From SAR86 cluster bacterium (GTDB lineage: Bacteria; Pseudomonadota; Gammaproteobacteria; Magnimaribacterales; D2472): 38,524 nt of DNA. Positions within the stretch are counted from its first letter, which is position 1; each line of letters begins with the position of its first letter. The stretch covers positions 1 through 38,524 of the forward strand of contig QOPC01000005.1 in assembly GCA_003331545.1 (NCBI GenBank). The letters run 5' to 3'. Shown here piece by piece: positions 1-38,524 of the stretch. A program made the position numbers and the translations under genes. A model generated the notes under the pieces. The model had not been told where the DNA came from, searched no databases, and saw only the letters and a program-made list of their open reading frames with translations.

Positions 1-131
1 AAGGCTGTTGGGAATATTAATGCTGCTGCTGCCCCATAAAGGAAAAAGTCATACCATTCTATGCTTGTTCCAGCTAAAGCGGTCAATGCCACTTTTTGCA
101 TGTTTGATTTTGAATGATCTTTATTTTCCAT
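1..131 (-). CDS. MFS transporter, MHS (metabolite:H+ symporter) type, N-terminal fragment
   Basis: This is the 5' end of a gene that runs off the left edge; 43 codons are visible. The segment GTSIEWYDFFLYG, followed by an alanine-rich helix, is the hallmark of the first transmembrane segment of MHS-family symporters (ProP, ShiA and KgtP relatives), which import organic acids, betaines or similar solutes with protons across the inner membrane. The short charged, cytoplasmic N-terminus before it is typical. The start is the first ATG in frame; a second ATG ten codons later is possible. It lies 50 nt downstream of the tRNA gene on the same strand, so the two may share a transcript. The substrate cannot be inferred. 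Confidence 0.8.
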   Translation of the reverse strand, partial: MENKDHSKSNMQKVALTALAGTSIEWYDFFLYGAAAALIFPTA

Positions 132-181
132 CACAACAAAGTATTACAAATGCTGATGAAAGTAAAAGTTTTGAAAATAAA

Positions 182-259
<78 letters not shown>

Positions 260-277
260 AATCAATTGGGAAAAGCG

Positions 278-283
278 ATTATA
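278..283 (-). promoter_or_regulatory. Probable -10 box of the tRNA-Ile promoter
   Basis: A perfect TATAAT on the minus strand ends 18 nt before the mature tRNA 5' end, placing the transcription start about a dozen nt upstream of it. No good -35 match is seen at 16-18 nt. Confidence 0.45.
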
Positions 284-318
284 AACTAAACAATGATCTT
301 GGGAAACCAACTAGTGAG

Positions 319-711
319 TTAATCTAACTCCCCATCCTCTCTGAGTTTTTGACGAATTTTTGTTGCGCTAATATCAGTTACCGAGCTATCAAAAACCTCT
401 TCTTCAAAGGCATAACCAACACCGCGACCGTATGTGATATTTACAATATTTGGAACCAGCATAATTTCATACTCTATTCCTCTTTTAAAACCATCACGCA
501 AAAGACCAGCTTCAATATTTTGGCAGACCTCATCCCAGTTGAAAGGATTATCATCTTGGCCATCGCCACCAGATGCACCCTGTACATCTCTGACTTGAAT
601 TGCAACTTGTCCAGTTTTTGCAACGCATCTTTTAAACAAAGCTTGATGTCCATCGTGCCAGGGCTGCCACCTTCCAAGCATCTGAACTGTCGGTTTTTTC
701 CAATCAAACAT
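319..711 (-). CDS. Small cytidylyltransferase-like nucleotidyltransferase (substrate unknown)
   Basis: This 130-residue protein has the two signature motifs of the HxGH nucleotidyltransferase superfamily: GRWQPWHDGH at residues 13-22, with HDGH binding the nucleotide triphosphate, and ISATKIR at 114-120, matching the ISxTxIR motif. Family members transfer a nucleotidyl group to a phosphorylated small molecule and release pyrophosphate. Its ATG overlaps the stop of the upstream kinase gene by 8 nt, so the two are translationally coupled and probably act in sequence, kinase first. Similar kinase/nucleotidyltransferase pairs are known to me from marine phages and bacteria, usually annotated only generically. 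The substrate is unknown. Base composition looks slightly richer in G+C than the neighbours. Confidence 0.78.
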   Translation of the reverse strand: MFDWKKPTVQMLGRWQPWHDGHQALFKRCVAKTGQVAIQVRDVQGASGGDGQDDNPFNWDEVCQNIEAGLLRDGFKRGIEYEIMLVPNIVNITYGRGVGYAFEEEVFDSSVTDISATKIRQKLREDGELD

Positions 712-1114
712 TTTTAAAAATCTCCTTTGCTACATCCTCATGATTGTGCTCATTCCATTCGGTAATATGAAAATCAACTCTATCTGGATCTTGAAAAAGC
801 TTATTGGTATCTTCGTATCTTCCCTCTTTAATGGTATCCATCCAAATGACAACATCAGCATCAAAATTCTCTCTTGTTTGTTTGGTTGGACAAACGAAAT
901 CACAAATAACATACCTGCCATGTGATTTTTCAAAATCTGCAAAAGTTTTCATTCGCATTGATTGCCTTGCCCTTCCGGCATCTGAGAAATCCCAATCATT
1001 AGACATATCTCTGACTTTATCAGCGTTGTACCATGCAGCATTAAGCAGAGGCACTAATCGCTCAGTCAAATATGTTTTGCCGCTTCCAGGTAATCCCATT
1101 ACTAAAATTTTCAT
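704..1114 (-). CDS. Small P-loop kinase of the adenylylsulfate-kinase-like fold (substrate unknown)
   Basis: The protein has 136 residues and begins with Walker A GLPGSGKT at 7-14. The following YNADKVRD, FSDAGRARQSMRM and CDFVCPTKQTRENF mirror the APS-kinase landmarks LDGDNVR, FSxxDRxENIRR and SPxRxxRExxR. It is much shorter than true APS kinase (about 200 residues) and lacks the FSGLSGAGKS loop, so sulfate activation is unlikely. Cytoplasmic phosphorylation of a small molecule is the reasonable inference. It sits 22 nt downstream of the YciC-like gene and overlaps the nucleotidyltransferase start, so it may belong to a tyrS-led minus-strand transcript. Confidence 0.78.
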   Translation of the reverse strand: MKILVMGLPGSGKTYLTERLVPLLNAAWYNADKVRDMSNDWDFSDAGRARQSMRMKTFADFEKSHGRYVICDFVCPTKQTRENFDADVVIWMDTIKEGRYEDTNKLFQDPDRVDFHITEWNEHNHEDVAKEIFKNV

Positions 1115-1136
1115 AATTTTAATCTTTCCTTATTCT

Positions 1137-1817
1137 TTAATTTTGTTTTACAGATTCGTATAGACTAAAAAATAAATAAAACAGGGGCATTAGTGTAATG
1201 TATTTAATGATGACTGTGGCGAGCAAAAACCATAGGCTACTATTAGAATCTAAAATGCCTCCAATGAATCCAAAGATAAATTGTATCCCCATAAATATTG
1301 CAGTAAGAGCAAATAATTTAGTAGCAACTTCTTCTGTTAAATTCCAAGATTCACTGAGTGAATCCATGGCACCTTTTCCTTCAAACATTATGAACAATGG
1401 AAATAATCCAAGTCGACCATACAAATAAAAACCTGGCAAAACTAACATTAAAAACCCAAGTCCGTATGCAAATGAATGCAATATATTAGCCCATAGTAGT
1501 GGGAAAAACTTTTTTAAACCCTGAAGCAAGGCTTGATACGGAGTCAAAGAACCAGCATGCGTCAAAGAATGGAATGCAGCCATGCAGCCCCCGCTTAATG
1601 CTACGGAAAGAATAAGAGATGCAAGCACAAGGACAAAAAATTGGCCAGATATATTACCAATCGCCTCAAGAGCCGCAGCATCTGAGCCAGCTTGAAAGTC
1701 AACAGAGGCTAACAAGCTTGCCAATGCAACCTCTAGGGTCATAACTGGCAAACACAAGATAAATAGATATCCAATGTTACTTAAACAGAAGTTAATTGAT
1801 GAAAGAAACTGTTGCAT
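1137..1817 (-). CDS. YciC/UPF0259-like multi-pass inner-membrane protein
   Basis: This 226-residue, very hydrophobic protein has about five to six predicted membrane helices. Its central pattern, a long helix with LVLPGFYLYGRLGLFPLFIM followed by an amphipathic stretch SLSESWNLTEEVATKLF, resembles the YciC/BPSS1780-type family, in which a VxPG motif precedes a cytoplasmic segment. No enzymatic motif is seen and the family's role is unclear. It lies between tyrS (35 nt upstream) and the kinase gene on the same strand. The family assignment rests on topology and the LPG-containing motif only. Confidence 0.6.
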   Translation of the reverse strand: MQQFLSSINFCLSNIGYLFILCLPVMTLEVALASLLASVDFQAGSDAAALEAIGNISGQFFVLVLASLILSVALSGGCMAAFHSLTHAGSLTPYQALLQGLKKFFPLLWANILHSFAYGLGFLMLVLPGFYLYGRLGLFPLFIMFEGKGAMDSLSESWNLTEEVATKLFALTAIFMGIQFIFGFIGGILDSNSSLWFLLATVIIKYITLMPLFYLFFSLYESVKQN

Positions 1818-1852
1818 ATGCGTGTTTTAAATGTGTGATTATATTATTTAAT

Positions 1853-3040
1853 TTAAAGGGTTATTTTTTTAAATTTTCTTTTGCCTACCTGAAAAACAGC
1901 AGATGTGCCTGAATGAATTAAAAGTTTAAGATCTGTTACTTTTTTTTCATCAATTCTTACTGCTCCTTGCTTAATCATTCTGATTGCTTCAGAAGTACTT
2001 TTCGTCATTCCACATTCCTTTAAAAGATTAGAGAGAGGAATCGAATCGTCTGATAAATTAAAAGATATTTCTTCGATATCATCTGGCATATTCTTTTTTT
2101 GAAACTGATTAACAAAATTTGTTTCTGCAAGATCAGCAGACTTAAGATCGTGAAAACGAGAAATTAATTCTTTGGCTAATTCAATTTTTATATCTCTGGG
2201 ATTCCTGCCATCATTTTGTTCAGTTTTTAAATTATTTATCTCATCTGTTGATTTAAAGCTTAATAAATCGAACCATCTCCACATGAGGTCATCTGAAATC
2301 GACATAATTTTTCCAAACATCTCATTTGGTTCCTCATCAATGCCAACATAGTTATCTAAAGATTTAGACATTTTATTTTTTCCATCTAAACCTTCAAGAA
2401 TTGGAACTGTTAAAACTACTTGGGGTTCTTGGCCAAATGCTCTCTGAAGATCTCTTCCTACCAATAGATTAAATTTTTGATCAGTGCCGCCAAGTTCTAT
2501 GTCAGCCTCTAAAGCTATCGAATCATTGGCTTGGATTAATGGATATAAAAATTCATGCAATGCTATGCTTTGATTAGACTTATACCTTTTATTAAAATCA
2601 TCACGCTCAAGCATTCTTGCTAAATTATATTGTGATGCGAGTTTTATTACTCCTTCTGCACCTAGCTTTTTGCTCCACTCAGAATTAAACCTGACATCTG
2701 TTAGTTTGGGATCTAAAATTTTAAAAACTTGTTTCTTATACGACTTGGCATTCTCTTTTATCTCCGCCTCATCGAGGGCTGGCCTAGTTTTATTTTTCCC
2801 AGAAGGGTCACCAATCATTCCAGTAAAATCACCAATTAAAAATATTATTTTGTGGCCCAGTTGCTGGAAATGCCTCAATTTATTAATAAGGACCGTATGG
2901 CCAAGATGCAAATCTGGTGCAGTAGGATCAAAACCAGCTTTTACAATAAGCTGTTTTTTAGATTTGAGTTTTGCTAATAGCTCATCTTCGCCAATCAGCT
3001 CATCAATGCCTCTTTTGATTAAATTAAGATTTTCTTTCAT
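1853..3040 (-). CDS. tyrS: Tyrosyl-tRNA synthetase
   Basis: The 395-residue class I synthetase attaches tyrosine to tRNA-Tyr in the cytoplasm. HLGH (residues 45-48) and KMSKS (223-227) form the ATP-binding signatures. [13 protein letters not shown] and the [16 protein letters not shown] segment are typical of the bacterial TyrZ-like subgroup. An S4 RNA-binding domain occupies roughly residues 330-392. The ATG follows a TATAAT box very closely, implying a very short 5' leader. The divergent neighbour is mepM, the arrangement seen in other gammaproteobacteria. Two or three downstream genes on the same strand may be co-transcribed. Confidence 0.97.
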
Positions 3041-3052
3041 GAGTTATGATTT

Positions 3053-3058
3053 ATTATA
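3053..3058 (-). promoter_or_regulatory. Probable -10 box of tyrS
   Basis: A perfect TATAAT on the minus strand ends 12 nt before the tyrS ATG, so transcription would begin only about 6 nt ahead of the start codon. The -35 region is poor. Confidence 0.45.
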
Positions 3059-3088
3059 GTATTTAATCAAATAAATGTTTGAAATCAT

Positions 3089-3205
3089 ATGACTGAAAAA
3101 TTGATAGCACATTTTGCATTTAAACCAATTATAAGGGGAATGGTGATAGCTGAAAGCGAGGAGCTATTTCCAGCTGGAACGCTTTCAGTTGAATTAATTA
3201 AATAA
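3089..3205 (+). CDS. Possible 38-residue small protein upstream of mepM
   Basis: An ATG-initiated frame of 38 codons fills most of the tyrS/mepM divergent space and stops 10 nt before the mepM GTG. The product is mixed in character with no obvious signal or membrane segment. There is no clear ribosome-binding site. Part of it coincides with a 9-bp inverted repeat, so the stretch may be a structured mepM leader rather than a gene. I do not recognise it. Confidence 0.25.
   Translation: MTEKLIAHFAFKPIIRGMVIAESEELFPAGTLSVELIK
3150..3188 (+). repeat. Inverted repeat / RNA hairpin before mepM
   Basis: Perfect 9-nt arms CTGAAAGCG and CGCTTTCAG flank a 21-nt centre that itself holds a smaller AGCT...AGCT pairing. 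No T-run follows, so it is not an intrinsic terminator. It may shape the 5' leader of the mepM message, which starts 28 nt later. Confidence 0.4.
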
Positions 3206-3215
3206 ACTTAGAACT

Positions 3216-4472
3216 GTGAGTAATTATAAATTTGGTATAAATTCTTTACCATTTATATTCTTGGCAATTTTTGGAATCTTATTTATTTATGATTCAGCAA
3301 TAGAACAAGAAGAAGGAGTACCTGAGGTTATTTCAAAGACTTTATCTTTAAACAGTAATAATGCGCCAAGTATTCAAACTAAAAATATTCATATTGTTGA
3401 ACAAGGAGAAAACCTCTCATTGATATTTGAAAAATATAAAGTATCCCTAAACAATACTTACAAAATCTTTAGAAAAGATCAGGCAAATGAAATAAAAAAT
3501 ATATTGCCTAATGATAGGTTGGAATTTTTATATTTAGATGGTGCGTTACAAAAAATTATTATTTATAAAGGTCCTCTTCTTTCATATGAAGTAAATGTAG
3601 TTCCGGAAATACTAATTGAAAGAATTGATAAGAAACCAGAATTTATTAACTCCTTCAAAACTGGATTAATAGAGTCATCTTTCTACTTGGCCGGACTAAA
3701 AAATGATATACCTGAAAGTGTGATTATGGACCTCGCTTATATTTTCGGATGGGACATTGATTTTGTTTTTGATATTAGAATGGGTGACAGATTTAAGATC
3801 CTTTATGAAACACCTTTTGTGGATGGGCAACAAATTGAAAATGGCAGTATTTTGTTCGCTGAATTTTATAATCAAGACAATAGATATACTGCAATAAGAT
3901 ATAAAGGTAAAAATAAGAAGTGGGAATACTTTAATGAAAATGGCGGCAGTCTTGAAAAAGCCTTTTTAAGAGCGCCTCTAGATTTTGTATATGTAAGCTC
4001 ACATTTTAATCCGAATAGAAGGCATCCAATACTAAATACCATCAGAGCTCACAATGGAGTTGATTATGCGGCGAAAAGAGGTACGCCCATTCGAGCTACC
4101 GGGGGAGGAGTAGTTCAGTCAATTGGTTGGAAAAGTGGTTATGGAAGAACAATAGTAATAAGACATGGAGGGGAAATAACAACTCTATATGCTCATTTGA
4201 ACGCTTACCATTCAAGTATTTCAAAAGGAATAAAAGTTTCTCAGGGGCAAACTATAGGTTATGTAGGTGATTCAGGTTTAGCAACTGCTCCCCACTTGCA
4301 TTACGAATTTAGAATTGGTGAAAAAAGGACAGATCCTTTAAAAGTGGCTTTACCTTCTGCCGCTCCATTAGATCAATCTAAGATGGCTCCATTTAAAGTA
4401 TTAAGAAATAATTACATAGAAATATCAGATCAGTTATTATCTAAAGATCCAAATGAAACCCTCTTCAGATAA
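3216..4472 (+). CDS. mepM: Murein DD-endopeptidase MepM-type, peptidase family M23
   Basis: The 418-residue protein has an N-terminal membrane anchor (about residues 8-27), a periplasmic OapA/LysM-like region around residues 50-120, and a C-terminal LytM (M23) domain. Zinc ligands are visible as H279 and D283 in HNGVDY and H362 in HLHYEF, with H360 catalytic. Family members cut D,D-crosslinks in peptidoglycan so that the wall can expand. It starts with GTG; no ATG fits the conserved length better. The gene overlaps anmK by 20 nt, linking wall cleavage with recycling of its anhydromuropeptide products. Confidence 0.92.
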   Translation: MSNYKFGINSLPFIFLAIFGILFIYDSAIEQEEGVPEVISKTLSLNSNNAPSIQTKNIHIVEQGENLSLIFEKYKVSLNNTYKIFRKDQANEIKNILPNDRLEFLYLDGALQKIIIYKGPLLSYEVNVVPEILIERIDKKPEFINSFKTGLIESSFYLAGLKNDIPESVIMDLAYIFGWDIDFVFDIRMGDRFKILYETPFVDGQQIENGSILFAEFYNQDNRYTAIRYKGKNKKWEYFNENGGSLEKAFLRAPLDFVYVSSHFNPNRRHPILNTIRAHNGVDYAAKRGTPIRATGGGVVQSIGWKSGYGRTIVIRHGGEITTLYAHLNAYHSSISKGIKVSQGQTIGYVGDSGLATAPHLHYEFRIGEKRTDPLKVALPSAAPLDQSKMAPFKVLRNNYIEISDQLLSKDPNETLFR

Positions 4473-5541
4473 AATTTTTATTGGCACCATGAGCGGGACA
4501 AGTCATGACGGAATTGATATTTGTGCTATTGAGACTTCTAATCGCATAAGATTGCTAAACTTTGATTCCTTTAAATACCCAAAGAAATTAAGAACAAATA
4601 TTTCAAAAATAATTCAGCAGCAACATTTAAGCCTTATCGAGTATTTTAAACTCGATAAAGAAATTGGGATTGCTTTCAGTCAATCTATAAATAAATTTCT
4701 GATCCAAAATAAGATAAATAAAAAAAGTGTTGCGGCAATTGGTTTGTCTGGGCAGACATTATTTCACTCACCAAAAGGCAAGTATCCATTTTCTATTCAA
4801 GCCGGTGACCCCAAAATTGTTTCATTTAATTGCGGCATAGATGTTGTGAGTGATTTTAGAAATTCGCATATCAAACTTGGAGGAGAAGGCGCACCCCTCG
4901 TTCCAGAATTCCACCATAAACTCTTCTCCAAAAAGAAAACTCCACTAGTAATATTAAATATTGGTGGAATTTCTAACTTTACATATTTAGATAGCAAAGG
5001 AAATTTTTTTGGCTCTGACTGTGGGCCAGGAAATGCGCTGATGGACGCCTACTGTCAAAAATACCTAAATATCCCCTTTGACAAAAAAGGTAATATTGCA
5101 AAAACAGGAATAATCCATAATCCTTCATTAGATAAAATGCTCAGCAATTCATTTTTTAGAAAACGGCATCCAAAATCTACTGGAAAAGAAATATTTAATA
5201 TAGGGTTTATTCCTAAACAACTCTTAAAAGAATCTTCTCAAGATATATTAGCAACGCTTTCAGAGTTGACAGCTATTTGTGTTAGTCGATCAATAAGATC
5301 CCAGAAGATTCCACCCAATCAAGTGATTATTTGTGGCGGTGGGATTAAGAATGATTTCTTAATAGATGCAATCAAAAAGCATATAAAAATTGAGCTCGCT
5401 TCAGTTAGTAAATATGGTTTAGATCCTCAAGCAATTGAAGCTATGGCATTTGGATGGATGGCAAAGCAGAGACTTTTTCAAAATCCACTTGTTGTCAAAA
5501 AAAATAAAGGGTTATTAGGAACCATTACTAAATCTATGTAG
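4453..5541 (+). CDS. anmK: Anhydro-N-acetylmuramic acid kinase
   Basis: AnmK phosphorylates 1,6-anhydro-MurNAc to MurNAc-6-phosphate during cytoplasmic peptidoglycan recycling. The 362-residue length is normal. The opening GTMSGTSHDGID is the family phosphate-binding motif; GDP and SDCGPGNALMD further on and ICGGGIKNDFL near the C-terminus fit the ASKHA kinase fold. It overlaps the 3' end of mepM by 20 nt and converges with erpA with an 8-nt overlap of coding ends, leaving no space for a conventional terminator. Confidence 0.96.
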   Translation: MKPSSDKIFIGTMSGTSHDGIDICAIETSNRIRLLNFDSFKYPKKLRTNISKIIQQQHLSLIEYFKLDKEIGIAFSQSINKFLIQNKINKKSVAAIGLSGQTLFHSPKGKYPFSIQAGDPKIVSFNCGIDVVSDFRNSHIKLGGEGAPLVPEFHHKLFSKKKTPLVILNIGGISNFTYLDSKGNFFGSDCGPGNALMDAYCQKYLNIPFDKKGNIAKTGIIHNPSLDKMLSNSFFRKRHPKSTGKEIFNIGFIPKQLLKESSQDILATLSELTAICVSRSIRSQKIPPNQVIICGGGIKNDFLIDAIKKHIKIELASVSKYGLDPQAIEAMAFGWMAKQRLFQNPLVVKKNKGLLGTITKSM

Positions 5542-5869
5542 TAAATGACTCGCCGCATCCACAGGTAGTTTTGGCATTAGGATTAGTGACCAAAAATCTT
5601 GATCCAGCTAAATCTTCTACATAATCTAAAGTTGAACCATATAAATATGGATATGAAAGTGAATCTAATAAAATAGTAAATCCTTCAAAATCTACCACAT
5701 CATCATCGCCTGCTGGATTATCATCAAATTTAAAGCCATACTGAAAACCAGAACATCCTCCGCCGGTTACATAAACTCTAAAAAAATTTGATTTTTGGTC
5801 AGGCACAAGGCCTTGAATACGCTTGATAGCACTTGAGCTAAGAATGATAGATGTTGCATCAATAGTCAT
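5534..5869 (-). CDS. erpA: Iron-sulfur cluster insertion protein ErpA
   Basis: This 111-residue A-type carrier delivers Fe-S clusters to apo-enzymes, including those of isoprenoid synthesis. All three cluster-ligating cysteines are present: C39 in GGGCSGFQYGF, and C103 and C105 in the TCGCGESF end. The position beside anmK matches other gammaproteobacteria, supporting ErpA over IscA or SufA. It is divergent from hemG, with 93 nt of AT-rich intergenic DNA that must hold both promoters. Confidence 0.95.
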   Translation of the reverse strand: MTIDATSIILSSSAIKRIQGLVPDQKSNFFRVYVTGGGCSGFQYGFKFDDNPAGDDDVVDFEGFTILLDSLSYPYLYGSTLDYVEDLAGSRFLVTNPNAKTTCGCGESFTT

Positions 5870-5962
5870 ATGATGATTATTCTATAGGATTAGGAATAAA
5901 TAAAAAAATTATAAGATAAATAATTTTTCTACTTCTGAATATAAAAGTTAAAATATGTAGAA

Positions 5963-6508
5963 ATGAAAATGAAAAAAATACTAATCTTATACGCAACAAC
6001 GGATGGTCAGACAAAGCTAATCTGTCAAAAAATAAAAAAGATTTTAGAAGAAATATTTATCATTGATTTCCATTCAGTTGAAAGCGTCAATGAAGACCTT
6101 AGTCTGATTGAAAAAAATTTTGAATCTGTAATTATTGGTGCAAGCATAAGATACGGAAAACACTCCGATGATCTATATAATTTCATAAAAAATAATACTG
6201 ATTTTTTAGAAGGTATTGATAACGCTTTTTTTAGTGTCAATGTTGTGGCGAGGAAGCCAAATAAAAATACTCCGGATACTAATCCCTACATTAAAAAATT
6301 CTTAGCACTTTCAAAATGGAATCCTAAAAAAGTAGCTGTTTTTGCTGGCAAAGTAGATTATCCACAATATCGATTTATTGATAAATTTATGATTAGGCTA
6401 ATAATGTGGATTACAAAGGGGCCAACAGACACATCAAAAACTTATGAATTTACAGATTGGGATAAAGTAGAAGAGTTTGCATATGAAATTAAAAAAAATG
6501 CTAGCTAA
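5963..6508 (+). CDS. hemG: Protoporphyrinogen IX dehydrogenase, flavodoxin type (HemG)
   Basis: HemG oxidises protoporphyrinogen IX to protoporphyrin IX at the inner membrane, passing electrons to quinone. The 181-residue protein shows the flavodoxin phosphate loop near ATTDGQT and strong HemG signatures: IIGASIRYGKH, FSVNVVARKPNKNTP, YPQYRFIDKFMIRLIMW and the final TDW segment. The long basic loop with the YPxYRxxDxFMIxLIM motif separates HemG from ordinary flavodoxins. ATG at 5963 is used; a second ATG two codons on is equally plausible. hemL follows 73 nt downstream, making a haem gene pair. Confidence 0.94.
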   Translation: MKMKKILILYATTDGQTKLICQKIKKILEEIFIIDFHSVESVNEDLSLIEKNFESVIIGASIRYGKHSDDLYNFIKNNTDFLEGIDNAFFSVNVVARKPNKNTPDTNPYIKKFLALSKWNPKKVAVFAGKVDYPQYRFIDKFMIRLIMWITKGPTDTSKTYEFTDWDKVEEFAYEIKKNAS

Positions 6509-6581
6509 ATTTGGTATCATGCCCACCCGTAAAATAAATCAAAAATTTTTTAGTAGAAAATAGTTAAATAAGTCCAAAGAA

Positions 6582-7865
6582 TTGAAAAGAAATAGATCAG
6601 AATCGCTTTTTGAGCAAGCTCAATTATTAATGCCAGGAGGAGTAAATTCTCCAGTTCGAGCATTTAAAAACGTTGACGGTAAGCCTGTTTTTTTTAAATC
6701 TGCTAAGGGACCAATTTTAATTGATGAGGATGAAAATCAATACATAGACTTCATTGGTTCATGGGGCCCCATGATTCTTGGTCATTCAAACCCAATTATC
6801 TTAGATGCCATTAAAGCTCAGTTAGAACTTGGGACAAGTTACGGCGCTCCGACCAGTTTAGAGAGCACACTTGCAAGCATTATTAAGAGCCAGGTTCCTT
6901 CAATGGAAAAGTTACGAATGGTAAATTCTGGAACGGAAGCCACCATGAGTTGCATTAGATTGGCTAGAGGCCATACAGGTAAAAATAAAATTATTAAATT
7001 TACCGGCTGTTATCATGGGCACGTTGATTCATTATTAGTCAAAGCAGGTTCAGGCGTCTCTACATTTGGCTTGCCAGATTCACCAGGTATACCAAAAGAA
7101 CTAGCAGCATTAACATACAGCTGTCCATACAATGATATTGAAGCTGTGTCCCGAGTTGCTAATAAAATTGGTGATGATCTTGCTGCAATTATTGTTGAGC
7201 CTGTTGCAGGCAATATGGGCTTTATTCCAGGAGAATCAAAATTCCTTTCAGCCTTAAAAACATTATGCAATCAACACAAATCCATGCTTATTTTTGATGA
7301 AGTCATGTCAGGTTTTAGAGTGGGACTTGGTGGAGCACAGTCAATTTACCAAATTGAGCCTGATTTAACTGCTATGGGCAAAGTGATAGGTGGTGGGCTG
7401 CCAGTAGGAGCATTTGGTGGCAAGCAATCTGTTATGGATCAACTCGCACCATTGGGTCCGATATATCAAGCAGGAACATTGTCTGGCAATCCACTGGCAA
7501 TGAGTGCCGGCATTGCTCTGTTAGATGCTTTAATTAAGATTAATCCATTTGATGAATTGGAAATAGCTTCCTCAGAAATAATGGTGCATACAAAAAATCT
7601 AATGAACGATAAAGGCATACCATTCTCAACCTCCTCTATTGGTGGCATGTTTGGATTTTTCTTTAGTGAAAACTTACCTCAAAATTTTGACGATGTTGTA
7701 AAAAGTGATGATGCGATGTTTAAGAAATTTTTTACTGCTTCTTTAAACCAAGGGATATACTTTGCGCCATCAAAATATGAAGCCGGATTTATCTCTGCAA
7801 CTCACGATCAATCTATACTTGACCAAACGAAAAGTAAGATTGAAAAAATAGTAAAGGAATTATAA
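6582..7865 (+). CDS. hemL: Glutamate-1-semialdehyde 2,1-aminomutase
   Basis: HemL converts glutamate-1-semialdehyde to 5-aminolevulinate, the first committed C5 tetrapyrrole precursor. This 427-residue, PLP-dependent enzyme has its Schiff-base lysine at K267 in AMGKVIGGGLPVGAFGG. MPGGVNSPVRAF at the N-terminus and VNSGTEATMSCIRLARG are family signatures. The start is TTG, chosen because it directly precedes the conserved N-terminus. It is followed after 2 nt by a PfkB kinase, so the two are likely co-transcribed. Confidence 0.96.
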   Translation: MKRNRSESLFEQAQLLMPGGVNSPVRAFKNVDGKPVFFKSAKGPILIDEDENQYIDFIGSWGPMILGHSNPIILDAIKAQLELGTSYGAPTSLESTLASIIKSQVPSMEKLRMVNSGTEATMSCIRLARGHTGKNKIIKFTGCYHGHVDSLLVKAGSGVSTFGLPDSPGIPKELAALTYSCPYNDIEAVSRVANKIGDDLAAIIVEPVAGNMGFIPGESKFLSALKTLCNQHKSMLIFDEVMSGFRVGLGGAQSIYQIEPDLTAMGKVIGGGLPVGAFGGKQSVMDQLAPLGPIYQAGTLSGNPLAMSAGIALLDALIKINPFDELEIASSEIMVHTKNLMNDKGIPFSTSSIGGMFGFFFSENLPQNFDDVVKSDDAMFKKFFTASLNQGIYFAPSKYEAGFISATHDQSILDQTKSKIEKIVKEL

Positions 7866-7867
7866 TA

Positions 7868-8872
7868 ATGAAAAATGATATTAGCGCTCTCGGAAATGCT
7901 CTTGTTGATACAGTCTTCAAGGTTGAACATAGTCTTATTGCTGAACTGGGTCTAGAAATTGATCAGATGACACTCTCAAGTGCTGAGGAGCATGCGCCGA
8001 TAATTGAAAGACTTATTGCCTCAGGAGCTGAAACTGTTTCTGATTGCGGGGGATCTGCAACAAATAGTCTGGTTGCTGCAGCAAGTTTTGGTGCTTCGTG
8101 CTTTCATACTTGTAAGGTATCTAATGACGAAGATGGGACAAGATATCTTCAAAGCCTCAAAGAAGCGGGAGTAGGTCATAAAGGAAACATGGCATCAGCA
8201 GATTCTATGCCAACAGGAAAGTGTCTTATTTTGGTAACGCCTGATGCCAAAAGAACAATGACTACTGCTTTAAATGTAAGTTCATTGATGGACGAGAGTG
8301 ACCTTGATCTAGACCAAATCTCAAATTCAAGAATTTTTTACATTGAAGGATATATGGTAACTAGTGAGGAAAATTACAAAGTAGCTTTAAAAGCTCTTAA
8401 TCATCTAAAGGACTTTCCAGACGTTAAAATAGCCCTTTCACTATCAGATCCTGGAATTGTAATGGGGTTTAATGATAAATTTAACGAAATAGAATCATTT
8501 GGGCTTGACTATATTTTTGGCAATGATGATGAGGCAATGGCTTTTGTTGGTTCTGAAAATATAGAAGATGCTTTCGTTGCTCTTCAAAAAAAATCATATG
8601 TTTCAATAATTACCATGGGAGAAAAAGGAAGTGCCGTGGTTTCAAATGAAGGAGTAATAAATACGCCTAACGTTGATATTCAGGCTATTGATACAAACGG
8701 TGCTGGAGATATGTTTGCCGGTAGTTTCTTATATTCATTGCTTCAAAATGATGATTTAAAAACTTGTGCTGAGTTCGCAAATTATGGAGCGTCAAAAGTT
8801 GTTGAGACATTTGGCCCAAGGCTTTCCAAGGACGCGTACCATCAAGTTTTAAATAATTTTAAAAAAAGCTAG
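7868..8872 (+). CDS. PfkB-family carbohydrate/adenosine kinase
   Basis: The 334-residue ribokinase-fold enzyme has the N-terminal GNALVDTVF segment and the GGSATNSLVAAASFG motif at 61-75 that closes over the sugar. The catalytic DTNGAGD motif is at 275-281, with D281 as base. The overall pattern resembles the bacterial adenosine-kinase branch of PfkB proteins, which make AMP from adenosine and ATP, but sugar specificity cannot be read with certainty. The ATG lies 2 nt after the hemL stop, implying translational coupling, although no shared pathway is evident. Confidence 0.85.
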   Translation: MKNDISALGNALVDTVFKVEHSLIAELGLEIDQMTLSSAEEHAPIIERLIASGAETVSDCGGSATNSLVAAASFGASCFHTCKVSNDEDGTRYLQSLKEAGVGHKGNMASADSMPTGKCLILVTPDAKRTMTTALNVSSLMDESDLDLDQISNSRIFYIEGYMVTSEENYKVALKALNHLKDFPDVKIALSLSDPGIVMGFNDKFNEIESFGLDYIFGNDDEAMAFVGSENIEDAFVALQKKSYVSIITMGEKGSAVVSNEGVINTPNVDIQAIDTNGAGDMFAGSFLYSLLQNDDLKTCAEFANYGASKVVETFGPRLSKDAYHQVLNNFKKS

Positions 8873-8930
8873 CTAATTGCTCGGCTTTCTGATAATTTCA
8901 TGCGCCTAAAAAACTTTTTTTAACTTAAAT

Positions 8931-9515
8931 ATGCCAAAAAAAGCAGTCCCAAAAAAAACTCCTGCTAAGACAACATCTACGAAGAAATCCTCAGCTAAAA
9001 AAACTACAGCTAAAAAGCAAATAGTAAAGAAGTTAGCTGTTAAAAAAACCCCTGTTAAAAAAACCCCTGCCAAAAAAAGTGTCAAGAAGGCTGCTACCAA
9101 AAAAAGAGCAACTCCAATATCCTCATACAAAGGTAGAAAAGGCGAAAAATATATGAGTGCAGCAATGAAAAAGCATTTCAATGCGGTCTTAATTGAGTGG
9201 AGGGAGCACTTACGTGACGAAATGCAGAAAACCTTTGATCATCTCAAGAATAAAGGAGAATCATATGCAGATCCAATTGATAGAGCATCACAAGAAGAAG
9301 AGTTTGCTTTTGAGCTTAGGACAAGAGATAGAGAAAGGAAACTGCTTAATAAAATTGCCAGCTCGCTAGAGCAAATTAAGCAAGATGACTATGGTTACTG
9401 TTATGCTTGTGGTATTGAAATTGGAGTAAAAAGACTTGAAGCAAGGCCAACAGCTACACATTGCATAGACTGCAAAACACTGGATGAAATTAAAGAAAAA
9501 CAACTTGGCGGATAG
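8931..9515 (+). CDS. dksA: RNA polymerase-binding transcription factor DksA with a lysine-rich N-terminal tail
   Basis: Residues from about 68 to the end match DksA, which enters the RNA polymerase secondary channel and works with ppGpp in the stringent response. The coiled-coil tip carries D114 and D117 in ADPIDRASQEEEF. The zinc finger uses C157, C160, C178 and C181, and LEARPT is present. Unlike the 151-residue E. coli protein, it begins with a roughly 62-residue tail with 23 lysines in the first 60 positions, mostly KK pairs repeating every five residues, like histone H1/AlgP tails. The only convincing start is ATG at the head of the tail. pcnB follows, as in pseudomonads. Confidence 0.95.
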   Translation: MPKKAVPKKTPAKTTSTKKSSAKKTTAKKQIVKKLAVKKTPVKKTPAKKSVKKAATKKRATPISSYKGRKGEKYMSAAMKKHFNAVLIEWREHLRDEMQKTFDHLKNKGESYADPIDRASQEEEFAFELRTRDRERKLLNKIASSLEQIKQDDYGYCYACGIEIGVKRLEARPTATHCIDCKTLDEIKEKQLGG

Positions 9516-9548
9516 AAAAACTAAACAAAAATTGTTTCTATTAGAACT

Positions 9549-10829
9549 TTGAATAGAAAAAATAAAGTGTCTTCAGCTCCAGTTCCCAAAATCCTTAAAC
9601 AAAATAAATTCAGCCCTCTAGCGCTAGAGATTGTTAAAAAGTTAAAAAAATCTGGTTTCCAAGCGTATTTAGTTGGTGGGTGTGTGCGAGATTCGTTAGT
9701 AGGAATTAAAGCAAAAGACTTCGATGTATCAACAGATGCTACGCCAGAAGAAGTTAAAAAAATATTTAGGTCATCCAGAATAATTGGCAAAAGATTTCGT
9801 CTAGTTCATGTTTTTAGCAGAAATGAACTGATTGAGGTCTCAACATTTAGGGCTGATACATCTAAAACTAATCATAGCTCAGGGATTGTTAAGGATTCTG
9901 AAGGAAAGATCCTCAGAGATAATGTCTGGGGAACTCTTGAGGAAGATTGCATAAGAAGAGATTTTTCTATCAATGCTTTATATTTTGACCCAGTGGAAAA
10001 TCATTTATGTGATTTCCATGACGGGTTAAAACATATACAAAAAAAAATACTAGTATCAATAGGCAACCCATTAGTAAGATTTGAAGAGGATCCCGTTAGA
10101 AGTCTTCGCGCAATTCGATTTAGTTCAAAACTTAAATTTAAAATTTCCAATGATGTTAAGGAGGCAATATATCAAAAGGGTAACTTGCTTGAGAATATCT
10201 CCAATGCAAGAATGTTTGATGAGTTTTGCAAGATCTTTCTTACAAAGGAAGCTCAAAATAATTTCAATAAGCTCAACTCTTTCGGCGTTTTGAAATACCT
10301 AATAAACACTGAGAATCATCCTGAAAATTCATTTGATTCAAGATTTCAACAAGCAGCGCTAGTAAATACTGATAATAGATTAAAAGCATCTAAGTCTGTT
10401 ACTCCAGGTTTTCTTATTGCCGCATTGCTTTGGCCAAGATTGATTGATGCTGCAAAAGAAAAAGGGAGTTTCAATCTAAGAAAATTTTTTAGAAGCATGG
10501 ATAGGATTATTAGGGAACAACAAGAATTAACAGCTGTTCCTAGAAAATTTCATGGCTATATTAAAGATATATGGTCACTTCAACTAAAACTCGAGACTCG
10601 ATTAGGTCATCAACCCTATAAAATTTTAAATCATCCTCGTTTCAGAGCAGCTTATGACTTTCTGCTTCTAAGAGAGGAGGCAGCCAACGATACTCAAGGG
10701 ATGGGTGAGTGGTGGACAAAATTCCAAAGAATAAATAGACCTGCAAAAATTGAAATGTTGAAAATTTTAAGAGATTCTAGAAGTGGTCCGGTAGAGAAAA
10801 AATTTGGCTTCTTAGAAGAGTTAAGCTAA
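9549..10829 (+). CDS. pcnB: Poly(A) polymerase I
   Basis: The 426-residue enzyme adds 3' poly(A) tails that promote RNA decay. The nucleotidyltransferase head shows LVGGCVRDSL and the catalytic KDFDVSTDATPEE (D57, D59). RRDFSINALYFDP and EDPVRSLRAIRFSSKLKF follow as the neck signatures. The PcnB-like R-rich RNA-binding part and the dksA-pcnB order favour PcnB over a CCA-adding enzyme. A TTG is taken as the start because no ATG precedes the conserved head closely. It is followed by a nucleoside kinase instead of the usual folK. Confidence 0.9.
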   Translation: MNRKNKVSSAPVPKILKQNKFSPLALEIVKKLKKSGFQAYLVGGCVRDSLVGIKAKDFDVSTDATPEEVKKIFRSSRIIGKRFRLVHVFSRNELIEVSTFRADTSKTNHSSGIVKDSEGKILRDNVWGTLEEDCIRRDFSINALYFDPVENHLCDFHDGLKHIQKKILVSIGNPLVRFEEDPVRSLRAIRFSSKLKFKISNDVKEAIYQKGNLLENISNARMFDEFCKIFLTKEAQNNFNKLNSFGVLKYLINTENHPENSFDSRFQQAALVNTDNRLKASKSVTPGFLIAALLWPRLIDAAKEKGSFNLRKFFRSMDRIIREQQELTAVPRKFHGYIKDIWSLQLKLETRLGHQPYKILNHPRFRAAYDFLLLREEAANDTQGMGEWWTKFQRINRPAKIEMLKILRDSRSGPVEKKFGFLEELS

Positions 10830-10854
10830 TCTTTACACAATAAAAGAATAACCT

Positions 10855-11520
10855 ATGGAACCAGCTTTACAGGAAGCTCCGCTTCCAAAATATATTGCGA
10901 TTGAAGGGCCAATTGGTGTAGGTAAAACTACCCTAGCTCATAAAATTGCTGAAACCTTTAATTATGATGTTTTTCTAGAGCAGCCTGCGGAAAATCCTTT
11001 CCTAAAAAGTTTTTATAGAAACCCCAAGCAGTCAGCATTAGCCACTCAGCTCTTTTTTTTATTCCAACGAATGCAACAAATTGAAGATTTAAAACAAAGA
11101 TCATTATTTGAGCCTGTTCGTGTAGCAGATTTCTTAATTCAGAAAGACAGACTTTTTGCTGAAGTAACACTTTCCGAAGAAGAAATGGGTTTGTATGACA
11201 AAGTATATGAACATTTGACCATAGATGCTCCCTCCCCTGACTTAGTTATTTATCTTCAAGCTCCAGTTGAAGTTTTGCTAGAAAGAATAAATAAGCGTGG
11301 AAATCCTGATGAAAAGTTTCTTACAATTGATTATTTAGAAAGGCTAAATGATGCTTACTCTAAATTCTTTTTATACTTTGAAAATGCTCCGCTCTTAATT
11401 ATTAATGCATCAGATATTGATCTTGAAAGTGGAGGCTCTGACTATGACATGCTTATTAGCAAAATCATGTCTGATCCCAGAGGTAAAAATTTCATTAATC
11501 CTCAACCTTCTATCCTTTAA
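10855..11520 (+). CDS. Deoxynucleoside kinase (deoxyadenosine/deoxyguanosine kinase family)
   Basis: The 221-residue enzyme salvages deoxynucleosides by phosphorylating them to dNMPs in the cytoplasm. It has the P-loop GPIGVGKT at 18-25, catalytic E42 in FLEQP, the D98-R99 pair in [11 protein letters not shown] that positions the substrate, and a lid [12 protein letters not shown]. These are hallmarks of the dNK/dGK/dCK family. Substrate preference (dA, dG or dC) is uncertain. In related bacteria this family sits between folK and panB; here it directly links pcnB and acs, 25 and 17 nt away. Confidence 0.9.
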
Positions 11521-11537
11521 AGCCTCGTAACATTTTC

Positions 11538-13466
11538 ATGGCTGAAAAAAAATACCAACCTCCAAAAAATCTAGAGAATCCTTTTGTAAAAAATTTAGAT
11601 GAATTTCAAGCAATGTATGAAGCATCCATTAAAGATCCGAAAACTTTCTTCGGTGGCCAGGCAGAAGAAAATTTGTCATGGATAGAGCCATTTTCCAGTA
11701 TTCATAATGGCAAGTTTGCAGATGCAAAATGGTTTGAAGGAGGAAAAATCAATATTGCCCATAACTGTATTGATAGGCATCTAGAAAAATTTGCAAATAA
11801 AACTGCGTTGATCTGGGAGGGTGATGATCCTAGACAATCAACAGAAATTAGTTTTTCAGAGTTACACAAAAACGTATGTAAATTTGCGAACATTTTAAAA
11901 AATTTGGAAGCAAAGAAAGGTTCCAGGATTTGTATCTACATGCCAATGATTCCAGAAGCAGCATACGCAATGCTGGCATGCGCAAGAATTGGTGCGATCC
12001 ACTCAGTAGTATTTGGAGGATTTTCTCCAGAATCATTAAAAGATAGGATATTGGATGCTGACTGTAGCATTGTGATAACTGCAGATGAAGCTGTAAGAGG
12101 TGGCAAATATGTTCCCCTTAAAGAAAACGTTGATAAAGCTTTAATGGGATGTCCTGCAGTTAAGCATTGCCTTGTTGTTAAAAGAACAAGCAATGAAATA
12201 AATTGGAATGAAAGTAGAGATGTAAGTTATGAAGAAGTATTTTCAAATGTTTCCAGTGAGTGTCCATGTGAGCCAATGGATTCAGAGGATCCACTGTTCA
12301 TATTGTATACCTCTGGCTCAACAGGCAAACCAAAGGGTGTTATGCATACCACGGGAGGATACTTGCTTGGTGCTCATCTAAGCTTCAAATATTTATTTGG
12401 CTATAAAGACAATGATAGATATTGGTGTACTGCAGATGTAGGTTGGATAACTGGTCATACTTATATTCTCTATGGTCCTTTATCTAATGGAGCCACAAGT
12501 TTAATGTTTGAGGGCATACCCACATTTCCCAGTCCTTCTAGATTCTGGGAAATATGTGATAAGCATGAAATCTCAATTTTTTATACTGCGCCCACAGCTC
12601 TGAGAGCTTTAATGGCTCAGGGGGATCAGCACGTTTTAAAAACAAAAAGGGAAAGCCTAAGAATATTAGGAACTGTTGGTGAGCCTATCAATCCAGAAGC
12701 ATGGGAATGGTATTTTAAGGTAGTTGGAAATCAAGCGTGTCAAATTATTGATACCTGGTGGCAAACAGAGACTGGCTCAGTATTAATTTCACCTATTGCA
12801 GGAGTGACGCCAGTCAAACCAGGGTCAGCAACTTTACCTTTTTTTGGGGTTAAGCCAGAGCTTGTAGACGAAAATGGTTTAATTTTAGAAGGAGAACAAT
12901 CAGGTAATTTAATTATTACTCAATCTTGGCCAAGTCAAATCAGAAGCGTATACGGAGATCATCAAAGGATGATCGATACTTATTTCTCAACATACGAAAA
13001 TGCATATTTTACTGGTGATGGCGCGCGCCGAGACAGCGATGGATATTTTTGGATTACCGGGAGAGTTGATGATGTATTAAATGTTTCAGGACATAGACTT
13101 GGAACGGCTGAGATAGAGAGTGCTTTGGTGCTTCATGAAAAAGTTGCTGAAGCAGCTATCGTTGGTTTTGAACATCCAATTAAAGGTCAAGGAATTTACG
13201 CGTTCGTAACTCTAATGGTGGGAGAAAAAGAAGAAGAAGACTTGGTGGCAGAATTACAAAATTTTGTTGCTAGGGAAATTAGCCCCATAGCAAAGCCTGA
13301 TCTTATTCAATGGGCTCCAGGACTCCCAAAAACTAGATCTGGAAAAATTATGAGAAGAATTTTAAGAAAAGTTGCAGGTGGTGAGTTTGAAAATCTTGGC
13401 GATACTTCTACCTTGGCAGATCCAAGTGTGGTTGATCATTTAATTGATAATATGCTGAGTTTATAA
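11538..13466 (+). CDS. acs: Acetyl-CoA synthetase
   Basis: The 642-residue ANL-superfamily enzyme activates acetate to acetyl-CoA through acetyl-AMP. [11 protein letters not shown] (257-267) is the P-loop, DTWWQTETG the acetyl pocket and adenine motif, and [12 protein letters not shown] ends the protein with catalytic K603, the lysine reversibly acetylated in well-studied homologues. The length and an N-terminal ACAS region are typical. Acs adjacent to the pcnB block recalls the pseudomonad order. Its 3' end overlaps the convergent membrane-protein gene by 6 nt. Confidence 0.97.
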
Positions 13467-13823
13467 ATAACTAACTAGTAGACATCCGATACCAACAGCA
13501 GATGTCAATATAACTAAAAAGTTATTCAAATAATTTTCATCCATTAATTTCATTTCATCTTTTGATTGATAAAAAATCTGTGGCTTAAGTAACAATGCCA
13601 TTGAGTTAAAGGCGTGCATAAAAAATATTAAAAGAAAAAACCAATGGGCTTCCTGAAGAAATGCAGCAAAACTTATCAATAAAAATGGAGCATCAAGAAT
13701 TAACAAAAACTTTCTGTTACTGGGATTATAAATAAACCCAAAGATATTAAATTTTTCTTTAATTAACCACAGGTAGAGAAGAGCGCAAATTAAATATAAG
13801 CACCCTAAAATAAAAGCAAACAT
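13461..13823 (-). CDS. Unrecognised four-helix membrane protein
   Basis: This 120-residue protein has about four predicted membrane helices (near residues 2-21, 38-56, 60-78 and 98-118). A polar linker rich in K, D and E precedes the last helix. I recognise no family or catalytic motif. It lies 5 nt downstream of the metallo-beta-lactamase gene on the same strand, so it is probably the last member of the Nudix/MBL operon. Its coding end overlaps acs on the other strand. Confidence 0.6.
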
Positions 13824-13828
13824 CTATT

Positions 13829-14638
13829 TTATCTGCAAGACCAAGTCTTGTTGGCTGAATCATAATCAACCATTTCATCACCAACAAGTTTAAATAAGTG
13901 AGCCTCTAAGCTCCAAATCGCAATAGGATGAAGTTTTGGATCCACATCATCATAGACACTTTCAACTAGAATCTCAGATGTTACAGCCGCAAAAAGTTTT
14001 AACTTCGAGATCACTTTACTTTCCCTTTCAAGTCTATGATCAATAATCCAATCAACCACAGCCATTGGATCTTCAAGAAAATCGCCATGACCTGGTCCTA
14101 TTTTATTGAACCTATAATTTCTGAGTAATGCTAAAGAATTTAGGTAATCATTCATGGACCCATCAGGATGAGCAATTACCACCGTGGAACCATTCATAAT
14201 GTGGTCACCGGTCAGCATGACTTTTTCTTCTTGAATTAAATAACATAGATGATTTGAGGCATGTCCGGGAGTATAAATTGTCTCTATGGTGTATTCATCC
14301 GTCTCAATGAGATCTCCATGATTTAATACGCGATTTGGTTTAAAAGTTTTATCTTGAAGGGAGTCATCTTTTTCGAGCAATCTCCCCATCAAGGGAACAT
14401 CAAGCATTTCTCCTAATACTTTTGCTGCAGGAGAATGATCGCGATGCGTGTGTGTAACCAATATTCTGTTAATTTTGCCCTCACCAAGATTTATTAACTT
14501 TTCAATGTGTGCATCAATTTTAGGCCCAGGATCTACAAGGGTTAAATCATTTTTTCCAATTAGATAACTATTTGTCCCTGATCCAGTAAACATACTTCCA
14601 TTAGGAGCTGTAATTTTTTGAATAAAATCTTTAGACAT
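13829..14638 (-). CDS. Metallo-beta-lactamase-fold hydrolase (LACTB2-like)
   Basis: The 269-residue protein has the metal-binding motif THTHRDHS (H63, H65, D67, H68), later YTPGHASNHL and LTGDHIM ligands, and GPGHGD, as in LACTB2/glyoxalase II-like hydrolases. The start at 14638 is chosen over an in-frame ATG 37 codons upstream because an AGGAGG lies 9 nt before it and the family begins here; the longer version would run deep into the Nudix gene. Its ATG overlaps the Nudix stop by 8 nt. The substrate is unknown: an RNA or thioester-like role is known for LACTB2 relatives, and this is inference only. Confidence 0.82.
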   Translation of the reverse strand: MSKDFIQKITAPNGSMFTGSGTNSYLIGKNDLTLVDPGPKIDAHIEKLINLGEGKINRILVTHTHRDHSPAAKVLGEMLDVPLMGRLLEKDDSLQDKTFKPNRVLNHGDLIETDEYTIETIYTPGHASNHLCYLIQEEKVMLTGDHIMNGSTVVIAHPDGSMNDYLNSLALLRNYRFNKIGPGHGDFLEDPMAVVDWIIDHRLERESKVISKLKLFAAVTSEILVESVYDDVDPKLHPIAIWSLEAHLFKLVGDEMVDYDSANKTWSCR

Positions 14639-15410
14639 TTTCATACCCCTCCTCTCCAGGGAAAAATCCAATCCATTTGCCATCCTGCTTAATGAATTTT
14701 GGTAGTATTGGAGGAATTGCATTATCTCCCAAACCTTCAAAATGATCAAAAGCTTCTGTGCTAGATGAAAACTCTGCTAACTTTTCAATGTTTTTTATAG
14801 TTGGAATAATCATGTTCATTTGTCCATCGGCTAATTTTTTAAGAGCATCTGATGGTTTTATCCAAAAACTCTCAGTTAACTCATAACCGTCATGGCTTGC
14901 AAGCTGAGAGGATTCTACTTTTGCCAAAAAAAATCTAGTATCAAATCTTTTCGGCTCAATGGTTGGAGTAATCCAGTGAGCACACGGCACAATATTTTTT
15001 GCTCTCAATCGCAGTGATTCAGATACACAGATGTCCTTGAAAGTAATTTTTTTACTATTGAGCTCTTTCCGCAAATGATTAAGCTTTTCAGCATTTTGAG
15101 TTAATAAATCATTTGGGTTAATTAGCAGTACTCCCACTTCTTCAAAACACTCTCTTACGCACGCGATCCAGTATGAAAGGCCATCACTTTTAATTCCTAA
15201 TTTTTTTGAAGCTTCGGCATCATTCATGTCTTCACAGTACTCATATAAATCTTCGGAAGAGTCTTCTAGATCTAATTTTCCTCCAGGAAAAACATACAAA
15301 TTTCCAAAAGAGGATCGACTACTGCGCTTAACTAAAAAAATCTCAAAACCACCCTCATCTATCTCACGCATTAAAATAACTGTTGCTGCTGGTCTAATGG
15401 ATGAGGTCAT
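14631..15410 (-). CDS. Nudix hydrolase with a split Nudix box (NUDT19-like)
   Basis: The 259-residue protein opens with the Nudix fold (RPAATVILMRE, then FPGGKLDLED at 41-50). The catalytic helix RECFEEVG comes at 86-93, about 29 residues later than in a standard GX5EX7REUXEEXGU box. An insertion within the box is typical of NUDT7/NUDT19-type CoA diphosphatases. These cleave CoA derivatives or similar nucleoside diphosphates, but the substrate here is inferred. It overlaps the following MBL gene by 8 nt and is divergent from an alpha/beta hydrolase 49 nt away. Confidence 0.85.
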   Translation of the reverse strand: MTSSIRPAATVILMREIDEGGFEIFLVKRSSRSSFGNLYVFPGGKLDLEDSSEDLYEYCEDMNDAEASKKLGIKSDGLSYWIACVRECFEEVGVLLINPNDLLTQNAEKLNHLRKELNSKKITFKDICVSESLRLRAKNIVPCAHWITPTIEPKRFDTRFFLAKVESSQLASHDGYELTESFWIKPSDALKKLADGQMNMIIPTIKNIEKLAEFSSSTEAFDHFEGLGDNAIPPILPKFIKQDGKWIGFFPGEEGYENV

Positions 15411-15459
15411 AATATATATGGATAGTATGGAGTTTTATTATCCTTTAGAATACAAATGA

Positions 15460-16368
15460 ATGGAAATTACTGATTCACTTTCAAATGATATTAGAGATGC
15501 GCCAGATTGGTTTCATAATGCTATATCCAGTCCTTTAAGAAAAGAACATCTTATCCACCCACTCGGTAAACTTGCCTATCAAGTATTGGACAGAAAAAAT
15601 GCTCAGAATACTATTATGCTTATCCATGGCACTGGTGCCCATAAGAAATGGTGGGATCCAATAGCTCCCCTTATTAATGAAAAATTCTCTGTTATTGCTC
15701 CAGATCTACCTGGCATGGGAGAATCTGATCACAGAAAAGAATATGATTTTGAAGCATTTAGCGAGGCATTAATTGCAATTATGCACCAAGAAAAAATAAT
15801 TAATTCTAACCAAAAAATATACCTCATAGGTCATTCACTTGGCGGTCATGTTGCTGGATTTATGGCGAGCGAATTTTCAGATCTTTTTAGTGGCATTGTA
15901 ATGATTGATTCGCCCATTCGCCCGCCAACCTATGACTATGATAAGCATCAAAGTACTGGTCCACTAAGAAGAATAAAGTATTATCAAGATAAGGAATCAA
16001 TTATTGAAAGATTTAGGTTGATGCCTCCTCAAGAATGCAAAAATGATTGGTATCTTAGATTTATAGCAGAGCACTCAATTCTTGAAGACGATCAAGGATG
16101 GAGATGGCGGTTTGATGATAAACTTTTTGCAACTCTCAGGCGCCTGCACAATTATGAATTTAAATTTCAATGTCCAGCACTTTTCATCGCTGGCGGAAAA
16201 AGTTTATTATTGGAATCAAAAATTATGCAATACATCAGAATAGCTTTTAAAGACTCTATGGCAGTAGAAGTAATAGAGAGTGCGGCGCATCATGTCCCAC
16301 TAGATACGCCACTTGAGCTTGTTTCCCTTATAAATAATTACTTGGTTGAGTGGGGTGAATTGGAATGA
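15460..16368 (+). CDS. Alpha/beta-fold hydrolase
   Basis: The 302-residue protein has an oxyanion-hole HGTG at 56-59, the nucleophile elbow GHSLGGH with S126, PDLPGMGESD before it, and a C-terminal AAHHVPLDTP holding the catalytic histidine (H277 or H278). A cap segment lies between about residues 150 and 230. No signal peptide is seen, so it is cytoplasmic. The reaction (esterase, lactonase or other) cannot be told from the sequence. Its stop overlaps the start of the next small gene (ATGA), and nnr follows, so it may head a four- to six-gene operon. Confidence 0.85.
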   Translation: MEITDSLSNDIRDAPDWFHNAISSPLRKEHLIHPLGKLAYQVLDRKNAQNTIMLIHGTGAHKKWWDPIAPLINEKFSVIAPDLPGMGESDHRKEYDFEAFSEALIAIMHQEKIINSNQKIYLIGHSLGGHVAGFMASEFSDLFSGIVMIDSPIRPPTYDYDKHQSTGPLRRIKYYQDKESIIERFRLMPPQECKNDWYLRFIAEHSILEDDQGWRWRFDDKLFATLRRLHNYEFKFQCPALFIAGGKSLLLESKIMQYIRIAFKDSMAVEVIESAAHHVPLDTPLELVSLINNYLVEWGELE

Positions 16369-16559
16369 AAAAAGTATTAACAACTATTTTAGGAATAGTA
16401 ATCGTAGGTTTCATTGGGTTTATATTGATTGATTCATATAAGTTCGAGAGCACAAATATGGGAGTTGGAACTGTTGGCTTGCCTCATAATAAGTCCTTGT
16501 GGATAGGGTCTTATAAATCAGACAGATTGGCAGAAGCCAGTCTATCTATTAGTGAATAA
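16365..16559 (+). CDS. Small single-span membrane or exported protein, unrecognised
   Basis: The 64-residue product has a basic start, a hydrophobic segment at about residues 5-25, and a short polar remainder with a GVGTVGLPHNKSLW stretch. It may be a membrane-anchored periplasmic protein. Its ATG overlaps the hydrolase stop by 4 nt, and its last 8 nt overlap the GTG of nnr, the spacing expected of a real coupled gene rather than a chance frame. I recognise no family. Confidence 0.6.
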   Translation: MKKVLTTILGIVIVGFIGFILIDSYKFESTNMGVGTVGLPHNKSLWIGSYKSDRLAEASLSISE

Positions 16560-18021
16560 TATTTATACTGCTGAGCAGGTTAAAACGTTTGAAACAAATA
16601 TATTTGTTTCAAAGGGAGACGACCTTCGCGCCATGCAGGAGGCTGCAAAGCAATCTGTTAAAGTGCTTATTAAAGATTATTCAAAAGCTGATTATTTAGT
16701 TTTGTGCGGACCTGGCAATAACGGAGGAGACGGATATTTCATAGGCCTTGGTTTAAGTGAATCAAATAAATGTGTCAAATTTATTAACGTTTTAGAAGAT
16801 TCAAAGAAATCTCCCTTATGTGAATATGCCTTTAAGAAAGTAAAAAATCTAGAGTTTGTTGATCTGAAAGAGCTTAAAAACATTTCTAAAAAAACAGTTG
16901 TAATAGATGCCATTTTTGGAATAGGTGGAAGAATAGATTTAGATAATGAGTTAATGGAAGTTTTGTCTGTTTGTAATGAATTTGAATCTAAAGTTGCTAT
17001 TGATATTCCAACTGGGCTTGATTCCAATACTGGAGAAACATCTAAAGCATGCTTTAATGCAGATAAAACAATAACTTTTATTGCTTATAAAGTTGGGCAA
17101 CGAATTAATAATGGTAAAAATTTTTGTGGCGAACTAATATTAAAAGATCTAGGACTTGGCATGAGTACAAATGAAAACCCTGAAGTGATTGAGTTCTCTT
17201 ATGAGGATATAAGAAGTAATATTCCAAAGAGAAAACAAACTGCTCACAAAGGAAATCACGGTAAACTTTTGATTGTTGCTGGAGATGAAGGTTTTGGAGG
17301 TGCTGGTATTTTATCTTCAGAGTCTGGACTAAAGTCGGGAGCAGGATTGGTAAAGCTCCTGACTAGAAAATCTCACGTATCTGCAAGCTTAGCAAGAAAC
17401 CCTGAGGTTATGGTATCTGGTGCAGATAATGCTCAAGACCTCGAAGCTAATTTAGCTTGGCCTGATAGTATTGTAGCGGGTCCAGGGATGTTTGATAATT
17501 TCTGGTCCGAACAACTACTGTATAAACTTCTTGAATCTTTAATAGATAGCAATATCCCTACCCTTTTAGATGCAGGAGCATTGAGATTAATGACTCGTAA
17601 AGCTTTTACTAAAATTAAGTTGCATGAGCAAACCGTGCTTACTCCACATCCTGGAGAAGCGGCTGAAATGCTAAAAATAACCACAGAAGAAATACAAAAC
17701 AATCGAGTAAAATCCGCCAAAGAATTACAAAAAAAATATGGATGCATCATTGTGCTTAAAGGTCATGGAACAATTATCTGCAACAAACAAAATGCGTATC
17801 TTTGTTCTTCAGGCGGTCCAGAGTTGGCCGTCGCAGGCTCTGGAGATATTCTTTCCGGTGTAATTGGCTCTTTAATTGCTCAAGGATTGACACCCTGGGA
17901 TGCAGCAATAACTGGAGTTGGTATTCATGCTCAAGCCGGCGAAGCATTTGCTAATGATGTGGGGGAAATAGGCCTAGCTGCCAGTGAGATAATTGCTTAC
18001 ATTCGAACTCAGCTAAATTAA
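16552..18021 (+). CDS. nnr: Bifunctional NAD(P)H-hydrate epimerase / ADP-dependent NAD(P)H-hydrate dehydratase
   Basis: Nnr repairs hydrated NADH and NADPH. The N-terminal YjeF_N epimerase domain (about 1-215) carries GPGNNGGDG at 53-61 and AIDIPTGLDSNTG. The C-terminal ribokinase-like dehydratase domain (about 225-489) has KGNHGKLLIVAGDEGFGGAG, TPHPGEAAEML and AGSGD at 428-432 with catalytic D432. The GTG start lies inside the preceding small gene and is supported by the conserved IYTAEQV opening. tsaE and amiB follow, the standard gammaproteobacterial arrangement. Confidence 0.95.
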   Translation: MNNIYTAEQVKTFETNIFVSKGDDLRAMQEAAKQSVKVLIKDYSKADYLVLCGPGNNGGDGYFIGLGLSESNKCVKFINVLEDSKKSPLCEYAFKKVKNLEFVDLKELKNISKKTVVIDAIFGIGGRIDLDNELMEVLSVCNEFESKVAIDIPTGLDSNTGETSKACFNADKTITFIAYKVGQRINNGKNFCGELILKDLGLGMSTNENPEVIEFSYEDIRSNIPKRKQTAHKGNHGKLLIVAGDEGFGGAGILSSESGLKSGAGLVKLLTRKSHVSASLARNPEVMVSGADNAQDLEANLAWPDSIVAGPGMFDNFWSEQLLYKLLESLIDSNIPTLLDAGALRLMTRKAFTKIKLHEQTVLTPHPGEAAEMLKITTEEIQNNRVKSAKELQKKYGCIIVLKGHGTIICNKQNAYLCSSGGPELAVAGSGDILSGVIGSLIAQGLTPWDAAITGVGIHAQAGEAFANDVGEIGLAASEIIAYIRTQLN

Positions 18022-18027
18022 CTTATT

Positions 18028-18498
18028 ATGTTAAGTCTTAAATTAGACAATGAATCTAGCACACTGCTTTTAGGATCTGCAATTGGAAAAATCATTGAAA
18101 AAATTGAACCGTTAGATTTTGAAGTACATTTAAATGGGAATTTAGGCGCAGGTAAGACGACGCTTGTTAGAGGGATTCTTCAATATTTAAATTGGCAAGA
18201 TGTAGTAACAAGTCCTTCTTACACCTTGTGCGAAGAGTATGAAATCGGAGGAAGGTTGCTTTTACATGTTGACCTTTACAGAATCAATTGCACTGAAGAT
18301 GTTGAAATCTTGAATCTTGATAGAGAAACGACATTGCAAAAAATTGTATTTATTGAGTGGCCTGAAAATCTTCAGACAGAAAGAGATGCGGACGTTATAA
18401 TCAATCTAAATCACGATAATAAGGTTAGAAATGTCTTAATAAAATGTAAGGATATTGATATTGAATCAAGCATTAAAACTTACTATGAAAGCAATTAA
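18028..18498 (+). CDS. tsaE: tRNA threonylcarbamoyladenosine biosynthesis ATPase TsaE
   Basis: TsaE is the ATPase that, with TsaB and TsaD, drives t6A37 formation in ANN-decoding tRNAs. Its 156 residues include Walker A GNLGAGKTT at 37-45, SPSYTLCEEY, HVDLYR and FIEWPE, all diagnostic. The gene starts 6 nt after nnr, and its last 14 nt overlap the probable amiB start at 18485. Confidence 0.95.
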   Translation: MLSLKLDNESSTLLLGSAIGKIIEKIEPLDFEVHLNGNLGAGKTTLVRGILQYLNWQDVVTSPSYTLCEEYEIGGRLLLHVDLYRINCTEDVEILNLDRETTLQKIVFIEWPENLQTERDADVIINLNHDNKVRNVLIKCKDIDIESSIKTYYESN

Positions 18499-19762
18499 TC
18501 ATCAGCTCCTCTTTATACTGTTATGTATTTTTACCCTGGCGACAGAAGCCGCCAACAAAATCTCTTTTGACAGAATTACAGAGCTTGAGTCTGGAAATTT
18601 AAAAATAGTATTTCACCTTGATAAAGTTGCTTTAATTAATTCTTATGCGTTAGATGATCCATCCAGAATAGTTATCGATTTGAAAAATACTTCCATCAAA
18701 GAACCAATCGAGTCTAAATTCTTCGCTCCTATTAAATTAATTAGGGCCAATGAAGTCGGAAATTCGGTCCGCGTTGTACTAGATTTAAAGGGATCGGTAT
18801 ATTGGAAAAAGCCATGGCAAGTAAAGCATAAAGATCGTGTTGATTTAATTCTTGAAATTAAACGAGATAGAAAGATCTCAAATAATTTAAGGGATATCAT
18901 TGTTGCAATTGATGCTGGGCATGGTGGAAGAGATCCTGGAGCTGTTGGAAAAAATCTGCTTGAAAAAGATGTAACGCTTCTAATATCAAAAGAACTAGAG
19001 AGAACTCTTAAAAATACTCGTGGGTATATGCCAATAATGATTAGGCCAGATGATAGGTATTTAAACTTAGACGACAGGTATCAAAATGCCAGAAAACTTA
19101 GCGCAGACTTGTTTGTTTCTATCCATGCCGATGCATTTAGCCTTTCATCAGTTAAAGGCGCGTCTGTTTATGTTTGGTCAGAAGAAGCATCTTCAATTAC
19201 TGCTGAAACCCTTTCCAAGTCAAAATTATCATCAAGTCCTGAGGTTAAATCAAAAATTGGTAAATTAGATATCAGGGATTTTGATGAGGATGCAGCAAGA
19301 ACTCTTTATCAAATTGCCTATGAGGCCAAAATAGATAATAGCGTTATTTTGGCAGAAAAAATTCTAGAACAATTAAAAAGAGATCCTTATACTAAAATGC
19401 ATAAACCTAACGTAGAGTTCGCAGATTTTAGAGTCCTAAAATCAGTTGATATTCCATCCGTGCTCATTGAATCCGGGTTTATATCAAATCCAGATGATGC
19501 CAAAAGATTAGCTGGAAAACCTGGCAGAAGAATGATTGCAAGAAGTGTTTTTCTTGGCATTCACAACTATTTCAAAGAAAAGCCTAAACCAAATACTTTT
19601 ATGACATCTCTGCCAAAATATATTGAATATGAGATTCAAAAAGGCGATGTCATCTCAGAGATTGCAATTCGATTTGGTGTTACCATTGACGAAATCATTA
19701 ATTGGAATAACTTAAAAAATAAGAGTATTTATCCTGGGCAAATAATTCAAATAACTATCTAA
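18485..19762 (+). CDS. amiB: N-acetylmuramoyl-L-alanine amidase (AmiB/AmiC type) with LysM
   Basis: The periplasmic zinc amidase splits septal peptidoglycan during daughter-cell separation. From the ATG at 18485 the 425-residue product has a signal peptide (about 1-22), an AMIN domain (about 25-115), an Amidase_3 domain with ligands in DAGHGGRDPG, LLEKDVTL, SIHADA and LIESGFISN, and a C-terminal LysM motif (GDVISEIAIRFGVTIDEI onward). An in-frame ATG ten codons earlier lies inside tsaE and would spoil the signal peptide. Presence of LysM and the tsaE context favour AmiB. An SDR follows in place of the usual mutL. Confidence 0.92.
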   Translation: MKAINHQLLFILLCIFTLATEAANKISFDRITELESGNLKIVFHLDKVALINSYALDDPSRIVIDLKNTSIKEPIESKFFAPIKLIRANEVGNSVRVVLDLKGSVYWKKPWQVKHKDRVDLILEIKRDRKISNNLRDIIVAIDAGHGGRDPGAVGKNLLEKDVTLLISKELERTLKNTRGYMPIMIRPDDRYLNLDDRYQNARKLSADLFVSIHADAFSLSSVKGASVYVWSEEASSITAETLSKSKLSSSPEVKSKIGKLDIRDFDEDAARTLYQIAYEAKIDNSVILAEKILEQLKRDPYTKMHKPNVEFADFRVLKSVDIPSVLIESGFISNPDDAKRLAGKPGRRMIARSVFLGIHNYFKEKPKPNTFMTSLPKYIEYEIQKGDVISEIAIRFGVTIDEIINWNNLKNKSIYPGQIIQITI

Positions 19763-20625
19763 TGTGGAGTCTAAATAATAAAACAATAGTCATTACCGGG
19801 GCCACTAATGGGATAGGTCGGGCTGCAGCAATAGAGTTGGCAAAAAAAAATCCTAAATTAATATTTACCTACAGAAGCAAAGATTTAGCTGATAGCCTAA
19901 TAGATGAAATAAGGGAAACCTCTCCAAATGTAGAAATCTACTCAATGTTTTGTGATTTTTCTAATCAGGAGTCCATTAGAAAGAGTGCAGCTGAGATTAA
20001 TAATTTATCCTCAATCATCGATGTATTAATAAACAATGCGGGCGTGGTTAATACTTCTTATCATGAGACTGATCAGGGAATTGAAAATACTTTTGCTGTA
20101 AATCACCTTGGCTACTTTCTTTTTACAAATTTACTTTTAGAAAAAATGAAGGGAGAAACTGAGACAAGAATTATCAACGTTTCTTCAGCTGCTCATGGTT
20201 TTATAAAAGAGATGCAATGGGAAGATATAAATTTTAAAAATAATTTTGGACAGGGTTTAAAGGTTTATAGTCAATCTAAGCTAGCCAATATGCTATTTAC
20301 TAGATACCTAGCGATCAAGTTATCTACAGACAATATCTCTGTTAATGCAATTCACCCAGGCGGGGTTAACACTGCCCTAGGTAATCAAAATGAAAGTTGG
20401 TACAGCAAGCCTTTAAAAATGATTTTAAGGCCATTTTTTAGATCTCCACTAAAGGGTGCTGAAAGCATTATTTATTTGGCCACGAAAGAAGATGATGGGG
20501 TAACTGGAGAGTACTTCGTAGACTCTAAAATTGCTAAATCTACCACCTACTCAAAAAACTTAGAAGAAGCTCATAAACTTTGGAATCTATCTGAAGAATT
20601 GGTCAATCAAACTTTTGAGCTTTAA
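19762..20625 (+). CDS. Short-chain dehydrogenase/reductase (retinol-dehydrogenase-like)
   Basis: The 287-residue Rossmann-fold oxidoreductase has ITGATNGIGRA at 11-21 for NAD(P) binding, NNAG at 91-94, S141/S142 and the active-site YSQSK (Y169, K173). The YSQSKLANMLFT wording is characteristic of the RDH/WWOX-like SDR group, which act on hydrophobic alcohols or aldehydes; the substrate here is unknown. Its ATG shares one base with the amiB stop (TAATG). It converges on priA with a 4-nt coding overlap. Confidence 0.87.
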   Translation: MWSLNNKTIVITGATNGIGRAAAIELAKKNPKLIFTYRSKDLADSLIDEIRETSPNVEIYSMFCDFSNQESIRKSAAEINNLSSIIDVLINNAGVVNTSYHETDQGIENTFAVNHLGYFLFTNLLLEKMKGETETRIINVSSAAHGFIKEMQWEDINFKNNFGQGLKVYSQSKLANMLFTRYLAIKLSTDNISVNAIHPGGVNTALGNQNESWYSKPLKMILRPFFRSPLKGAESIIYLATKEDDGVTGEYFVDSKIAKSTTYSKNLEEAHKLWNLSEELVNQTFEL

Positions 20626-22598
20626 AGATCTGTTGGATCAATGTTGATGCTCCATCGAGTTTTTTTTAAAATCTTATTTTTATCTGCTTGCAGAGACTCT
20701 GAAAATTTAATTAGTAATTTATTTAACAAAGTTCGCGTATTTGCCTGAATGACTAAATGATGCTGATAGGATCCTCTCACTTTAGACTGCACAGCTGGTA
20801 TGGGCCCAACAAGAATGCACTTGCTAACATCAATATATCTTTTTGCATAAGTTAACATCTCAATATTGTTTTGTGCTCTGGAAGAAGAAGCACTAATGGT
20901 TGCTTCAAAAGAATATGGTGGTTGGTTCAAACTTTGGCGTTGCTGCATCAATGAGCTTGCAAAATTTAAATAATTTCCGCTCTTCAATTGCAATAGATTC
21001 TGATCGTTAACATATCTTGATTGAACTAATACTGTTGCATGGCCATCTAATCGCCCTGCTCTGCCAGCTACCTGAATTAGTTGCTGCCCCATTTCTTCTA
21101 TGGCCGAAGCATTTAAGCTTGTGATGCCCTGATCAACATCGACTGCTACAACCAGTTCTAAGTTAGGAAAATCATGGCCTTTTATAAGCATTTGAGTGCC
21201 AATTAGAATGCCTGTCTCTGAATTTTTAATTTCAGAAAGTATATTTTCCAAAGAACCAGCTTTCTTAGTTGAGTCTCGATCCATTCTATGAATTGATGCA
21301 TTGGGAAAGAGTTCTCTTAAAGTATCTTCTAGCTGTTCTGTTCCCGTGCCTAGAAAAGATAGTTGCTCCTTGGAACAGTTAGGGCAAATTACAGGAACAC
21401 CGAATGCTGAGTCGCAACGGTGACAAATTAATCTCTCAGCTTGGTGATGAAAAACTAGACTAGAGTCACAGCTATTACACATTGCCCTCCAATCACAATA
21501 AGAGCACACAAATTGTGGTGCAAATCCGCGTCGATTTATAAATATCATGGCTTGCTTGTTTTGACTTAATGTCTGAGCAATTGCCTCTATTGCATGTGGT
21601 GCAAGGCCGCTTACTAATTTGACCTCATTGATATCAAGGATGGAAAATTTAGGTGGATTTTTTTGAGTCACCCTTTTAGATAACTCAATAGTTTTAAATT
21701 TTTTTTCCTCAACTAATTTCAATGTTCTAAGTGATGGGGTGGCAGAACCAAGAATAATTGGAATCTTTAACATTTGAGCTCTTTTGATTGCAATATCTCT
21801 AGCTGAAAATTTAAAGCCATCTTGCTGTTTGTACGATGAGTCATGTTCTTCATCGATGATTATTAGTCCAAGCTTAGGTGCGGTCATCATTACAGCAGAG
21901 CGAGTTCCAATCATGACCTTAAGATTTCCGTTGCGAAAATCTCTCCAAGCCTTATAGCGTTTACTTGGCGTCATTTTTGAATGATAGATTCCAACCAAAC
22001 TGCCAAATTGATCTTTTACCCTGCTTTCAAGTTGAGGTGTAAGTGCAATTTCTGGGGCAAGAATCAAGACTGATTTGTTATTTATTAAATGTTTAGCAAT
22101 GCATCTTATGTAAACTTCTGTTTTACCTGAGCCTGTAACACCATATAAGAGTGTTGGCATAAAGCCTTTGAGGGACTTTAGAAAATCTACTGCCTTAGAT
22201 TGTTGTGCGTTTAAATTTTTTTCAAACTTTAAATTATCTGGCAGATCTGAATCGATACTTTTTATTGGTGTGGCATCAAGAGTATTCTTTGATTGTCGAA
22301 GATATGTGGGCAAAAAAGAGCTAATCACCTCTCCAATTGGATGAAGGTAGTATTCTGATGCCCATCTAAATATTTTGAGTTCTGTATTTGAAAAAGTTGG
22401 AATATCATCAAGGACCATGTGGATGGATTTAGTTTTAATTTCTGTATTCGGCAAAGTCTCAATTATGATCCCCAACTTTGTTGAAGAACCAAATTTCACT
22501 GCGACTCTGGTGCCAAGGTCAATTTGTTGATTTGAATGATAGGTAAAAGCTTGCCTAAGGGGGATAGAGATTGCTACATTGTAAAAAAATTTACTCAT
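20622..22598 (-). CDS. priA: Primosomal replication protein N' (PriA helicase)
   Basis: PriA reloads the replisome at collapsed forks. The 658-residue protein is somewhat shorter than the 732-residue E. coli form. An N-terminal 3'-DNA-binding region precedes the helicase core with Walker [12 protein letters not shown], the DEEHD box and GSATPSLRT. Zinc-binding cysteines appear in the [15 protein letters not shown] and CHRCDS...CPNC segments, followed by [11 protein letters not shown]. Its divergent partner is the L31 gene, as in E. coli (priA/rpmE). Confidence 0.96.
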
Positions 22599-22604
22599 AT
22601 ATAT

Positions 22605-22632
22605 TTGTAAACGTAACTGTATTTGTTATAGT
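22605..22632 (+). promoter_or_regulatory. Probable sigma-70 promoter of rpmE2
   Basis: TTGTAA (-35) and TATAGT (-10) are separated by 16 nt, with the -10 ending 22 nt before the rpmE2 ATG. The site lies in the short space divergent from priA. Confidence 0.5.
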
Positions 22633-22654
22633 GCTCATCCAAATTTATTTTAAT

Positions 22655-23122
22655 ATGAAAACAGACATTCATCCCGAATCTCGTGAAGTACTATTCCATG
22701 ACGTTGGTGTAGATAAATACTTTCTAATCCGTTCCACTGTAAGCACCACTCAAACAAAAGAATGGGAAGACGGTAATACATATCCATACTATATTCTTGA
22801 TGTCTCATCTGCTTCGCATCCTTTTTACACTGGCAAGCAAAAAATGCTTGATTCTGGTGGAAGAGTTAAAAAATTCCAAGATCGTTTTGGTGCGTCAGGC
22901 GCTTCAAAGCCTGCAGCTAAGAAAGCTGAAGCTAAAGTAGAGGAAACCGCTGTAGAAGAAGTAGTAGAGGCTCCTGTCGAAGAGATAGTTGAGGAAGTTG
23001 TTACAGAGGAAGCTAAAGTTGAAGAGGTCGCTGAAGAAGAATCTTCAGAAGAGGTTTCAGATGCTAATACAGAAGCTGAAACTGATGCTGAATCAAATAG
23101 CGAAACCGAAGAAGACAAATAA
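22655..23122 (+). CDS. rpmE2: 50S ribosomal protein L31 type B with a long acidic C-terminal tail
   Basis: Residues 1 to about 78 are a standard type B (zinc-free) L31: [31 protein letters not shown] and [13 protein letters not shown]. From about residue 80 the protein continues into a low-complexity tail, first A/K-rich then strongly acidic, with 25 Glu in the last 64 residues. The 155 residues compare with about 85-90 usually. The start is the ATG immediately before the conserved core; an upstream in-frame ATG would overlap priA. It converges on dut 4 nt away. Confidence 0.93.
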
Positions 23123-23126
23123 ACTT

Positions 23127-23582
23127 TTACTCTATCCCCGAGCTACCAAATCCTTTAGTCCCTCTATTTGTTTCAGAAAAATCCTCCACTACTCTTAATT
23201 TAGCCTGCTTAATAGGCACAAGAATCATCTGAGCAATTCTATCGCCACTGCTTACTAAAAAATCTGCAGTTGATCTATTCCAAAGAGGCACTTTAAGCTC
23301 GCCCTGATAATCGGAGTCAATTAAGCCAACTAAATTTCCCATCACAATTCCATGTTTTGAGCCTAAGCCAGATCTTGGGATAACCAGAGCTGATAGAGCT
23401 GGATCTTCGATATAAATAGAAAAACCCAATGGGATCAACTGACACTCTTGAGGCTTCAAAGTAAAACTTTCCTCAACACACGCCCTCAAATCCAGACCTG
23501 CCGAGCCTTCTGTAGAGTATTCTGGTAATGGAATGGAATCGCCAATGAGCGGGTTTAGAATTTTTACTTTTAAATCAATCAT
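23127..23582 (-). CDS. dut: Deoxyuridine 5'-triphosphate nucleotidohydrolase (dUTPase)
   Basis: Dut hydrolyses dUTP to dUMP, protecting DNA from uracil and feeding thymidylate synthesis. The 151-residue trimeric-type enzyme shows all five motifs: [34 protein letters not shown] (catalytic Asp), GDRIAQM and [10 protein letters not shown]. The gene is downstream of and overlaps sixA by 8 nt. The nearness of dut and rpmB echoes the gammaproteobacterial rpmB/coaBC/dut neighbourhood, without coaBC here. Confidence 0.97.
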
Positions 23583-24069
23583 GTTTGAGTTCCTTCGGAG
23601 TAATTAATGATTCGAGATTTAATATACCAGCATCTATATCTTTCCAATGATTAAAATTAGTAATTTTTGCCAAAGCACAGGTTGGGAATTTCACAATGGA
23701 TTCATTGGTTAATGTTTCTGTGAGAATATGCAGTCCGGGATTATGTCCGATAATCAGTAAATTGTTTATCTCATCGTCTAGCTCTTTTATTAACTGGGAC
23801 AGGTTTGATGGCGATGCATGATAAATGGATTCTTTTAAGCTAGTTGTTGGAATAGGATCAAAAGGGTTCAACACTAGATCAAGAGTTGATTGCGTTCTTT
23901 CGCTAGGACTAGATAAGACCAGATCAAATGAAATACTATGTTTTTGTATGTATTCAGACAATTGAATTGCATTAGATATTCCTCTCTTAGATAAAGGGCG
24001 ATCAAAATCTCCTAATGCTGCATTGTCCCAACTAGATTTGGCATGCCTAAGTAAAAATAAATTTTTCAT
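23575..24069 (-). CDS. sixA: Phosphohistidine phosphatase SixA family
   Basis: The 164-residue histidine phosphatase has the catalytic [10 protein letters not shown] (H9), the [11 protein letters not shown] segment, [11 protein letters not shown] and IIGHNPGL with the second catalytic histidine. SixA removes phosphate from histidines of phosphorelay or PTS proteins; the short length and RHAKS variant fit SixA better than larger phosphoglycerate mutases. It is divergent from rpmB (54 nt) and coupled to dut by overlap. Confidence 0.88.
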
Positions 24070-24085
24070 TCTTGTTAATTCTATC

Positions 24086-24114
24086 TTGCTAAGACTCTAT
24101 ATGTCCTATAAAAT
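24086..24114 (+). promoter_or_regulatory. Probable rpmB promoter
   Basis: TTGCTA and TAAAAT are spaced by 17 nt, ending 9 nt before the rpmB ATG and implying a very short leader. An overlapping TATAAA is a second -10 candidate. Confidence 0.4.
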
Positions 24115-24123
24115 CGCGTTTCT

Positions 24124-24360
24124 ATGAGTAAAGTATGTCAAGTAACAGGGAAGATGCCACAAAGTGGCAATCACGTCTCCCATGCGAATAATCGAGTGAA
24201 AAGGAAGTTCTTTCCTAACCTTCATACTCATAAATTTTGGGTTGAATCTGAAAATAGATTTGTAACTCTTAAGCTTTCTACCAAGGGCATGCGCATAATT
24301 GACAAAAAAGGCATCGATGAAGTTCTCAAAGATATGAGATCTCGCGGCGAAAAAGTTTAA
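24124..24360 (+). CDS. rpmB: 50S ribosomal protein L28
   Basis: The 78-residue protein matches L28 end to end: [36 protein letters not shown] and [15 protein letters not shown]. It lacks the CxxC pairs of zinc-type L28. Usually rpmG (L33) follows directly, but here the stop codon abuts the end of a convergent SDR gene with no base between, so rpmG must lie elsewhere or be absent. Confidence 0.97.
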
Positions 24361-25242
24361 TCAATAAATTACAGCTTCTGCAAAATCCCTAGGCCCACCT
24401 AGAGTTTCTCTATCGCTCTTCGGAGTGCACCCATCTATATCTTCAACTCCATATTGGTTACCAACTTCTGCAGCCAACAGTGTTTTTCCCGATAAGTTCA
24501 TAATTTTTGGATCATCATATATCTCATTAATAACTAATCCCGCATATTCTTGACTGGCAGCGCCCTTCAGAAACTCCGCATATTGCTCACCATGCATTTC
24601 GCTCACCTTCTGTGTTTTCTCATCTTTCACTATTCCAGACCATAAAGATAATGAACAAATATCATGTGGCTTAAGGTCATAGGCCATGTCAAAAGCCATT
24701 TTATCTATGCCAGCTTTTTGTGCTCCATAAATGGGCCCATGCATATAGCACATAGCACCATGAGATGAAATTTGAACTATCAACTTACCCTTGCTTTCAA
24801 TCATCAAAGGAGTCAATGCATGTGATAAAAGATAATTAGATTTCAGGCCAACGTCCATAACTGACCAAAGATCAACAGATTTCTCCCAATAGGGTTTTGG
24901 TTGAACTAAGTCATCATGAATTTGACAGGCAGAGTGAATCAGCAAATCTAGCTGACCAAATTCTTTCTTTATATATTCAGACAGTTCTAGTATTTCTTTT
25001 GGATTATTTAAATCTATAGAATAAGAAATGCCATTAGCACCCTTTGCTTCAATTTTTTCAACTGTAGCATCAAGACTACTTTGAATCTCAAACCCAAACT
25101 GTTGAACGGTCATTCCTTTTGCTTGGCTCCTTGCGGCACAAATGATGGTGTCTCCTCTTCTTGCTATTCCTTCAGCAATACCTTTACCAACTCCTCTGCT
25201 GGCTCCCGTAACTAAAATTACTCTTTTATTTTGATTGGTCAT
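24361..25242 (-). CDS. Short-chain dehydrogenase/reductase (DHRS1-like)
   Basis: This 293-residue SDR has VTGASRGVGKG at 11-21 and the catalytic set S159/S160, Y172 and K176 (IYGAQKAG). The usual NNAG is IHSA here. The order of motifs and the LSLWSGIV segment after the active site resemble DHRS1-type SDRs; the substrate is unknown. A strong site CAGGAG lies 6 nt before the ATG, unusual in this window. It is divergent from maf across 27 nt. Confidence 0.82.
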   Translation of the reverse strand: MTNQNKRVILVTGASRGVGKGIAEGIARRGDTIICAARSQAKGMTVQQFGFEIQSSLDATVEKIEAKGANGISYSIDLNNPKEILELSEYIKKEFGQLDLLIHSACQIHDDLVQPKPYWEKSVDLWSVMDVGLKSNYLLSHALTPLMIESKGKLIVQISSHGAMCYMHGPIYGAQKAGIDKMAFDMAYDLKPHDICSLSLWSGIVKDEKTQKVSEMHGEQYAEFLKGAASQEYAGLVINEIYDDPKIMNLSGKTLLAAEVGNQYGVEDIDGCTPKSDRETLGGPRDFAEAVIY

Positions 25243-25269
25243 AATGTACTCCTGTTAAAATTGTAATAG

Positions 25270-25869
25270 ATGATATACCTAGCCTCCAAATCACCTAGAA
25301 GAACTGAACTTTTAAGTCAAATTGGTGTGGAGCATGAAATCATAGATATTGAGGTTGATGAGAGCATGGATAGTAATCAATCTCCTCAAGAAAATGTGAG
25401 AGCCCTGTCAGTCTTAAAATGTCAGGAGGGTGTTCGCAAAGTTATTGCGGAGGAAAAGTCTGCTTTCCCAGTTTTGACGGCAGACACTATTGTAGTTTTT
25501 GAGGGTAAAATTTTTGGGAAACCGGCATCGGAATCCGATGCAATCAGTATGCTCATGCAATTATCAGGGAAGACTCATTCAGTAATTACCGGAGTAACTA
25601 TTGGAGTAATCTCATCCAACCAAGCAAATTTCCATACTATAAGTGTTGAATCAAGTGTTGAATTTACAAAATTAGTTCAAGATGATTGCTTAAAATACTG
25701 TAAAACTAATGAGCCCTTTGACAAAGCGGGGGGTTATGGAATACAAGGTTATGGCTCAGCTTTTGTAAAAAAGATAAATGGAAGTTACTCAAATATAGTA
25801 GGCTTGCCCATACATGAAGTAATTGAATTATTTAAAAAATTAGATATTTCCTATTGGAACAAAAAATAA
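25270..25869 (+). CDS. maf: Maf-family nucleotide pyrophosphatase (YhdE-type, dTTP/UTP)
   Basis: The 199-residue protein opens with LASKSPRRTELL, has the catalytic ADTIV (D72), FGKP, LSGKTHSVITGV and DKAGGYGIQGYGSAFV. The last of these is characteristic of the YhdE subgroup, which hydrolyses dTTP, UTP and modified pyrimidine nucleotides as a house-cleaning step. The ATG is the first possible codon before the conserved opening. It converges on ubiH with 5 nt between stops. Confidence 0.93.
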   Translation: MIYLASKSPRRTELLSQIGVEHEIIDIEVDESMDSNQSPQENVRALSVLKCQEGVRKVIAEEKSAFPVLTADTIVVFEGKIFGKPASESDAISMLMQLSGKTHSVITGVTIGVISSNQANFHTISVESSVEFTKLVQDDCLKYCKTNEPFDKAGGYGIQGYGSAFVKKINGSYSNIVGLPIHEVIELFKKLDISYWNKK

Positions 25870-25874
25870 AATAG

Positions 25875-27023
25875 CTAAATTTTATGCATACCAGATGCAT
25901 GTCGAATGAAATTTTTCTTTAAAAAGCCTGTCTTGTTGACTGCTGTTAAACCCGCACTTCGAAGTAACCTGAGATAGGGATTTTCTTGCTGAAAGATATG
26001 AAAAAGAAAATCAACACCTTTAATCATTGTAGTATTAAAAGTTTTTCTTCTTAACTCGTATTTTTTTAAAAATGCTAAGTTACCAATTTCTTGATCTGAA
26101 TTAATGCCTCTTTCAATTTCTTCGGCAAGGATCATCGCATCTGAAATGCCTAAATTTATGCCCTGTCCCGCTAGAGGATGGATGGAATGAGCAGCATCCG
26201 CAATAACACACACACCCTGATTACAATACTCATCTAAATGATGAGCAGATAGTGGGAATGAAAGTAAATCACTGACAACCTTTATTTGGCATGACAATTT
26301 TTTCTCAAACTTTTGCAGATGTGTGGAAATATTATTTGCAGTTATCTCTTTAGCGAAGTCTTTTGGCATTGACCAAACAACTGAAAACTGGCCAGCAGAA
26401 GAGTCACTTTTATATGGCATTAAAGCAAAAATTTCTTTTTCATAAAAAACTTGAATTGCTTCTTCATTTTTATATTCAGGAATTTCAACAAGAAATGTTT
26501 GAGCAATTTGTTGATAGTCTTTTTTGAAGGTCTCTGATCCAATGGATTTTGCAAAAGTAGAATTTCTACCCTCAGCAATAACCAGAAGATTGCTCTCTAA
26601 AGTTGAACCGCCGCTTAAGTTGGCTCGGATACCAGACTTGCTCGCATCATAAGATACTATTTCTTCACCAACAATCATCGAATCTTTAACTTTTTTAACT
26701 AAAACATCTCGCAAATCATTAAAACTAAAAACCCTCGCCAAGTAATCTAAGTCAGCATCATCAGAATGAAAAGATAGTTTGCCGGATCCAGAACCATCCA
26801 AGACCTTCATTGTTTGGATTGATGCTGATGCTGCATCTACTTCGAGCTGTTCAAGTCTCTCACAACCAATCAAATTTAAAGTCAAAGTTCTAATATGGTC
26901 AGTATGAGAAATCTCAAAGTCTTTCTTTTCAATTATTTTAAAGGGTATATTACGAGCTGCGAGCTCTAGACCAAGAAAAGATCCTACAATTCCACCACCT
27001 GAGATGATTACAGATTGAGTCAT
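25875..27023 (-). CDS. ubiH: FAD-dependent ubiquinone-biosynthesis hydroxylase, UbiH-type
   Basis: The 382-residue flavoprotein has the FAD dinucleotide motif ISGGGIVGSFLGLELA at the N-terminus and the second FAD motif VIADAAHSIHPLAGQGINLG near residue 280. The UbiH/COQ6 family hydroxylates the ubiquinone ring with O2. Position directly after pepP (7 nt) matches the conserved pepP-ubiH pair, favouring UbiH over UbiI or UbiF, though ring-position specificity cannot be certain. Confidence 0.87.
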   Translation of the reverse strand: MTQSVIISGGGIVGSFLGLELAARNIPFKIIEKKDFEISHTDHIRTLTLNLIGCERLEQLEVDAASASIQTMKVLDGSGSGKLSFHSDDADLDYLARVFSFNDLRDVLVKKVKDSMIVGEEIVSYDASKSGIRANLSGGSTLESNLLVIAEGRNSTFAKSIGSETFKKDYQQIAQTFLVEIPEYKNEEAIQVFYEKEIFALMPYKSDSSAGQFSVVWSMPKDFAKEITANNISTHLQKFEKKLSCQIKVVSDLLSFPLSAHHLDEYCNQGVCVIADAAHSIHPLAGQGINLGISDAMILAEEIERGINSDQEIGNLAFLKKYELRRKTFNTTMIKGVDFLFHIFQQENPYLRLLRSAGLTAVNKTGFLKKNFIRHASGMHKI

Positions 27024-27030
27024 AACCAGG

Positions 27031-28326
27031 TTATGCCATTAATGCTTCGATTTCTTTTGGATCAGAAGGCACTAAATCAGTAAGATTTTCATTACCATTG
27101 GCTGTAACCAAAATATCATCTTCGATTCTAATTCCTATGCCCTTCCATTTTTCATCAACATCAGCAGATGAGGAAATGTATATGCCTGGTTCGACTGTTG
27201 TAATCATGCCAGGTTTAAACTTCATAAACTCACCATCTTCCATATAGTCCCCAGCATCGTGTACATCTATCCCAAGCCAATGTCCGATTTTATGCATATA
27301 GAAAGCTTTAAAGGCTCCTGCAGCATGCAAATCTTCCATTGAACCATTTAATATTCCAAGGTCAATCAATCCTTGAGTGATGATTTTTTCAGAAACAATT
27401 TGTGCGTCCATCACATTATTTTTGGTTGAAATTGCTTCAATACTTTTCACTTGCGCCTCCAAGACAATCTCATAAATGGCAAGTTGTGCAGAGCTAAATT
27501 TTCCATTAATGGGATAGGTTCTTGTAATGTCAGACGCATATAGTTCAAATTCACAACCTGCATCAACCAAAAGCAAGTCACCATCTTTGAGAGGTTTTGA
27601 ATTTTCAATGTAGTGCAGAACACAAGCATTTTCACCACCAGCAATTATGGGTGTATAAGCAGAAAAACGTCCACCTCTTTTTGCAAATTGGTACTGGTAA
27701 AAAGCTTCCATTTCTTGCTCTGTCATGCCTGGCTGTACAAATTTCATTGCTTCAACATGCGCTTCCGCAGAAATCATGCATGCTTTTTTCATTGTTTCAA
27801 TTTCATCGGTATCTTTTATTAATCTTTGATTGCCTACTTTTGAGGATGCATCAGCAATATCGATTGTTGAACTATGTCTATCTTTCGATTTAGCTGTTTT
27901 AATCCATTCAATCACATTTGCATCCAGCGACTGACTCTTGCCAACAGGATAAAAAACCTGATTTCGACCAGCTAATAGATCTGGCAATCTATCATTAATT
28001 TCTGTGTTGTTGTAGGCAAGATCAAAGTTATGATCTTTCATTGCGCCTTCAGGTCCAGCTCTATATCCATCCCAAATTTCTTTTAATTCATCTTTTTCAG
28101 GAACAAAAGCTATTGACTGCACTGCATTATTTTCATTTATTAAAAGCACCAATGTTGATTCAGGCTCGTTGAAACCTGATAAATACCAAAAATTACTATC
28201 TTGTCTAAAAGCATGAGATGAATCTGCGTTTCTGTACTGAGTGGAGGCTCCTGCAATAACAACTGCTGTATTCTCGGGTAGTATAGACCCAAGTTTGCCT
28301 CTTCTTTCTGTGTATCGACTATTCAT
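27031..28326 (-). CDS. pepP: Xaa-Pro aminopeptidase PepP
   Basis: The 431-residue M24 metallopeptidase removes an N-terminal residue preceding proline. The N-terminal creatinase-like domain (about 1-170) shows FWYLSGFNEPE. The pita-bread domain holds metal ligands in LLVDAGCEFELYASDITRTYP, the HKIGHWLGIDVHD histidine, TTVEPGIYI and GIRIEDDILVT. The length is close to the E. coli enzyme (441). ygfB, which often precedes pepP, is absent, and the divergent neighbour is the zapA group. Confidence 0.95.
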   Translation of the reverse strand: MNSRYTERRGKLGSILPENTAVVIAGASTQYRNADSSHAFRQDSNFWYLSGFNEPESTLVLLINENNAVQSIAFVPEKDELKEIWDGYRAGPEGAMKDHNFDLAYNNTEINDRLPDLLAGRNQVFYPVGKSQSLDANVIEWIKTAKSKDRHSSTIDIADASSKVGNQRLIKDTDEIETMKKACMISAEAHVEAMKFVQPGMTEQEMEAFYQYQFAKRGGRFSAYTPIIAGGENACVLHYIENSKPLKDGDLLLVDAGCEFELYASDITRTYPINGKFSSAQLAIYEIVLEAQVKSIEAISTKNNVMDAQIVSEKIITQGLIDLGILNGSMEDLHAAGAFKAFYMHKIGHWLGIDVHDAGDYMEDGEFMKFKPGMITTVEPGIYISSSADVDEKWKGIGIRIEDDILVTANGNENLTDLVPSDPKEIEALMA

Positions 28327-28368
28327 GTGCTCATTCTACTCTTTTCTTTTTCAAACTTCCCTATTTAC

Positions 28369-28391
28369 ATACTAAGACTTAAACTTAGTAT
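28369..28391. repeat. Perfect 8-bp inverted repeat in the pepP/zapA divergent region
   Basis: Arms ATACTAAG and CTTAGTAT are separated by 7 nt. The repeat starts inside a TTTACA -35-like element and ends 6 nt before the coiled-coil gene ATG, so it could be an operator or a leader hairpin. Confidence 0.4.
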
Positions 28392-28397
28392 ATTCAT

Positions 28398-28610
28398 ATG
28401 AGTGAGAGTTCAAAAAAACCTATCGAAAGCTTGATTAAAAACACTGAAAAGTTATTAAAGAGGTTTGTTGAGCAAAAAGGTATTATTGATGCTTACATAA
28501 AAAAAGAACGGGAATGGAAGAAACATAAGCTTGATCAAGCAAATATAATAAAAAAGCTTGAAAAAGCAAATGTGAAATTAAATAAAAAAATTAAATCGTA
28601 TGACCAATAA
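28398..28610 (+). CDS. TIGR02449-type small coiled-coil protein next to zapA
   Basis: The 70-residue, lysine-rich protein is predicted to be almost entirely helical, with heptad-like spacing of hydrophobics (IESLIKNTEKLLKRFV and IIKKLEKANVKLNKKI), like ZapB-type coiled coils. A small family of this kind (TIGR02449) precedes zapA in many gammaproteobacteria. It overlaps zapA by 11 nt, which supports translational coupling and a division-related role by association; no direct function is known to me. Confidence 0.75.
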   Translation: MSESSKKPIESLIKNTEKLLKRFVEQKGIIDAYIKKEREWKKHKLDQANIIKKLEKANVKLNKKIKSYDQ

Positions 28611-28869
28611 AGAAGTTTTATCATTAAATATTATGGGCAAAAGTATTTCTATTGCATGCCCTCCTGAAGATAAGCCAGGATTAGAAGCTGCTGCAGAACT
28701 CTTAAATAATGATATTGAATCAATACCTGATAAATCTAATGCTCTCATTCTTGCAAGCCTTAATTTAGCATTCAAACAAATGACACAACCCTCAGCAACC
28801 GCTATTAATCCAAAGACTGAAGCTGCAATTGAAAAACTGTCAATTCAGATAGAAAAAGCTTTAAGTTAA
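28600..28869 (+). CDS. zapA: Cell division protein ZapA
   Basis: ZapA bundles FtsZ filaments at midcell. The 89-residue protein begins with the conserved globular head (VLSLNIMGKSISIACPPEDK, LEAAAELLNNDI), then a coiled-coil helix with ALILASLNLAFKQM. The size and the downstream 6S RNA and ygfA match the classical zapA-ssrS-ygfA order. The ATG lies inside the upstream small gene. Confidence 0.92.
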   Translation: MTNKEVLSLNIMGKSISIACPPEDKPGLEAAAELLNNDIESIPDKSNALILASLNLAFKQMTQPSATAINPKTEAAIEKLSIQIEKALS

Positions 28870-28872
28870 GAC

Positions 28873-28901
28873 TTCTGAGTCTCATCCAAATGATCTATAA
28901 T
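28873..28901 (+). promoter_or_regulatory. Probable promoter of the 6S RNA gene
   Basis: A perfect TATAAT at 28896-28901 lies 17 nt after a weak TTCTGA. The predicted start falls near 28908, just ahead of the terminal stem of 6S RNA. Confidence 0.55.
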
Positions 28902-28907
28902 CACTTT

Positions 28908-29078
28908 TGACTGGTTCATTCGCCAACTTATCGAGATTCTTTGAACCGATAATATATTTAAAGGTGATTTTCCACTGCTGCTGTTGTGCATTACCATTGA
29001 GGGAAGCCTGATGCAGTAAGAGCTTCGCCACCTGACCTTTCGGTTCAGGTAACGATGGGTAGCGGTGAATTGGTTTTT
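28908..29078 (+). ncRNA. ssrS: 6S RNA
   Basis: 6S RNA mimics an open promoter and sequesters sigma-70 RNA polymerase in stationary phase. The roughly 171-nt segment has a terminal helix (ATTCGCC with GGTGAAT, then ATCG with CGAT). It also has the conserved GAACCGATAATAT on the 5' side (E. coli GAGCCGATAT), a helix pairing GGTG/CACC and ACTGC/GCAGT across the upper arm, GGGAAGCCT, and a 3' hairpin ACCTGACC-TTTC-GGTTCAGGT. A T-run follows the terminal helix. Position between zapA and ygfA is the classical one. Ends are approximate. Confidence 0.9.
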
Positions 29079-29091
29079 AGTTAACGCTGAT

Positions 29092-29658
29092 GTGAAAACA
29101 AAATACAGACAATCTATTCTTGAAGCAAGAAACGCTTTAAGTTCATCAGAGGTAGTCAACCTATCCTCACAAATAATAAAAATTGCCGATGAAAAATTGG
29201 CTCTAACAGATGTCAAAACATTAGGTAGTTATTTTGCTGCAAACAATGAAGTAGATATGAAGAACTTAAATAATAATAGGAGGGAATTAAATCGTATTAC
29301 CACCTATCCAGTAATTGGGCCTAATCAATCAATGAAATTTATTGAGCCTAAGAATTCAGAAAGGCTCAACAAAAATAAATTCAATATATTTGAACCGTCA
29401 GATGGAAATGAAATTGCTCCAATGATGCACAAAGTAATAATTGTTCCAACAGTTGGAATAGATTCTAATGGTTATAGATTGGGGCATGGTGGGGGCTATT
29501 ATGACAGGCTGTTAATGCCTATTTTGCAAAATAAAAACAGGCCTCTGATTATCGGTTTGATTTACGATTTTCAATTTATCAATGAAGCCATAAACGAAGC
29601 ACATGATATAAAGTTGGATATTGTATTTTCTGAGAAAAAAATTGAGGAATTTTCTTAA
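29092..29658 (+). CDS. ygfA: 5-formyltetrahydrofolate cyclo-ligase
   Basis: The enzyme converts 5-formyl-THF to 5,10-methenyl-THF with ATP. The product has 188 residues with the C-terminal signature IVPTVGIDSNGYRLGHGGGYYDRLL. The GTG at 29092 is preferred: an earlier in-frame GTG at 29065 lies within the 6S RNA terminal helix, while the family starts close to KYRQSILEARNAL. It is probably transcribed as the downstream part of the 6S unit, as in E. coli. It converges on the epoxide hydrolase gene with 15 AT-only nt between. Confidence 0.93.
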   Translation: MKTKYRQSILEARNALSSSEVVNLSSQIIKIADEKLALTDVKTLGSYFAANNEVDMKNLNNNRRELNRITTYPVIGPNQSMKFIEPKNSERLNKNKFNIFEPSDGNEIAPMMHKVIIVPTVGIDSNGYRLGHGGGYYDRLLMPILQNKNRPLIIGLIYDFQFINEAINEAHDIKLDIVFSEKKIEEFS

Positions 29659-29673
29659 TTAAAAATTTCTTTT

Positions 29674-30795
29674 TTAAAATTTTAATTTAGCTGCAAAGCT
29701 AAAAATATCATCAGCAAGAATCTCAGGGCTTTCTAATGCTGCAAAATGTCCGCCTGGATATTGATTCCATTGAACAACATTATAAATTTTTTCTGCCCAG
29801 ACTCTTGGCGGTCTAGCAATTTCATTTTCAAAAATTGCTCCAGCCATTGGCTGAGATACTGGGTTAAATGTGAATCCTAGAGGACCATTCTCATAATAAA
29901 ATCTTGCAGAAGATGTGATGGATTCTGTATGCCAATATAGAGATACGATTGCTAGAATTTCATCTAACGAGACAACAAGTTTATCTGTGTCTTCTGAAGT
30001 CCAGCCATGAAATTTTTCAATGATCCAGGCAGCTAAGCCAACGGGTGAGTCATTTAAACCATAGCCAACCGTTTGGGGTTTTGTGCTTTGAATTGCAAAA
30101 TAACCATATCCGGTAGCTTGATATTTTTCGATATTTTTCATCCCTTCAATCTCTTCTGGAGCAACTCCATTCATTGGATCCTCACCATCCGGTGGAAATG
30201 CTATAACTAGATTCAAGTGGATGCCTATACAGTTTTCAGGAAAAAGTTCCGCAATCCACTTTGTTATCATTGAACCCCAATCACCGCCCTGGGCAATATA
30301 TCGACCATATCCTAAGGCAAGCATTAACTCATTTTCCAGCTTTGCTACCTCTTCAGCATTCATTCCTAGCGCAGTGGGCTTATCAGAAAAACCATACCCC
30401 GGAATAGATGGGCAAACGACGTCAAATTCAATACCATCCTTGCCTTGTGTTAATGCCGGGATAATTTTAAGAAACTCTTGTACACTGCCCGGCCACCCGT
30501 GAGTAAGTAATAGTGGAATTGCATTTTTTGAATTTGATTTTCTATGCAAATAATGAAGTTCTAAACCAGAATTAGTTTTATATTTAAAACTACCAGCTTC
30601 ATTTAATTTGAGCTCATGCTTTCTCCAATCAAAACTATTCCTCCACGTGTTAACCGCTTCTTGAATATAAGGTTTGCTTGCACCCAAAGTCCATCGGTCA
30701 TCATTAATCTCGTCGGGCCACCTGGTTAAGTCAATCTTTTGATTTAGTAGCTCAATTTTTTCTTCAGGGATAAAAATTTCAAATTCTTTGATCAT
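29674..30795 (-). CDS. Epoxide hydrolase (EHN plus alpha/beta hydrolase)
   Basis: The 373-residue protein has the N-terminal EHN domain (about residues 1-110) and an alpha/beta hydrolase fold with oxyanion motif HGWPGS (99-104), nucleophile D172 in GGDWGS and catalytic H350 in YPGGHFAALE. This is the microsomal-type epoxide hydrolase arrangement. These enzymes open epoxides to diols; in marine bacteria the substrates are unknown. Its ATG shares a base with the ilvA stop (TAATG), so it is translated after ilvA on one message. Confidence 0.9.
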   Translation of the reverse strand: MIKEFEIFIPEEKIELLNQKIDLTRWPDEINDDRWTLGASKPYIQEAVNTWRNSFDWRKHELKLNEAGSFKYKTNSGLELHYLHRKSNSKNAIPLLLTHGWPGSVQEFLKIIPALTQGKDGIEFDVVCPSIPGYGFSDKPTALGMNAEEVAKLENELMLALGYGRYIAQGGDWGSMITKWIAELFPENCIGIHLNLVIAFPPDGEDPMNGVAPEEIEGMKNIEKYQATGYGYFAIQSTKPQTVGYGLNDSPVGLAAWIIEKFHGWTSEDTDKLVVSLDEILAIVSLYWHTESITSSARFYYENGPLGFTFNPVSQPMAGAIFENEIARPPRVWAEKIYNVVQWNQYPGGHFAALESPEILADDIFSFAAKLKF

Positions 30796-32342
30796 TATCT
30801 GAGGAACTCTTTGTATGCATTATTATCTGTTTCTTCTACAAAACTATAATCAAGAGATTTGAGATGTTGTTCCAAAGACTGATTTGATTGATTTTTATCC
30901 TCAATGCCAATCAGAACATTTGCAAATGCTGCTCCCAAATTTCGATAGTGAAATAAAGAAATATTCCACTTAGAACCAAAATCCTCTAAGAAGTTAACCA
31001 AGGCTCCTGGCCTGACTGGAAATTGACATCTGTATAATCGCTCAGAATCCTTTTCTGAAATAACACTCTTATGTCCGCCAACCATGTGACGTAGATGGTC
31101 GTTAGAAATTTGATTTTTTGTTAAATCAGAGAATTTAAATTTACTCTTAGAAAGTTTACTTTTAATTTTTCTAAATGCAGCTTCGTTCTCCGTTTTAATA
31201 CCTACAAGAACATGTGCATCTAATTTATTTGCAAATCTATAATTAAACTCAGTAATCTGTGATCGGCCAAAGACTTTACAAAGTTTTAGGAAACTTCCAG
31301 GTTTTTCAGGAATTTTTATGCTCAAAAGTTTTTCTCTATTTTCTCCAACTTCAGATCTTTCTACAATGTAGCTCAGCCTTTCAAAATTTACATTTGCTCC
31401 ACTGCTAATTGCAAGTAATCGTTTATTAGAAATTTTTGATGCGTATTTTTTCAGTCCAGCCAAAGCGAGAGCGCCGGCTGGCTCAGATAATACTCTTGTA
31501 TCCTCAAAAATATCTTTTACTGCAGCACATAACTCATCGATGCTTACAGTGATTACACCATCAACACATTCCCTAATAACATCAAAGTTATTTTTGCCAA
31601 TCCGCTCAACTGCAACACCATCTGCAAAAAGACCAACTTCCCTTAAGCGCACTCTTTTATCTGCTTTAACTGCTTCAGCTAGGCAGGCTGAATCTTCAAC
31701 TTCCACTCCATAAACTTTTGTCTTAGATTGGGTCTGTGCAGCCCAGGCACTAACTCCCGCTAAAAGACCCCCGCCTCCAACTGGGACAAAAATCACGTCT
31801 AATTTATTATCTTCTTCAAAGATCTCTTTTCCTACTGTGCCCTGCCCTGCAATAGTCATGGGGTCGTCAAAAGCTTCTATGAATTCAAGTTTTTTTTCTT
31901 TTGCCATCTGTATAGCTTTTTTAGACGCCTGATCAAAGTTATCTCCATGAAGCAATACTTTGGAGCCAAACCTTCTTACAGATTTCACTTTAATTTCAGG
32001 AGTAGTAACGGGCATAACTATCAAACAAGGAATCTTTAATTTTTTGCAGGCATTAGCAACACCCTGAGCATGATTTCCTGCAGAAGCAGTTAAAACTCCT
32101 CTTTTTTGTTGTTGAGGAGTTAAATTTGCAATTTTATTATAAGCTCCCCTAATTTTGAATGAAAATATTGGCTGCATATCCTCGCGTTTTAGATAAACGT
32201 CATTTTTTAACTTACTAGAGAGATTTCCAGCAAAGCTTATTGGGGTTTTTTCAGCAACATCATATACTTTCGTCTTAGCAATTAAATCCAAGTACTTTTT
32301 GGAGAATTTGAATGAGCCTGATTTTTTTATTTTAAGTCGCAT
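30795..32342 (-). CDS. ilvA: Biosynthetic threonine dehydratase (threonine deaminase)
   Basis: IlvA deaminates threonine to 2-oxobutanoate, the first step to isoleucine. The 515-residue protein has the PLP lysine K63 in FSFKIRGAYNK, the VPVGGGGLLAG phosphate-binding loop and SSGANVNFERL, then two ACT-like regulatory domains (about 325-415 and 420-510). These mark it as the long, isoleucine-inhibited type. It is divergent from rpiA across 24 nt, as in many gammaproteobacteria (ilvA/rpiA). An unrelated epoxide hydrolase is fused to its transcript. Confidence 0.96.
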   Translation of the reverse strand: MRLKIKKSGSFKFSKKYLDLIAKTKVYDVAEKTPISFAGNLSSKLKNDVYLKREDMQPIFSFKIRGAYNKIANLTPQQQKRGVLTASAGNHAQGVANACKKLKIPCLIVMPVTTPEIKVKSVRRFGSKVLLHGDNFDQASKKAIQMAKEKKLEFIEAFDDPMTIAGQGTVGKEIFEEDNKLDVIFVPVGGGGLLAGVSAWAAQTQSKTKVYGVEVEDSACLAEAVKADKRVRLREVGLFADGVAVERIGKNNFDVIRECVDGVITVSIDELCAAVKDIFEDTRVLSEPAGALALAGLKKYASKISNKRLLAISSGANVNFERLSYIVERSEVGENREKLLSIKIPEKPGSFLKLCKVFGRSQITEFNYRFANKLDAHVLVGIKTENEAAFRKIKSKLSKSKFKFSDLTKNQISNDHLRHMVGGHKSVISEKDSERLYRCQFPVRPGALVNFLEDFGSKWNISLFHYRNLGAAFANVLIGIEDKNQSNQSLEQHLKSLDYSFVEETDNNAYKEFLR

Positions 32343-32366
32343 AATAATTTAAGTATTATACCCATA

Positions 32367-33008
32367 ATGAGCAACGCAAAATTAAATGCTTCACTAGAAG
32401 CTATCGAATACATAAAACCTAAAATCAATATGGATTCGATCATTGGAGTTGGTACAGGATCTACTGTTAACTTCTTTATTGAAGAGCTTGCAAAAATTAA
32501 ACAACTTTTTAAAGGAGCAGTCTCTAGCTCAGAAGCATCTTCGCAGCTATTAGAAGCGCACGATATTGAAGTATTTGAGTTAAATGATGTAAATGAGATT
32601 TTGGTTTACATTGATGGAGCTGATGAAGTCGATCCATCAAATAATCTAATTAAAGGAGGAGGTGGCGCTCACACCAGAGAAAAAATCGTAGCTTCTGCGT
32701 CTAACGAATTTGTATGCATAGTGGATGAATCGAAGTTGGTAAAGGCCTTGGGTAATTTCCCCTTACCAATAGAGGTAATGATAAAGAGTAGAAGTTACGT
32801 TGCTAGAGAAGTTGTTAAACTTGGTGGGACACCAATTTTGAGGGCTGATTTTATAACTGACCAAGGCAATCAAATTCTAGATATTGCTGATATAAAAATT
32901 GATAAGCCTGAGATTTTAGAACAAAGACTTAATTTAATACCGGGTGTATTAGACAACGGAATATTTGCAAATTGCAGACCAAGTAAATTAATTATTGGAA
33001 GGAATTAA
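32367..33008 (+). CDS. rpiA: Ribose-5-phosphate isomerase A
   Basis: RpiA interconverts ribose-5-phosphate and ribulose-5-phosphate in the pentose phosphate pathway. The 213-residue enzyme shows VGTGSTVNFFIEEL, IDGADEVDP and IKGGGGAHTREKIVAS, with the catalytic acid and base in the latter two, plus EVMIKSRSYV and RPSKLIIG. Its 3' end overlaps the convergent peroxidase gene by 4 nt. Confidence 0.96.
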   Translation: MSNAKLNASLEAIEYIKPKINMDSIIGVGTGSTVNFFIEELAKIKQLFKGAVSSSEASSQLLEAHDIEVFELNDVNEILVYIDGADEVDPSNNLIKGGGGAHTREKIVASASNEFVCIVDESKLVKALGNFPLPIEVMIKSRSYVAREVVKLGGTPILRADFITDQGNQILDIADIKIDKPEILEQRLNLIPGVLDNGIFANCRPSKLIIGRN

Positions 33009-33529
33009 AGTACAGCTTGAATTGCTGAGACCAATCTTTCTGATTCTGGCGTAACACTAGACTTGTAATGCTCGATCACCTCACCATCTCTGCCAATCAA
33101 ATATTTAGCAAAATTCCATTTAGGCTCTTTGCCAGATGCAGCTATTAGCTTCTTATAAAAAGGATGGGCCTTTTTTCCTTTAACTTTTGCAGTTGCAAAC
33201 ATTGGAAACTCTACACCATATTCAGTGCTGCAAAATTCTGCTACTTTAGATTCAGCAGAATATTCTTGGAAGAAATCTCTTGATGGAATACCTATGACCA
33301 TCAACCCATCATCTTTAAATTTAGTATAAAGTCTTTGTAAGCCAGCATATTGAGGAGTGTACCCGCACCTACTTGCAACATTTACAACCAAAATAACATT
33401 TCCTGAATATTCACATAGATTTTGCTCATCATCCGAATCCAAGAGACGCAGATTGCTATCTAGAATATCAGAGCAAGCAAAGATTGATGTTGTAAAAACT
33501 GATAAAGCAAGTAGAAGGAATGTTTTCAT
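33005..33529 (-). CDS. Exported glutathione-peroxidase-family protein
   Basis: The 174-residue thiol peroxidase family member carries an N-terminal signal peptide (about 1-18). The cut may precede C19, although the lipobox is not canonical. Peroxidatic C55 lies in ASRCGYT (cysteine, not selenocysteine), and W138-N139 in KWNFAKYLI complete part of the active site. The usual NQF glutamine segment is RDF here (84-86). It probably removes hydroperoxides in the periplasm. The start ATG follows AGGA closely and lies 10 nt after a 29-codon ORF on the same strand. Confidence 0.88.
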   Translation of the reverse strand: MKTFLLLALSVFTTSIFACSDILDSNLRLLDSDDEQNLCEYSGNVILVVNVASRCGYTPQYAGLQRLYTKFKDDGLMVIGIPSRDFFQEYSAESKVAEFCSTEYGVEFPMFATAKVKGKKAHPFYKKLIAASGKEPKWNFAKYLIGRDGEVIEHYKSSVTPESERLVSAIQAVL

Positions 33530-33539
33530 TCCTGTGATA

Positions 33540-33629
33540 TTACACTACTGGTGAAATGGCGTAAACAGAAGATATGAATATTGAAACTAATACTGCTAAC
33601 TCGAATTTATCCACTATTTTTCTTTTCAT
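33540..33629 (-). CDS. Possible 29-residue hydrophobic peptide upstream of the peroxidase
   Basis: An ATG frame of 29 codons encodes a basic, charged start (MKRKIVDK) followed by a hydrophobic helix (LAVLVSIFISSVYA) and a short ISPVV end. A good AAGGAAAAGG site precedes it, and it ends 10 nt before the peroxidase ATG. The layout suggests a genuine co-transcribed small membrane peptide or leader. I recognise no family. A type I toxin-like peptide is conceivable, but no antisense RNA is seen. Confidence 0.45.
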   Translation of the reverse strand: MKRKIVDKFELAVLVSIFISSVYAISPVV

Positions 33630-33647
33630 AATTAAAACCTTTTCCTT

Positions 33648-33677
33648 AAAAAAACGTGGAGGACTTGCGCCCTCCAC
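33648..33677 (-). terminator. Intrinsic (rho-independent) terminator
   Basis: A 7-bp GTGGAGG/CCTCCAC stem with an 8-nt loop is followed, after one G, by seven T on the minus strand. It is the only convincing intrinsic terminator I found in the window. It lies between a strong promoter and the downstream peptide and peroxidase genes. Confidence 0.75.
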
Positions 33678-33723
33678 CATTCCAGAGATTACCAACAATT
33701 CATAGGGGGGAGAGATGTTGGTC
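33648..33723 (-). ncRNA. Candidate small RNA or attenuated leader with a C-rich hairpin loop
   Basis: From the predicted start near 33723 the RNA immediately forms a 7-bp hairpin (ACCAACA with TGTTGGT) whose 18-nt loop contains UCUCUCCCCCC. A 13-nt linker and the intrinsic terminator follow. Exposed C-rich loops that pair with G-rich ribosome-binding sites are typical of many trans-acting small RNAs. It could equally be a regulated leader of the peptide/peroxidase transcript. No known RNA family is recognised. Confidence 0.5.
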
Positions 33724-33728
33724 CAACT

Positions 33729-33756
33729 ATTATAATGACTTATATTTAAATATCAA
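33729..33756 (-). promoter_or_regulatory. Strong sigma-70 promoter reading toward the peroxidase gene
   Basis: TTGATA (5 of 6 matches) and a perfect TATAAT on the minus strand are 16 nt apart. This is the best-matching promoter seen in the window and drives the candidate RNA starting about 6 nt downstream. Confidence 0.6.
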
Positions 33757-33820
33757 TATAAATGATAAATATATTTTAATTATTTTTATATATAATTTAA
33801 ATTAATATTTGTAAGGATTT

Positions 33821-33880
33821 ATGATTAAAAATAACAAAATAAGGTCTGTTCGGCTAAAAGAATATATAATTTCCAATTGA
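33821..33880 (+). CDS. Possible 19-residue leader peptide before the fatty-acid oxidation gene
   Basis: AAGGATTTATG gives a good ribosome-binding site for a 19-codon frame with a basic product, stopping 22 nt before the downstream ATG. The surrounding 130 nt are extremely AT-rich and hold a TATAAT at 33791. Chance is quite possible in such DNA. Confidence 0.2.
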   Translation: MIKNNKIRSVRLKEYIISN

Positions 33881-33902
33881 AAAATTTAACTCTGAAAAAA
33901 AT

Positions 33903-36062
33903 ATGACAAACGAATTAAAAGGTAAAGTAAATTATAGTATTAATGGAAATATAGCTATTCTTGAAGTTGATAACCCCCCCGTAAACCCCTTAAGTAGTGG
34001 GGTTAGAGCTGGACTGTCAGAGTCTATAGCTAAAGCAAATGCTGACGAGTCAATTGAAGGTATTATTTTAACTGGCGCTGGTAGATCATTTATTGCGGGT
34101 GCTGATATTTCTGAATTTGGTAAAAGCTATGATGGTCCAGACCTTCATGCAGCACTTCGTGAGATAGAATTTAGCAATAAACCAGTCTTAGCAGCAATTA
34201 ATGGAGCTGCTCTTGGTGGTGGTTTAGAAACTGCACTAGTCTGTAATTACAGAATGGGAACAAATCAGGCGATTGTTGGGCTTCCAGAGGTAAATTTAGG
34301 CCTTTTGCCTGGTGCAGGCGGTACGCAAAGGCTTCCAAGGCTTATTGGACCATCTCAGGCGCTAAAAATGATGCTCGCTGGTACTCCCCTAACTGCTAAG
34401 AAAGCACTTGAACAAGGCATCATAGACGCAATTTCTGAAAATTCTTTGATTGAAGATGCAATTGCATTTCTTCAGGAAAAAATTGGCTTAAGCGAACATC
34501 CAAAAGTAAGGGATAAAAATGAAAAGGTGCTTGAAGCAAGAGGCGCAGAAAATGTCTTAGCTGAAGCTAAAGCGCTGGCCGCTAAAACTAGAAGAGGTCA
34601 ATTTGCACCTGGCCAAATTATAGCTTGTGTAGAAGCAGCAATTAATGAGGATGATTTTGATGTTGGGATGAAAAAAGAATCTGATTATTTTCTTGAATGT
34701 TTAATGAATCCTCAACGTGAGGCTATGATTCATATTTTCTTTGGAGAACGAGCAGCTTCAAAAATTGCTGATATACCAAAAGAAACTCCTCTAATGCCAA
34801 TCAAGAAAGCTGGAATTATTGGTTCAGGAACAATGGGCGGTGGTATAGCAATGAATCTAGCAAATGCAGGAATTCCTGTATTAATTCTTGATCAAGATGA
34901 AAAGAATTTAGAAAAGGGAATGAGTGTAATAGAAAAAAATTACCAAATGATGGTTGATCGAGGCAGAATGTCTCAAGAGCAAAAAGAAATGGTTATGGGT
35001 TTAATCACTCCTACCCTTTCGTATGATGATCTTTCTGATGTGGACATTGCAGTGGAAGCAGTCTATGAAAACCTAGATCTAAAACAGGAAATTTTTAAAA
35101 CTTTAGATGAGGTTACTAAAGGCGATGCCATACTTGCATCTAATACATCAGGCTTAGATATAGATGCTATAGCATCAGTTACTAATAGACCTGGAAAGGT
35201 AGTGGGTACTCACTTTTTTAGTCCTGCTAATGTTATGCGATTGCTTGAAGTTGTCAGAGGAAAAGATTCATCTGATGAGACAATGGCAACAGTTATGTCT
35301 TTAGGTAAGAAAATGAAGAAAGCAGCAGTTGTTTCACTCAATGCTCCAGGATTCATTGGAAATAGAATGCTTGCCGGATATACACACCAGGCAAATATGT
35401 TATTGCTTGAAGGAGCATTACCAAATCAAGTAGATAGCGCATTAGAATCTTTTGGTATGAGTATGGGTCCATTCAGGATGTTAGATCTAGTGGGTTTAGA
35501 CTTGGGATGGAGAGCAAGAAAATTAGCAGATATTGAAACCCCTCTTGCTAACAAAATTTCAGATGAATTATGTGAACGAGATAGATTTGGGCAAAAAAAT
35601 TCTAAAGGATTTTATAACTATTCTGAAGGCTCAAGAGCTCCAAATCCTGCGCCGGAAAACGAAGAAATTTATAAAGAGATCTCAAATAAAAATAATATAG
35701 AAAGAAGAGAGATATCTGATCAGGAAATCATAGATAGATGTATTTTAGCCTTAGTAAATGAAGGCGCAAGAATTTTAGAAGAGGGCGTTGCTCAAAGATC
35801 AGGGGATATGGATATAGTATATATCAATGGATATGGCTTCCCAATATGGAGAGGCGGACCTATGTTCTATGCAAATCAGCTCGGTTTAGAGGAAGTGATC
35901 AATAAAATGAGTGCTTTTTCTGAATTAGATGAAGAATTTTGGAAACCAGCGCCTTTATTAAAGAAATTATCAGAAATATCAGGTACATTTGGAGAAGCTC
36001 CAGGATTGGATGAAAGAGCAGAGTTATTGAGCTTCAAAAATGCAAATATGGGCGGAGTATAG
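33903..36062 (+). CDS. Multifunctional enoyl-CoA hydratase / 3-hydroxyacyl-CoA dehydrogenase
   Basis: The 719-residue enzyme performs two steps of fatty-acid beta-oxidation. The N-terminal crotonase domain has E109 (GGGLETAL) and E129 (LPEVNLGLLPGAGG) as catalytic pair. The NAD-binding domain starts at GSGTMGGG (307-314), with THFFSPANVM holding the dehydrogenase histidine, and two C-terminal helical domains follow (NRMLAGY and EGVAQRSGDMD). The order is that of FadB/FadJ and peroxisomal bifunctional enzymes, the latter being closest in look. No thiolase gene is adjacent. Confidence 0.92.
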   Translation: MTNELKGKVNYSINGNIAILEVDNPPVNPLSSGVRAGLSESIAKANADESIEGIILTGAGRSFIAGADISEFGKSYDGPDLHAALREIEFSNKPVLAAINGAALGGGLETALVCNYRMGTNQAIVGLPEVNLGLLPGAGGTQRLPRLIGPSQALKMMLAGTPLTAKKALEQGIIDAISENSLIEDAIAFLQEKIGLSEHPKVRDKNEKVLEARGAENVLAEAKALAAKTRRGQFAPGQIIACVEAAINEDDFDVGMKKESDYFLECLMNPQREAMIHIFFGERAASKIADIPKETPLMPIKKAGIIGSGTMGGGIAMNLANAGIPVLILDQDEKNLEKGMSVIEKNYQMMVDRGRMSQEQKEMVMGLITPTLSYDDLSDVDIAVEAVYENLDLKQEIFKTLDEVTKGDAILASNTSGLDIDAIASVTNRPGKVVGTHFFSPANVMRLLEVVRGKDSSDETMATVMSLGKKMKKAAVVSLNAPGFIGNRMLAGYTHQANMLLLEGALPNQVDSALESFGMSMGPFRMLDLVGLDLGWRARKLADIETPLANKISDELCERDRFGQKNSKGFYNYSEGSRAPNPAPENEEIYKEISNKNNIERREISDQEIIDRCILALVNEGARILEEGVAQRSGDMDIVYINGYGFPIWRGGPMFYANQLGLEEVINKMSAFSELDEEFWKPAPLLKKLSEISGTFGEAPGLDERAELLSFKNANMGGV

Positions 36063-36073
36063 GTCTTAAAAGC

Positions 36074-36607
36074 TTATAAATAGATGTTTACAGCGGTTTT
36101 GGCTGGTATCATGTTAAAAAGCTCTAAAACATCTTGATTTAGCATTCTTATACACCCATGTGAGGCCTTTTTTCCAATTAAACCCTCTTCATGAGTACCA
36201 TGTATGTAGATATATCTATCATAAGAGTCTACATTACTACCCTTATTAAATCCTTCGGTTAATCCTGTAAGCCACATTATTCGGGTGGTAATGAAATCAT
36301 CTTCGGAATCAATAGCTTCATGAATTACCTCAGCAGCTTGAGGAATATGTTGACGACTTACAAAAAAATGATATTTATCAACATTTGTTCCTATTTTCGT
36401 CTGGATTTCGTGTTTCCCAAGGGGTGTCATCAAGGAATTTTCAATTTGCCCTTCTCCAAAAGCTGAACTAGATATTGGGTAACTTCTTATAAGTACCTCA
36501 TTATGAGTTAAGTATAATCTTTGCTCTGAAATACTAATCTCAATTGAGTAATCAGCATATGAAGAAACTGAAACTATTGAGAAGATTATTAGGATAAAAT
36601 TTTTCAT
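36074..36607 (-). CDS. L,D-transpeptidase (YkuD domain), exported
   Basis: The 177-residue protein has a signal peptide (about 1-18) and a YkuD domain ending in IHGTHEE...SHGCIRM with H136, H150 and catalytic C152. Such enzymes make 3-3 peptidoglycan crosslinks or attach lipoproteins to the wall in the periplasm. It follows lnt with a 4-nt overlap, pairing wall and lipoprotein functions. Its exact role among L,D-transpeptidases is undetermined. Confidence 0.9.
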   Translation of the reverse strand: MKNFILIIFSIVSVSSYADYSIEISISEQRLYLTHNEVLIRSYPISSSAFGEGQIENSLMTPLGKHEIQTKIGTNVDKYHFFVSRQHIPQAAEVIHEAIDSEDDFITTRIMWLTGLTEGFNKGSNVDSYDRYIYIHGTHEEGLIGKKASHGCIRMLNQDVLELFNMIPAKTAVNIYL

Positions 36608-38121
36608 TGCTTTAATCTTAATATGATAACTAACATCATAACAAACATTGATATTAAAGGGATTATTATGTATCCAAAAGAGTAAAAGAAAGTTGATTCG
36701 TTGGTTTTATATATCTTTCCCTCCAATGAGCCTAAGTTACCTTTAGATAATATAGAAACAATAGTTCCTTTATTATCAACAATTGTTGATATTCCATCAG
36801 AAGTACCTCTTCCAATCCACTTATTTGCTTCTAAAGCTCTGAGTCGAACAATTTGTAAGTGTTGATAGGGGCCATACGAGTTGCCAAACCAAGTATCATT
36901 GCTAATGTTGATTATAAAATCAGCATCTCTAACCTCATTTATATAACTTAATGGAAAAGCTATATCAAAGCAGATCATACCAAGTACTTTTAAGTCGTTT
37001 ATCATAAAAAAGCCTTGGTTTGGACTACCCTCTTGAACGGATGACATAGGTAAATCAAAAAACTCTATTAAACCTCTTAAAATTCCCTCAAAAGGTACAT
37101 ATTCACCAAAAGGAACAAGATGTCTCTTCGAATAGGTTTGATTAGTCCCAAGAATGGTCATTATGTTATTCAATCCATTTTCTTTATATTCCCACGCTCC
37201 AGACAAAATATAAGGAGAATTATCCAATTTTTTTAGCAAAGCAGTCATTTGCAAACTAGTATTTAAATATGGCAGGGGTGCTTCAGGCCATATGATTAGA
37301 TCTGCTTCAAGATTATTTTTTGTTAGATTGATCAACCTATCTTCAATAATTATTTCAGCTCCCTGTTCAAACTTTGTAAAGGGATTAAGTGAAGGCTGAA
37401 TAATTGATAAATTCAAGCTTTCATTTGTAACCTCTTGTTGAGTATTTTGATAGGGTAAAAAAAGTAATAAGCAAAAAAGGCTTGTCATAAAAAACAATCT
37501 TTTTTTATAAAATGCAGATAGAGCAATAAATGAACACAAGAAATAAGCCAGGAATGAGGCACCGTAAACACCTACAATTGGTATTACAAATTTTACAAAA
37601 GTATCAATAAAAACCAATCCTGGTAAGAGCCAAGGGAATCCACCTAAAAATATAAATCTTGATAACTCAAGCAAGGTTAATAAGCTGGTAATAGCTAAAC
37701 TTTTAAATAAAATGTTGTGATTGAGATTTAGCAGTTTTATAAACGAAATAGGGCCAATAAATACGGTCGAAAGAAGAACACCCATTAGTGCAATTATTAA
37801 AATAGAAATTGATATGCTTGTGTTTCCATAATAGTAAATGCTCACTATTAACCAACCAGTTCCAGCTATCCAATATCCAGCTCCCCAGGAAAGTGATCTC
37901 TTTAATGCTTGGGTAAAATCCTTAGCGCTTATGACGCTATATATTAGTACTGAAAGGGTAATAAAGATGATTGGTTTAATATCAAATGGGCTAAATGCAA
38001 GTGTTGATATTGCACCAATTAATCCTAGAAATAAATAATTTAAAAGAGGGGATTTAAGTATTTGTTTTAATGGTAATGCCAATTTTTTTAATTTTTCTTT
38101 TGTCAGCAGCCGTAACAGCAA
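36604..38121 (-). CDS. lnt: Apolipoprotein N-acyltransferase
   Basis: Lnt adds the third acyl chain to outer-membrane lipoproteins at the inner membrane. About six helices precede a nitrilase domain with the catalytic triad E280 ([10 protein letters not shown]), K332 ([13 protein letters not shown]) and C384 ([10 protein letters not shown]), and a last C-terminal helix. The start is uncertain: TTG at 38121 would overlap corC by 68 nt, and a TTG at 38082 (overlap 29 nt) is more economical. The corC-lnt order is standard. Confidence 0.94.
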
Positions 38122-38524
38122 GAATCATATTATCTAATTCAATTTTATCACCGACTTTCGGAAGAAATCCTAATTTATTAATGAATAGTCCTGCCAGGGT
38201 TTCAGCATCCATTCCATTAAAATTCTTATTAAATTTTTGTTCAAATTCAGAAAGCTCTAGGGTTGCGTTGGCAATATACTCATTTTCACTTACCTGAATT
38301 AAGTCTTCATCATCGGAATCATGCTCATCTTCAATTTCTCCAACAAGCTCCTCTAAAATATCCTCAATTGTTACTAGGCCAGAGATAGTTCCATACTCGT
38401 CCATAACAAGTGCCATATGTGATTTGTCTTTCTTAAATTCTTCTAGAAGCGAATCAGCTTTTTTAGATTCTGGGACAACTTTAATATCTCGAATAAGGTT
38501 TTTAAGGTTAAAGTCCTTTAGATC
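38054..38524 (-). CDS. corC: CorC/HlyC-type magnesium/cobalt efflux protein, C-terminal part
   Basis: The gene enters from the right edge in frame, giving 156 residues. The second CBS motif ([29 protein letters not shown]) is followed by the acidic linker [10 protein letters not shown] and the transporter-associated CorC_HlyC domain ending near [10 protein letters not shown]. Proteins of this group are linked to Mg2+/Co2+ homeostasis. Position upstream of lnt matches ybeX(corC)-lnt in gammaproteobacteria. Confidence 0.93.

Follow-up and report, generated by a model that had tools for sequence, protein, structure and literature searches.

A conserved two-hairpin RNA with a C-rich loop in SAR86 bacteria, upstream of a small peptide and a glutathione peroxidase gene and in solo copies

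C-rich-loop RNAs and the SAR86 element

In terminator-type riboswitches and attenuators, the 5′ leader of a message places a hairpin before a terminator-like stem, with the genes downstream on the same strand. The sRNAs RoxS and RsaE carry a single-stranded C-rich motif that pairs with Shine-Dalgarno (SD) regions, and Hfq is not essential to them. Both belong to the C-rich-motif sRNAs of the Firmicutes (PMC8216469). The cyanobacterial Yfr1 and Yfr10, which also occur in marine streamlined genomes, are two-hairpin sRNAs of 54–69 nt in which a pyrimidine motif is ultraconserved and one hairpin is a terminator; the motif lies in a stem loop in Yfr10 and between the hairpins in Yfr1 (PMC2190773 and PMC6778093, in excerpt). 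In the Rhizobiales, SmelA075 and SmelA099 present CCUCCUCCC loops in three or four hairpins (PMC3927594, in excerpt). CcsR1-4 of Rhodobacter, which are linked to stress defence, are co-transcribed with the small protein gene CcaF1 and are freed from the joint transcript (PMC10253847, in excerpt); a related name, 'cuckoo RNA', appears in the title of a reference of the same paper.

We analysed a window of SAR86 DNA, by which we mean the whole stretch of 38,524 nucleotides, and examined an RNA element on its minus strand together with the two reading frames that follow it:

33729–33756, minus strand: promoter TTGATA-16-TATAAT, predicted by sequence match
33691–33722, minus strand: hairpin P1, ACCAACA/UGUUGGU, 7 bp, 6 nt past the −10 box (sequence, fold and covariation)
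33698–33715, minus strand: exposed C-rich 18-nt loop of P1, UCUCUCCCCCCUAUGAAU (sequence and predicted fold)
33678–33690, minus strand: linker with a UCUGGAA element, found in peptide-bearing (type-1) copies only
33656–33677, minus strand: hairpin P2, GUGGAGGGC GCAA GUCCUCCAC (structure scan and covariation)
33648–33654, minus strand: run of seven U, with P2 a predicted intrinsic terminator; lost in most same-genus copies
33638–33647, minus strand: SD-like AAGGAAAAGG preceding the small ORF (sequence)
33540–33629, minus strand: small ORF of 29 aa, MKRKIVDKFELAVLVSIFISSVYAISPVV, containing a single hydrophobic stretch that by eye looks membrane-type
33005–33529, minus strand: gpx, glutathione peroxidase-like, above the Pfam GSHPx cut-off and below those of the NCBIfam models

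The element is a real, conserved RNA. A first-pass annotation had described, on the minus strand between 33756 and 33648, a TTGATA-16-TATAAT promoter and a 7-bp hairpin closing a C-rich loop of 18 nt; both are present, sequence and fold agreeing on the hairpin. The promoter fits 11 of 12 hexamer positions and is the top sigma-70-like match among those listed in the window, the runner-up fitting 10 of 12. The annotated terminator was right in its seven U and wrong in its stem, which was given as 7 bp and has 9 bp, including one G-U pair, capped by a GCAA loop. The 76-nt element is predicted to fold at −28.0 kcal/mol, compared with a mean of −17.0 kcal/mol (sd 2.5) for dinucleotide shuffles (z −4.4), none of 200 shuffles folding equally well. 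P2 with its seven U is the strongest of the 16 terminator-like sites listed in the window, where such sites are rarer than in shuffles (8 vs 12.6 and 8 vs 13.0); the remark that the genome is almost free of intrinsic terminators thus holds for the window, the scope that was scanned. A tiny ORF starting at the loop AUG (M-x-C-W-stop) was rejected, its frame being broken in several relatives and no SD preceding it by eye.

The element and six related loci gave no Rfam match at the gathering score, in agreement with the earlier annotation, which recognised no described family, and relaxed-threshold Rfam searches with the same sequences returned nothing credible, riboswitch families included. The Rfam matches in the window are a tRNA and 6S RNA alone. 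The latter (RF00013, 58.7 bits) lies at 28905–29080 on the plus strand and overlaps the start of an ORF (29065–29658) resembling 5-formyltetrahydrofolate cyclo-ligase, which we take to be the usual 6S RNA neighbour arrangement.

Set beside the described systems, the SAR86 RNA shares its two-hairpin build with Yfr1 and Yfr10 and, with Yfr10, a motif placed in a stem loop, and ACUCCUC, part of the Yfr1 motif, recurs in 32 of the 55 copies aligned; however, the 11-nt motif ACUCCUCACAC occurs in none of the 55, the phylum is different and no Rfam match links them. A peptide ORF accompanies the SAR86 RNA, whereas none is described for Yfr1 or Yfr10 in the excerpts of PMC2190773 and PMC6778093. With the SmelA and CcsR RNAs it has in common a hairpin loop bearing an anti-SD-like C-rich motif, but CCUCCUCCC is found in 0/55 copies and there is one C-rich hairpin per RNA. 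It further differs from CcsR in lying upstream rather than downstream of its ORF, in its sigma-70-like promoter and in its peptide, a shorter one for which DUF1127 gave no match. Its size and structure also set it apart from RoxS/RsaE, a relation compared via Rfam alone. The leader hairpin, terminator-like stem and same-strand genes recall a riboswitch or attenuator; yet no Rfam riboswitch matches at the gathering score, and the solo copies described below have no same-strand gene downstream. By analogy, the RNA may resemble Yfr1/Yfr10 and CcsR/CcaF1 in how it would work, with the motif of neither family found in it, and our best reading is that it is a new RNA family of a known kind. A survey of the SAR86 literature on small or non-coding RNA and riboswitches, made up mostly of papers available without subscription, yielded no SAR86 regulatory RNA by title.

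Conservation and covariation across SAR86

A DNA search within the window's genus gave matches over most of the query at the locus in 18 of 26 genomes (a tally of 26/26 at E 10 takes in chance matches), and a covariance model raised the number with a clear copy to 20 by adding G015 and G022. An orthologue of gpx is assembled in 21 of the 26 (E below 1e-70) and has the RNA directly upstream in 20 of these, the contig stopping at P2 in the remaining one, G002; the other five assemblies are without that gpx. In an 18-sequence alignment analysed with RNAalifold, six P1 and eight P2 pairs are intact in every sequence, four of them with two-sided changes, while two extra pairs that the program places within the loop are disrupted, one in 2 and the other in 1 of the 18 sequences.

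A covariance model built from 18 leaders (R1) matches 95 of 107 genomes of the window's SAR86 family, f1, at E 0.1 or better, and does so in all ten genera. Outside the window's genus, the family genomes with no R1 match are G030, G054, G063, G064, G077 and G105, in which the locus may be missing. The family alignment comprises 56 matches, 55 of them distinct, with one antisense match in L087. Across the 56, 96.6% of 821 pair cells are paired and 12 of 15 pairs show a two-sided change; none of 500 shuffles reaches any of the covariation measures, and slid controls give 2–5 two-sided pairs. This alignment is model-fitted and hence biased towards the structure; by eye, the same stems can be recognised in a MAFFT alignment of 55 copies.

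A second model (R2, 54 sequences), run over 203 genomes of the order, matches 111, namely 96 from the window's family (including the G002 fragment), one from family f3 and 14 from family f4. The single f3 match has no C loop. The f4 matches are weak (E 1e-4 to 0.01 in the 14 genomes), and in the eight genomes from which copies were fetched P1, P2 and the linker differ while the loop core, CTCCTCTCCCC, stays in the P1 loop (8/8); one or two small ORFs precede gpx. This second SAR86 family has a divergent form of the RNA. In part of f4 (L135, L136, L137 and L138), the RNA is separated from gpx by two small ORFs in succession. Among 369 genomes sampled from the class, two gave a match, both from the window's family; none of the f4 and f2 members listed in that sample reaches E 0.001, so that the divergent form escapes the model at this threshold. 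Model matches in G003:C97, G005:C6 and G165:C41 have no C loop and were dismissed as chance or unrelated, as was a pattern match on a viral contig, which sits within a reading frame of the phage.

The peptide–gpx message and the solo copies

We examined 64 family copies more closely. They are part of all matches, since 95 family genomes match and some have two or three copies, and they leave out L095 (a false match), L053, L054, L056, L058 and the solo copies of G093, G096 and G100. The window's copy and 52 others (53/64) lead into a conserved peptide ORF of 24–35 aa, counted from the first start codon; the remaining 11 do not. We call a copy with the peptide ORF after it type 1 and a solo copy type 2, a definition that would make a count of 53/53 for the peptide circular, and we therefore give it as 53/64.

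In the window the 29-codon ORF, which the annotation passed over, begins 18 nt past the U-run, and gpx comes next on the same strand. The peptide contains a single hydrophobic stretch, finishes in conserved residues (AISP or AITP, for example) and is 29 codons long in 18/18 same-genus copies. Its frame is coding, with an uncorrected pN/pS of 0.27 and stops in 0/18 copies, while each of the other frames is stopped in 18/18. Pfam gave no match, DUF1127 included, for the window peptide and two relatives; an NCBIfam match in 1 of 18 members, to an unrelated model at E 0.013, was discarded as weak. Downstream, gpx was found by BLAST in 27 of 28 fetched peptide-type copies. Upstream, the model match starts 5–8 nt past the −10 box in 53/53 type-1 copies, and a UCUGGAA-like linker is present in all 53, in 0/11 type-2 copies and in 0/8 f4 copies, the search expressions for linker and peptide having been drawn up after the sequences were seen. 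Since the peptide and gpx are conserved downstream, the window's RNA would serve at least as the 5′ leader of their message. The annotation of a stand-alone sRNA at this locus thus gives way to that of a leader of a small-peptide mRNA, as in most of the examined copies.

In seven f2 and f3 genomes, the frame ahead of gpx is of the window's L,D-transpeptidase type (YkuD), with neither RNA nor peptide, which suggests that RNA and peptide were gained or lost together, as one unit, at the junction of these two genes. A YkuD gene also occurs in the window (36074–36607, minus strand); it neighbours gpx or the RNA in f2, f3 and f4, and in the window a FadB/FadJ-like gene (33903–36062) stands between it and gpx.

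The 11 solo copies come from genera g2, g7 and g9 and are likewise without a UCUGRA-like linker. Ten adjoin tRNA-Val(GAC) as well as an exonuclease I-like gene in convergent orientation (one such protein, when scanned, scored 158 bits, below the curated cut-off of 260), and L072 lies elsewhere. The same promoter is found in 11/11 within two mismatches and the C-run in 10/11. In the window's genus, model searches gave no convincing solo copy, two weak extra matches having no C loop on inspection. To the extent that the RNA had been annotated as a free trans-acting sRNA, these relatives do look like free sRNAs, whereas the window's own copy is an mRNA leader. The solo copies favour action in trans over a purely cis-acting leader, and they are the strongest argument that the RNA may do more than control its next gene. 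L072 (G098:C10:19919-19986) is the third copy in one genome, and its C-run is partly paired (unpaired probability 0.34).

The loop is predicted to be open in most copies: the C-run is exposed in 53 of 55 sequences, with an unpaired probability above 0.8 in 44 of 45 type-1 and 9 of 10 type-2 copies. CTCCTCTCCCC occurs in 23/53 type-1, 7/11 type-2 and 8/8 fetched f4 copies, and a T-led C-run in 52/53, 10/11 and 8/8, respectively; some copies, such as L077 and L072, have altered loops. The promoter is conserved as well, with no more than one hexamer mismatch in 53/53 type-1 copies (spacer 16) and 10/11 type-2 copies, which bears out, as a predicted feature, the annotation's view that the RNA has a promoter of its own.

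The U-run is a different matter. Stems and promoter persist in the relatives, but a run of at least five U in the 14 nt that follow P2 is present in 3/20 same-genus copies, compared with 16/33 other type-1 and 6/11 solo copies, and the window's seven U are therefore atypical of its genus. The annotation had named missing conservation of stems, promoter and terminator in close relatives as grounds for refutation, and for the U-run this part of its test goes against it. A free short RNA in the 17 of 20 same-genus copies with fewer than five U would need processing; the short RNA could thus arise by termination in the window and by processing elsewhere.

Possible modes of action

We put the probability at about 0.52 that the RNA is leader and C-rich-loop sRNA in one, the window's member of a conserved SAR86 RNA family that would act in trans. 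Transcription is predicted to begin just before P1, so that the message would open with the C-rich-loop hairpin followed by P2. Part of the transcripts would stop at P2, where the U-run is strong in the window and in some relatives; alternatively, release could come from cleavage in the A/U-rich spacer past P2. Either route would yield an RNA of about 70–76 nt, while other transcripts would read through into the 29-aa peptide and gpx. The loops of the short RNA and of the solo paralogues in other genera might then pair in trans with purine-rich, SD-like mRNA sites in an Hfq-free manner, the RNA forming one arm of a putatively co-regulated set with the peptide and gpx, joined in several genomes by pseudoazurin. 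Pairing through the loop is the best inference because the loop is constant and solo copies exist. The seven f2 and f3 genomes with gpx and no RNA weigh against this reading.

No clear targets emerged from the loop sequence. Near-complements of the loop, self matches included, number 29 vs 23, 31 vs 28, 6 vs 11 and 23 vs 19 against the reversed pattern, which is no clear enrichment. Among 30 fetched complement sites, five are the RNA genes themselves and 25 are non-self (two overlapping), one of which (L170) lies ahead of an ORF's first start codon; this site, G000:C5:2764, lies at an ORF that is short-chain-dehydrogenase-like by sequence, with a predicted pairing energy of −15.9 kcal/mol. For 12-nt loop complements, none of ten non-self sites inspected precedes a start codon. 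The target search with 10-nt and 12-nt complements was thus fruitless, and the proposed masking of G-rich ribosome-binding sites drew no direct support from it. Hfq (PF17209) was found in 0/9 SAR86 genomes (G000, which is 71% complete, G018, G048, G052, G060, G095, G104, G190 and G112), while the same search detected it in 5 of 14 named control genomes, E. coli among them.

An unlikely yet serious alternative is that the RNA is purely a cis-acting attenuator of the peptide–gpx mRNA, in which a pseudoknot between the C loop and the 5′ arm of P2 would set read-through and a ligand or protein would shift the balance. The 5′ arm of P2 is G-richer than C in 48/53 type-1, 11/11 type-2 and 8/8 f4 copies and hence complementary to the loop; for the window's pair, the predicted energy is −11.4 kcal/mol, and the possibility of this pairing allows for a cis reading. 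Such a role would also fit the peptide ORF behind most copies, the confinement of the linker to the peptide-bearing ones and the five or more U in 19/53 type-1 copies. However, the solo copies keep promoter, loop and P2 although their next gene is convergent, most same-genus copies have no U-run, and the predicted folds form P2 and leave the loop open.

We find it rather improbable that the element is a protein-binding or stabilising 5′ cap, in which P1 and P2 would protect the message, or loop and UCUGGAA would bind an RNA-binding protein with the solo copies as decoys. The regular start of type-1 matches shortly after the −10 box (53/53), a loop and linker that are constant and have no clear mRNA complement, and the result for Hfq would all suit a cap; but no protein candidate came to light, and solo and f4 copies keep the loop but not the linker, which would leave the loop as the sole protein site. 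That an isolated intrinsic terminator and a coincidental hairpin came together by chance, which the window with its single short element could not by itself exclude, has a negligible probability and counts as already refuted by the family-wide conservation and covariation, the 0/200 shuffles folding equally well and the restriction of the matches among 369 class genomes to two from the window's family.

Returning to the combined leader and trans-acting RNA, the promoter hints at a further link to other genes. The core TTGATAN5WTATAARTN3TATAAT, with up to two mismatches, occurs at 19 sites in six genomes, whereas the reversed pattern occurs at 4. Eleven of the 19 have at most one mismatch; they belong to type-1 RNAs (six), solo RNAs (two, in G052 and G095) and pseudoazurin promoters (three, in G052, G095 and G104; L185:1552-1995, L182 and L183). 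The G052 protein scores above the NCBIfam pseudoazurin cut-off and those of G095 and G104 were assigned from sequence similarity; in the latter two genomes pseudoazurin is preceded by a small ORF, at least 36 codons long. We infer from these sequences that a shared regulator or a sigma preference may stand behind the core.

More speculatively, and on balance improbably as a whole, this would amount to a SAR86-specific, Hfq-free riboregulation in which a single transcript would encode a tiny membrane peptide together with glutathione peroxidase and also give rise to a C-rich-loop RNA that damps the translation of many messages bearing an SD; solo paralogues that share the core, alongside pseudoazurin with the core, would make up a redox or copper-stress regulon in cells with few regulators. 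SAR86 bacteria are among the most abundant bacteria of the surface ocean, and the RNA, the peptide and the promoter core, each of them defined, can be sought directly in existing ocean metatranscriptomes. The locus also raises the question of how RNAs with a C-rich loop function in genomes in which Hfq is not found. As for the eight core sites with two mismatches, one is the solo RNA of G104 and seven lie at unrelated genes.
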